A DNA stretch of 40,355 nucleotides from Chroococcidiopsidaceae cyanobacterium CP_BM_ER_R8_30 (GTDB lineage: Bacteria; Cyanobacteriota; Cyanobacteriia; Cyanobacteriales; Chroococcidiopsidaceae), in NCBI GenBank assembly GCA_019244235.1, contig JAFASY010000282.1:1-40355 (forward strand), read 5' to 3'. The notes under the pieces were generated by a model that saw nothing but the letters and a program-made list of their open reading frames with translations, did not search any database and was not told the DNA's origin. Positions within the stretch are counted from its first letter, which is position 1, and each line of letters starts with the position of its first letter. Positions 1 through 40,355 of this stretch are shown piece after piece. A program made the translations under genes and the position numbers.

Positions 1-2
1 AA

Positions 3-113
3 ATCTCAGTGGAGACAGTTCCTATAGGCAACAAAGACGGTACTGGCGATCACCTCCCGCAACTCAACCCCCAAGAAAAAGTCACAGCAGTAATACCAGT
101 AAACGGAAAATAG
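3..113 (+). CDS. 3' end of an unidentified gene running in from the left edge
   Basis: An open frame enters from the window edge and stops at a TAG at 111-113, giving about 36 C-terminal residues that end in TAVIPVNGK. The composition (mixed polar and hydrophobic, no low-complexity bias) looks like a protein end, whereas a second open frame here reads as an Arg/Ser/Pro-rich string typical of non-coding translation. I do not recognise the family. It converges on the 2TM gene that ends at 161. It may be a chance frame; the upstream sequence is needed to decide. Confidence 0.3.
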   Translation: MSVETVPIGNKDGTGDHLPQLNPQEKVTAVIPVNGK

Positions 114-160
114 CAGATATTTACCTAGGACAGCTCCCCCTGCTCAAGAACAGCTCTCTT

Positions 161-658
161 CTAAGGCTGCCAGGGTTTGAGGAATCTATTGAAAACGCTG
201 TTAATTGATTGTCTTAACTGGTGCCTGCGATACCACTGATAGAAAGCTCTTTCATAGTTTTCACCCTGAGTTTGAAAAGTATTCCAAGCATTGAGACCAA
301 GTCCTAAACCCCAAACTAAAAGAATGTATGGCGACCAAGAAAAATGATGAGCACTAATGAGATCTAAAGCAACCAAAAAAGAATTGACAATGGCATACTT
401 ACCAAAATGCTGACGTAGCTTATGGCGACGGTAAGTATTAAATGCTTGCCGTTTTTTAGACTCTCCCTGTTGAGCTAACCACTCCTGTTCTGCTGCCTGC
501 AGGCACTCTGGTGAAATTTCTAGCTCAGCAGCAATTTCTAATAGCTGTGAATGCGAAAACTCCCCTTGATAAGCTTGACGGGTGATCGCAATTTGAAGGA
601 TTTGCTGAATATCTTCTTGATTATAAGAACGGGTATCTTTAGCCTCAAAAACCGTCAT
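161..658 (-). CDS. 2TM-domain membrane protein
   Basis: A 165-residue protein with a soluble N-terminal half (about 1-75) that looks helical, and a C-terminal 2TM domain: a basic segment with YRRHKLRQHF near residues 76-86, two hydrophobic helices around 88-105 and 108-125, then another basic/aromatic segment (YQWYRRHQLRQ). The repeated R/H-rich flanks of a short hairpin of two membrane helices are typical of the 2TM family (PF13239), which is common in cyanobacteria but has no established biochemical role. The ATG is preceded by a purine-rich AGAGATAG. The 187-bp region to the divergent TauE gene (659-845) probably holds both promoters; I see no further structure in it. Confidence 0.7.
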   Translation of the reverse strand: MTVFEAKDTRSYNQEDIQQILQIAITRQAYQGEFSHSQLLEIAAELEISPECLQAAEQEWLAQQGESKKRQAFNTYRRHKLRQHFGKYAIVNSFLVALDLISAHHFSWSPYILLVWGLGLGLNAWNTFQTQGENYERAFYQWYRRHQLRQSINSVFNRFLKPWQP

Positions 659-845
659 AATTCTATCTCTTATTTCTGTCTAAAAAGCTTTACAGGCTTA
701 CACCTGCGATCGTAGCTACACCACCACTTAGCTATGCTACTTCTATTATGCCTAGAAAAGAGGTAGGGATGTAGAGATCTGTTATGGTTATCTAGTGTAA
801 CTACCTTCTCTCAAGCGACCCCCTCTGAAACAGGAGAGTTAAGAA

Positions 846-1682
846 GTGAACATTCTTGAGTTCACGCTCATCATCTGGTTGTGTTCATTAGGTGCAGGAT
901 TTTTGGGTTCGTTGACTGGTTTGGGTGGTGGGGTCGTGATTGTACCCCTTTTAACTCTATTTTTTGCTGTTGATATTAAATATGCCATTGGTACAGCACT
1001 GATCTCGGTAATTGCCACCTCTTCTGGAGCAGCGGCTGCTTATGTCAAAGAAGGGTATACCAACATCAGAATCGGGATGTTTCTAGAAATTGCTACTACC
1101 TTCGGGGCACTGCTCGGAGCTTTCCTAACAACCAAGTTATCTACTAGTGCGATCGCCATCATCTTTAGTGTTGTCCTCCTCTACTCAGCGTATTTGTCGA
1201 ATAAACACCGAGAGGAACATCTTGTGGAAGCTCAGCCCAATCCACTAGCTACCCGCTTAAGGCTAAATGGTAGCTATCCTACCCCAGAGGGTCCACAGTC
1301 TTATTTTGTCCGTGGTGTTCCTCTAGGATTTAGTCTGATGTTCCTCGCTGGAACACTCTCAGGCTTACTAGGAATTGGAGCCGGAGCCGTCAAGGTCTTA
1401 GCAATGGACCACGCTATGGGATTGCCATTCAAAGTTTCTACAACTACGAGTAACTTTATGATCGGCGTCACTGCCGCTACTGGTGCTGGAGTATACTTGA
1501 GCCGAGGATATATAGATCCTGGGCTAGCTATGCCAGTTATGCTAGGAGTTCTGTTTGGTTCATTACTTGGAGCACGTATACTAGTAAGTGCCAATACTCT
1601 ATTCTTACGCCGAATTTTTAGCGGGGTTATCTTTGTCCTCGCTCTTGAGATGATCTACAAAGGTCTAACTGGAAAGCTTTAG
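846..1682 (+). CDS. TauE/SafE-family membrane transporter
   Basis: A 278-residue polytopic inner-membrane protein of the TauE/SafE (formerly DUF81) family. The two internal repeats are visible: a GLTGLGGGVVIVP motif near residues 23-34 and a degenerate second copy, SGLLGIGAGAVKV, near 172-184. The middle segment (about 118-155) is hydrophilic and forms the loop between halves. Family members export small anions such as sulfite, sulfoacetate or other organosulfur compounds; the substrate here cannot be read from sequence. The GTG start is chosen because CAGGAGAG lies 9-14 bases upstream. The next gene starts one base after the stop, so the pair is almost certainly cotranscribed. Confidence 0.85.
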   Translation: MNILEFTLIIWLCSLGAGFLGSLTGLGGGVVIVPLLTLFFAVDIKYAIGTALISVIATSSGAAAAYVKEGYTNIRIGMFLEIATTFGALLGAFLTTKLSTSAIAIIFSVVLLYSAYLSNKHREEHLVEAQPNPLATRLRLNGSYPTPEGPQSYFVRGVPLGFSLMFLAGTLSGLLGIGAGAVKVLAMDHAMGLPFKVSTTTSNFMIGVTAATGAGVYLSRGYIDPGLAMPVMLGVLFGSLLGARILVSANTLFLRRIFSGVIFVLALEMIYKGLTGKL

Positions 1683-1683
1683 T

Positions 1684-2067
1684 ATGCGTAGATCTCGAGG
1701 TAGATGGACTGACGAACAAGTTGAGCAGATTGTAGGCAATCTTTTAAGAGGTGGTGTTATCCTTGCCGCTGGAGTCGTGGCGATTGGGGGAGTGCTGTAT
1801 CTCATACACTACGGTACAACCTCACCCAACTATCACGTATTCCGCGAAGAGCGAAGCAGCCTGCGTCAGCTCCCTGGAATTGTAGCGGAGGCAACGTCGC
1901 TACGGAGAAGGGGTCTGATCCAACTCGGCCTTGTGTTGTTGATTGCTACCCCAATTGTCCGGGTTGCCTTCTCAGCTTTTGCCTTTGCCAAGCAGCATGA
2001 CTACACCTACGTTATCGTCACTCTCATCGTCTTAGGAGTGCTTTTATACAGCCTTATAGGAAGTTAA
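1684..2067 (+). CDS. DUF1634 membrane protein, TauE/SafE partner
   Basis: A 127-residue protein with three predicted membrane helices (about 22-42, 78-97 and 106-125) separated by a basic cytoplasmic or periplasmic loop. The sequence around LGLVLLIATPIVRVAFSAFAF matches the DUF1634 core. DUF1634 genes are repeatedly found directly behind TauE/SafE genes, as here with a one-base gap, and are thought to act with the transporter, but the role is not established. It ends seven bases before the convergent gene at 2075, leaving little room for a terminator. Confidence 0.8.
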   Translation: MRRSRGRWTDEQVEQIVGNLLRGGVILAAGVVAIGGVLYLIHYGTTSPNYHVFREERSSLRQLPGIVAEATSLRRRGLIQLGLVLLIATPIVRVAFSAFAFAKQHDYTYVIVTLIVLGVLLYSLIGS

Positions 2068-2074
2068 AGCTTAC

Positions 2075-2581
2075 TCAAACAACTGGCAAGTTAGCAAACA
2101 CCTGCTTGACTAGATCTCCTGCCTTAGTATTCAGACGCTGCCAGTCCACATCTCCGTCTTCATCAATCAGGCTAGTGTCAATCTGAACTTCCCCAGTGGC
2201 TGAATGAGTCAAAGAGGAGCTGTAATTACAAAAACAGACTTGGTAGCAAAGTTCCCACAAGTCTATGCTAATCTGTGGCAAACCTTGGTGCTGTAGACAT
2301 AGATGGTAACCCGGATGGGGAATCGGCATCTGAGTCAGAGCTTGTTTAATTTCTGCCTGCTCTGCTAAGGAAGCAGCTTCCATCCGTTGCAAAAGTTGAC
2401 TAACAATAACTTTGGTTTCATCTGTTGTCTCATCTGGCCAAATCAGTACATCCTGGTAAGTTCCCTTCCAGGTGGATTGGTCAAGATGTTTACGGATGTG
2501 ATCGATGATACGGATGAAAGCGGGTTGCATCAACAACTCGGCTTGCTGCCATACAGCAGGATCGGAAATTCTGGGCGGCAT
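2075..2581 (-). CDS. conserved hypothetical protein (probably cyanobacterial)
   Basis: A 168-residue soluble protein without signal peptide or membrane segment. It is acidic, Trp-rich, and carries a Cys cluster around ELCYQVCFC followed by an acidic stretch (LIDEDGDVDW). I do not recognise a domain of known function. It lies 26 bases downstream of the methyltransferase on the same strand and could be cotranscribed with it. Coding is supported by an unbroken frame with even amino-acid composition. Confidence 0.55.
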   Translation of the reverse strand: MPPRISDPAVWQQAELLMQPAFIRIIDHIRKHLDQSTWKGTYQDVLIWPDETTDETKVIVSQLLQRMEAASLAEQAEIKQALTQMPIPHPGYHLCLQHQGLPQISIDLWELCYQVCFCNYSSSLTHSATGEVQIDTSLIDEDGDVDWQRLNTKAGDLVKQVFANLPVV

Positions 2582-2607
2582 GGAAGTTTTTGCAAAGCGT
2601 CAAAGAT

Positions 2608-3399
2608 TTACAGCGGCTTTCGCCCAATTGTAGCGACTGTCGTGTAGTAGTACTCCCATACTAACGGATCGTCTGCTGCCATAATATATTGCTCCACATC
2701 ATTAGCTGAGCAGACGCCAGTTGCCACGTATCGCTGTGCTAGATGTTGTGCTGACATTTTCATGATTTGAGAAATGCGCGATCCGCCGTTAGCAAAAGGG
2801 AAATAGGTTTCAACCACAATCTCCTCCGCTCCAAGCTGCTGAAAAATTTGGGGTAAGCGGCGACCAAAGTAGGGATCAATGCCCATTGACTCATACATTC
2901 TCAAAATTGCGGTATTGACCCGGTTAACTGACTCACTAACAGAATGATTGACTGCCTGGGATGTCTGAAAATCTGGCTCCTCAATCACTAGCCAACCACC
3001 AGGCTTGAGAGATTGCCAAATGTTGTCAATCGCCTGTTTCCAATCGTAGATGTGAAGTAATACATAACGGGCGTGGCAAACGTCGAAGTACGAACTGCTT
3101 AGCTTGTCTTTGGCAACGTCTAGACACTGTACTTGGACATTCGATAGGTTAGCTGTTTCGATGAAACGGGTGTTAATATCTATTGCTACAACCTTCCCCT
3201 GATTGCCTACCTTGGCTGCCATCCAACTCATTATTGAGCCCATACCAGCCCCGATCTCCAGGGCTAACCATCCTGCTGTGATACCAGTTTGAATGATTCG
3301 GCGGCATGAATCAGGGTCAAACTCATCCTGAATTGCTGATAGTCGGAGCTGCTCTGTATCCTGCTGACTATTTTGAAAAACGTAGTTCCGTGATGACAT
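2608..3399 (-). CDS. class I SAM-dependent methyltransferase
   Basis: A 263-residue protein with a Rossmann-type methyltransferase core. Motif I (LEIGAGMGS) is near residues 47-55, the acidic end of the second strand (VVAIDIN) near 70-76, and a motif-IV-like FDVCHARYVLLH follows near 105-116, with GGWLVIEEPDF as the post-IV strand. It therefore binds S-adenosylmethionine; the substrate is unknown. The ATG at 3399 is preferred because AGGGAA lies five bases upstream; a GTG at 3411 that overlaps the previous stop by one base is the alternative. The tight junction with the exported-protein gene upstream suggests a shared transcript. Confidence 0.75.
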   Translation of the reverse strand: MSSRNYVFQNSQQDTEQLRLSAIQDEFDPDSCRRIIQTGITAGWLALEIGAGMGSIMSWMAAKVGNQGKVVAIDINTRFIETANLSNVQVQCLDVAKDKLSSSYFDVCHARYVLLHIYDWKQAIDNIWQSLKPGGWLVIEEPDFQTSQAVNHSVSESVNRVNTAILRMYESMGIDPYFGRRLPQIFQQLGAEEIVVETYFPFANGGSRISQIMKMSAQHLAQRYVATGVCSANDVEQYIMAADDPLVWEYYYTTVATIGRKPL

Positions 3400-3410
3400 A
3401 GATTCCCTCA

Positions 3411-3920
3411 CTAGGGTTGCCTCACTCCCGGTGGCAGAGGCGCTGCTGGCAGCGCTCCTGGTGGTATTCCAGCAGGCCGCTGTAATTCTTCTTGTAGAGC
3501 CCTAACTTCCCACGAACACATTCTCTCATTGGGTCGTTCGTAATTAGTCGCCATTGTAACTGTGCGAGTCCATACCTGTTGATTGCGGAATGCAACCTCC
3601 GCTCTAATGTATTGTCCCCCAAGCTCAGAAGTCCAGGTCATCAAGCTCCTCGAATATGGGGCATCAGGAGTGAAGCCCATTTCTGTCCCGACTTGCTCTG
3701 GCGAATTGCCAAGCTGGATTGAGAGTAATCGGCTGACCAGTGGTACTGGCACTAGTTGAGTGGCAGAGATAAAGCTACAGATTGGCAAGGACTTATTCAG
3801 GTTGTCTCCCTTCACTAGCACTAAGCTTGGACCTTCGGAAACACCTAACTGCGCTCCCACTTTCTGGCTAGCAAAGAGAATTAAGGTAGTAGAAAGGACT
3901 AGAACAATGGCTTTTCTCAT
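3411..3920 (-). CDS. small exported protein of unknown function
   Basis: A 169-residue protein starting with a classical signal peptide: basic MRK, then a hydrophobic run to about residue 16, and a likely cleavage site near VGAQ (residues 20-23). The mature part has one strongly patterned domain and a Pro/Gly/Ala-rich tail (PPGALPAAPLPPGVRQP) that could be flexible or cell-envelope-associated. The start is fixed by AGAGGA five bases before the ATG at 3920; a longer frame opens at 3956 but has no ribosome site and would bury the signal peptide. No family recognised. Confidence 0.55.
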   Translation of the reverse strand: MRKAIVLVLSTTLILFASQKVGAQLGVSEGPSLVLVKGDNLNKSLPICSFISATQLVPVPLVSRLLSIQLGNSPEQVGTEMGFTPDAPYSRSLMTWTSELGGQYIRAEVAFRNQQVWTRTVTMATNYERPNERMCSWEVRALQEELQRPAGIPPGALPAAPLPPGVRQP

Positions 3921-4008
3921 AGTTCCTCTAGGCGAAGTAACGAAGAGCGCAAACATTTACGTCTGTGTCTCTGATTCAGTTAAGGTGACACCTCCCAGCG
4001 CTAATTGC

Positions 4009-5265
4009 TTACGCGATATAGCGCGGGCTTCCTAATATCGCTATCAGGCTTTTCTGCTTCATCGGGTTGCCCAAGCCAATATCCCCTCCACAGACATTTT
4101 GTTGATTTCCCGATTGTCCCTCGGTACTAATTGATAAGATTCCTCGCTTTTTAACAACTTGCGCTGCTGCTACATCTCTATCGGTTTGATACTGACATTG
4201 AGGGCACAAATGCACTCTTACACCTAAATCTTTAGGAGCATCAGCATCACATCTGGGACAAGTTTGAGATGTACCATAGCAATTAACCTTGGCAAAGTAC
4301 ACATCTCTCTTCCAACAAACCCAACTTAAAATGCCAAGGAACTGGTCCCAGGCAGCATCCAGGATATGCTTAGATAGCATCCCTCTTGCTAGTCCTTTAA
4401 GATTCAAGTTCTCAGCAAATATCATCCCTGCTTGGTCACAAAGATGATGAGCTATCTTAAAATGCCAATCCCTACGAATGTTAGAGATTTGTTCATGCAG
4501 TAGTGCTATTCTTCGGTTGAGTTTGTACCAATTCTTACTACCTTTCTTCTTATGTTTTAACCTTCTTTGTAGCAATTTCAGCTCACGCAGCCGTTCCACA
4601 TAGAATCTAGGTCTTTGTACTAACTCACCCTCAGAAGTCGCGACAAAAGCGTTTAACCCCACATCAATACCTATTGGTTCCCCATGCGGCATTGTGCTAG
4701 GTACATCTACATCACACTGCAAACTCAGCATGACATGATAACCAGATGCTCGTTTGACAATCCTAGCCTGCTTCAAGTCAAAACCCTCTGGTATTGGTCG
4801 ATGCAGTATCATTTCAACCTTGCCAATCTTGGGCAGGTCGATGTAGTTATCAACCAAACTCGAACTATCCATTTGCGGAAACACAAACGAACGCATTCTG
4901 CCAGTCTTTTTGAACCTGGGAAAACCAAAACGCCTCTCCCACATTGAGACAAATGCTGTCTCCAGAATTTTTAGTGTCTGTTGCAGCACCTGAGAATGAG
5001 GAATCTTGAGGTCTGGATATTCCTTTTTAGCAGCAGTCAGAGACTTACACTGCTGAGCATAAGTTGGTCTAGGGGCATCACTCGGAATGATGTACTCATG
5101 ATGTAGACTACAAGCGTTGATTTCACATTTTCTAGAATTAAACCAATCCTTACGCTCCCTCAAAGCATAATTCCACACCCGTCTACAAACCTCTAACCAT
5201 TGGTCAAAGGCTTGAATCTGTTCGGGTGTAGGTTCCAGTTTAAATTCGTAGGTTAGTGTTATCAT
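4009..5265 (-). CDS. tnpB: TnpB, RNA-guided nuclease/transposon accessory protein
   Basis: A 418-residue IS605 OrfB/TnpB protein. The N-terminal helix-turn-helix-like region (about 1-120) leads to the wedge/RuvC fold. Catalytic acids are all present: D201 in GIDVGLN, E285 in FAENLNL and D364 in DRDVAAA. A Cys4 zinc finger (C336, C339, C354, C357) is inserted between the last two. TnpB proteins are known omegaRNA-guided DNA nucleases that favour retention of the element; activity here is inferred from intact residues. The ATG at 5265 matches the family N-terminus (YEFKLEPTPEQ); the longer open frame upstream is element left-end sequence. No tnpA is nearby. Confidence 0.9.
   Translation of the reverse strand: MITLTYEFKLEPTPEQIQAFDQWLEVCRRVWNYALRERKDWFNSRKCEINACSLHHEYIIPSDAPRPTYAQQCKSLTAAKKEYPDLKIPHSQVLQQTLKILETAFVSMWERRFGFPRFKKTGRMRSFVFPQMDSSSLVDNYIDLPKIGKVEMILHRPIPEGFDLKQARIVKRASGYHVMLSLQCDVDVPSTMPHGEPIGIDVGLNAFVATSEGELVQRPRFYVERLRELKLLQRRLKHKKKGSKNWYKLNRRIALLHEQISNIRRDWHFKIAHHLCDQAGMIFAENLNLKGLARGMLSKHILDAAWDQFLGILSWVCWKRDVYFAKVNCYGTSQTCPRCDADAPKDLGVRVHLCPQCQYQTDRDVAAAQVVKKRGILSISTEGQSGNQQNVCGGDIGLGNPMKQKSLIAILGSPRYIA
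4013..4041 (-). repeat. hairpin at the tnpB 3' end (right end / omegaRNA region)
   Basis: GCGATAT and ATATCGC form a 7-bp perfect stem around a 15-base loop, starting two bases inside the tnpB stop. In IS200/IS605 elements the right-end hairpin and the guide-RNA scaffold overlap the tnpB 3' end, so this is the expected position for both. Confidence 0.55.
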
Positions 5266-5309
5266 ATTGAGACTATACCACCTTTTAAAAAATATCAGCT
5301 CTTTTTCTA

Positions 5310-5347
5310 AAAAGATTCGCGCTCCGCTCAGTTTCTTGGTTGGTCGC
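5310..5347 (-). repeat. left-end sequence of first TnpB element, shared with second
   Basis: The block reads GATTCGC, four variable bases, CGCTCA, then TTT and TTGGTCGC. The same order and near-identical spacing occur at 9421-9457, upstream of the other minus-strand tnpB. Because the two TnpB proteins are only distantly related, the conserved block is best explained as a terminal recognition sequence. Confidence 0.55.
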
Positions 5348-6899
5348 AATTCATGAGCAGGTGCGATCTTGGCACTTTGCGTCGAGGAGCAACCTGCGTC
5401 TCGGTGCTGACCTTGAGGTACAGCGCGAGCCTTCTTGCTCCATTTAGGTAACGCAAAATGAAGATAGTTTTTCTTTCGCCTGCTCCGACATCGCTCTCGT
5501 TAATCGATTTCAGCGCTCCCGACAGGACGCGGAGGAGGATATGGGGCTGCATCAGGGACTGCGGCGGCGCGGTCATGCCCAGCACGTTTATATATGCACG
5601 AGTGACTGTAGTGTCCTCACAAGCCTGTTGCAGAACTAGATTCATGTAGCCGTGGAGGAACCCTAGGCCAATTCGAGGCCGTGCCCCGCTCAACGTTACC
5701 CCCTGTGATCGCCAGCGCAGATCCTCAGCGGTAGCAATCAGCCAAGGCGCGGCGATCGTCTTAGCCAGTTGCTTTTGGAAACGCCGCTCGAACCCCGGCT
5801 TAGGCGACCGTTGCTGCTGGCTCAGACAATCGGCAAGAACCAGCGCATCAAGAGCACTGGTGGTCATACCCTGACCGTAGATCGGGTTGAAGGCGCACAC
5901 AGAGTCTCCCGTGGCGATGAACCCAATCGGCCAACGGTCCAAGCGCTCGAAGTGGCGCAACCGATTCTGGGGAGTGCGGTATCCTCGGATAGGACTGATA
6001 GGTTCGGCAATTCGAATCGCCTCGAAAAGGCTGGGGTCAGCTAGATCGCGAGCCCACTGGAGGAAGCCCGATTCGTCAGTTGGCGGATAGTTGCCAGCAA
6101 AGCCACCCAATGTCACATGCCAGCGCCCGTGTTCGATCGGCAAGATGAGACCAGCACGTGGGTTATGGGGGGGACGGTTGTTAATGATAATTCCCTGCCA
6201 ATCAGCGGGGAAGTTGGACGGTTTGGCGTAAAACCGTGAGGCGTAGCCAATCCCGGAGTTAATGGTTTCTTCCGGGGGAGCGGAGTAGCCAAGCCTCACC
6301 AACCATTCGGGTGCTTTTGAGTGGCGACCGCTGGCATCTACAACAAGATCGGCTGCTACAGAGTGAGTTGAGTCTGCGTCTTCATCCCGGTGGTGCAGGC
6401 GGACACCTATTACTTGTGTCCGCTCTGGTGTGGAGAGCAGACCCGTCACCTCGCAATTCGTGAGGCAGCGCACCGAAGTCTGTGTCGTCAGTCGACGGCG
6501 AACATGCCACTCAAGCAAGAATCGGCTGAACGCCAGAAACTCCTCATCCTGCTTCAGCAACGGTAGTGCTCCTTTTGGCGTGACGAAGGCCACTGGGACG
6601 ACCCCACAGGCAGACAGTGCCCCCTCAGCGCGTAGCTCGTCCATGATGCCCGGAAATAGCCTGTCGATAATCTCTTGCCCCCTTGCCAGAAGCGCGTGTG
6701 CGTGATGTGACTGGGGTACACCCTTGCGATGGTCAGGCAAGTCGGGAAAGGTATCGCGGTCAATGATAGTCACCTGCTCAAAGTAGTCCGTTAGGACACG
6801 GGCTGCCAAGAGCCCGGCCATACTGCCACCAATCACTACGGCATGGCGACCAGTATTCGGCGTGCTGAAGTAGGAAGGGGAAAGAGTTTGTGTGTTCAT
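5328..6899 (-). CDS. FAD-dependent monooxygenase (UbiH/PHBH-like)
   Basis: A 523-residue class A flavoprotein hydroxylase-like enzyme. The dinucleotide-binding motif VVIGGSMAG is at residues 21-29, followed by the acidic strand end TIIDRD; a DG-type segment (LVVDASGRHS) and the GD motif (GDSVCAFNPIYGQGM) that contacts the FAD ribityl chain are present. Such enzymes use NAD(P)H and O2 to hydroxylate or epoxidise aromatic or isoprenoid substrates; the substrate is unknown. AGGAG lies six bases before the ATG. Base composition is visibly GC-richer than flanking genes, suggesting transfer. The last codons and the TGA lie inside the conserved left end of the TnpB element, so the native C-terminus may be lost. 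It is divergent from padR. Confidence 0.85.
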   Translation of the reverse strand: MNTQTLSPSYFSTPNTGRHAVVIGGSMAGLLAARVLTDYFEQVTIIDRDTFPDLPDHRKGVPQSHHAHALLARGQEIIDRLFPGIMDELRAEGALSACGVVPVAFVTPKGALPLLKQDEEFLAFSRFLLEWHVRRRLTTQTSVRCLTNCEVTGLLSTPERTQVIGVRLHHRDEDADSTHSVAADLVVDASGRHSKAPEWLVRLGYSAPPEETINSGIGYASRFYAKPSNFPADWQGIIINNRPPHNPRAGLILPIEHGRWHVTLGGFAGNYPPTDESGFLQWARDLADPSLFEAIRIAEPISPIRGYRTPQNRLRHFERLDRWPIGFIATGDSVCAFNPIYGQGMTTSALDALVLADCLSQQQRSPKPGFERRFQKQLAKTIAAPWLIATAEDLRWRSQGVTLSGARPRIGLGFLHGYMNLVLQQACEDTTVTRAYINVLGMTAPPQSLMQPHILLRVLSGALKSINESDVGAGERKTIFILRYLNGARRLALYLKVSTETQVAPRRKVPRSHLLMNCDQPRN

Positions 6900-7056
6900 G
6901 TGTAGCTCCTGATTCGCTGTGAACCTCTAAAGACTGGGTAAGAAAGCAGTGGCGTGTCCACGCGAGACTTCTAGGTTTGACATGTTGATTGGAGGGGAGA
7001 GGTGTCTGATAATTCCACTCCAGAGGTTGAGTCAAACTTAGTATGCAATTCGCAAT

Positions 7057-7076
7057 ATATGTAGTTTTTTACATAT
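7057..7076. promoter_or_regulatory. PadR operator 1 (ATATGT-N8-ACATAT)
   Basis: An inverted repeat with the published PadR-family core ATGT-N8-ACAT (7059-7074), extended by AT on both sides. It lies between the divergent monooxygenase and padR genes, where it could control both. Its right half includes TTTACA, a plausible -35 for padR with TATCCT at 7089-7094. Confidence 0.7.
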
Positions 7077-7125
7077 CATCGATGGTGTTATCCTAGACCT
7101 ATCTCTCGGTTATGTCAAGAGTTTT

Positions 7126-7145
7126 ATATGTAGTTATTTACATAT
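7126..7145. promoter_or_regulatory. PadR operator 2 (ATATGT-N8-ACATAT)
   Basis: A second copy of the same inverted repeat, identical in both arms and in seven of eight spacer bases to operator 1. It ends eight bases before the padR ATG, so a bound repressor would cover the ribosome-binding region and block transcription elongation or initiation. It strongly suggests autoregulation. Confidence 0.7.
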
Positions 7146-7153
7146 GGTGCAGG

Positions 7154-7714
7154 ATGACAACACTTGGCTACGCACTGCTTGGTTTACTCGCACGCGAACC
7201 GTTTTCTGGTTACGAACTTGCGCAGAAAATGAAGGCCCCAATTGGCTGCTTCTGGCACGCCAAGCACAGTCAGATTTATCCCGAGTTGGCAAAACTTAAA
7301 GCGCAGGGCTTAGTCAACCACGAGCTGGTGGAGCAGCAGGAGCACCCTGATAAGAAGGTATACACCATTACACCTGCGGGTCGGGACGCCCTGCGCCAGT
7401 GGGTGACTGCACCGATGGAGGTGCCTCATGTCCGTGATGAACTCGTTCTACGTGCCTATTCTCTTTGGCTCGCAGACCCACAAGCAGCCATTTTACTGTT
7501 TCGTACCCACGAGCAGCGCCATGTGGAGCAGCTGAGAAGGTATGAGGCTCTCCAGCAAAAGCTCATGGAGGAAGCTGGAGCTAAGCAGCAGGTAGACTCA
7601 CCAGACTTCTCCAGCTATGTCACCCTAGCACTGGGTATTGGCTATGAGCGGCTGTACAGCGAGTGGTGTCGCTGGGTGGCAGAGCAATTTGAGCAAGCGG
7701 ATACAACTTTATAA
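7154..7714 (+). CDS. PadR-family transcriptional regulator
   Basis: A 186-residue protein with an N-terminal winged helix (about 1-85: TTLGYALLGLLAREP, then YELAQKM and a wing with KKVYTITPAGRDALRQW) and a C-terminal helical dimerisation domain (about 90-180), the layout of PadR/Vir-type regulators (PF03551 plus PF10400). These usually repress a divergent or adjacent detoxification or efflux gene until a phenolic or other ligand binds. The ATG at 7154 begins the conserved TTLGYALLGLL; the longer frame from 7112 would run through operator 2. The two operators place the monooxygenase as the likely target. Confidence 0.9.
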   Translation: MTTLGYALLGLLAREPFSGYELAQKMKAPIGCFWHAKHSQIYPELAKLKAQGLVNHELVEQQEHPDKKVYTITPAGRDALRQWVTAPMEVPHVRDELVLRAYSLWLADPQAAILLFRTHEQRHVEQLRRYEALQQKLMEEAGAKQQVDSPDFSSYVTLALGIGYERLYSEWCRWVAEQFEQADTTL

Positions 7715-7771
7715 CTTGCGACCGGCTTATCGCAGCCTCTTTCCCTACCCTACGCCCCATTCTTCGTCAGC

Positions 7772-7999
7772 TTATGCCTGCCCTGATGACTCCTTTACTG
7801 CTCTCTCGGCAGCAGAGAAACCAATCTTCCCATGAGTGCCATCGCAAAAGGGCTTCGTAGTTGAAGCGCCGCAACGGCAGAGTGCAATTGTCTCCCGTTC
7901 GGAGTGGAACTGTTGCCCTGCAGCGTCAGTTAACAGGACTGGACCTGTGACTAAAAATGGTCCGTTATCAAGCGTGGTAATTTTAGTTGCTTCAGCCAT
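7772..7999 (-). CDS. CDGSH iron-sulfur protein
   Basis: A 75-residue protein with a single CDGSH-type [2Fe-2S] site: C41, C43, C52 and H56 within CRCGASTTKPFCDGTHG, fitting C-x-C-x8-C-x3-H. The N-terminal strand-rich part (GPFLVTGPVLLTDAAG) matches the short prokaryotic CDGSH proteins. Such proteins carry a labile cluster used in electron transfer or cluster donation; no specific partner is evident. It converges on padR with 57 bases between stops and is followed upstream by about 120 bases of AT-rich DNA before the TnpB element. Confidence 0.9.
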   Translation of the reverse strand: MAEATKITTLDNGPFLVTGPVLLTDAAGQQFHSERETIALCRCGASTTKPFCDGTHGKIGFSAAERAVKESSGQA

Positions 8000-8122
8000 A
8001 ACTATCCTCTAGTTACACTAATTACAAGAACGTCTCAGCTATTTTTTGGTCACACTTAGTTACCAAAAGTTGCACTAATTACTATAAGTTTTAGACTTAA
8101 AATGTAAAGTAGATACTATGAA

Positions 8123-9379
8123 CTACCCCGCCCTAAAGAGGACGGGGTTTCCAACTTCAATGGGAACCGCATCTAGTAAAACCGAAGTTTTACCAGGTTG
8201 ACTTACATTCCCTCCATTGGCTGTAGCGCTAGTTCCTAACGCCAGTATCCGCAAAGCCTCATTTCTAATGTTGATAGCTGCGTTAGTATCCCTATCATGA
8301 TGGGTTTGGCATCCATCACAAGTCCAAGCCCTGATATCTAATGGCAAGCTATCCATTTTGTTGAGACATACATTACACAGTTTAGAGGAAGGAAAGAACC
8401 TATCAATTTCTATATAGGTTTTCCCCTCCCACTCGGCTTTGTACTTGAGCATGGTGCAGAACTGTCCCCAACCACAATCACTAATGGCTTTAGCTAAATT
8501 GTGGTTCTTGACCATGTTCTTTACCGCTAAATTTTCTACAGCAACAACTTGGTTCTCGTTGACTATCTTGCGGGATAGCTTGTGCAGAAAATCTTCTCGA
8601 ACTCGTGAAATTTTAGAGTGTACTTTTGCTACTAACCTTTTAGCCTTAGCTCTAGTTGCGCTACTTTTTTGCTTACGGGCAAGACTCTGTTGCTTACGAG
8701 CGAGATTCTTAGCATGTCTTTCAGTATGCCTGGGATTGTCAAACTTGCTGCCATCACTGGTTATGCAAAAATGGGTTAGCCCCAAGTCAATACCAACCGC
8801 TTTACCCTCAGTAGAGCTTGGTGGGGTGGCTTTACCATCGTCAACTATGATGGAGGCATAGTACTTTCCGTCAGTATTCTGAGAAACAGTAGTGGACACA
8901 AATTTTCCAACTACTTTTCTATCTTGTTGACAGTAGATACTCCCTACTTTTCCCGGCAGCTTGAGATAGTCACCTTCTAACTTGACGTTAGCTGGATAAG
9001 TTATCGATTGCCTACTGTGCTTTGACTTGAACTTAGGATAGCCCGCTCTCTTGTCAAAGAAGTGCCGACCCTGCTCGAATCGAATTCGAGCAGGAAAGCG
9101 GCACTGCATTCCGCAGTTTTTGTAGGCAGTCGATAAGTTTAGGGCTACATACTGCAAACACTGAGAGTAAGCATCAGTTAGCCAAGGATATTCTTTCTTG
9201 AGAGATGGCAGCAATCCCTGAATAGCACCTCTTGCCAAGCCTTTTCCAGTAGCCTTATACGTCTCCTGGCACAAGTTCAAAGAGTAGTTCCAATACCAAC
9301 GGCAGCAACCAAAGCTCTTAGCTAAGGCTATCTGTTGCGCTGGAGTTGGGTACAATCTGAATTTGTAGGCTTTGTACAT
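8123..9379 (-). CDS. tnpB: TnpB, RNA-guided nuclease/transposon accessory protein
   Basis: A 418-residue TnpB. It begins with the typical YKAYKFRLYPTPAQ, has catalytic acids D198 (GIDLGLTHF), E282 (AVENLAVKN) and D364 (DRDTNAAINI), and a Cys4 zinc finger (C335, C338, C354, C357). It belongs to a different subgroup from the TnpB at 4009. Between YKN (residue 89) and FFDKRAGYPKFK, normally contiguous in relatives, it carries about 18 extra residues encoded by a palindromic DNA segment. The ATG at 9379 gives the family N-terminus; an in-frame ATG four codons earlier lies in the loop of a 12-bp inverted repeat. Confidence 0.9.
   Translation of the reverse strand: MYKAYKFRLYPTPAQQIALAKSFGCCRWYWNYSLNLCQETYKATGKGLARGAIQGLLPSLKKEYPWLTDAYSQCLQYVALNLSTAYKNCGMQCRFPARIRFEQGRHFFDKRAGYPKFKSKHSRQSITYPANVKLEGDYLKLPGKVGSIYCQQDRKVVGKFVSTTVSQNTDGKYYASIIVDDGKATPPSSTEGKAVGIDLGLTHFCITSDGSKFDNPRHTERHAKNLARKQQSLARKQKSSATRAKAKRLVAKVHSKISRVREDFLHKLSRKIVNENQVVAVENLAVKNMVKNHNLAKAISDCGWGQFCTMLKYKAEWEGKTYIEIDRFFPSSKLCNVCLNKMDSLPLDIRAWTCDGCQTHHDRDTNAAINIRNEALRILALGTSATANGGNVSQPGKTSVLLDAVPIEVGNPVLFRAG
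8125..8148 (-). repeat. right-end hairpin of second TnpB element
   Basis: ACCCCG pairs with CGGGGT (6 bp), then after a C/A mismatch CCT pairs with AGG around an AAAG loop. It covers the last codons of tnpB and would be part of both the right-end recognition hairpin and the omegaRNA scaffold. Confidence 0.65.
9062..9115. repeat. 54-base palindromic insertion inside tnpB, in frame
   Basis: Eleven-base arms CCTGCTCGAAT (9070-9080) and ATTCGAGCAGG (9084-9094) flank a 3-base loop, and outer arms AGTGCCG (9061-9067) and CGGCACT (9099-9105) add 7 bp. The segment is 18 codons long, has no stop in the tnpB frame, and interrupts a motif that is continuous in related TnpBs. It behaves like a small repeated palindromic element that can be tolerated inside genes. 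Confidence 0.6.
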
Positions 9380-9405
9380 TATCACTAACATTTGTTAGTG
9401 ATAAT
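9378..9405. promoter_or_regulatory. 12-bp inverted repeat over the tnpB start
   Basis: ATTATCACTAAC (9378-9389) and GTTAGTGATAAT (9394-9405) are perfect complements around a 4-base loop ATTT. On the minus strand the loop contains an ATG and the downstream arm runs into the chosen ATG at 9379. As RNA this would fold into a hairpin hiding the start; as DNA it could be an operator or a left-end recognition hairpin. Confidence 0.6.
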
Positions 9406-9452
9406 ATAATAACACAAACAAAAGGATTCGCTATCGCTCAATTTGTTTATTG

Positions 9453-9502
9453 GTCGCTATCCATCCCCAACCTGCTTCGCGAGGATGGGGATGGATAGCG
9501 AC
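9453..9502. repeat. 50-base inverted repeat with 17-bp arms
   Basis: Arms GTCGCTATCCATCCCCA (9453-9469) and its exact complement (9486-9502) enclose a 16-base loop that itself pairs partially. It abuts the left end of the second TnpB element and the edge of the IS6 remnant. There is no T-run, so it is not a simple terminator; a miniature palindromic element or terminal hairpin is more likely. Confidence 0.6.
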
Positions 9503-9731
9503 ATTTCGTTAAATGGTTGTTCAAACCAGGTAGAGGATTCAAATCATTCAATACAGCTCTGGCGTTCAATTAAAGGCTATGAAATTCTGCACATGATGAA
9601 AAAAGGACAAATTAAAAAAGTTGAGCCAGTGCGTTGCGGAGGTTCCCTCCGTTGTAGCAACTGGCGTTGAGAAAGGTGCCGTCAGAGAACGGATGAAATT
9701 CATAGCTGAGATCTTTGGAGTGGCTGCATAA
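9503..9731 (+). pseudogene. 3' remnant of an IS6-family transposase
   Basis: Translated in two frames the segment resembles the C-terminus of IS6/IS240-type DDE transposases: SIKGYEILHMMKKGQIKK in one frame, then after an interruption VRERMKFIAEIFGVAA followed by TAA at 9729-9731 in another. The upstream catalytic domain is absent. The interruption coincides with a palindromic repeat (9625-9666), which probably caused the frame change. The terminal inverted repeat follows at 9771. Confidence 0.6.
9625..9666. repeat. small dispersed palindromic repeat, copy A
   Basis: GCCAGT, GTTGC and GGAGG on the left pair with CCTCC, GCAAC and ACTGG on the right, making an imperfect hairpin. The same core (GGAGG, TT, CCCTCCG, then a GACTGGCG-like tail) occurs at 22035-22077 and, reversed, at 31690-31730. 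This copy is inserted in the IS6 transposase remnant. Confidence 0.55.
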
Positions 9732-9770
9732 GCAATTCCCCTTAAAGGGATTTTCTGTTCTCAATGTTTT

Positions 9771-9784
9771 TTTGCAACACAACC
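9771..9784 (+). mobile_element. right terminal inverted repeat of the IS6 remnant
   Basis: TTTGCAACACAACC differs by one base from the complement of the IS6-family end GGTTCTGTTGCAAA. It lies 40 bases after the remnant's stop codon, the expected place for the right end. Confidence 0.6.
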
Positions 9785-9940
9785 GTATATCCTGCCCTGT
9801 GTTAACTTCAAAGAATTGAGAGCATCCTTCATCAAGAAAAGTCGGCTTCTCAAGTTTTCCTTGCGTCGCAATTGGTTCAACTGCTCAGGGCTAGGAGCCG
9901 GATACTCCTTGGTCTCGATTTGGGAGCGTAATAAATTTAT
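9785..9940 (-). pseudogene. unidentified coding fragment next to the IS6 end
   Basis: On the minus strand 52 codons without stop read as a normal hydrophilic protein (ending LFLMKDALNSLKLTQGRIYG) and then run directly into the IS6 terminal repeat. The frame differs by one from the oxidase that stops at 9937. This looks like the residue of a gene cut by the IS insertion, or a frameshifted tail. Family not recognised, and chance reading cannot be excluded. Confidence 0.25.
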
Positions 9941-11142
9941 CGTAACCCTTTTGCTTGACTATAGCTTAAGGGCGATCTAATCAAATCATTTTTCCGAAAG
10001 CGGCTCAACCGGAAAAGTTTCAATTTATCAACTAACAGATTATTCTCCCCAAGCACAAACTGGCTCATTAAATCACCGATAATTGGGCTTAGCTTATATC
10101 CATGACCACTAAAACCAACAGCACAGTATAATCCTGGCACATGCTCTAACTTATCTATTATGGGTTGATAATCTGGCGTGACTCCCCAGATACCTGAATA
10201 TTTTTCCACAATTTTTCCCTTTTCTAGGATGGGGAATCGATGCAATAATTTTTGATGCAGCTCTTCCGTAATGTTGGGAAAAAGCTGTCCTTGAAACTCA
10301 TCAGCATCATGTAGCGAAAACCGAGGATGATATTTAGGGTCAGAATTACCAATTCGCGTGTAAGGCTCATCAGCATCAGAGCGAGAGTAACAGAGATTCA
10401 CCAAATCTGAGATTACAGGATGGTTGCTTAAAAATTCTTTTGGTCGCTCCACTACAAGAACGTGTTCAACCACTGGTGTGACCGGAAATTCCAACCCTAG
10501 GTGCTCGATAAACTTCTTTGCCCAAGGACCGACGCAATCAATGACGGTGCGCGTTGCAACTTCGCCCCCAGCCATAACCACACCTGCTACTTGACCCTGG
10601 GAATCTAACTTGATTTGTTGAACAGGACAATGCAAACGAATTTCTACGCCCAAATCTGCAGCTCGCTTAGCCAGAGCCCTCGTTGTCTGAGGGGGAGAGC
10701 CATAACCTGATTCTGGTTCATAAGCTGCTGCCGCTACATCAGTAAGATTTAGGCGGGGGACTACATCCTGAACTTGTTGCAAGTCTACCAGATCGACATT
10801 GATGTTAGTTGACCGATGCATCTGAGTCACACGCTTTAGCGTCTCAACATCGGATTTCCCTACCAGAACGTAATAGCCGCAAGGATTGAACCCGCTATTA
10901 TAGCCACCATATCTTTCAGAAAACTGATGAAATAGCTTTAAGGATTGGTGAGCTAACTCAGCAAGCAGCGGGTGAGTATAATGCGTACGAATAATGCCAA
11001 TTCCTTTACCAGAGGCACCATTGGCTAGTTCTTCTTTTTCAACCAAGAGGACTTTACCAGCTTTTCTTTCTGCCAAATGCAGGGCAATTGAGGCACCAAT
11101 ACACCCCCCACCCACTACAACAATATCTGCTGTCTCAACCAT
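9937..11142 (-). CDS. FAD-dependent amine/amino-acid oxidoreductase (DadA/SoxB-like)
   Basis: A 401-residue member of the DAO family (PF01266). The FAD-binding VVVGGGCIGASIA is at residues 8-20, followed by VEKEELANGASGKGIGIIRT, the segment typical of sarcosine oxidase beta subunits and glycine oxidases; the C-terminal YSGIWGVTPDYQPIID and GFSGHGYKLSPIIG are also family hallmarks. The family oxidises secondary or primary amines such as sarcosine, N-methyl amino acids, glycine or D-amino acids. Other sarcosine oxidase subunits are not nearby, so it probably acts as a single-subunit enzyme. It is divergent from a GntR regulator and faces the split glutamate-synthase genes, suggesting a shared pathway. 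Confidence 0.8.
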   Translation of the reverse strand: MVETADIVVVGGGCIGASIALHLAERKAGKVLLVEKEELANGASGKGIGIIRTHYTHPLLAELAHQSLKLFHQFSERYGGYNSGFNPCGYYVLVGKSDVETLKRVTQMHRSTNINVDLVDLQQVQDVVPRLNLTDVAAAAYEPESGYGSPPQTTRALAKRAADLGVEIRLHCPVQQIKLDSQGQVAGVVMAGGEVATRTVIDCVGPWAKKFIEHLGLEFPVTPVVEHVLVVERPKEFLSNHPVISDLVNLCYSRSDADEPYTRIGNSDPKYHPRFSLHDADEFQGQLFPNITEELHQKLLHRFPILEKGKIVEKYSGIWGVTPDYQPIIDKLEHVPGLYCAVGFSGHGYKLSPIIGDLMSQFVLGENNLLVDKLKLFRLSRFRKNDLIRSPLSYSQAKGLR

Positions 11143-11208
11143 GCGTTATACCATTTCTTAGATAGTGTGGAACTAACTTACTGCCTTCTCTTGTTAGCTC
11201 TTGTACCC

Positions 11209-11226
11209 TGCTTATTATAATAAGCA
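11209..11226. promoter_or_regulatory. 18-bp perfect palindrome, candidate GntR operator with bidirectional -10
   Basis: TGCTTATTATAATAAGCA is a perfect palindrome between the divergent oxidase and gntR genes. Its centre contains TATAAT on both strands, so it could serve as overlapping -10 elements for both directions, with the regulator competing for the site. A related palindrome lies at 12206-12221. Confidence 0.55.
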
Positions 11227-11369
11227 TACCGATCTTGATTTGTTAAGTCATGTAGATATATTGCGAGCAAACATGCCGCGAGGATAAGGTGTAGTGGGGT
11301 GATGGGGTTAGAACTGCTACTCCCTCACCAGATTTGCTAGCCTTTTACAGGAAGCTCTGAACTGCCCAC

Positions 11370-12110
11370 ATGACATCAAAAAACTTGACACACACTGAAC
11401 CCTTACATCTAGCTATTTCTGAACAACTGTGCGAACAAATACTGAATGGTAAATATGAGCCAGGAGATCAGCTACCCAGTGAAAATCAATTGATGTTACA
11501 GTTTAATGTTAGTCGGATTACTGTTAGACGAGCACTGGCTAACTTAACAAGTCAGGGGTTAGTGATATCTCAAAGAGGCAAGGGAGTTTTTGTTAAGGAG
11601 CGGAAGAAAGTTACACGCTCCTTATCTAATCCTCTCATTTTCTTTGATGAGGATATGGCACGCCAAGGAGTAAGTAGTAGTATTTGCAGCCTCTTCTACG
11701 AAAAAATAGCCCTCTCTTATAAAGTTGGGAAAAAATTAGATCTTCCAAGTGATACTCAATATATTTACTGTCAGAAGAAAATCATTCTGACCGATCAGAT
11801 TCCTGTTGCATTAGACATTACTTATATCCCACTAGAGTTAGGGAAAGCTTTTGCCGATCAATTACAATCTAGCCTAATCTATCCTACACTTGATAGTAAT
11901 GGAGTTTCGATTGAAAAAGTAGAAGCCACTTTAGAGTGTACGCACGCAACTTATGAAGTGAGCCAACAACTCGACATCCCTCTAGGAGCCCCATTATTGG
12001 TAAATCAGTATGTAGCTTATACAACAGGCGGTCGACCTGTCATTTGTGGTGAAACGCTCTCTAGAGCCGATCGGCTATGCTACTCAGTTGTTCTGACCAA
12101 AACCGTCTAA
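11370..12110 (+). CDS. GntR/HutC-type transcriptional regulator with UTRA domain
   Basis: A 246-residue regulator. The N-terminal winged helix (about 10-80) has the GntR signature: LCEQILNGKYEPGDQLPSEN, then VSRITVRRALANL as recognition helix and GLVISQRGKGVFV as wing. The C-terminal part (about 95-240) has the strand-rich UTRA ligand-binding fold seen in HutC, FarR and PhnF. Family members sense a small metabolite and usually repress the neighbouring catabolic genes. It sits between the oxidase (divergent) and the glutamate-synthase-like genes (downstream, 157 bases), and matching palindromes occur in both intergenic spaces. Confidence 0.9.
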   Translation: MTSKNLTHTEPLHLAISEQLCEQILNGKYEPGDQLPSENQLMLQFNVSRITVRRALANLTSQGLVISQRGKGVFVKERKKVTRSLSNPLIFFDEDMARQGVSSSICSLFYEKIALSYKVGKKLDLPSDTQYIYCQKKIILTDQIPVALDITYIPLELGKAFADQLQSSLIYPTLDSNGVSIEKVEATLECTHATYEVSQQLDIPLGAPLLVNQYVAYTTGGRPVICGETLSRADRLCYSVVLTKTV

Positions 12111-12205
12111 CTACAGCATATAAGTGGTATGTGAAACAGGCATTAACTGAAAATCGATGAGGAATAGTATCTGAGAATACAGCTTTTTGAAATTATTGAG
12201 AAGTA

Positions 12206-12221
12206 GCTTGTTATTACAAGC
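12206..12221. promoter_or_regulatory. palindrome upstream of the amidotransferase gene, candidate GntR operator
   Basis: GCTTGTTATTACAAGC has 6-bp arms around TATT and matches GCTTATTATAATAAGC at 11210-11225 in 13 of 16 positions. It lies 47 bases before the amidotransferase start. Confidence 0.5.
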
Positions 12222-12267
12222 ATTATGGGGCTAGTAGTATTAAATTTATCCATGGGAGGAGCAAACT

Positions 12268-13206
12268 TTGTGTGGCATTGCTGGAGTCATATATCATAGC
12301 TTAGAGTACTATCGGCACCTTGGCTCAGATTTACTAAGCTTGATTGAGCCATTAGAGAGCAGAGGACCAGACTCCTGCGGAGTGGGACTTTACGGCAAAG
12401 CCGAACAGCCATCGCTCTTCAAGGTGCTGTTACTAGCTGAGGGCAACATACCATGGCAGGAAGTCAAGCAATCTTTAAGCCAACTGACAGAGGTTGTAAA
12501 GTTCGAAGACATTGGAACTGGCTGTCGGGCAGTGCTACGTTCGGAAGATGATAATTGTCTCAACTTCCTAGAACTGAGGACAGAGTTAGCTAGGAGTTTT
12601 CCGGGGCTACATCTTTTGAGCATGGGGCAGCAACTGGAGATTTACAAGGAGATCGGCGCTGCCAATCATCTATTTGGGAAATACAACCTCAAAGGGTTTG
12701 CCGGGACTCATGGTATTGCCCATACCCGTATGGCGACAGAGTCAGTTGTAGATACCTGTCACTCTCATCCCTTCACATCGGCACAAGATCTATGTATTGT
12801 CCACAACGGACAAATTTCTAACTACTATAAGCTGCGTTTCGCCTTAGAGCGGCAAGGAGTGATATTTGAGACTAATAATGATTCAGAAGCGATCGCCCAC
12901 TACCTCCGCTACCAACTAGTACAGGGCAAATCCCTAGAAGCTGCCCTCAACAGTCTCCTCAACGACTTTGATGGCACATATACCTTTCTAGTTGCCACAT
13001 CAGACAAAGTCGGACTCGTACGCGACAAATTTGCCGCCAAGCCAGCAGTCATTTACGAATCAGCCGAGATAGTTGCCATAGCTTCAGAATACCGTTGCCT
13101 ACTCAACCTATCTGAATTTGATTCTCAAGCAACAATTCGAGAACCCGATGCTGGGGAAGTGAATATTTGGAGAGCAAAGACTGCTACATGCAACAGCAAC
13201 TATTAG
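12268..13206 (+). CDS. class II glutamine amidotransferase subunit (GlxB/MgsA-like)
   Basis: A 312-residue N-terminal-nucleophile amidotransferase that releases ammonia from glutamine. Cys2 is the nucleophile (MCGIAG); SRGPDSCGVGLYG (residues 31-43), GIAHTRMATES, HNGQISNYYKLR and ETNNDSEAIAHYL are the class II glutamine-site motifs. The TTG start is set by the need for Cys at position 2 and by GGGAGGA seven bases upstream. In GlxB, MgsA and the split glutamate synthases this subunit supplies ammonia to a separate FMN synthase subunit, and the next two genes are exactly those partners. It overlaps the next gene by 19 bases. Confidence 0.9.
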   Translation: MCGIAGVIYHSLEYYRHLGSDLLSLIEPLESRGPDSCGVGLYGKAEQPSLFKVLLLAEGNIPWQEVKQSLSQLTEVVKFEDIGTGCRAVLRSEDDNCLNFLELRTELARSFPGLHLLSMGQQLEIYKEIGAANHLFGKYNLKGFAGTHGIAHTRMATESVVDTCHSHPFTSAQDLCIVHNGQISNYYKLRFALERQGVIFETNNDSEAIAHYLRYQLVQGKSLEAALNSLLNDFDGTYTFLVATSDKVGLVRDKFAAKPAVIYESAEIVAIASEYRCLLNLSEFDSQATIREPDAGEVNIWRAKTATCNSNY

Positions 13207-13904
13207 AAAAAATAGTATTAGACTGTACCAGCCTCAGTACACGAGAAATCAACCAACGGCTCAAAGCTCTAGCATCTGAAGGCGTCTCCTCTCACGTTGA
13301 ATTGCTCAACCCAAATGGGCGGCACAACCTAGCTGTCGGGATTGAGTACCCCATTAACATCAGATTCACTGGACCTGTCGGCTACTACTGCGGTGGTTTA
13401 AGCGATGGTCCCAATATTACAGTGTCTGGTTCTTGCGGCTGGTCAGTCGGTGAAAATCTGATGAGCGGTGAAATCGTAGTTCATGGCAATGCTTCTGCCA
13501 ATGCTGCCGCTTCTGCCCATGGTGGTAAAGTTTGCATTCTCGGCAACGCTGGACCACGCGCAGGAATTTCGCTCAAGGGAGGCGCTCTAATTGTGACTGG
13601 CAATATAGGCTATGGCAGCGCCTTCATGATGCAGCAGGGGTGCCTGATTGTTTGCGGAGATGCTGGTGCAAATTTGGCAGACTCCATTTATGACGGAGAG
13701 ATCTATGTCGGGGGAAATGTAAGTTCTCTAGGCGCAGATGCTAAGTTTGAACCTTTATCTAGCGCAGACTGGCAGCGCCTCGAACAAGAGTTGTCACCGC
13801 TCTCGCTTGCCCCACAAACGTACAACTTTAAAAAAATAGTTTGTGCTGAACAACTGTATAACTTTAAGGCTAAGGATTGGTCGAAATGGAAAGACGCATA
13901 CTAG
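13188..13904 (+). CDS. GXGXG-domain subunit of glutamate-synthase-like enzyme (GlxC/MgsB-like)
   Basis: A 238-residue protein made of the right-handed beta-helix found at the C-terminus of GltB. Glycine-rich turns recur every 18-20 residues (for example VSGSCGWSVGENLMSGEIVVHGN split over residues 79-101, then GGKVCILGNAG, GGALIVTGNIG, GCLIVCGDAG and GEIYVGGNV). The domain is structural in glutamate synthase and holds the other domains together. ATG 13188 is chosen; an in-frame TTG at 13167 is possible but adds seven residues without a family match. It overlaps both neighbours by 19 bases, so translation is probably coupled. Confidence 0.85.
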   Translation: MQQQLLEKIVLDCTSLSTREINQRLKALASEGVSSHVELLNPNGRHNLAVGIEYPINIRFTGPVGYYCGGLSDGPNITVSGSCGWSVGENLMSGEIVVHGNASANAAASAHGGKVCILGNAGPRAGISLKGGALIVTGNIGYGSAFMMQQGCLIVCGDAGANLADSIYDGEIYVGGNVSSLGADAKFEPLSSADWQRLEQELSPLSLAPQTYNFKKIVCAEQLYNFKAKDWSKWKDAY

Positions 13905-15211
13905 AAACCAGCCATACTTATTCTCCTCATGCCATCAAAGCTATTCAAGACAGGGCAGAACTAGGTCGCTACATGATTCGGGGATATGGCGCTTTTCGTG
14001 ATGTTCCGCGATTTGACGATCTTACCTTCCTCTCTGCTTCCATGACGCGGTTGCCACTAGAAGGCTATCGGGAAAAATGCAATACCAAGACAGTTTTAGG
14101 TACCCGCTATGCAAAGCGCCCAATGGAGCTAGATGCACCAATCACAATTGCGGGGATGAGCTTTGGAGCACTCTCAAGCAATGCGAAGGTGGCTTTAGGA
14201 CGGGCAGCAACCATGCTAGGCATATCAACAACAACGGGTGATGGGGGAATGCTGCCAGCGGAAAGAGAAGCGTCAGCTAAATTGGTTTACCAATGTCTGC
14301 CTTCACGCTACGGTTTTAACCCTAAAGATCTGAAAACAGCCGATGCCATTGAAATTGTCGTTGGACAAGGGGCAAAACCTGGGGGTGGCGGGCTGCTGCT
14401 GGGACAGAAAGTGAGCAAAGTGGTGGCTGGGATGCGGACGTTGCCAGAGGGGATCGATCAGCGATCGCCCTGTCGTCATCCTGACTGGATTGGTCCGGAC
14501 GATCTGAGGATCAAAATCGAAGAGTTGCGAGAAGCTACAGATTGGGAAATTCCGATTTACGTCAAGATGGGCGCAACCCGTGTTAAGGATGACGTGAAGC
14601 TGGCGGTAAAAGCTGGTGCAGATGTCATCGTCCTTGACGGTATGGAAGGAGGGACAGCGGCAACGCAGAGTATTTTTCAAGAACACACTGGCATCCCCAC
14701 ATTACCTGCTCTCGTGCAAGCAGTAGAAGCGCTTCAAGAGATTGGGGTTTATGGTCAGGTACAGCTAGTGATTTCTGGCGGAATTCGTTCTGGTCCTGAT
14801 GTGGCGAAAGCGATCGCGCTGGGGGCTGATGCGGTCAGTCTAGGTACAGCGCCTTTGATTGCGATGGGATGCAATAAACCTATCTACATTGAAGACTACC
14901 ATAAGTTAGGTACAGAACCCTACCACTGCCATCATTGCCATACAGGCATGTGTCCAGTAGGGATCACCACCCAAGATGAGGAGTTGATGCAAAGGTTGCC
15001 AATAGAATCAGCTACAACACATGTAGCGAATTATCTGCAATCCCTAGTGATGGAAGTGCAGAGCCTAGCTAGAGCTTGTGGTAAGTCTGACGTACATAAT
15101 TTAGAGCGAGAAGATTTAGTGGCATTGACGCTCTCAGCTTCAGCAATGGCGAAGTTGCCGTTAGCAGGAACAGACTTCGTGATGGGGCAAAAGTTAAATC
15201 GGTACCCTTGA
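13886..15211 (+). CDS. FMN-binding glutamate-synthase-domain protein (GlxD/MgsC-like)
   Basis: A 441-residue alpha/beta-barrel of the glutamate synthase central FMN domain. Visible are APITIAGMSFGALS (substrate/FMN region), GDGGMLPAER, GAKPGGGGLL, KMGATRVKDDVKLAVKAGAD, DGMEGGTAA and SGGIRSGPDVAKAIALGADAV, the phosphate-binding end of the barrel. A Cys cluster, CHHCHTGMCPVG, corresponds to the iron-sulfur site. Stand-alone proteins of this size work with separate amidotransferase and GXGXG subunits, as in N-methylglutamate synthase. A GltD-like NADPH subunit is not present. AAGGA lies nine bases before the ATG. The true amine acceptor (ammonia, methylamine or other) is unknown. Confidence 0.88.
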   Translation: MERRILETSHTYSPHAIKAIQDRAELGRYMIRGYGAFRDVPRFDDLTFLSASMTRLPLEGYREKCNTKTVLGTRYAKRPMELDAPITIAGMSFGALSSNAKVALGRAATMLGISTTTGDGGMLPAEREASAKLVYQCLPSRYGFNPKDLKTADAIEIVVGQGAKPGGGGLLLGQKVSKVVAGMRTLPEGIDQRSPCRHPDWIGPDDLRIKIEELREATDWEIPIYVKMGATRVKDDVKLAVKAGADVIVLDGMEGGTAATQSIFQEHTGIPTLPALVQAVEALQEIGVYGQVQLVISGGIRSGPDVAKAIALGADAVSLGTAPLIAMGCNKPIYIEDYHKLGTEPYHCHHCHTGMCPVGITTQDEELMQRLPIESATTHVANYLQSLVMEVQSLARACGKSDVHNLEREDLVALTLSASAMAKLPLAGTDFVMGQKLNRYP

Positions 15212-15279
15212 CCAAGATTTATGCTATGTGATGTTTAAATGTACAAAACCTTCAATAAGATTTTTGCATTTGCCGTTTA

Positions 15280-16389
15280 TCAAGAAGATAACGGTAGATA
15301 CTCTACTGCTCGACTACCTTTCATACTCTCTCCTATCAGAAGAGCAGCAAGAGCTTTGGCATATTGTTCACTATTGTGCTGGCTAAGAACAAGTTCGTAG
15401 CCGCGCTGAGCCTGTGCTTCGGCTTGCTCAGGATTTTGCAACAGATTGACAATTGCTTGTCGCAGTCCAGCTGCATCACCCGGTTTGACGCAAGTGACAG
15501 TGCCTGGAGTTTCAAGATAGTCAATTAAACCTTGAGTCTGGGAGACCACTACTGGTCGACGACAGGACATCGCTTCGAGCAGGGTAGTGACACCAGCAGT
15601 AGCGTTATTTTCCAAAAGGCTAAGTACAACCAGATCCGCATCACGGTAAAGTTGCACTAACTCTGACCAGGGGTAAAATCTTTGAGACATATTGGCTGGC
15701 ATCGTCTTGGGAAACTGCCCTGCTAGAGACGAGACATCATGGGAAAAACCGCTAATCTTCACATCTATGTCTAGATCTTTAGTCACATCAGCAAGGATTC
15801 GATAGTCTCGATACTCTAGTCCGACGCTGGCAATCATTGGACGCGGCTTGTTTGGTGAAACAGGACCTGGTGTAAAGAAAGCCGTGTCCGTCTGCTCCAG
15901 CATTATGCAGATGCGATTTTCAGGTAGGTCCAGGTAGCGACGGAGAAAGTTAACCTGAGTTCGAGCATTGGTAATAAATAGGTCGATTCGGCTCGATGCA
16001 GAGAACAACTTTAACGCTGCCCAACCGCGGGGTCGGTTAATACTATGGATAAAGACAACGATTCTGGGTTTTGGGTGCTTGTTCCCACAGAGAGTGGCCA
16101 CAGGAATGCCGATATCTTCGCCACTACAGAACACTAAGTCCTCGCTAGTAAGCTGTGAGGATAATGTACGAGCCAGAGCCCAATGCTCAGGGCGACTAAT
16201 GACTTTAGCGCATATTCTATCTACAGGTAGGATCTCCCGCTGTCCTGGTTGGTGGATAACGGCTCCATTAAGTTGTTGGCTAACCTGCCAGAGCACGTGC
16301 TGAGGACAGTTGCCGGCTTGAGCCTCTCGGTTAATACTTTCTAGGTTAAGGGAACGACCCAAAGCAAAGTGATAATTTAGTGCTTTCAT
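15280..16389 (-). CDS. family 4-like glycosyltransferase
   Basis: A 369-residue GT-B glycosyltransferase. The C-terminal half carries the group 1 nucleotide-sugar site: a strand PMIASVGLEYRDYRIL, DLVVLSLLENNATAGVTTLLEAM (the E-x7-E type region) and RRPVVVSQTQGLIDYL. The N-terminal half resembles the acceptor domain with FCSGEDIGIPVA and VVFIHSINRPRGW. Substrates are not predictable. It converges on the glutamate-synthase-like genes (68 bases between stops) and stands alone. Confidence 0.75.
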   Translation of the reverse strand: MKALNYHFALGRSLNLESINREAQAGNCPQHVLWQVSQQLNGAVIHQPGQREILPVDRICAKVISRPEHWALARTLSSQLTSEDLVFCSGEDIGIPVATLCGNKHPKPRIVVFIHSINRPRGWAALKLFSASSRIDLFITNARTQVNFLRRYLDLPENRICIMLEQTDTAFFTPGPVSPNKPRPMIASVGLEYRDYRILADVTKDLDIDVKISGFSHDVSSLAGQFPKTMPANMSQRFYPWSELVQLYRDADLVVLSLLENNATAGVTTLLEAMSCRRPVVVSQTQGLIDYLETPGTVTCVKPGDAAGLRQAIVNLLQNPEQAEAQAQRGYELVLSQHNSEQYAKALAALLIGESMKGSRAVEYLPLSS

Positions 16390-17352
16390 CGGCTAATGAC
16401 TTGTGTAACTTAGTTCGGTAGTAAGAGACTTGAAGAGCAGGCTGCTTCTACTAGCAAACAATATTTTCTACCATTTAAAATTTCTTACTCCCTATTCTGT
16501 TCTTGATGCTTTAGCCATAGCTTAATTCCTCTTACAAGAAATATACATTCACGGTCATAGTTTGTGTTTAACTTCTACAATTGTCTAATCCGGGCTAAAA
16601 AGATTTTCTTTTGCTGTTCGAAGAATAATTTTAAATTCATAGTTAATTTTACAAGTTAAATTTAGGTTATTTTTGTGTAAAGTGCCTATCTTTGATGCTA
16701 CGCACATCGGTAAGGCCTTGTCTTACAAACCTTCCATAGGTTTTGCTCAGCAGATCCCTACGGGTATTGCTGCACTTACTGCTACTACGTGTTTGGAACA
16801 AGGCATTTGTATTCTAACAGCAGCCGCTGCAATGAAAAATAATAATATTCTCATGAGAACAGCAGACCTAAGTCTCGCTTTCATAAGCTGGTTGCTCTAC
16901 TTAGAGCAACCATTGTCTGATGTATGACTTTCAGGTTTAAGCGAAGAGTTTCCACACATGTTTATTAAATATTGGTGATTTTATCTATCTAGCTTATAAA
17001 AGAAGATTTTTTCAATTCTCCGCTTATAGTTGGAGGAAATTTTCATTTTAATTTCATAACTGCGTGGTGAGTACTAAAAGATGTGGTCCCCGTTGCCGTA
17101 GAGTTCTCTAGAGGTTTGTGACATTAGAAAGCTGTAGTGCCAATCCTTGCTACTAGGGTTGGGGAGATGTTAAGCCTCAGGTCTGTAGTATTAAAAGTCT
17201 GTTTGCTACACCAGCATCTAAGCATTTATGGTGCATAAAATACTTTAGAGTGAGGAAGGTAAGTACGATCGCCCCAATCACCATTGCCAAACTCGTCTGG
17301 CAGTGGTCTTCAGTGGGTCAATCAATAGACGAAACGTAGAGAGTACCCCAAT
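16390..17352. other. 963-bp gene-free region before dxs
   Basis: AT-rich DNA between the glycosyltransferase start and dxs. It presumably holds both promoters and a long dxs leader. One open frame of 84 codons (16673-16927, TTG start) has no ribosome site and no recognisable protein pattern; I do not call it a gene. The only clear structure is the palindrome at 16889-16912. No tRNA or known riboswitch pattern was seen. Confidence 0.6.
16889..16912. repeat. 24-base palindrome in the dxs upstream region
   Basis: TGGTTGCTCTA and TAGAGCAACCA are exact complements separated by CT. The RNA hairpin would have a 9-bp stem and a 6-base loop. There is no following T-run, so it is an operator or RNA structure candidate rather than an intrinsic terminator. 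Confidence 0.5.
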
Positions 17353-19260
17353 ATGCACTTGAGTGAAATCACCCATCCCAACCAGTTGCATGGTTTGTCA
17401 ATTCGTCAACTACAGCAAATTGCCCGTCAAATTCGGGAAAAACATCTGCAGACTGTGGCGGAGAGCGGCGGCCATCTCGGTCCAGGGTTAGGTGTGGTGG
17501 AACTGACGCTAGCGCTTTACCAAACTCTAGACTTAGATTTCGATAAAGTCATCTGGGATGTAGGTCACCAAGCCTATCCACATAAGCTGCTGACTGGTCG
17601 ATATGGTCGCTTCCACACTTTGCGGCAAAAAGATGGCATTGCTGGCTATCTTAAACGGTGTGAGAGCAAATTCGATCACTTTGGAGCTGGTCATGCTTCG
17701 ACTAGCATCTCGGCTGCACTAGGCATGGCGATGGCACGGGACTTAAATGGCGAAAAGTTCAAAGTCGTAGCAGTCATCGGTGACGGTGCCCTGACTGGCG
17801 GCATGGCATTGGAAGCAATTAATCACGCTGGTCACTTGCCCAAAACTAACCTACTTGTGGTGCTGAATGACAACGAGATGTCAATCTCACCCAATGTTGG
17901 CGCGATTTCTCGGCACCTTAACAAGATGCGTCTCAGTCCACCAGTTCAGTTCCTTTCTGAAAACATACAAGAACAGGTCAAGCAACTTCCCTTTGTTGGT
18001 GATTCCCTCTCTCCAGAGCTGGGACGCATAAAAGAAGGGATGAAGCGGCTTGCAGTACCAAAGGTAGGAGCAGTATTCGAAGAACTAGGCTTTACCTACA
18101 TGGGACCTGTGGATGGTCATAATCTGGCAGAACTCATTGCCACTTTCGAGCAGGCACATCAATACACTGGTCCGGTACTAGTGCATGTGGCAACAGTCAA
18201 AGGCAAGGGCTATGAGATTGCTGAAAATGACAAGGTGGGCTACCACGCTCAAACCCCGTTCAATCTCACAACTGGTAAAGCCGTTCCCGTAAGCTCACCT
18301 AAGCCCCCCGGATATTCCAAAGTCTTTGCGCACGCCCTAGTCAAACTGGCAGAAAACAATCCCAAAATCATTGGCATTACTGCGGCGATGGCAACTGGTA
18401 CAGGACTAGATAAACTCCAAGCTAAGCTGCCTCAGCAATACATTGATGTCGGAATTGCAGAGCAACACGCCGTTACCTTAGCAGCTGGCTTAGCCTGTGA
18501 AGGCATGCGCCCAGTTGCCGCCATCTACTCCACTTTCTTGCAGCGTGCCTATGACCAGATTAGCCACGATGTCTGCATCCAAAACTTACCCGTCTTCTTC
18601 TGTCTAGACAGAGCCGGAATTGTTGGTCAAGATGGTCCTACCCACCAGGGAATGTATGACATTGCCTATCTGCGTTGCCTCCCCAACATGGTGCTGATGG
18701 CTCCCAAAGATGAAGCCGAACTCCAACAGATGGTGGTGACTGGCGTCAACTACACAGATGGTCCGATTGCCATGCGATACCCGCGTGGTAACGGCTATGG
18801 TGTGCCATTAATGGAAGAAGGCTGGGAACCACTACCAATTGGTAAAGGTGAAATCTTAAGACAAGGAGATGATGTGCTTCTGGTGGGCTATGGCTCGATG
18901 GTCTATCCTGCCATGCAGGTTGCTGAAATTCTGAGTGAACATGGGATTGAAGCTAGTGTCATCAATGCCCGGTTTGCTAAGCCACTTGATACCGAGTTGA
19001 TTTTGCCTTTGGCAAAAGAAATTGGTCGGGTTGTCACTCTAGAAGAAGGCTGTCTCATGGGTGGCTTTGGTTCAGCTGTTGCTGAAGCGCTGCTGGATGC
19101 CAATGTGGTAGTACCAGTTAGGCGAATTGGCGTACCCGATGTACTAGTCGATCATGCAAAACCAGATCAATCCAAGGCGGCATTGGGGTTGACTAGCCCA
19201 CAAATAGCTGAGCAAGTATTGCAAGCTTTCTTCAGCAACCAACTCTCAACCGTCAGCTAA
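17353..19260 (+). CDS. dxs: 1-deoxy-D-xylulose-5-phosphate synthase
   Basis: A 635-residue TPP enzyme that condenses pyruvate with glyceraldehyde 3-phosphate, the first step of the MEP isoprenoid pathway supplying carotenoids, chlorophyll phytyl chains and hopanoids. The TPP motif GDGALTGG begins at residue 143 and ends at [11 protein letters not shown] (171-181); H41 and H72 are the conserved active-site histidines; the pyrimidine domain has [16 protein letters not shown] and [15 protein letters not shown]. Length is normal for the family. mtnA follows after 54 bases on the same strand and may be cotranscribed. Confidence 0.98.
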
Positions 19261-19314
19261 TCAAGTGGAGATTTTGGATTAGACTGAGAACTAAAATCTA
19301 TCCCCAACATCTCT

Positions 19315-20385
19315 ATGACTTCTCCCACAACCCAGGTATACCCAGTTATTTGGAACGGAGACTCAGTTTTACTGATTGACCAAACGCGGCTGCCTGTAGA
19401 GTATACGTTTGTCGAAATCAGTTGCTGCAAGGATATGGCACGGGCAATTAAAACTATGATTGTCCGAGGGGCACCAGCAATTGGCGTTGCAGCTGCCTAT
19501 GGGATGTACCTGGGAGCGCGGGAGATTCAGACAACAGAGCGAGAGAAGTTTTTGAGTCAGTTGGAGGAAGTTGCTCAAAGCTTGAAAGCAACTCGTCCGA
19601 CGGCAGTTAATCTCTTTTGGGCAATCGGACGGATGCTGAAAACGGCATATGAGTCGCTGGAGACGGTAGATAATGTTAAAGCAATTTTGCTAGAAACAGC
19701 CCAGAAGATTAATCTTGAGGATTTGCAAACTTGCCAAGAAATTGGCGATCGCGGTTTGGAGGTTTTACCAAACTCCCCGGAACAACTAAGGATTATGACT
19801 CATTGCAACGCTGGAGCCCTAGCAACAGCTGGTTACGGTACAGCGTTAGGAGTTGTCCGTTCTGCATGGCGTGAAGGTCGATTGGCAAGAGTCTATGCTG
19901 GAGAAACCCGTCCCCGTTTGCAGGGAGCAAAATTGACCGCTTGGGAGTGCGTCCAAGAAGGCATTCCTGTGACAGTGATTACCGACAGCATGGCAGCCCA
20001 CTGTATGCAACAAAGTCTTATCGATGCTGTTGTTGTTGGTGCCGATCGCATTGCTACCAATGGTGATACTGCTAATAAGATTGGCACCTATAGTCTGGCA
20101 CTGGTTGCCAAGGCTCATAATATTCCCTTCTTCGTAGCTGCTCCCCTATCGACAATTGATTTTGAGTTAGCGACTGGTAGCCAAATTCCGATTGAAGAGC
20201 GAGATCCAGCTGAAATTTATCAGGTCGGTAAGTCGATCCTGACTCCAGAAAGAAACGTGGAGTTCTACAATCCAGCATTTGATGTCACGCCTGCTGAATT
20301 AATTACAGCCATCATTACCGAGGATGGTGTTTATGCTCCGAGTCAGTTGCGGGACCATTTAAAAGCGAAGCAAATTGTCTATTGA
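19315..20385 (+). CDS. mtnA: S-methyl-5-thioribose-1-phosphate isomerase
   Basis: A 356-residue enzyme of the eIF2B-like family that isomerises 5-methylthioribose 1-phosphate to 5-methylthioribulose 1-phosphate in methionine salvage. [13 protein letters not shown] is at residues 51-63; the catalytic pair is C164 ([15 protein letters not shown]) and D244 ([12 protein letters not shown]); [14 protein letters not shown] binds the substrate phosphate. These features separate it from true eIF2B subunits. No other methionine salvage genes are in the window. Confidence 0.96.
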
Positions 20386-20437
20386 TTATACTGCCAGTCA
20401 ACTTCTTGATCTGAGTGGCAACCACCACACTCTTTAT

Positions 20438-21001
20438 TTACCGTCGAGAGGAACCCCCTCGTCTATTCTGAGAGTGCAAAGAAGTTGAGTGTAGATCTTG
20501 AGATATCTGCTGCCGAGTCGTGGCAGTAGCCTCAACCTTTTGTAAAGAGGTTTTGATGGTAGAGATGTCTTTCTGTATCCCTTTCACTTGATTTGGTAAT
20601 CCTCTGGATATTTGCTGGTTTAACGAACTGATATCCTGTCCAAGTAATCTTGCCCAACTATTTAAGTTATTGATTTGACTTTGTAGATTATTGTTAATGT
20701 GTTCAAGCTCAGCTTTATCAGCAGTGACGGACGAAAACTGTTGTTGCAGTCGATCTTGCTGTAGCTTCGACCAGAATACAACTCCGGCTAAAAGACCGAT
20801 TGCTAGAACAGAGAAGCCTGTCAATAATCCCAACCAACCGTAAAGACGCCTGATCTCGCGGTTAGCCCTTGTTATGGACTGATTTTCCAGCGGCTCCGGG
20901 TTCAAATTATTATGAGCTTTGGCTGTAGGATTACGTGCCTGACCCAGAACCTGATCCAGAATACGACTATCTGGACGGTTCCCTAAGTTTTCATTAGACA
21001 T
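20438..21001 (-). CDS. single-pass membrane protein with coiled coil, unknown function
   Basis: A 187-residue protein: a soluble Asn-rich N-terminus (1-52), one transmembrane helix (about 55-78, GLLTGFSVLAIGLLAGVVFW) and a long predicted coiled coil (about 79-155, with Q/L/N-rich heptads such as LQQQFSSV and LEHINNNLQSQINNL), ending in a Ser/Arg-rich tail. The topology resembles cell-envelope spacer proteins but no domain is recognised. The ATG at 21001 follows GGGAG; the frame extends upstream to 21043 with a basic stretch unlikely to be translated. Confidence 0.6.
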   Translation of the reverse strand: MSNENLGNRPDSRILDQVLGQARNPTAKAHNNLNPEPLENQSITRANREIRRLYGWLGLLTGFSVLAIGLLAGVVFWSKLQQDRLQQQFSSVTADKAELEHINNNLQSQINNLNSWARLLGQDISSLNQQISRGLPNQVKGIQKDISTIKTSLQKVEATATTRQQISQDLHSTSLHSQNRRGGSSRR

Positions 21002-21144
21002 AAGTCTTGACTCCCTTGCTGTGCGACGGTGATAGTATCCCATACTTCGCCTGTGAGTCTTCCTATATGTCTGTATTTTCTACAAACCCGTTTGAACAAG
21101 TAGATAGTATTTGAAGCAGGTAACGGTGAAAAATCAATTTCATT

Positions 21145-21888
21145 TCATTTCCTGCGAATAGCAATCGTATAAGAAGCTCGTTGTTTAGTTTCCCGCTGAG
21201 TCTTAACAATGCGAAAGTTACTGTCTATATACAGGTGTTCAAATCGAGGAGTTGCCAAAAAAGCTCTTTTGAAACTTTTGGCAGTATTTCTATCTAAATT
21301 TTTAAGTTCCGGTACTTCTTTCGTTTCCGTCGTTTGTAAGTTGCTGCTCGGCTGAGAATTAATAAAATTGGTAAACCAATCTTCTGCTTTGTTGATGTTG
21401 AGAGGAATTGCGCCAACTCTAACAGCTTGTTTTATCCCAATATTTTTAATATGCCACCGATCATCTACTACCTCAAAACTCTGAATCAGCATTAAGTCGT
21501 AAGCTACCAGAATTGAGGATATCTTTTGTAACAAAGGTAGTTTATAACCTGGAACATAACGAGCAATATTAGCGTAATAACCATTGTCATGAAAAATTTG
21601 ATATGACTGTTCGCGTATACGCCCTGGCAAAACATCTTGAAAAGGTATAGTTGACCACACAGGTGTCCATACCCCAGGAACAATAGATAATTGCTCTTCA
21701 ACCCTCTTGAATGGGTTACGCTGACTCAATTCCTCAACAAGTGGGGCTAACGAATTTTTATAAAACAGTACTTTTTGGCTCAAAGGTTTTGTGTCTTGGT
21801 TTTGAGTTAGGTGCAAGACTTTCTGCTTCAGTTCTTCCGTACTCCAATGGCTTAATTCATCTGGACTTAATACTTGATCAGTAAACAT
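21145..21888 (-). CDS. plastid-lipid-associated protein / fibrillin family protein
   Basis: A 247-residue soluble protein of the PAP/fibrillin family (PF04755). The core starts at LAPLVEELSQRNPF, continues with a Trp-rich strand segment (VPGVWTPVWSTIPF) and closes with FEHLYIDSNFRIVKTQRE followed by a beta strand, the typical fibrillin end. Fibrillins bind hydrophobic molecules at thylakoid membranes or plastoglobules and help in photoprotection or quinone metabolism; cyanobacterial members are less well characterised. The gene stands alone. Confidence 0.7.
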   Translation of the reverse strand: MFTDQVLSPDELSHWSTEELKQKVLHLTQNQDTKPLSQKVLFYKNSLAPLVEELSQRNPFKRVEEQLSIVPGVWTPVWSTIPFQDVLPGRIREQSYQIFHDNGYYANIARYVPGYKLPLLQKISSILVAYDLMLIQSFEVVDDRWHIKNIGIKQAVRVGAIPLNINKAEDWFTNFINSQPSSNLQTTETKEVPELKNLDRNTAKSFKRAFLATPRFEHLYIDSNFRIVKTQRETKQRASYTIAIRRK

Positions 21889-22121
21889 AGGTTTTTCTCA
21901 AAATTAGTTAAATACAACTAATCCCATATTAAGCTCTTCGTCATGAAAAATGCCCTATCTTCAGGCTTAGATATAAATCCTGTAGTAGTCCTATTTGTTT
22001 TTTGAACAATATTTTCGTTAACGAACCACAGAGGAGCCAGCGCTGCAGGAGGGTTTCCCTCCGTAGGCGACTGGCGTACGCTGAGAACGCAGAGGAAACT
22101 TTCTAACTTCTGCATGGGTTG
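21889..22121. other. intergenic region with dispersed repeat
   Basis: Between the fibrillin and fructosamine kinase genes. A 65-codon minus-strand frame (21918-22115) overlaps the palindromic repeat and shows no conserved protein pattern, so it is not called. The repeat copy at 22035-22077 is the only feature seen. Confidence 0.5.
22035..22077. repeat. small dispersed palindromic repeat, copy B
   Basis: GCCAG, then GGAGGG-TTT-CCCTCC (22048-22062), then GTAGGCGACTGGC. Outer GCCAG/CTGGC and inner GGAGGG/CCCTCC arms make a hairpin. It matches copy A at 9625 and the reverse of copy C at 31690. Confidence 0.6.
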
Positions 22122-22991
22122 CTATATAAAACTGAGAATCTGCGATATCATTCGCTCGGCCTGTGATTTATAACCACCACCGAATAGGTTGAAGTGATTT
22201 AGAATATGGTATAAGTTGTAAAGTATTTTTCGCTGCTTGTAGCCTAGTGCTAAGGGAAAGACCTCGTTATAACCCCGATAGAATGCAGTCGGGAAACCAC
22301 CAAAAAGTTCAGTCATAGCGATATCGACTTCGCGATCACCGAAATACGTGGCTGGGTCAAAAATGACTGGTTCTTCTAATACGGTAAAAGCTGCATTTCC
22401 ACCCCATAAATCACCATGTACTAGGGAGGGTTGAACTTGATGTTCTGCAAGTATTTTGGGAATAGCTGCTATTAACTTTGCTTGCCCCAAAAACTGACCA
22501 CCACGCCGCTCTGCTTGCTGGAATTGATAACCCAGTCGATAGTTGGCGTAGAATTCTGCCCAGTCCGCCGTCCAGTTGTTAATTTGTGGAGTAGACCCAA
22601 TACTGTTATTCTGTTCCCAGCCGAAACCTTTGCTGCTAGTGGTTTGATGCATGGCTGCCAGTTTCCGTCCCATCTCCTCCCAAGCCTGGGGAGTGCCATG
22701 TCCTAGTTCTAGCCACTCTAGTGCAATGTAAGCAGATTCCTTTGCTATTCCCCAGCAAATCGGTTGTGGAACGCGGATCGTAGCTGTTGCTAACATTTGC
22801 TTTAAGCCAATGGCTTCAGCCTCAAACATGCCAACTTGCGATACTTGGTTGAGCTTAACGAAGTAGGTGCGATCTCGCCCACTGACTGCATAGCCTTGGT
22901 TAATGCAGCCCCCACTAACAGGTTGACATCGCTCAACAACAAAATCTTGTTCTGTCACCTCGACAATCCGATCGGCAATCTCTGTCCACAT
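22122..22991 (-). CDS. fructosamine/ketosamine kinase family protein
   Basis: A 289-residue kinase of the FN3K family, which phosphorylates sugar-amine adducts on proteins so that they decompose, a repair of glycation. The glycine-rich start (QPVSGGCINQGYAV) is at residues 23-36, the invariant strand lysine is in YFVKLN (46), the catalytic HGDLWGGN is at 192-199 (D194, N199) and the metal-binding DPATYFGDREVDIAM begins at 212. Length is normal. It begins three bases after the M16 peptidase stop, so the two are cotranscribed. Confidence 0.93.
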   Translation of the reverse strand: MWTEIADRIVEVTEQDFVVERCQPVSGGCINQGYAVSGRDRTYFVKLNQVSQVGMFEAEAIGLKQMLATATIRVPQPICWGIAKESAYIALEWLELGHGTPQAWEEMGRKLAAMHQTTSSKGFGWEQNNSIGSTPQINNWTADWAEFYANYRLGYQFQQAERRGGQFLGQAKLIAAIPKILAEHQVQPSLVHGDLWGGNAAFTVLEEPVIFDPATYFGDREVDIAMTELFGGFPTAFYRGYNEVFPLALGYKQRKILYNLYHILNHFNLFGGGYKSQAERMISQILSFI

Positions 22992-22994
22992 AAG

Positions 22995-24275
22995 TTATGA
23001 CTGAGATGGTTTGAGGGCAACAACTCCGTAGGCAGTACTTGATAGATACAGCTGAGCTGCCTTTAGCAAGTCAGCAGTATCCAGGGTATGAATGCTTGCT
23101 GGGTAGTTAAAGGCTGGTTCTAAGTCCCCTAACATCGATTGATAATACCCATACAAACCACTGCGATCACTTGGTGTTTCATTTCCAAAAACAAATCGGT
23201 TCGCGACTTGAGTACGGACACGGATAAGCTCTGCCTCCTTTACGGGTTCTGTCTGAATAATGTGCAGGTGATCCGCGATTCTAGCTTCTACTGTCGCTAA
23301 ATTTTCTGTTGGTAGAGTTGCTGTAATATAAAATGTCCCCTGCAACTTTTGTGTCATGTTGCTGGCAGAAATTTGAGAAACGAGCCCCCGATCTTCCCGT
23401 AGATCCTTTACTAGTCGTGATGTTCGCCCCTGACCTAAAATTGCTGCTAACACATCTAAGGCATAAGTCTGATGAATTTGGCTTAGCCCTGGCACTCGCC
23501 AAACCATGACCAACCGTGCTTGCTGTAGGCTATCGTCAACCAACTCCCGCCGAACTATGCTAGTGAAAGGTAATTCAGATTCGGGGAGATTAATATTTCT
23601 TAAGCCCTGACTCCTAGACACAGTGAATCCATCTGCCACAATCTGAATTAATTCCTCTACTGGCAGATTGCCAACTGCCACGGCTGTCATGTTGCTCGGT
23701 TGATACCAATTGGTGTGAAAATCGCGCATCTGCTGAGGCTGAAGCTCTGAAATGACTTGAGTTGGTCCCAGCACTGAACGCCGATATGGCAAATGTTCAA
23801 AAGCTGTCTGCATAGCCTGTTGAAATGTGCGACGGCGGGGATTATCTTCAAAGCGGCGAATCTCTTCCAAGATGACCAATCGCTCCCGTTCAAATGCATC
23901 ATCAGGGATGAGGCTGTTGAGAACAACCTCGATTTGCAGCGGTGCTAGCTCAGCAAAATCTTGAGGAGCAGTTGTGATGTAGTAGTGAGTGTAGTCCTGA
24001 CTAGTGGCAGCATTAGTCACAGCTCCTCGTTCCTCAATCCGCCGCTCAAACTCGCCGCTAGGAAGCTGTTTTGTTCCTTTAAAGATCATGTGTTCTAGAA
24101 AATGAGCCATGCCGTTGATGGCGTCTGACTCAATAGCTGAGCCAATTGCAATCCATAAGCTAAGGTTAACGGCTTCAACTGGCATCTGTTCTGCAACTAT
24201 CGTTAGACCATTTGGCAGGTGTTGCAGCGTAGGGGCATTGAGACGAGGAAATTGCGGGAGGAAAGTTGCAGTCAT
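22995..24275 (-). CDS. M16-family zinc metallopeptidase
   Basis: A 426-residue pitrilysin/processing-peptidase-like protein. The inverted zinc motif HFLEH is at residues 58-62 and the third ligand is E138 in VILEEIRR, 76 residues later, so the site is complete. NGLTIVAEQ and the middle RQARLVMVWRVPG-like domain (PF05193) follow. Cyanobacterial homologues often occur as pairs; only one is present here. ATG 24275 (TATFLPQF) is preferred over a TTG at 24296 that lacks a ribosome site. Confidence 0.9.
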   Translation of the reverse strand: MTATFLPQFPRLNAPTLQHLPNGLTIVAEQMPVEAVNLSLWIAIGSAIESDAINGMAHFLEHMIFKGTKQLPSGEFERRIEERGAVTNAATSQDYTHYYITTAPQDFAELAPLQIEVVLNSLIPDDAFERERLVILEEIRRFEDNPRRRTFQQAMQTAFEHLPYRRSVLGPTQVISELQPQQMRDFHTNWYQPSNMTAVAVGNLPVEELIQIVADGFTVSRSQGLRNINLPESELPFTSIVRRELVDDSLQQARLVMVWRVPGLSQIHQTYALDVLAAILGQGRTSRLVKDLREDRGLVSQISASNMTQKLQGTFYITATLPTENLATVEARIADHLHIIQTEPVKEAELIRVRTQVANRFVFGNETPSDRSGLYGYYQSMLGDLEPAFNYPASIHTLDTADLLKAAQLYLSSTAYGVVALKPSQS

Positions 24276-24356
24276 CGGTAGGACGAGATGGAGCAATGTT
24301 TCTTTATCTTAGCTACTAGAATTTCCGCATTATTCTTTACCTTCAATTGTCAGATA

Positions 24357-24387
24357 CTCCCACCAACTGTAAAGCTGTAGGTGGGAG
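24357..24387. repeat. 8-bp-stem hairpin between hpnJ and the M16 gene
   Basis: CTCCCACC and GGTGGGAG form a perfect GC-rich stem around a 15-base loop, six bases after the hpnJ stop on the minus strand. Position suits a transcription terminator for hpnJ, but no T-run follows. A decayed IS200-type end would look similar. Confidence 0.5.
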
Positions 24388-24392
24388 ATTGC

Positions 24393-25859
24393 CTATTGTG
24401 CCAACTGCCTTACCCCTACATGAGCGGCAGCTTGCTGAGTACGCCGTTCTTTTAAGTAAGAGAAAAATTCCCCACCTTCACGGAGGCGACGCACCAGCAT
24501 CTGTCGGTCAGTAAGCATCTCACGCAGAATTGGGAAGATAGCTTTAGGGCGGAAGTAAAACTGGCGGTACATCTGCTCAACAGCGTCCTCTATTTGCGCA
24601 CTGGAAAGGGCTGGATATTGCAATGTTGAAGTTTGAATCCCAGAGCTGGCGACGAGTGTATTGTCAGCGAACCAGTTGTTCGCTTTGGCTTGTTCGTAGA
24701 GTTCTGTGCCAGGGTAGGGTGCGGCAATCGAAACCTGAATGGTGTGTGGGTTAATTTCGCAAGCAAAGCGGATTGTCTCTTCGACTGTTTCACGGGTTTC
24801 GATTGGTAGACCAATAATGAAGGTGCCGTGGACGGTAATGCCCAGTTTGCGGCAGTTCTTCATAAATTCCCGCGCCCCCTCCAACTTAATGCCTTTTTTA
24901 ATCCGGTTCAGAACTTCCTGGTTGCCGGACTCAAAACCAACTAGCAGTAATCGCAAGCCATTGTCACGCAGCTGCTTGAGCGTGTCGTAATCTAAGTTGG
25001 CACGGGCGTTACAGCTCCAAGTGAGCTTGAGCCGCTTCATGTGTTCGCTAATTGCGATCGCTCGCTGACGGTCGATCGTAAAGGTGTCATCATCAAACAT
25101 GTATTCGCGCACCTTGTCACCAAAGATAGCTTTAGCTTCTGCCATCTCCCGTCCAACAGCCTCTGGACTTTTAGTACGGTACAAATGGCCGCCAATGGTT
25201 TGAGGCCACAAGCAGAAAGTACATTTGGCTGGGCAACCGCGTCCAGTATAAAATGAGACATATGGATGAAGTAAATACCCAATGAAATACTTTGTAATGT
25301 CTAAGTCACGGGCGTAGACTGGCAGGACACTAGGCATCGCATCCCAATCATGGATTAGTTCTCGGTCTGAATTGTGCTGTAAGTTACCATGGTGATCGCG
25401 ATAGCTCAAACCTTTGATCTGATCCCAGGGGCGATCTTCTGCCAACTCTTTACATGTATAGTCGAATTCATGCCGACACACAAAGTCAATGACTTGATGT
25501 TCGCGTAGCGTCTGTTCTGGCATGACAGCGACATGCGCTCCGATAAAACCAACTTTCACATCTGGATTCTGGGCTTTCAGTGCCTCAGCACACTTCGCAT
25601 CATTGGCTAAAGATGGAGTGCTAGTGTGTACGATCACCAATTCGTAGTCTTTGGCAATTTTCAGTACGTCTTCTACCGTCTGTCCATGGGGGGGAGCATC
25701 CACCAGCTTGCTATTTGGCACAAGTGCAGCTGGCTGGGCTAGCCATGTAGGGTACCAGAAGGAGGTAATTTCCCGCCTAGCTTGGTATCTAGAACCTGCA
25801 CCTCCGTCAAACCCATCGAAGGAAGGAGGGCTGAGAAACAAGGTTTTCACTCTAGACAT
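24393..25859 (-). CDS. hpnJ: radical SAM protein of the hopanoid HpnJ type
   Basis: A 488-residue B12-binding-domain radical SAM enzyme. The N-terminal VKTLFLSPPSFDGFDGGAG, FWYPTWLAQPAALVP and DAPPHG stretches are characteristic of HpnJ; the [4Fe-4S] motif is C209-x3-C213-x2-C216 (GRGCPAKCTFC), and RANLDYDTLKQLRDNGLRLLLVGFESG is the barrel segment near the SAM site. HpnJ participates in the cyclitol-ether head group of composite bacteriohopanepolyols in other bacteria. No other hpn gene or shc is in this window. GAGGAGA is immediately before the ATG, so a GTG three codons later (25850) is an equally good start. Confidence 0.85.
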   Translation of the reverse strand: MSRVKTLFLSPPSFDGFDGGAGSRYQARREITSFWYPTWLAQPAALVPNSKLVDAPPHGQTVEDVLKIAKDYELVIVHTSTPSLANDAKCAEALKAQNPDVKVGFIGAHVAVMPEQTLREHQVIDFVCRHEFDYTCKELAEDRPWDQIKGLSYRDHHGNLQHNSDRELIHDWDAMPSVLPVYARDLDITKYFIGYLLHPYVSFYTGRGCPAKCTFCLWPQTIGGHLYRTKSPEAVGREMAEAKAIFGDKVREYMFDDDTFTIDRQRAIAISEHMKRLKLTWSCNARANLDYDTLKQLRDNGLRLLLVGFESGNQEVLNRIKKGIKLEGAREFMKNCRKLGITVHGTFIIGLPIETRETVEETIRFACEINPHTIQVSIAAPYPGTELYEQAKANNWFADNTLVASSGIQTSTLQYPALSSAQIEDAVEQMYRQFYFRPKAIFPILREMLTDRQMLVRRLREGGEFFSYLKERRTQQAAAHVGVRQLAQ

Positions 25860-26023
25860 TCTCCTCAAGTTGCGTTAAAGCTCTTTTTCACCTAGGGTAG
25901 TATATTTTATCTGAGGAGCAGGGTCTTCTTTCTGTTTTCTTATCCTCTATTCCCCGATGTTCTCCTTCTCTTAACTAGAAGAAGCTGCGTCGGCTTTGCC
26001 TTGTCCACTTGTCTTTGACGTTC

Positions 26024-26494
26024 TCAAAGAAGATTCCCTTCACTCCCGCAGTCGGCTCCGCTCTGTCCTTTTCTGTGCAACTGGTCTTGAATTGCTTGGG
26101 TTAAATCGCTAACGTTTATAGGCTTAATTATGTAACCGTTGACTCCAAGGTTATATGCCCGTTGGATTTGAGCTTTGAAAGCATATGCTGAAATCACAAT
26201 AATAGGAATGTCTTGGTACTCCTCATTGCGTCTGATTTCTTCGAGTAAAGTGTAACCGTTATTTTCATCTAACTTCAAGTCAAGTAAGATTAGGTTGGGT
26301 CGGAAACCTGATACTGCTTCAAAAAAGTCAGAACTACCAGCAAGAGCGAGAATGGAGTAACCGTGATAGCTGAGCAACTCAGACAGCAATTCCCGATTAT
26401 TATCGTCATTCTCAACCAATAAGATTCGTTTTAAGGTGGAAGCTGTTTGGATTTCAGAATTATTGCTCAAGGGTGATTTAGGATTATTGGACAT
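26024..26494 (-). CDS. single-domain response regulator
   Basis: A 156-residue receiver protein without output domain. The phospho-acceptor is D72 (LILLDLKLD), with S102 (VISAYA) and K124 (IIKPI) as the switch and lysine residues. The acidic start of the domain reads VENDDNN instead of VEDN, a common variant. It probably relays phosphate from a hybrid kinase encoded elsewhere. The last 20 residues (RKGQSGADCGSEGNLL) are unlike the receiver fold and may be a neutral tail. It stands alone between hpnJ and aat. Confidence 0.9.
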   Translation of the reverse strand: MSNNPKSPLSNNSEIQTASTLKRILLVENDDNNRELLSELLSYHGYSILALAGSSDFFEAVSGFRPNLILLDLKLDENNGYTLLEEIRRNEEYQDIPIIVISAYAFKAQIQRAYNLGVNGYIIKPINVSDLTQAIQDQLHRKGQSGADCGSEGNLL

Positions 26495-26695
26495 GCTTTC
26501 TAGCTAGTAAGGGTAACGACTCATGGAGTCATCGGATTTTAATAGAGCTGATTAAGTGTCTTTTTTTACTGATCTTGCTATGGCAAAGCCTGATGATGGT
26601 ATCACAAAGAAAGCTCTGTTAAAGCAGGTCAGCACCACAGTGTAGCCCTGACATAAATCACAACAAATTGTACGGTCTTGTACTAGTGCAGTTCA

Positions 26696-27271
26696 TCACA
26701 TAAGCGAACAGCTACACTGTAAAGCCTGCTTGAGCAGATTTTGATACTGTTGAGTGCTAACCACGTAAGCTCCAAAGCGTTCGAGATGGGGATTCATCAT
26801 TTGGGCGTCAAAGAAAACAAATTGACGAGCTCGCAGCCGTTCAACCAACTTCACCATCGCTACTTTCGACCCTTCGCTAATTCGATAGAACATCGATTCC
26901 CCAATAAAGGCTCCCCCAATTACAATCCCTAAAATTCCCCCTGCCAACTGAGAGCCGGACCAAGTTTCAAAGCTATAGGCCCAGCCCGTTTGATAAAGAG
27001 CCCAGTAGAGTTCTTTTAACTCTGGTGAAATCCAAGTCATATCTCGGTCAGCACACCCAGCAACAACAGCCTTGAAGTCTCGGTTAATAGCTACAGTAAA
27101 CCGCTCAGAGTTGAGGACGCGCTGTAGCGACTTAGGGTAGCGGAATCTTGCATCTAAGGGAATCAAAGTGCGTTCGCGGCTGGAGTACCACCTCAAATCC
27201 TTGGATTCATCAGCCATCAGAAAATATCCCTGAGCGTATCCCTCGATGATGGCAGGAATGTTAAATTCCAT
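26696..27271 (-). CDS. aat: leucyl/phenylalanyl-tRNA-protein transferase
   Basis: A 191-residue enzyme that adds Leu or Phe to N-terminal Arg or Lys of proteins, tagging them for ClpAP/ClpS degradation. The family markers YAQGYFLMADE, LRWYSSRERTLIPLD, DMTWISPELKELY, AYSFETWSGSQLAGGILGIVIGGAFIGESMFY and QFVFFDAQMMNPHLERFGA (given by position: about 12-22, 27-41, 77-89, 98-128 and 147-166) are all present. It is somewhat shorter than the E. coli enzyme but normal for cyanobacteria. An in-frame TTG at 27280 is an alternative start. Confidence 0.95.
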   Translation of the reverse strand: MEFNIPAIIEGYAQGYFLMADESKDLRWYSSRERTLIPLDARFRYPKSLQRVLNSERFTVAINRDFKAVVAGCADRDMTWISPELKELYWALYQTGWAYSFETWSGSQLAGGILGIVIGGAFIGESMFYRISEGSKVAMVKLVERLRARQFVFFDAQMMNPHLERFGAYVVSTQQYQNLLKQALQCSCSLM

Positions 27272-27308
27272 ATTAGACAATTGCGTCTTTAAGTAGCTGA
27301 GCTATGAG

Positions 27309-27638
27309 ATGTTTGAACCAATTCCACCTATTACCTTGCCCCCTGCACAAAACCCCGAACAAGAGGGCAAATGGCTGCAAGAAACTTTACAAAGATGGCT
27401 TGACAAAGAATTTCTTCCCGAACCAGTTAATCAACAAATAGCCCTACAAGCAGCTCAGATTTTTGTACGACAGCGCATGGAAGGGGAAGACGACCTTGGA
27501 TCTCTTGTCATTGCCATTGTCACAGAGATGCAGGCTTTTGATTTTTCCCAGAGTTTTTATGGAGAGTTTGCGATCGCCAACGCCGTTAGCGATCTCCTCT
27601 TAGACAGCCTAGGACTCGACCGCTGTTGTGGACAATAA
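27309..27638 (+). CDS. small conserved protein of unknown function
   Basis: A 109-residue acidic, mostly helical protein without membrane segment. It opens with a Pro-rich stretch (PIPPITLPPAQNP) and continues with helices such as WLQETLQRWLDKEFL and ALQAAQIFVRQR. No known domain is recognised, though the pattern resembles small cyanobacteria-specific proteins. It is divergent from aat (37 bases) and its stop codon abuts the stop codon of convergent rpsN with no base between them, which supports it being a real gene. Confidence 0.6.
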   Translation: MFEPIPPITLPPAQNPEQEGKWLQETLQRWLDKEFLPEPVNQQIALQAAQIFVRQRMEGEDDLGSLVIAIVTEMQAFDFSQSFYGEFAIANAVSDLLLDSLGLDRCCGQ

Positions 27639-27941
27639 CTACCAACTAGACTTAACAACACCGGGTAAAAGACCTTCATGCGCCCATTCTCGAAACACAT
27701 GACGAGAAAGACCAAAGTCGCGGTAGTAGCCTCTAGAACGACCAGTAACCCAGCAACGGTTTCTTAGACGAGTGCGACTGCTGCTGCGAGGCAGCTGTTG
27801 GATTTGCCGATGTATCTCTAACTTCTCCCGCTGTGAGGTCGCATTCTCAAACTGTTCGAGCAAAGCTTGCCGCTTATCAGTATACTTTGCCACTATCCTT
27901 TCGCGCTTTTTCTCGCGCTCAATCATGCTCTTTTTAGCCAT
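27639..27941 (-). CDS. rpsN: 30S ribosomal protein S14
   Basis: A 100-residue S14 of the long, zinc-free type: [19 protein letters not shown] at the N-terminus, and [24 protein letters not shown] near 56-79 followed by [13 protein letters not shown]. It binds 16S rRNA in the 30S head. The ATG at 27941 starts the universal MAKKS; the frame upstream to 27962 is leader. As usual in cyanobacteria it lies outside the spc ribosomal operon. Confidence 0.97.
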
Positions 27942-27992
27942 AAATCCTACAGTTGTTTCCAATCAAAGACACCATTCTCCATATTAACCTGC

Positions 27993-28784
27993 TTAAAGGG
28001 GAATAGAAGAGGACAAAAGAGCAGGGGCATGTTCAAGCTGACAGTAAGGGCGACTGTAGCATAGTGGTGATTCTAAAGCATGTTGCACCAAAAAATCTGG
28101 ATTACTCATGACTCGCTCAGTCTCACCATCAAACACGACCTGTCCTTGACTCAAAACAACTGTGCGATCGCATAATTCCAAGGCTAGATCTAAATCATGC
28201 GTGGCAATCAGTTGAGTCAAGGGTAAGGTTTGCAATAACTCGATCAACTGACGCCGAGAACGCGGGTCAAGCTGGGCAGAAGGTTCATCAAATACCAATA
28301 CCTGCGGGTTCATTGCTAGTACCCCGGCGATCGCAACTCGTTTCTTTTCGCCACCAGATAAGTTATCAGTGTTTCGTTCTCCGTACCACTCTGGGTCAAG
28401 ATTAACTGCTCTCAACGCTTGCAGCACTCGTTCCTTTAGCTCTTGGTCTCTCAAGCCTAGATTCATCGGACCAAAAGCCACATCCTCCAAAACTGTGGGC
28501 ATGAACAGCTGATCGTCTGGATTCTGAAATACGAGTCCAACAAAATTGCGAATTGATGACAAATGCTCTGAGCAGACAGCCCATTCACCAATCATCACCT
28601 GCCCCTCTTGAGGTAAGAGGATACCATTTAGGTGTAACTGCAACGTAGACTTTCCCGAACCATTAGCTCCGATTAATGCCACCCGTTCAGTTGCTCGAAT
28701 TGATAGATTAACTCCCCTTAAAGCCTGAGTTCCGTCAGGGTAGGTATAGCTCAAATTTTCTATTGAAATCGGATTATGGTGCAT
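27993..28784 (-). CDS. cbiO: nickel/cobalt ECF transporter ATPase (CbiO/NikO)
   Basis: A 263-residue ABC ATPase, energising subunit of the ECF-type metal importer encoded with it. Walker A is GANGSGKST, the Q-loop is VFQNPDDQ, the signature LSGGEKKRVAIA, Walker B VLVFDEPSAQLDP and the switch histidine is in ATHDLDLALE. The NPDDQ Q-loop and GGEKKR signature are typical for ECF ATPases. It is the last gene of the cbiM-PDGLE-cbiQ-cbiO cluster. Confidence 0.93.
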   Translation of the reverse strand: MHHNPISIENLSYTYPDGTQALRGVNLSIRATERVALIGANGSGKSTLQLHLNGILLPQEGQVMIGEWAVCSEHLSSIRNFVGLVFQNPDDQLFMPTVLEDVAFGPMNLGLRDQELKERVLQALRAVNLDPEWYGERNTDNLSGGEKKRVAIAGVLAMNPQVLVFDEPSAQLDPRSRRQLIELLQTLPLTQLIATHDLDLALELCDRTVVLSQGQVVFDGETERVMSNPDFLVQHALESPLCYSRPYCQLEHAPALLSSSIPL

Positions 28785-28804
28785 TGAGACAATGTGGATA
28801 AATA

Positions 28805-29581
28805 TTATCGAGGCCAGTAGATCAATTGTCCTAGTAGGGCTAGAATGACCGTCAAAGTCAAAGCCACAATGTCACCGCGTTTACCTGGTGATACTTTCTC
28901 AACCTGTGGTAGCCCCTGATAACCTCGCGATAGCATTGCCTGATACACTCGCTCCCCCCGCCCATAAGTGCGGATAAACAACGAGCCGAACATGTTGCCA
29001 ATCACTAAGCGTTGCCAACGTTTGCTGCTCATCAAGTTGCGACATACCGCTGCTCGTCGCATAGCATTAAACTCTGCGTTTAAAACACCTATATAGCGAT
29101 ACATCGATGTCAAAATTGCCACCAGTAACGGTGGGACTCGCAGCTCAATTAAGGCATGCAATAGGGCTGGCACTGCAGTTGTCAGGGTCAATATATTGAA
29201 GACCAACAGCGATAGTAGTGCCTTGAGCGTTACACTGCCCAAAATGGTCAAACCCACTGTTGTTATCTGCAATGGTCCCCAAGCCCAGAGAAGCTTGCCG
29301 CCTCCTCGGAACAAAGTCCCAAGGAGAACAACACCAATAAAGGTGAACTCGACTGCCAACCGTTTCAGTAGTACCGACAGGGTGACTTGAGCTAGCCATA
29401 ATAGGCTCATTGTGGCTAAGCCATAAATTGCCCAGGTCCACCAATGTCCATTTGGGGTCAGGACAATCGCAAATACAAACAGAACTGTACACAAGATCCG
29501 GGTTCGAGGAGCCAACTGATGCCAGGGAGTTGTCTGTTTGCTATCAATGTCAAGATGAAATGCCCCAACGTGCAGTAGCAT
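28805..29581 (-). CDS. cbiQ: nickel/cobalt ECF transporter transmembrane subunit (CbiQ)
   Basis: A 258-residue membrane protein with about five helices. The cytoplasmic coupling helices carry the two Ala-Arg-Gly type motifs of ECF T-subunits: a first one around MRRAAVCRN and a second at AMLSRGYQG near residue 205. FHLD near the start and TPWHQLAPRTRIL are typical of CbiQ. It links the CbiM substrate-binding protein to the CbiO ATPase. It begins 18 bases after the PDGLE gene. Confidence 0.9.
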   Translation of the reverse strand: MLLHVGAFHLDIDSKQTTPWHQLAPRTRILCTVLFVFAIVLTPNGHWWTWAIYGLATMSLLWLAQVTLSVLLKRLAVEFTFIGVVLLGTLFRGGGKLLWAWGPLQITTVGLTILGSVTLKALLSLLVFNILTLTTAVPALLHALIELRVPPLLVAILTSMYRYIGVLNAEFNAMRRAAVCRNLMSSKRWQRLVIGNMFGSLFIRTYGRGERVYQAMLSRGYQGLPQVEKVSPGKRGDIVALTLTVILALLGQLIYWPR

Positions 29582-29599
29582 TGTTACTTCCTAACTCTT

Positions 29600-30007
29600 T
29601 TAAGGCCGCCGTTCTGAATCTTCTGAGTAAGGATCGTTACCTCGTGGAGATGAACTAGAACCTCTAACAGCAAGTTTGCCAATTCCCCAAGCTAAGCCAA
29701 AAGTCGCTAATGTTCCTGCTACACCTGCTAGGGAAGTCGCAACTTTACTAGAAATGCCCCCCTCCTTGTCATATCCTGGAACAAATCTCAGGGCGTAGGA
29801 ATCAAAAACTGCATAGAATGGCAACTTTTTGGCAGGTGTTTCCTCTTGCTCTTTTTTGTTAAACCCTTGATCTTTTGCAACTCTGTCTAAACCGTCCGGG
29901 CTCTGGCTAGCAAAGGGAGAAAGAAAAATAGCCACAAGTAAGGCAATACCTAAACCAGTAACGAGCAGGGCGCGGTTACGGGTGCGTGAAATGTCGTCAT
30001 GACTCAT
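29600..30007 (-). CDS. PDGLE-domain subunit of metal ECF transporter (CbiN-like)
   Basis: A 135-residue protein with two membrane helices (about 12-32 and 88-110) flanking a periplasmic loop that carries SPDGLDRVAKDQGF, the PDGLE motif, and YALRFVPGYD. In other transporters of this class the CbiN or PDGLE subunit loads metal into CbiM and is needed for uptake activity. Gene order M-PDGLE-Q-O is the usual one. Confidence 0.85.
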   Translation of the reverse strand: MSHDDISRTRNRALLVTGLGIALLVAIFLSPFASQSPDGLDRVAKDQGFNKKEQEETPAKKLPFYAVFDSYALRFVPGYDKEGGISSKVATSLAGVAGTLATFGLAWGIGKLAVRGSSSSPRGNDPYSEDSERRP

Positions 30008-30053
30008 AAACGTTGGTCTCAGTTAGTTCTAATAAATCTCTTAAATGCAAAGG

Positions 30054-30725
30054 TCAGAAACGAGAAGCTGACAAAGGAGCCTTACGACGGGGAGGATCAT
30101 AGAATAAATCGGGTCGCGACCGCCAAATGAAACTCACAACTACCACTGAGATCAACGCCTCGCCGATACCGATGAGTACGTGCCAAGAAGCCATCGCCAC
30201 GAGAGCCACTGGTAATGGGACTGTGCCTGACAGAGCTAGCTCAAACGCACATACAATTGCTGCCACTACGACACTAGTCCAAGCCGCGACTGCTATGCCA
30301 ATTACCATTCCGTTCAAACTATCACGACCAATAGCAAACCGAATTGTGCGGTAGAGATAGTAGCCACCAAAAGTGCCAATCAACCCCATGTTGAAGATAT
30401 TGGCTCCTAACGCCGTTAAGCCACCATCTTGAAATACAGCTCCCTGTACAATGAACACCGAAGTCATCACTAGAGAGCCAGCCCATGGTCCTAGCAAAGA
30501 TGCCGCTAGAGTGCCGCCTAAAAGGTGACCAGATGTACCGCCAGGAATTGGAAAGTTAACCATTTGAGCGGCAAAAATAAAGGCAGCACAAACTCCCATC
30601 AAGGGTACGGCTCTTTCCTTGTATTCTGCCTGTGCCCGCTTCAGAGATATAGCAATTAGACCAACGGCAATAATCCAGGTGACCAAAAGCACAGGTAGGC
30701 TCAAAAAGCCATCAGGAACATGCAT
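30054..30725 (-). CDS. cbiM: nickel/cobalt ECF transporter substrate-binding subunit (CbiM/NikM)
   Basis: A 223-residue polytopic S-component. Starting at ATG 30725 the protein begins MHVPDGFLS, and H67 falls in GTSGHLLGG; in NikM-type structures the metal is held by the Met1 amine, His2 and His67, so this start reproduces all ligands at the known numbers. The open frame continues upstream to 30788, but 21 extra residues would destroy the free Met-His terminus. Whether nickel or cobalt is carried cannot be told. I see no cobalamin riboswitch in the 108 bases before nth. Confidence 0.92.
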   Translation of the reverse strand: MHVPDGFLSLPVLLVTWIIAVGLIAISLKRAQAEYKERAVPLMGVCAAFIFAAQMVNFPIPGGTSGHLLGGTLAASLLGPWAGSLVMTSVFIVQGAVFQDGGLTALGANIFNMGLIGTFGGYYLYRTIRFAIGRDSLNGMVIGIAVAAWTSVVVAAIVCAFELALSGTVPLPVALVAMASWHVLIGIGEALISVVVVSFIWRSRPDLFYDPPRRKAPLSASRF

Positions 30726-30896
30726 TGCCAAATGCGGCTGGATTATTCCGTGCTGCCAGCTAGAAAACATGACTGTAACCATAACCAAATAAATACTCTA
30801 GACATTTGAGTTTTTAATGGGTCTAGGCCTTTCATTTAAGCTTTATCTTCTGAGAAGTTCAATCCGGTAGGGGGGGATTCAGCTCTCTCATCCAGG

Positions 30897-31577
30897 CTAG
30901 TGTGAGACTTCAGCTACATCTAACAAATTAGCCGAGGGGCATAAGTCAGAGAGTATGCAAGCATAGCAAGCAGGATTGCGGGCTTTACAGATGGCTCGAC
31001 CGTGATAAATGAGCCGAATTGACCAATTTTCCCAGTCTTCCTGCGGCAATAATCGCATTAGATCTCGCTCGATATGAATTGGATCTGTGGCTACAGTCAG
31101 TCCCAAGCGTTGGCTAAGCCGCTTGACATGGGTATCCACTGTCACTCCAGCATTGATGCCATAAGCATGGGCAAGAACGACATTTGCCGTCTTCCGCGCC
31201 ACTCCTGGCAATTGCAGCAGATGCTCCATCACCTTTGGTACTTGACCATTGAATTTGGTAACTATCTGGCGACAGGCAGCTTGAATATTCTTTGCCTTAT
31301 TACGATAGAACCCTGTAGAACGCACCAAAGTTTCTAACTCAACGAGATCTGCCTCTGCCAGGGCAGCTGCATCAGGAAACCGCAAGAATAGTTCTGGCGT
31401 TACTTGATTGACTCGTTCATCAGTACATTGAGCTGAGAGTATAGTTGCTACCAGTAGCTGCACTGGTGTTGAGTAGTTTAGTGTACAGGTAGCATCAGGA
31501 TAGAGACGCTTCAAGCGAATCAGAATCTCCAAGGCATGCTGTTTTTTTGCTGACCACTTACGAGTAGTAATGCTCAT
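30897..31577 (-). CDS. nth: endonuclease III (DNA glycosylase/AP lyase)
   Basis: A 226-residue base-excision repair enzyme that removes oxidised pyrimidines. The helix-hairpin-helix is LPGVARKTANVV with catalytic K129, D148 is in VDTHVKR, and the [4Fe-4S] cluster is held by C197, C204, C207 and C213 (C-x6-C-x2-C-x5-C). All catalytic and cluster residues are present and length is typical. The spacing of 108 bases before cbiM is AT-rich with a run of seven G at 30870-30876. Confidence 0.97.
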   Translation of the reverse strand: MSITTRKWSAKKQHALEILIRLKRLYPDATCTLNYSTPVQLLVATILSAQCTDERVNQVTPELFLRFPDAAALAEADLVELETLVRSTGFYRNKAKNIQAACRQIVTKFNGQVPKVMEHLLQLPGVARKTANVVLAHAYGINAGVTVDTHVKRLSQRLGLTVATDPIHIERDLMRLLPQEDWENWSIRLIYHGRAICKARNPACYACILSDLCPSANLLDVAEVSH

Positions 31578-31689
31578 AGAAATTTCTACCGCAAGAGCTT
31601 TTTGCTAACTGAAAACCAAGAAGAACTGACCGCGGAATGGGTCATGAGCAGCTTTGCCCGCTGTGCAAGGGCGGTGTACCCTTCGGATT

Positions 31690-31730
31690 CGCGGTCGCCT
31701 GCGGAGGGAAACCCTCCCAAGAGCGCCGTC
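31690..31730. repeat. small dispersed palindromic repeat, copy C (reverse orientation)
   Basis: GGAGGG-AAA-CCCTCC (31703-31717) with GCGGTCGCCTGC on one side and a GCGCCG-type arm on the other. Read on the minus strand it matches copy B over GGAGGGTTTCCCTCCG and the following AGGCGAC. It lies just downstream of rseP (11 bases after its stop on the minus strand), between rseP and nth. Confidence 0.55.
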
Positions 31731-31740
31731 TCACCGTTGA

Positions 31741-32868
31741 CTAGAATAACTGCTGAATCCATGGCAAATTAGCTGTGTCACGCACAATCAGGAAGATTCC
31801 CAAACCCAGCAACACCATTAGTCCGGTTTGCATAACACCATCTTGAATATGGGTGGGCAATGGTTTTCCCCGCAGTCCCTCAATTAACAGGAAGGCTAAC
31901 TGACCGCCATCCAAGGCTGGCAAGGGCAAAATATTGATTATGGCAAGGTTAATGCTAATCAAAGCCGCGAATTGAAACAGACTGCTTGCATCAGAATGCG
32001 CTATACCAGCACCAATCTCCACGATCTTTACAGGACCAGCTACTTGACTGGCTGTCTGACTGAAGTTGCTAATGAGCTGTTCAAAGCCCTGAACTGTGAG
32101 GATTGCAATTCGCTGAAACTCAGCAGCTCCCTGATAAAAAGCATCTACCACATTAGCGGCAGGGTGGCGTACCAGTTTGCCATTAGGAGCTAGCTGGACG
32201 CCAATCCGACCTTTGCCATCGCGCGCCTGCTCTGGAGTGACGGTAAGGTTGAATGGTTTTTCATCTTCCCGTTGAATCAAAAGCGTTAAAGGCTGGTTGG
32301 GATGCTGTTGGATCACCCGCGTCAGAGACTCAAGCGCTTCCTGAGCAGCTCCTAGTTTTTTGCCCTCTGCTGCCAAGACAACATCTCTCGGTTTGATGCC
32401 AGCCTTAGCTGCTGCTAAAGCAACGTCTTCTGGTTTAATGTCAGCTGAGGGTGCATTTTCCTCTGTGAACACGCTAGCTATTATCACCCCAGGTTGGGAG
32501 TGCAATTGCGGGATGCCCACGATTCCAGCCTGTGTTACCAGCAAGAAGTAAGCGAAAATTAAATTGGCGATGACACCAGCGCTAATCACAATTGCCCGAT
32601 CGAGAACTGGGCGATTACGGAGTAGATTTGGATCTTCAGGGGAAATTTTGCTATCAGGATCGTCATCTGGGAAGCCGACAAAACCACCTAGAGGAAACGC
32701 TCGGATAGCGTATTCTGTTTCTGCACCTTGGTATTTCCACAAAATAGGACCAAAGCCCAGAGAAAAGCGATTAACGTGAATCCCCTGAGATCTTGCGGCA
32801 ATGAAGTGTCCCAGTTCATGTACCACGATGAGGAGAGCTAAAACTGCGATCGCTGCCAAAACTGACAT
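31741..32868 (-). CDS. rseP: RseP-like site-2 zinc metalloprotease
   Basis: A 375-residue intramembrane protease of family M50. HELGH is at residues 17-21 in the first membrane helix, and the C-terminal NILPLPALDGGQL supplies the third zinc ligand. A single PDZ domain (about 125-215, with AKAGIKPRDVVLAAEGK) lies between the membrane halves. Homologues cut membrane-anchored regulators such as anti-sigma factors. The segment just before the PDZ has a partial self-repeat (IKPEDVALAAAKAGIKPRDVVLAA), probably a local duplication. It lies 51 bases downstream of serS. Confidence 0.93.
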   Translation of the reverse strand: MSVLAAIAVLALLIVVHELGHFIAARSQGIHVNRFSLGFGPILWKYQGAETEYAIRAFPLGGFVGFPDDDPDSKISPEDPNLLRNRPVLDRAIVISAGVIANLIFAYFLLVTQAGIVGIPQLHSQPGVIIASVFTEENAPSADIKPEDVALAAAKAGIKPRDVVLAAEGKKLGAAQEALESLTRVIQQHPNQPLTLLIQREDEKPFNLTVTPEQARDGKGRIGVQLAPNGKLVRHPAANVVDAFYQGAAEFQRIAILTVQGFEQLISNFSQTASQVAGPVKIVEIGAGIAHSDASSLFQFAALISINLAIINILPLPALDGGQLAFLLIEGLRGKPLPTHIQDGVMQTGLMVLLGLGIFLIVRDTANLPWIQQLF

Positions 32869-32919
32869 AGCAAATTTTAATCTTATTCAACATTCTTCAA
32901 TTCTAGAATGTCACACAAG

Positions 32920-34224
<1,305 letters not shown>

Positions 34225-34289
34225 TCATTCATTACTTACTCACCCATCTTACCCCCACTCCTCCCCTCCTCCACTCCCTCCTTTCTCCG

Positions 34290-34856
34290 TCACTTCACCC
34301 GATTGAGCAGAACCAGAGAAGCCACTAATCCAGCAAAGTGGGCAGCAACGATATTTGTATTCGCTTGTACTACAAATATATCCACTGGACGGATGACCTC
34401 TGCGGGGTTAGAAAGCACTGCCCCAACGCCTTGGGGTAGAGACAATGACCTGAGTAGGAGAGCGCCAGCAATAGCTTGCGCTCCTACAATAGTCAGTAAC
34501 ATTCCTACCAAATTCGCTGTCAATCCAAACCATAAGATACGAATTGTGTCGGCTTTGCGCGGACGTTGGTTAACATTGGAAGACTGTAGGCTTCTGCCGA
34601 TTCTTGCATAGCGAAAAGCGAAATACACGCCTAAGCCCAGGAGCGCAACTCCAATCACTGCAAAGAAGATACCAAACCCCGTCCCCGAACTTTGCTGGTT
34701 TTGGGTACCCGCCACACCACGACTAAAGTTAGCAAATAGCAAAACTATGACTGAAATTATCCCCAGGACTAGCTGAATCCACAAGCTGATCCAGCCTGCG
34801 AACCGAAAAACCACGGCAATCTGCCGGAGTGAAGGGGACGATTGAGTTTCTGGCAT
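34290..34856 (-). CDS. DUF3611 family membrane protein
   Basis: A 188-residue protein with four predicted membrane helices. The opening SLRQIAVVFRFAGWISLWIQ and the following GIISVIVLLFANFSRG match DUF3611, a family shared by cyanobacteria and plastids with no fixed function. A pyrimidine-rich stretch (about 34240-34290) separates its stop from serS. Confidence 0.8.
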   Translation of the reverse strand: MPETQSSPSLRQIAVVFRFAGWISLWIQLVLGIISVIVLLFANFSRGVAGTQNQQSSGTGFGIFFAVIGVALLGLGVYFAFRYARIGRSLQSSNVNQRPRKADTIRILWFGLTANLVGMLLTIVGAQAIAGALLLRSLSLPQGVGAVLSNPAEVIRPVDIFVVQANTNIVAAHFAGLVASLVLLNRVK

Positions 34857-35092
34857 GTTTGTCCCTAATGGGCGTGAATAGGATCAATCCTTACCACAGG
34901 TAGACCCCCTTTACCTAAATGGAGCAATTCATCTCCCACCCAATGACATTTTAGTAGTAGATCGAGCGCTAGAATCCAAGCATGGAAGCATTATTATTGC
35001 CTTGCGGCACAGATATTCCACAAGTGATAGGGGGTCTGAGCAGTTCGCGTTAAATCGCTACAAATCTACTAAAACCTGGTAAAATCTATTAT

Positions 35093-36262
35093 ATGATACT
35101 TGGATTCAAGACCCAGTTAAAGCTCAATAGCATTCAGCTGATAGCCTTGGCCAAGCACGCTGGGACAAGCCGTCATGCCTATAACTGGGGCTTGGGTTTG
35201 TGTCAGCAGATACTGGAACATAACAAACAGAATCCAGACAAAAAGATTAAGTTTCCATCCGCTATTGACTTACACAAATGGTTAGTAGCAATAGTAAAGC
35301 CAGAAAATCCCTGGTATTATGAGTCTTCCAAATCAGCACCTCAGAATGCATTACGCAGTCTGAGAACAGCGTTTGACAGATTCTTTGCTGGGACATCTGG
35401 CTTTCCTAACTTCAAGAAAAAGTTTAGGAATGATAGCTTTACTCTAGATGGAACAATCAAAGTTATTAGTCAGAGTAAGATTCAAGTTCCAGTAATAGGT
35501 GTTCTCAAAACTTTCGAGCATCTGCCAGTAGGATATAGACCTAAGTCAGTAATGATTAGTCGTCAAGCTGACAAGTGGTTTATCTCTTACAAGATAGAAG
35601 TGGAAGAGTCTGTTTCAACAGCAACTAGTGCTGTTGGAGTTGATTTAGGTTTACTCCGATTTGCTACCTTATCCACTGGAGAAGAAATCGAATCTCCCAG
35701 ACCATACAAGGCTTTGGAGAAGCAACTTGCTAAAATTCAGTGGGGAAATCGCAACAAAGAACTGAACTCAAACAACTACAGAAAAGCTCAGGTCAAGGTA
35801 GCTAGACTACAAGCCCAAATAGCAAGTGTCCGTAAAGATTTCATTCATAAACTTACTACTCGCTTGGCTAAGAACCACGGTCAGATAGTAATTGAGGATT
35901 TGAATGTAAAAGGAATGATTGCATTTGGTCATTTAGCTAAATCTGTCAGTGATTCTGGGTTTTATGAGTTCCGTCGTCAGCTAGAATATAAGACCAAACT
36001 TTACGGTTCTAAGCTAGTTCTGTCTGACAGGTGGTTTGCCAGTTCTAAAACTTGCAACCACTGTAGCTGCAAGAAAGAAAGTCTAAGTTTATCTGAAAGA
36101 GTTTTCACTTGTAGTGAATGTGGCTTCGAGATAGACAGAGACTTAAACGCAGCCCTAAATCTTGTACGCTTAGTTCAACCGGAATTTACGCCTACTGACA
36201 TGAAGACTCCGAAGTCCATGGCTGAAGTAGGAATAAAAACCTGTACAAATCTACTTGGATAG
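35093..36262 (+). CDS. tnpB: TnpB, RNA-guided nuclease/transposon accessory protein
   Basis: A 389-residue TnpB with all catalytic acids: D184 (GVDLGLLRF), E268 (VIEDLNVKG) and D350 (DRDLNAALNL). The zinc finger is C321, C324, C340 and C343. It lacks the extra segment seen in the second TnpB and its N-terminus (LGFKTQLKLNSIQ) puts it in a separate subgroup. No tnpA nearby. The ATG has no clear ribosome site, normal for these elements. Function as an omegaRNA-guided nuclease is inferred from the family. Confidence 0.9.
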   Translation: MILGFKTQLKLNSIQLIALAKHAGTSRHAYNWGLGLCQQILEHNKQNPDKKIKFPSAIDLHKWLVAIVKPENPWYYESSKSAPQNALRSLRTAFDRFFAGTSGFPNFKKKFRNDSFTLDGTIKVISQSKIQVPVIGVLKTFEHLPVGYRPKSVMISRQADKWFISYKIEVEESVSTATSAVGVDLGLLRFATLSTGEEIESPRPYKALEKQLAKIQWGNRNKELNSNNYRKAQVKVARLQAQIASVRKDFIHKLTTRLAKNHGQIVIEDLNVKGMIAFGHLAKSVSDSGFYEFRRQLEYKTKLYGSKLVLSDRWFASSKTCNHCSCKKESLSLSERVFTCSECGFEIDRDLNAALNLVRLVQPEFTPTDMKTPKSMAEVGIKTCTNLLG

Positions 36263-36278
36263 ATTTGTACAGGTTTTT
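36235..36278 (+). terminator. 19-bp perfect hairpin with T-run at the third tnpB stop
   Basis: Left arm 36235-36253 (AAAAACCTGTACAAATCTA) and its exact complement 36260-36278 enclose the loop CTTGGA; the TAG stop is at 36260-36262. The right arm ends in five T, so it works on paper as an intrinsic terminator in both directions, serving tnpB and the convergent Rieske gene. It is also placed as a right-end/omegaRNA hairpin. Confidence 0.7.
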
Positions 36279-36296
36279 AGGAACGGTTTAACTGGG

Positions 36297-36728
36297 CTAC
36301 AGTGTCGGCTGCTTCACCAAAACTTGCTGCCCTTGCACTTCAACTGTATAAGTTTGTAGTGGATCATCGGCAGGACCGCGTAACACTTGCCCGTTTACAC
36401 TAAACTGAGAGTGATGACAAGGGCAGTCAAAGACCTCTTCCTGCGCTTTCCAGTTAATAAGACACCCACGATGGGTGCAGGTGGGATTGACTGCTATAAC
36501 TTTAGCAGTCTTCGGCTCGCGTACAACTAGAATTGGTTCAGGGCCAAAGAATTGCTTGAGTGATATTTGCCCATTGCTCTCTAGCTGAGAGACTGTACCT
36601 ACAGGTTTGAAATCACTAGGAGCTGCCGTTTTTGGTTGCTGCTTGTCCAGGAAAGCAGCGACCACCATAGGGAAAGAAGTTGCTAGCCACCCCAGCCCCA
36701 TCAAGCTTAAAAAAGTGCGTCGCTCCAT
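36297..36728 (-). CDS. Rieske [2Fe-2S] protein with Tat-type signal
   Basis: A 143-residue protein. The N-terminus ERRTFLSLMGLGWLA is a twin-arginine signal or anchor. The cluster site is C84-T-H86-R-G-C89 and C102-P-C104-H105, with C84, H86, C102 and H105 as iron ligands and C89-C104 as the disulfide, as in high-potential Rieske proteins of bc/b6f complexes. It is shorter than PetC, lacks a longer linker and stands alone, so a role as a minor Rieske protein or a periplasmic electron carrier is more likely than the main b6f subunit. Confidence 0.85.
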   Translation of the reverse strand: MERRTFLSLMGLGWLATSFPMVVAAFLDKQQPKTAAPSDFKPVGTVSQLESNGQISLKQFFGPEPILVVREPKTAKVIAVNPTCTHRGCLINWKAQEEVFDCPCHHSQFSVNGQVLRGPADDPLQTYTVEVQGQQVLVKQPTL

Positions 36729-36898
36729 AATTCTTTAATCTAATCCCTAAGTAGTTTCCGCGTTCTAGAGCTAGCTATTTTGACATAGCACTTTCACTAC
36801 TCCCACAGAAGGTTATTTTTGTCAATCTCTTGATGCGCTCTAAAAGTAGCAAAGATACTTTCACCAACCTCACTATGCATCCCCTAAGAAGAGCGGTG

Positions 36899-38161
36899 TC
36901 ATCCTTTCTGGTACTCGACACCAATAGGAGCATTACCTCCGCTCTCCAGAAAGCGGTGCAGCCCAGAAACCCCAGAGATTAACTGGATAAAGTCGCTTCT
37001 AGCAGTATCTTTTTTCTCTGAATCAAGAATTCCTTGTGCTTTATAGAAGTACTCCTTCTGAGTTCTGGAGGAGTCATAGAAATAGCGAACAAAATCTAAG
37101 ATTTGACCGAGGAAATGCTGGTAGCTAGCCTCGTAAAATGTCATGCATTCCTGTTCCCGCGCTGGGTTTTCTAGTAACTCATTGATGATTTGCGCTCCCA
37201 AACTGGCAGCTTTAGTAGCAAGCCAGACGCCAGTTGAAAACAGGGGGTCAACAAAGCCAGCAGCATCACCTACCATTAAAAAGCCTGGTCCAGTCAACTG
37301 CCGACAGCGATAAGACCAATCGCGAGTAGAGTAAATTTCTGAATCTTGTTGCGCTTCCTCAAGGCGACGATGAGCTTCGCTACTGCTAGCTAATACTTTT
37401 GCAAAGGTTGTGGCAATACTTCCATCCAACAACTCTTTATACTTTGTAGCCCAGGCAACCCAGCCAACACTTGTTCGTTCATTGTGTTGAGGAATGACCC
37501 ACAACCAACCATAAGGAGTACTTTCAACTAAAATATTGCCTCTTCTTTCTTCTATTTCTGGAGCAACTCCTTTGAAGTAAGCCCAAGTTGCTACACTCTT
37601 TAGTCTCGGATCGTAATCAACTATATCAAAATACTTTCCCAACACAGCTGCCTGACCGCTGGCATCTACTACATAAGAGGCCCGAGCTTCTTTAACTTCC
37701 CCTTGAGAGTTTATATACTTAACTCCGTTACAGCGATCACCCTCGAATATGACATCAATAACTTTATGTTCTTCGCGAACATCAACTCCCTGACTTTCCG
37801 CATGGCGCAGCAGTAAATTATCAAATTCTGATCGGATAACTTGAAAAGTGGAACCATACTTTTTGGCAGCTGGGCTCTTTTCGTCAAAACGGATAGTCCA
37901 CGTTTCGCTATTCTTTCCCCAAACAAAGGTAATCCCATTTTTCTGAATGAAGCCATGCGCTCTCACCTTGTCTAGTACCTGCAACTCATCTAGCACTGGC
38001 AATACGCCGGGAACTAGGGATTCACCAATATGATAACGGGGAAATTTTTCAGATTCTAGTAATAAAACCCGTCGATTTTTCATTGCTAGCAACGCGCCTA
38101 CAGTGGAGCCTGCTGGACCTCCACCAACAATAATCACATCGTTTTCTACAGAGGATTTCAT
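36899..38161 (-). CDS. flavin-dependent halogenase-like oxidoreductase
   Basis: A 420-residue FAD enzyme. The dinucleotide fold is VIIVGGGPAGST (residues 9-20), followed by FPRYHIGESLVPG (40-52), typical of halogenases and related reductases. The halogenase marker W-x-W-x-I-P is present as W219-L-W221-V-I-P224, FVDPLFSTG at 303-311 matches the F-x-x-P-x-x-S-x-G motif reported for halogenases, and K74 in IQKNGITFVWG occupies the position of the catalytic lysine of pyrrole/phenol halogenases. No biosynthetic cluster surrounds it. Many annotated homologues are untested, and a hydroxylase or reductase remains possible. Confidence 0.75.
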   Translation of the reverse strand: MKSSVENDVIIVGGGPAGSTVGALLAMKNRRVLLLESEKFPRYHIGESLVPGVLPVLDELQVLDKVRAHGFIQKNGITFVWGKNSETWTIRFDEKSPAAKKYGSTFQVIRSEFDNLLLRHAESQGVDVREEHKVIDVIFEGDRCNGVKYINSQGEVKEARASYVVDASGQAAVLGKYFDIVDYDPRLKSVATWAYFKGVAPEIEERRGNILVESTPYGWLWVIPQHNERTSVGWVAWATKYKELLDGSIATTFAKVLASSSEAHRRLEEAQQDSEIYSTRDWSYRCRQLTGPGFLMVGDAAGFVDPLFSTGVWLATKAASLGAQIINELLENPAREQECMTFYEASYQHFLGQILDFVRYFYDSSRTQKEYFYKAQGILDSEKKDTARSDFIQLISGVSGLHRFLESGGNAPIGVEYQKG

Positions 38162-38424
38162 TATTAGTGCTACTTAGATATTACGATAAAATATCTCATA
38201 GAAAAAATTAAAGGAGTTATGTCTAACGTATATCATATGTCTAGTTTATGTATAAATTAGTCACTATTTTAAGCCAGAATACTTGGCAGCATTCGGATTC
38301 TAGTTTCTGCTAATTTTTTAGAGACTCTAGGTGGGAGTAACTCACCCAGAGCAGTATAGTTAAATCAACTCTAATAAAAATAGAAATCGTTTGGTTTTAT
38401 ACCAACTTAATTTGATAATATCGG
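38162..38424. other. intergenic region between two minus-strand genes
   Basis: AT-rich DNA upstream of the halogenase-like gene. It contains an imperfect hairpin at about 38322-38350 (CTCT and GGTG on the left, CACC and AGAG on the right) that could end the transcript of the gene at 38425. Nothing else stands out. Confidence 0.4.
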
Positions 38425-38916
38425 TTAATGTTCCATGTTCATCCCCCCAGAATTGCTAGGGGCAGAAGAGCCCCCTGGCTGTACTGTGACTTCGTATGAA
38501 AGCGTAAACGGTTTAAAAGTGGCTCCAGCTTTTGGTGTGCCGCTCAACTCCAGTTCATAATTGCCAGCTTTGGGAAAGGTGATGTAGGCTCCGGGGATAC
38601 CTTGATACTGGTCGGCTGCTACTGGCTTGAGAGTCGGCTCTAGCAATGGTTGAGAGCCTTCCTGATGGGGTTCGGGGTAGACTGCTAGTTTACAATTACA
38701 TTGCTCAAATGGAATCTGCTGCCCGCCTCTGCGAGTGAGTGCAAACCAGGCTAGAGACGGTTGCCCAGCTCTAGGATTGTGATTCGGGTTGATGTGAAAA
38801 AGAGCAGCCACATCTCCAGAAACTTTGACAGTGTGGGCTGAGGCTGGAGCCACCAACAAGCCTAAGAATAGTAGCCATCCCCATTTTTTATTTCTTGTCA
38901 TTAAGCGATGAAGCAT
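38425..38916 (-). CDS. exported, possibly copper-binding protein
   Basis: A 163-residue protein with a signal peptide (hydrophobic WGWLLFLGLLVAP, then ASA before residue 28). Predicted cleavage leaves His28 as the first mature residue, as in CopC-like and other histidine-brace copper proteins. Further possible ligands are H41, H46, the C73-N-C75 pair, and a C-terminal GGMNMEH. The core looks beta-rich (AGNYELELSG, LSYEVTVQPGG). No known family is assigned. AGAGAGG lies before the ATG. The gene overlaps the end of the upstream membrane protein gene by 29 bases, so they are cotranslated. Confidence 0.65.
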   Translation of the reverse strand: MLHRLMTRNKKWGWLLFLGLLVAPASAHTVKVSGDVAALFHINPNHNPRAGQPSLAWFALTRRGGQQIPFEQCNCKLAVYPEPHQEGSQPLLEPTLKPVAADQYQGIPGAYITFPKAGNYELELSGTPKAGATFKPFTLSYEVTVQPGGSSAPSNSGGMNMEH

Positions 38917-40108
38917 AAAACCTCTCTAGTGATAAAAGTGACCAAACGAAGCGAGAGCGGACTAGCAATACTCCCAAAGTACTGGCTACTAAGAGAATGA
39001 CCCGCAGCTTATTAGCCCAAGTCCACTCTAAGTTGCCGAGATAGTGCGAACCTGTCAGCACAATGTGAATGGCACATAGAACCAACGCTGGGACGGTGAG
39101 CAGATGAATGTGTCGCCAGTGTTTTCCTAAAATCTTTACCATCCGGTCAAAACTAGTCAGTGCAGCAGGAGTCATCAACGCCACAGCCAAGATACCCGCC
39201 CACATCCCTACCTGATACACTGGCAACATGAAAGACAAGGCATTAAGGTTCCAGTCGAGGGCGTGGTCGAGCATGTGACTAGTGTGAGCGAGGGACAAAA
39301 CAAAAGCCCCTACCCCAAGTCCACGCCGATAGCGCAACAGTTGTGGAAAGAAGCGGCTCAGAGGACGCGCTAGCAATGCCAGCGTTAGACAGAACAGTGC
39401 TGCATGACCCGTATAATCCACCATATCTCCGGTGCGCAGCAATGTCAGGACTCCGATAATGAGAGTGACCCAACCTCCCATACGAAATAATTGGCTGCGC
39501 CGATCGGCACTAACTAAAGAAGCCGACACTCCTACCCCCAGCATGACTGGCATCGTCCCTAAACCAAAAGCCAGCATGGTAGCCCCTCCAGCCCATAGGT
39601 TACCCGACGAGGCTGCCTTAATCTGAGCTGCATATAAAAAACCGCAGGGCACGAGTCCCCAAGCGATTCCCAAGAGAGCTGGTGTCCACCATTTGGGTTG
39701 TAGTGAAAGGCTGGTCATTGCCGCGCTGATCCGGTTATGCCATCTGAGGTAGCGCAACAGAGGAATGCGCGGGATGAGTTCTGGTACAATCTGTGCCAAT
39801 CCAAACCAGATCAGCATCATCCCAGTCAATATAGCAATTCCTTGGCGGACTCCACTACCAATGCCAGCCAGTTGTCCGCTAGCAACCAGTACTGAACTGA
39901 GTGCTCCAATCCCAGCTCCAAGTAGCACATAGCTGAGTACACGTCCCAGATTGAGCAGACCGTGAAAGTACAGCTGTTGTCTCCAATTTAGAGATGCTTG
40001 CCGCCCATAAGTAAGTGAGAACGCCACGGTCAGCGGACCACACATACCAGCGCAGTGTCCGAAACTCCCTAGGAATCCTAGGGTCATTACCAACAGCAGA
40101 TCTAACAC
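38888..40108 (-). CDS. SafE/DsbD_2 membrane protein fused to a ferric-reductase-like domain
   Basis: A 406-residue polytopic protein in two parts. Residues 1-220 match the DsbD_2/UreH-like family (COG2836): GHCAGMCGP at 18-25 (C19, C23) and GLVPCGFLY with C155 are the conserved cysteines. Residues about 225-400 resemble ferric reductase-like transmembrane domains: RRGLGVGAFVLSLAHTSH (261-278), WRHIHLLTVPALVLCAIHIVL and GSHYLG, with H275, H278, H335, H348 and H355 as candidate haem ligands. The family's first part is linked to metal or thiol handling for cytochrome oxidase. The partner gene downstream overlaps it. Confidence 0.75.
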   Translation of the reverse strand: MLDLLLVMTLGFLGSFGHCAGMCGPLTVAFSLTYGRQASLNWRQQLYFHGLLNLGRVLSYVLLGAGIGALSSVLVASGQLAGIGSGVRQGIAILTGMMLIWFGLAQIVPELIPRIPLLRYLRWHNRISAAMTSLSLQPKWWTPALLGIAWGLVPCGFLYAAQIKAASSGNLWAGGATMLAFGLGTMPVMLGVGVSASLVSADRRSQLFRMGGWVTLIIGVLTLLRTGDMVDYTGHAALFCLTLALLARPLSRFFPQLLRYRRGLGVGAFVLSLAHTSHMLDHALDWNLNALSFMLPVYQVGMWAGILAVALMTPAALTSFDRMVKILGKHWRHIHLLTVPALVLCAIHIVLTGSHYLGNLEWTWANKLRVILLVASTLGVLLVRSRFVWSLLSLERFYASSLNDKK

Positions 40109-40272
40109 TTTTTCGCTTCAGAGTGTGAGAGCCATAACCTTCTTCATGCTGAGTGAAGCATCTATCAGTGTCAAAAGACAGGCTGTCATACTTCTCTTAC
40201 TCTCTCTTCGCTTTTGTATGACTCGAACATACTCAAGAAAGTTGAGCATCCATTTCTTGTTTAACTGTCTTC

Positions 40273-40310
40273 GGCAAGAAGTCGCCCGATTTATCGGGTG
40301 ATGAATTGCC
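40273..40310. repeat. imperfect 38-base hairpin upstream of the SafE-like gene
   Basis: Outer arms GGCAA/TTGCC (5 bp), a symmetric 4-base internal loop, then a 9-bp inner stem including CCCGAT/ATCGGG with one G-T pair and a TT centre. It lies about 165 bases before the SafE-like start. Confidence 0.5.
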
Positions 40311-40325
40311 GCCAGGGTGTTGCAG

Positions 40326-40352
40326 TTTACCGTCAACATGTTGTATGGTAAA
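40326..40352. promoter_or_regulatory. nested dyad, candidate operator at the window edge
   Basis: TTTACC and GGTAAA face each other across 15 bases whose centre is the 10-base palindrome CAACATGTTG (40334-40343). Two dyads with nearly the same centre suggest a protein-binding site, but the sequence ends three bases later. Confidence 0.35.
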
Positions 40353-40355
40353 TTT

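Follow-up and report, generated by a model that had tools for sequence, protein, structure and literature searches.

The window analysed here, a 40,355-nucleotide stretch from a Chroococcidiopsidaceae cyanobacterium, carries a block of five ORFs between positions 9937 and 15211, all intact at the coordinates given by a first-pass annotation. A gene for a 401-aa DAO-family flavoprotein (9937..11142, minus strand; PF01266, 225 bits) lies divergent from a gene for a 246-aa GntR/UTRA (HutC-type) regulator (11370..12110, plus strand; GntR 76 bits, UTRA 67 bits), as the annotation had described. Three plus-strand genes follow: mgsA (glxB-type, 12268..13206, TTG start), for a class II glutamine amidotransferase subunit (GATase_6, 68 bits); mgsB (glxC-type, 13167..13904), for a GXGXG subunit (56 bits) and overlapping mgsA; and mgsC (glxD-type, 13877..15211), for an FMN and Fe-S synthase subunit (Glu_synthase, PF01645, 331 bits) and overlapping mgsB. 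These matches, in the order amidotransferase, GXGXG and FMN subunit, bear out the view of the trio as stand-alone GltB domains. The amidotransferase begins MCGIAG (Cys2) and carries motifs that we take to be of the class II type, and the mgsC product contains C351-x2-C354-x4-C359. Probable ATG starts of mgsB (13188) and mgsC (13886) fall inside the listed TTG ORFs. Two putative operators accompany the genes, the palindrome CTTATTATAATAAG between DAO and gntR (11211..11224) and CTTGTTATTACAAG before mgsA (12207..12220), which matches at 13/14 positions. What the annotation had called IS debris is a TnpB ORF of 422 aa (8123-9391), which stands about 545 bp from DAO. The same order and orientation, with DAO divergent from gntR-mgsA-mgsB-mgsC, recurs in two relatives (L007 and L008). 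This is the conserved neighbourhood that the annotation had proposed to look for, and it indicates that the block is not a chance arrangement.

Inspection of the FMN-subunit tree (69 rows: 68 of the 125 stretches found, plus the window) addresses the identity of the trio. The window MgsC belongs to a clade of 13 cyanobacterial rows (quick-tree support 97) that is sister to 20 mostly proteobacterial rows (union 99), with GltB far away. The 68 non-cyanobacterial loci fetched contain a gmaS-like gene in 58 cases, SoxA in 49, SoxB in 52 and at least one of these in 66. Because the FMN subunit clusters with the MgsC proteins encoded in gmaS/sox operons and lies far from GltB, the trio is, judged by its sequence, N-methylglutamate synthase MgsABC, one of the relatives originally named for it. 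Ordinary glutamate synthase GltBD is ruled out by the same tree, in which the mgsC product does not group within GltB.

The described methylamine pathway had been rejected for want of gmaS, a conclusion that considered the window only and does not hold for the genome. A gmaS gene is present on another contig (C326:5324-6628; 78% identity), homologues 68-100% identical occur in 11/11 genomes of the set L008-L018, and gmaS adjoins the mgs trio or DAO in relatives. The gene scores 592 bits against TIGR03105 (cut-off 470), and its best PDB match is RhGmaS 7cql at 519 bits, the next reaching 355.5. It keeps all 20 of the inspected RhGmaS residues for ATP, Mg and methylamine that are named in the available portion of the source, including A48 and W300 (PMC7948447), the Ala in place of Asp50' and the Trp in place of the Glu-flap Glu that distinguish GmaS from glutamine synthetase. 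The gmaS contig is separate and 7.5 kb long, and the genes downstream encode a PuuD-like hydrolase, an APC permease and a second GS-like protein, so this gmaS might serve other amines too. Its promoter offers a best operator-like site of 10/14, within background, and we therefore do not claim gmaS as a proven regulon member. A gmaS-like protein (51-54%) also occurs without an MgsC-type match in 17 of 386 sampled cyanobacterial genomes; a gmaS-like protein alone is thus no marker of the pathway.

We next consider the flavoprotein as the candidate enzyme of the last step. Its predicted model (pLDDT 93) is closest in fold to L-proline dehydrogenase beta, sarcosine oxidase beta, DMGDH and MSOX, with a best identity of just 23-26%. 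DAO adjoins gmaS in four genomes (L014, L015, L203 and L204) and gntR-mgs in three (the window, L007 and L008). In the careful tree, run after removing a duplicate and four long rows, including PuuB, from the original 50, the DAO clade includes the DAOs of loci L230 and L039 (support 97/86), each of which ends a gmaS-mgsABC-DAO cluster, whereas SoxB/MgdA forms a separate clade (100/100) with DAO outside it. The quick tree of all 50 rows gives the cyanobacterial DAO clade a support of 98, but the value falls to 89 once L230, L039 and one very long row are joined to it. This shared clade with the ends of gmaS-mgsABC-DAO clusters, outside MgdA/SoxB, suggests that DAO most likely replaces the four-subunit N-methylglutamate dehydrogenase. 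The sarcosine oxidase subunits noted as missing do leave a real gap, which DAO most likely fills. In the alignment, which is gapped near the Lys, T and G take the places of SolA K259 and C308; we take these E. coli residues to be the O2-activating Lys and the covalent-FAD Cys, respectively, so the label "oxidase" remains a proposal. In one relative (L017), DAO has an in-frame TGA.

The distribution of DAO and SoxA across the genomes searched is mutually exclusive. Among 14 trio-bearing cyanobacterial genomes (the window's own, 11 from L008-L018, G060 and G308), DAO occurs in 10 and full-length SoxA/MgdC in 4, never both, and one or the other in 14/14. G005 and G386, which have identical match coordinates, are treated as one genome. 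L007 stands outside all whole-genome counts, and the Kovacikia plasmid, a third cyanobacterial sox-mgs case, stands outside this one. A full-length SoxA/MgdC is absent from the window's genome (97% complete), where the sole match is 28% identical over residues 627-958 of 966. Independent switches between DAO and SoxA number one pair on supported branches and three on all branches, all in the expected direction. That is too few for phylogeny-corrected significance, and the uncorrected figure of 1/1001 ignores relatedness.

The regulator and its putative operator extend the linkage. The palindrome CTTRTYATRAYAAG stands in the window before DAO/gntR and, with one mismatch, before mgsA; in relatives it is found before gmaS, soxA, dimethylamine monooxygenase, copper amine oxidase and an unlinked gntR. 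A match of at least 13/14 is present at 18 of 36 module promoters, as opposed to 1.8% of 7200 random windows (drawn from 16 loci that include the true sites), and of the 11 exact genome sites that were listed, 9 belong to gntR, mgs, DAO, soxA, dmm or amine-oxidase genes. One exact site, in L257, is flanked by gntR and a fatty-acid desaturase gene, either of which it could serve. The site at 11211 is the only exact match in the window's whole genome. Allowing up to one mismatch, that genome has 7 matches versus 13 for the reversed control, and two of the 7, one of them exact, fall at module promoters; the 12207 site, with its one mismatch, accordingly draws its support from where it lies and not from being rare in the genome. 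Of the 13 other cyanobacterial genomes with the trio that were searched, 10 have a GntR match at E 1e-20 or better, which in one of the 10 is spread over two reading frames. The two listed genomes that lack a GntR of the window type contain no exact site.

Taken together, these observations lead us to read the block, with a probability of roughly 80%, as the N-methylglutamate pathway for methylamine in a cyanobacterium, with gmaS elsewhere in the genome, DAO in place of MgdABCD and GntR acting on CTTRTYATRAYAAG. Gene identities, linkage, the either/or relationship with SoxA, the trees and the motif distribution are the sequence-based support. We infer each reaction of the scheme, along with the electron acceptor and the ligand and sign of GntR. 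GmaS would convert methylamine, glutamate and ATP to gamma-glutamylmethylamide, from which MgsABC would move methylamine onto 2-oxoglutarate to give N-methylglutamate. DAO, a non-orthologous single-gene stand-in for the four-subunit (SoxBDAG-like) MgdABCD, would then oxidise the N-methyl group to yield glutamate and formaldehyde; the latter would be released free, as inferred from the lack of a folate-binding subunit. The net effect would be transfer of methylamine nitrogen to glutamate, with GntR acting at the sites before DAO/gntR and mgsA. In line with the earlier proposal, oxidase and synthase most likely belong to a single pathway that acts on an N-methyl amino acid and has GntR as its regulator.

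Alternative readings differ mainly in the substrate of DAO and the direction of the pathway. The N-methylglutamate pathway could stand with demethylation of N-methylglutamate left to an unlinked enzyme and DAO acting on a side substrate, be it sarcosine, another N-methylated amino acid or a proline-like compound. The fold that DAO has in common with proline dehydrogenase, sarcosine oxidase and DMGDH, at such low identity, would allow this. We nevertheless regard it as unlikely, because the DAO gene is linked with gmaS or with mgs, carries the same operator and occurs precisely in those genomes that lack SoxA, and because DAOs of its kind close the gmaS-mgs clusters of a mycobacterium and an Alicyclobacillaceae MAG. 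Considerably less probable is a Puu-like route in which a different amine (ethylamine, ethanolamine or polyamines) is gamma-glutamylated, with DAO as PuuB and the PuuD-like hydrolase freeing the product. The gene content of the gmaS contig fits such a route, as does the PuuD-like gene that follows gmaS in Gloeocapsopsis; against it, the GmaS residues are fully retained as far as the source excerpt lists them, a quick-tree branch (97; PuuB is a long branch) parts the DAO and SolA group from PuuB, and dmm or HODM genes share the contig or operator in two relatives. In favour of the N-methylglutamate pathway, a DMA monooxygenase set follows gmaS in L018, and in Gloeocapsopsis the contig with gmaS also carries an HODM alpha-like gene; against it, PF11927, the methylated-amine oxygenase family, was not found in the window's genome. 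Instead of using amines, the block might build an N-methyl or N-alkyl amino acid, for example as a product or osmolyte. This would accord with Pseudomonas putida, which given methylamine makes N-methylglutamate when expressing mgsABC with gmaS, and less with mgsABC alone (PMC6237917). We consider this reading highly improbable, since both the DAO/SoxA partner and the operator shared with amine-oxidising genes argue for a catabolic role.

Extending the N-methylglutamate pathway reading beyond the window, we think it rather probable that a cyanobacterial group uses methylated amines as a nitrogen source through this pathway, with a new single-subunit N-methylglutamate-oxidising flavoprotein common to an actinobacterium and a Bacillota member, under a GntR regulon extended in some species to dimethylamine monooxygenase, a PhyH dioxygenase, a solute-binding protein and a copper amine oxidase. 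Judging by the gene content, methylamine may serve as food for some photosynthetic bacteria. In work on cyanobacteria, methylammonium has long served as an ammonium analogue that was supposed not to be metabolised, and searches of an open-access library listed no report of the N-methylglutamate pathway in cyanobacteria. If the reading is true, some cyanobacteria get nitrogen from methylamine and phototrophs join the users of dissolved methylated amines. The last step would require one gene versus four, likely without folate, which would ease transfer of the pathway as well as the making or removal of N-methylglutamate, and the operator would provide a handle for finding further cyanobacterial amine-use genes.

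Comparison with known systems places the block among its relatives. It shares with the methylotroph pathway (gmaS, mgsABC, mgdABCD) a GmaS, a full MgsABC in the subunit order A-B-C and linkage of the genes in relatives, and differs in its cyanobacterial host, in the proposed GntR/UTRA regulation and in the single DAO of another clade that would stand in for MgdABCD. Candidatus Mycobacterium methanotrophicum (plasmid NZ_CP097321, L230) and the Alicyclobacillaceae MAG (L039) likewise have gmaS, mgsABC and a same-clade DAO in a row; there, gmaS and DAO are co-directional with the trio, no window-type GntR was seen, and the DAOs are only 33% and 38% identical to that of the window. The cyanobacterial sox-mgs operons (G308, with gmaS in the operon; G060; the Kovacikia minuta plasmid) represent the same pathway in the same phylum. 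In contrast to the window, their MgsC falls inside the mostly proteobacterial clade and SoxB, SoxA and SoxG are present, and G308 and G060 have neither DAO nor GntR. Monomeric sarcosine oxidase and SolA, which act on N-methyl amino acids, resemble DAO in fold and in being single subunits, with SolA differing at the two residues noted above.

The first-pass annotation had described a five-gene cassette at 9937-15211, and all five open reading frames are intact: DAO (9937-11142, minus strand), gntR (11370-12110, plus) and the trio mgsA (12268-13206), mgsB (13167-13904) and mgsC (13877-15211), all plus. Their Pfam domains are DAO, GntR+UTRA, GATase_6, GXGXG and Glu_synthase, respectively. From TTG starts, mgsA and mgsB overlap by 40 bases and mgsB and mgsC by 28; the N-terminus of the amidotransferase (MgsA) reads MCGIAG, and the FMN protein (MgsC) carries a cluster of three cysteines (C351, C354, C359). 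Among the NCBIfam matches listed, no cut-off was met by the trio proteins, and DAO fell under every one, its top match being N-methyl-L-tryptophan oxidase (138 vs 257 bits). The module is real and conserved, and apparently co-regulated. The pathway itself is already known; what appears new is the variant, with its cyanobacterial form, the one-gene last step and the GntR regulon. An IS200/IS605-type TnpB ORF (8123-9391, minus strand; 422 aa, RNA-guided endonuclease family) lies ~545 bp from DAO, and another, 39% identical, directly precedes mgsA in Pleurocapsales cyanobacterium LEGE 10410 (locus L018, 3655-4809).

By sequence, the trio is MgsABC, the predicted N-methylglutamate (NMG) synthase. 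From a search of genome-contig candidates, the best 80 of 136 FMN-protein relatives were taken as loci (L007-L086), 12 of them cyanobacterial at 82-92% identity and 68 from many other phyla at 60-67%. Fetched flanks of these 68 contain a gmaS-like gene in 58 cases, SoxA in 49 and SoxB in 52; gmaS occurs together with SoxA or SoxB in 44, and at least one of the three is present in 66, with none found within the fetched flanks of L019 and L081. Annotated plasmid operons place the trio in a usual setting of sox, glnT, purU and folD, to which a Rhizobium etli plasmid operon adds dmm genes. In a 69-row quick-method tree, the window FMN protein falls inside a cyanobacterial clade of 13 rows (support 97), whose sister is a group of 20 mostly proteobacterial rows (union 99). 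Membership in GltB was rejected, as the same tree places the protein far from GltB. Because PMC3160333 proposes that SAR11 glxBCD is mgsABC, the labels GlxBCD and MgsABC seem to be synonyms for this trio. Five Pelagibacteraceae loci (L042, L045, L047-L049) encode a second MgsC-like protein, 52-55% identical; in L042 and L047-L049 it comes with amidotransferase and GXGXG genes of its own.

The gmaS gene is present in the same assembly, outside the window (C326:5324-6628; 78% identical to gmaS of relative locus L014). Its product matches TIGR03105 at 592 bits, above the cut-off of 470, and its top PDB match is RhGmaS 7cql (519 bits), followed by glutamate-methylamine ligase (355.5 bits) and glutamine synthetases (at most 247). 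All 20 residues inspected are kept; they were drawn from PMC7948447, which gives their roles as ATP, magnesium or methylamine binding, or as marking the GmaS/GS difference. The gene occurs at 68-100% in all 11 genomes of relative loci L008-L018, lying between DAO and mgsA in L014 and directly 3' of mgsC in L018; it adjoins DAO in L015 and also, divergently, in L203 and L204. The contig that carries gmaS in this genome continues 3' of it with genes for a PuuD-like hydrolase and an APC permease and with a second GS-like gene; the product of this last gene best matches glutamine synthetases in the PDB, and a DUF6885 protein (L094:788-1588) is encoded beside it.

Across 386 genomes sampled from the phylum, an MgsC-type protein of at least 65% occurs in 4 (G000, G005, G060, G308), three of which have gmaS at 75% or more, while in G308 a gmaS version of 44% adjoins the trio. 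A further 17 genomes carry gmaS-like proteins only at 51-54% at the cut-off used, and none of these has an MgsC-type match of 65%. DAO at 60% or more is found in two of the 386 (G000, G005), each also with trio and gmaS.

Judged by gene content, DAO seems to stand where MgdABCD, the usual four-subunit, SoxBDAG-like NMG dehydrogenase (NMGDH), should be. We looked for DAO and SoxA in 14 trio-bearing cyanobacterial genomes (this one, those of L008-L018, G060 and G308). Ten have DAO (63-100%) and the remaining four have full-length SoxA (35-53%; genomes of L009 and L012, G060, G308), with none of the 14 carrying both or neither; SoxA matches in the ten DAO genomes are confined to the C-terminal part, starting no earlier than residue 561. 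In the L012 genome, SoxA and a SoxG-like gene lie 3' of gmaS. The split has a chance of 1/1001 ignoring relatedness, and tree correction leaves only 1 to 3 independent pairs. A careful 45-row tree groups 11 cyanobacterial DAOs in one clade (100/100), joins this clade to DAOs of Candidatus Mycobacterium methanotrophicum (L230) and an Alicyclobacillaceae MAG (L039) (97/86), and sets SoxB/MgdA in a separate clade (100/100). L230 is annotated, in one direction, with glnT, glutamine amidotransferase, glxC, FMN-binding glutamate synthase and FAD-binding oxidoreductase; L039 has, also in one direction, gmaS (46%, 4398-5690), the trio and DAO (9340-10524). The fetched stretches of both yielded no SoxA match. 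Other mycobacteria carry gma, mgsABC and separate mgdABCD clusters, according to PMC5023230.

The AlphaFold model of DAO (20-row alignment, pLDDT 93) best fits L-proline dehydrogenase beta (1y56_B; Z 49.0, 1.8 A over 369 residues), followed by heterotetrameric sarcosine oxidase beta (Z about 48), DMGDH (46) and MSOX (43 to 44), and its best-fold enzymes act on secondary or tertiary amino acids. Alignment to E. coli SolA reveals that R52 and K350 are kept, with T at the position of the Lys that we take to be O2-activating and G at that of the Cys presumed to attach FAD covalently; SoxB rows likewise lack counterparts of both. Because of these replacements, O2, ETF and quinone all stand as candidate electron acceptors. 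On the Paraburkholderia phymatum nif plasmid (L236:4001-7537), a DAO ~31% identical to that of the window has genes for the beta and alpha subunits of electron transfer flavoprotein nearby, a neighbourhood that hints at ETF as acceptor for DAOs of this kind. R254, N266, S267 and one C-terminal Arg are among the residues common to 12 mgs-pathway DAOs compared, and might hold a glutamate carboxylate.

For proteobacteria, PMC6237917 and PMC5023228 describe GmaS making gamma-glutamylmethylamide, NMG synthase making NMG, proposedly via transfer to 2-oxoglutarate, and NMGDH giving back glutamate and formaldehyde. The former also cites that Methylobacterium extorquens DM4 did not require GMAS to use methylamine as nitrogen source. 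The methyl group may become attached to THF in Rhodobacteraceae, as PMC7574528 notes. Since no folate-binding partner is in sight without SoxA, the cyanobacterial DAO would likely release free formaldehyde. Among the open-access titles and abstract starts listed, there was no report of an NMG pathway in cyanobacteria or of a single-subunit NMG oxidase, which is weak evidence of absence.

Counting of 8-mers over 29 promoter regions recovered CTTGTTAT/ATAACAAG in 15, and the predicted operator was scored over 14 positions as CTTRTYATRAYAAG. Half of the module promoters (18/36) score at least 13 of 14, in the same set that yielded the motif; the 18 misses include gmaS of this genome (10) and of Gloeocapsopsis (12), and both regions of L014 (9, 10) and L017 (8, 7). 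Exactly two sites in the window reach 12 of 14, at 11211 (14 of 14) and 12207 (13 of 14). Because the motif was found on the scored promoters, a genome scan is the fairer test. Matches listed cover seven of the 14 genomes and include at least 11 exact sites, in five genomes, with 9 of the 11 listed at pathway, regulator or amine-oxidising genes. These nine are 11211 in this genome; two on Gloeocapsopsis C125 (mgsA; DAO/gntR); two in the L009 genome, one 46 bp 5' of the SoxA match and the other 57 bp 5' of a copper amine oxidase (PF01179, L255:4488-6470); one 565 bp upstream of DAO in the L013 genome; and three in the L018 genome, one 5' of mgsA, one at L018 11600, about 210 bp 5' of dmmA, and one 68 bp 5' of an unlinked gntR whose product shares 51% identity with the GntR of the window. 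The last of these sites also has a fatty-acid desaturase gene in divergent orientation at a distance of 21 bp. Of the other two, one precedes the GS-like gene on the gmaS contig of Gloeocapsopsis; the second, in the L009 genome (L256:4384-6237), lies between a PhyH dioxygenase gene and a divergently oriented gene for a family-3 solute-binding protein (SBP_bac_3). Another such divergent pair, in a second genome (L202:4379-6160), has an operator-like site with one mismatch between its genes. Eleven of the 14 genomes encode this GntR. G060, G308 and the L014 genome lack it, and their scored promoters reach 10 of 14 at most; full scans of the latter two found no exact operator.

A dimethylamine monooxygenase-like set (DmmA, reductase, HODM alpha, PF11927) lies 3' of gmaS in L018 (11822-14403), and an HODM alpha-like gene (279 bits) is on the Gloeocapsopsis gmaS contig; HODM was not found in the genome under study. 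An Amt transporter gene, plausibly a route for methylammonium, is located near the trio (L008), beside DAO (L178) or beside gmaS (L209). In two further loci (L276, G387:C343:4353-6420; L277, G388:C143:5285-7346), a GntR with 45-48% identity to that of the window adjoins a DAO-like protein (24-25%); this paralogous pair may form a sister system that handles a different N-methyl compound.
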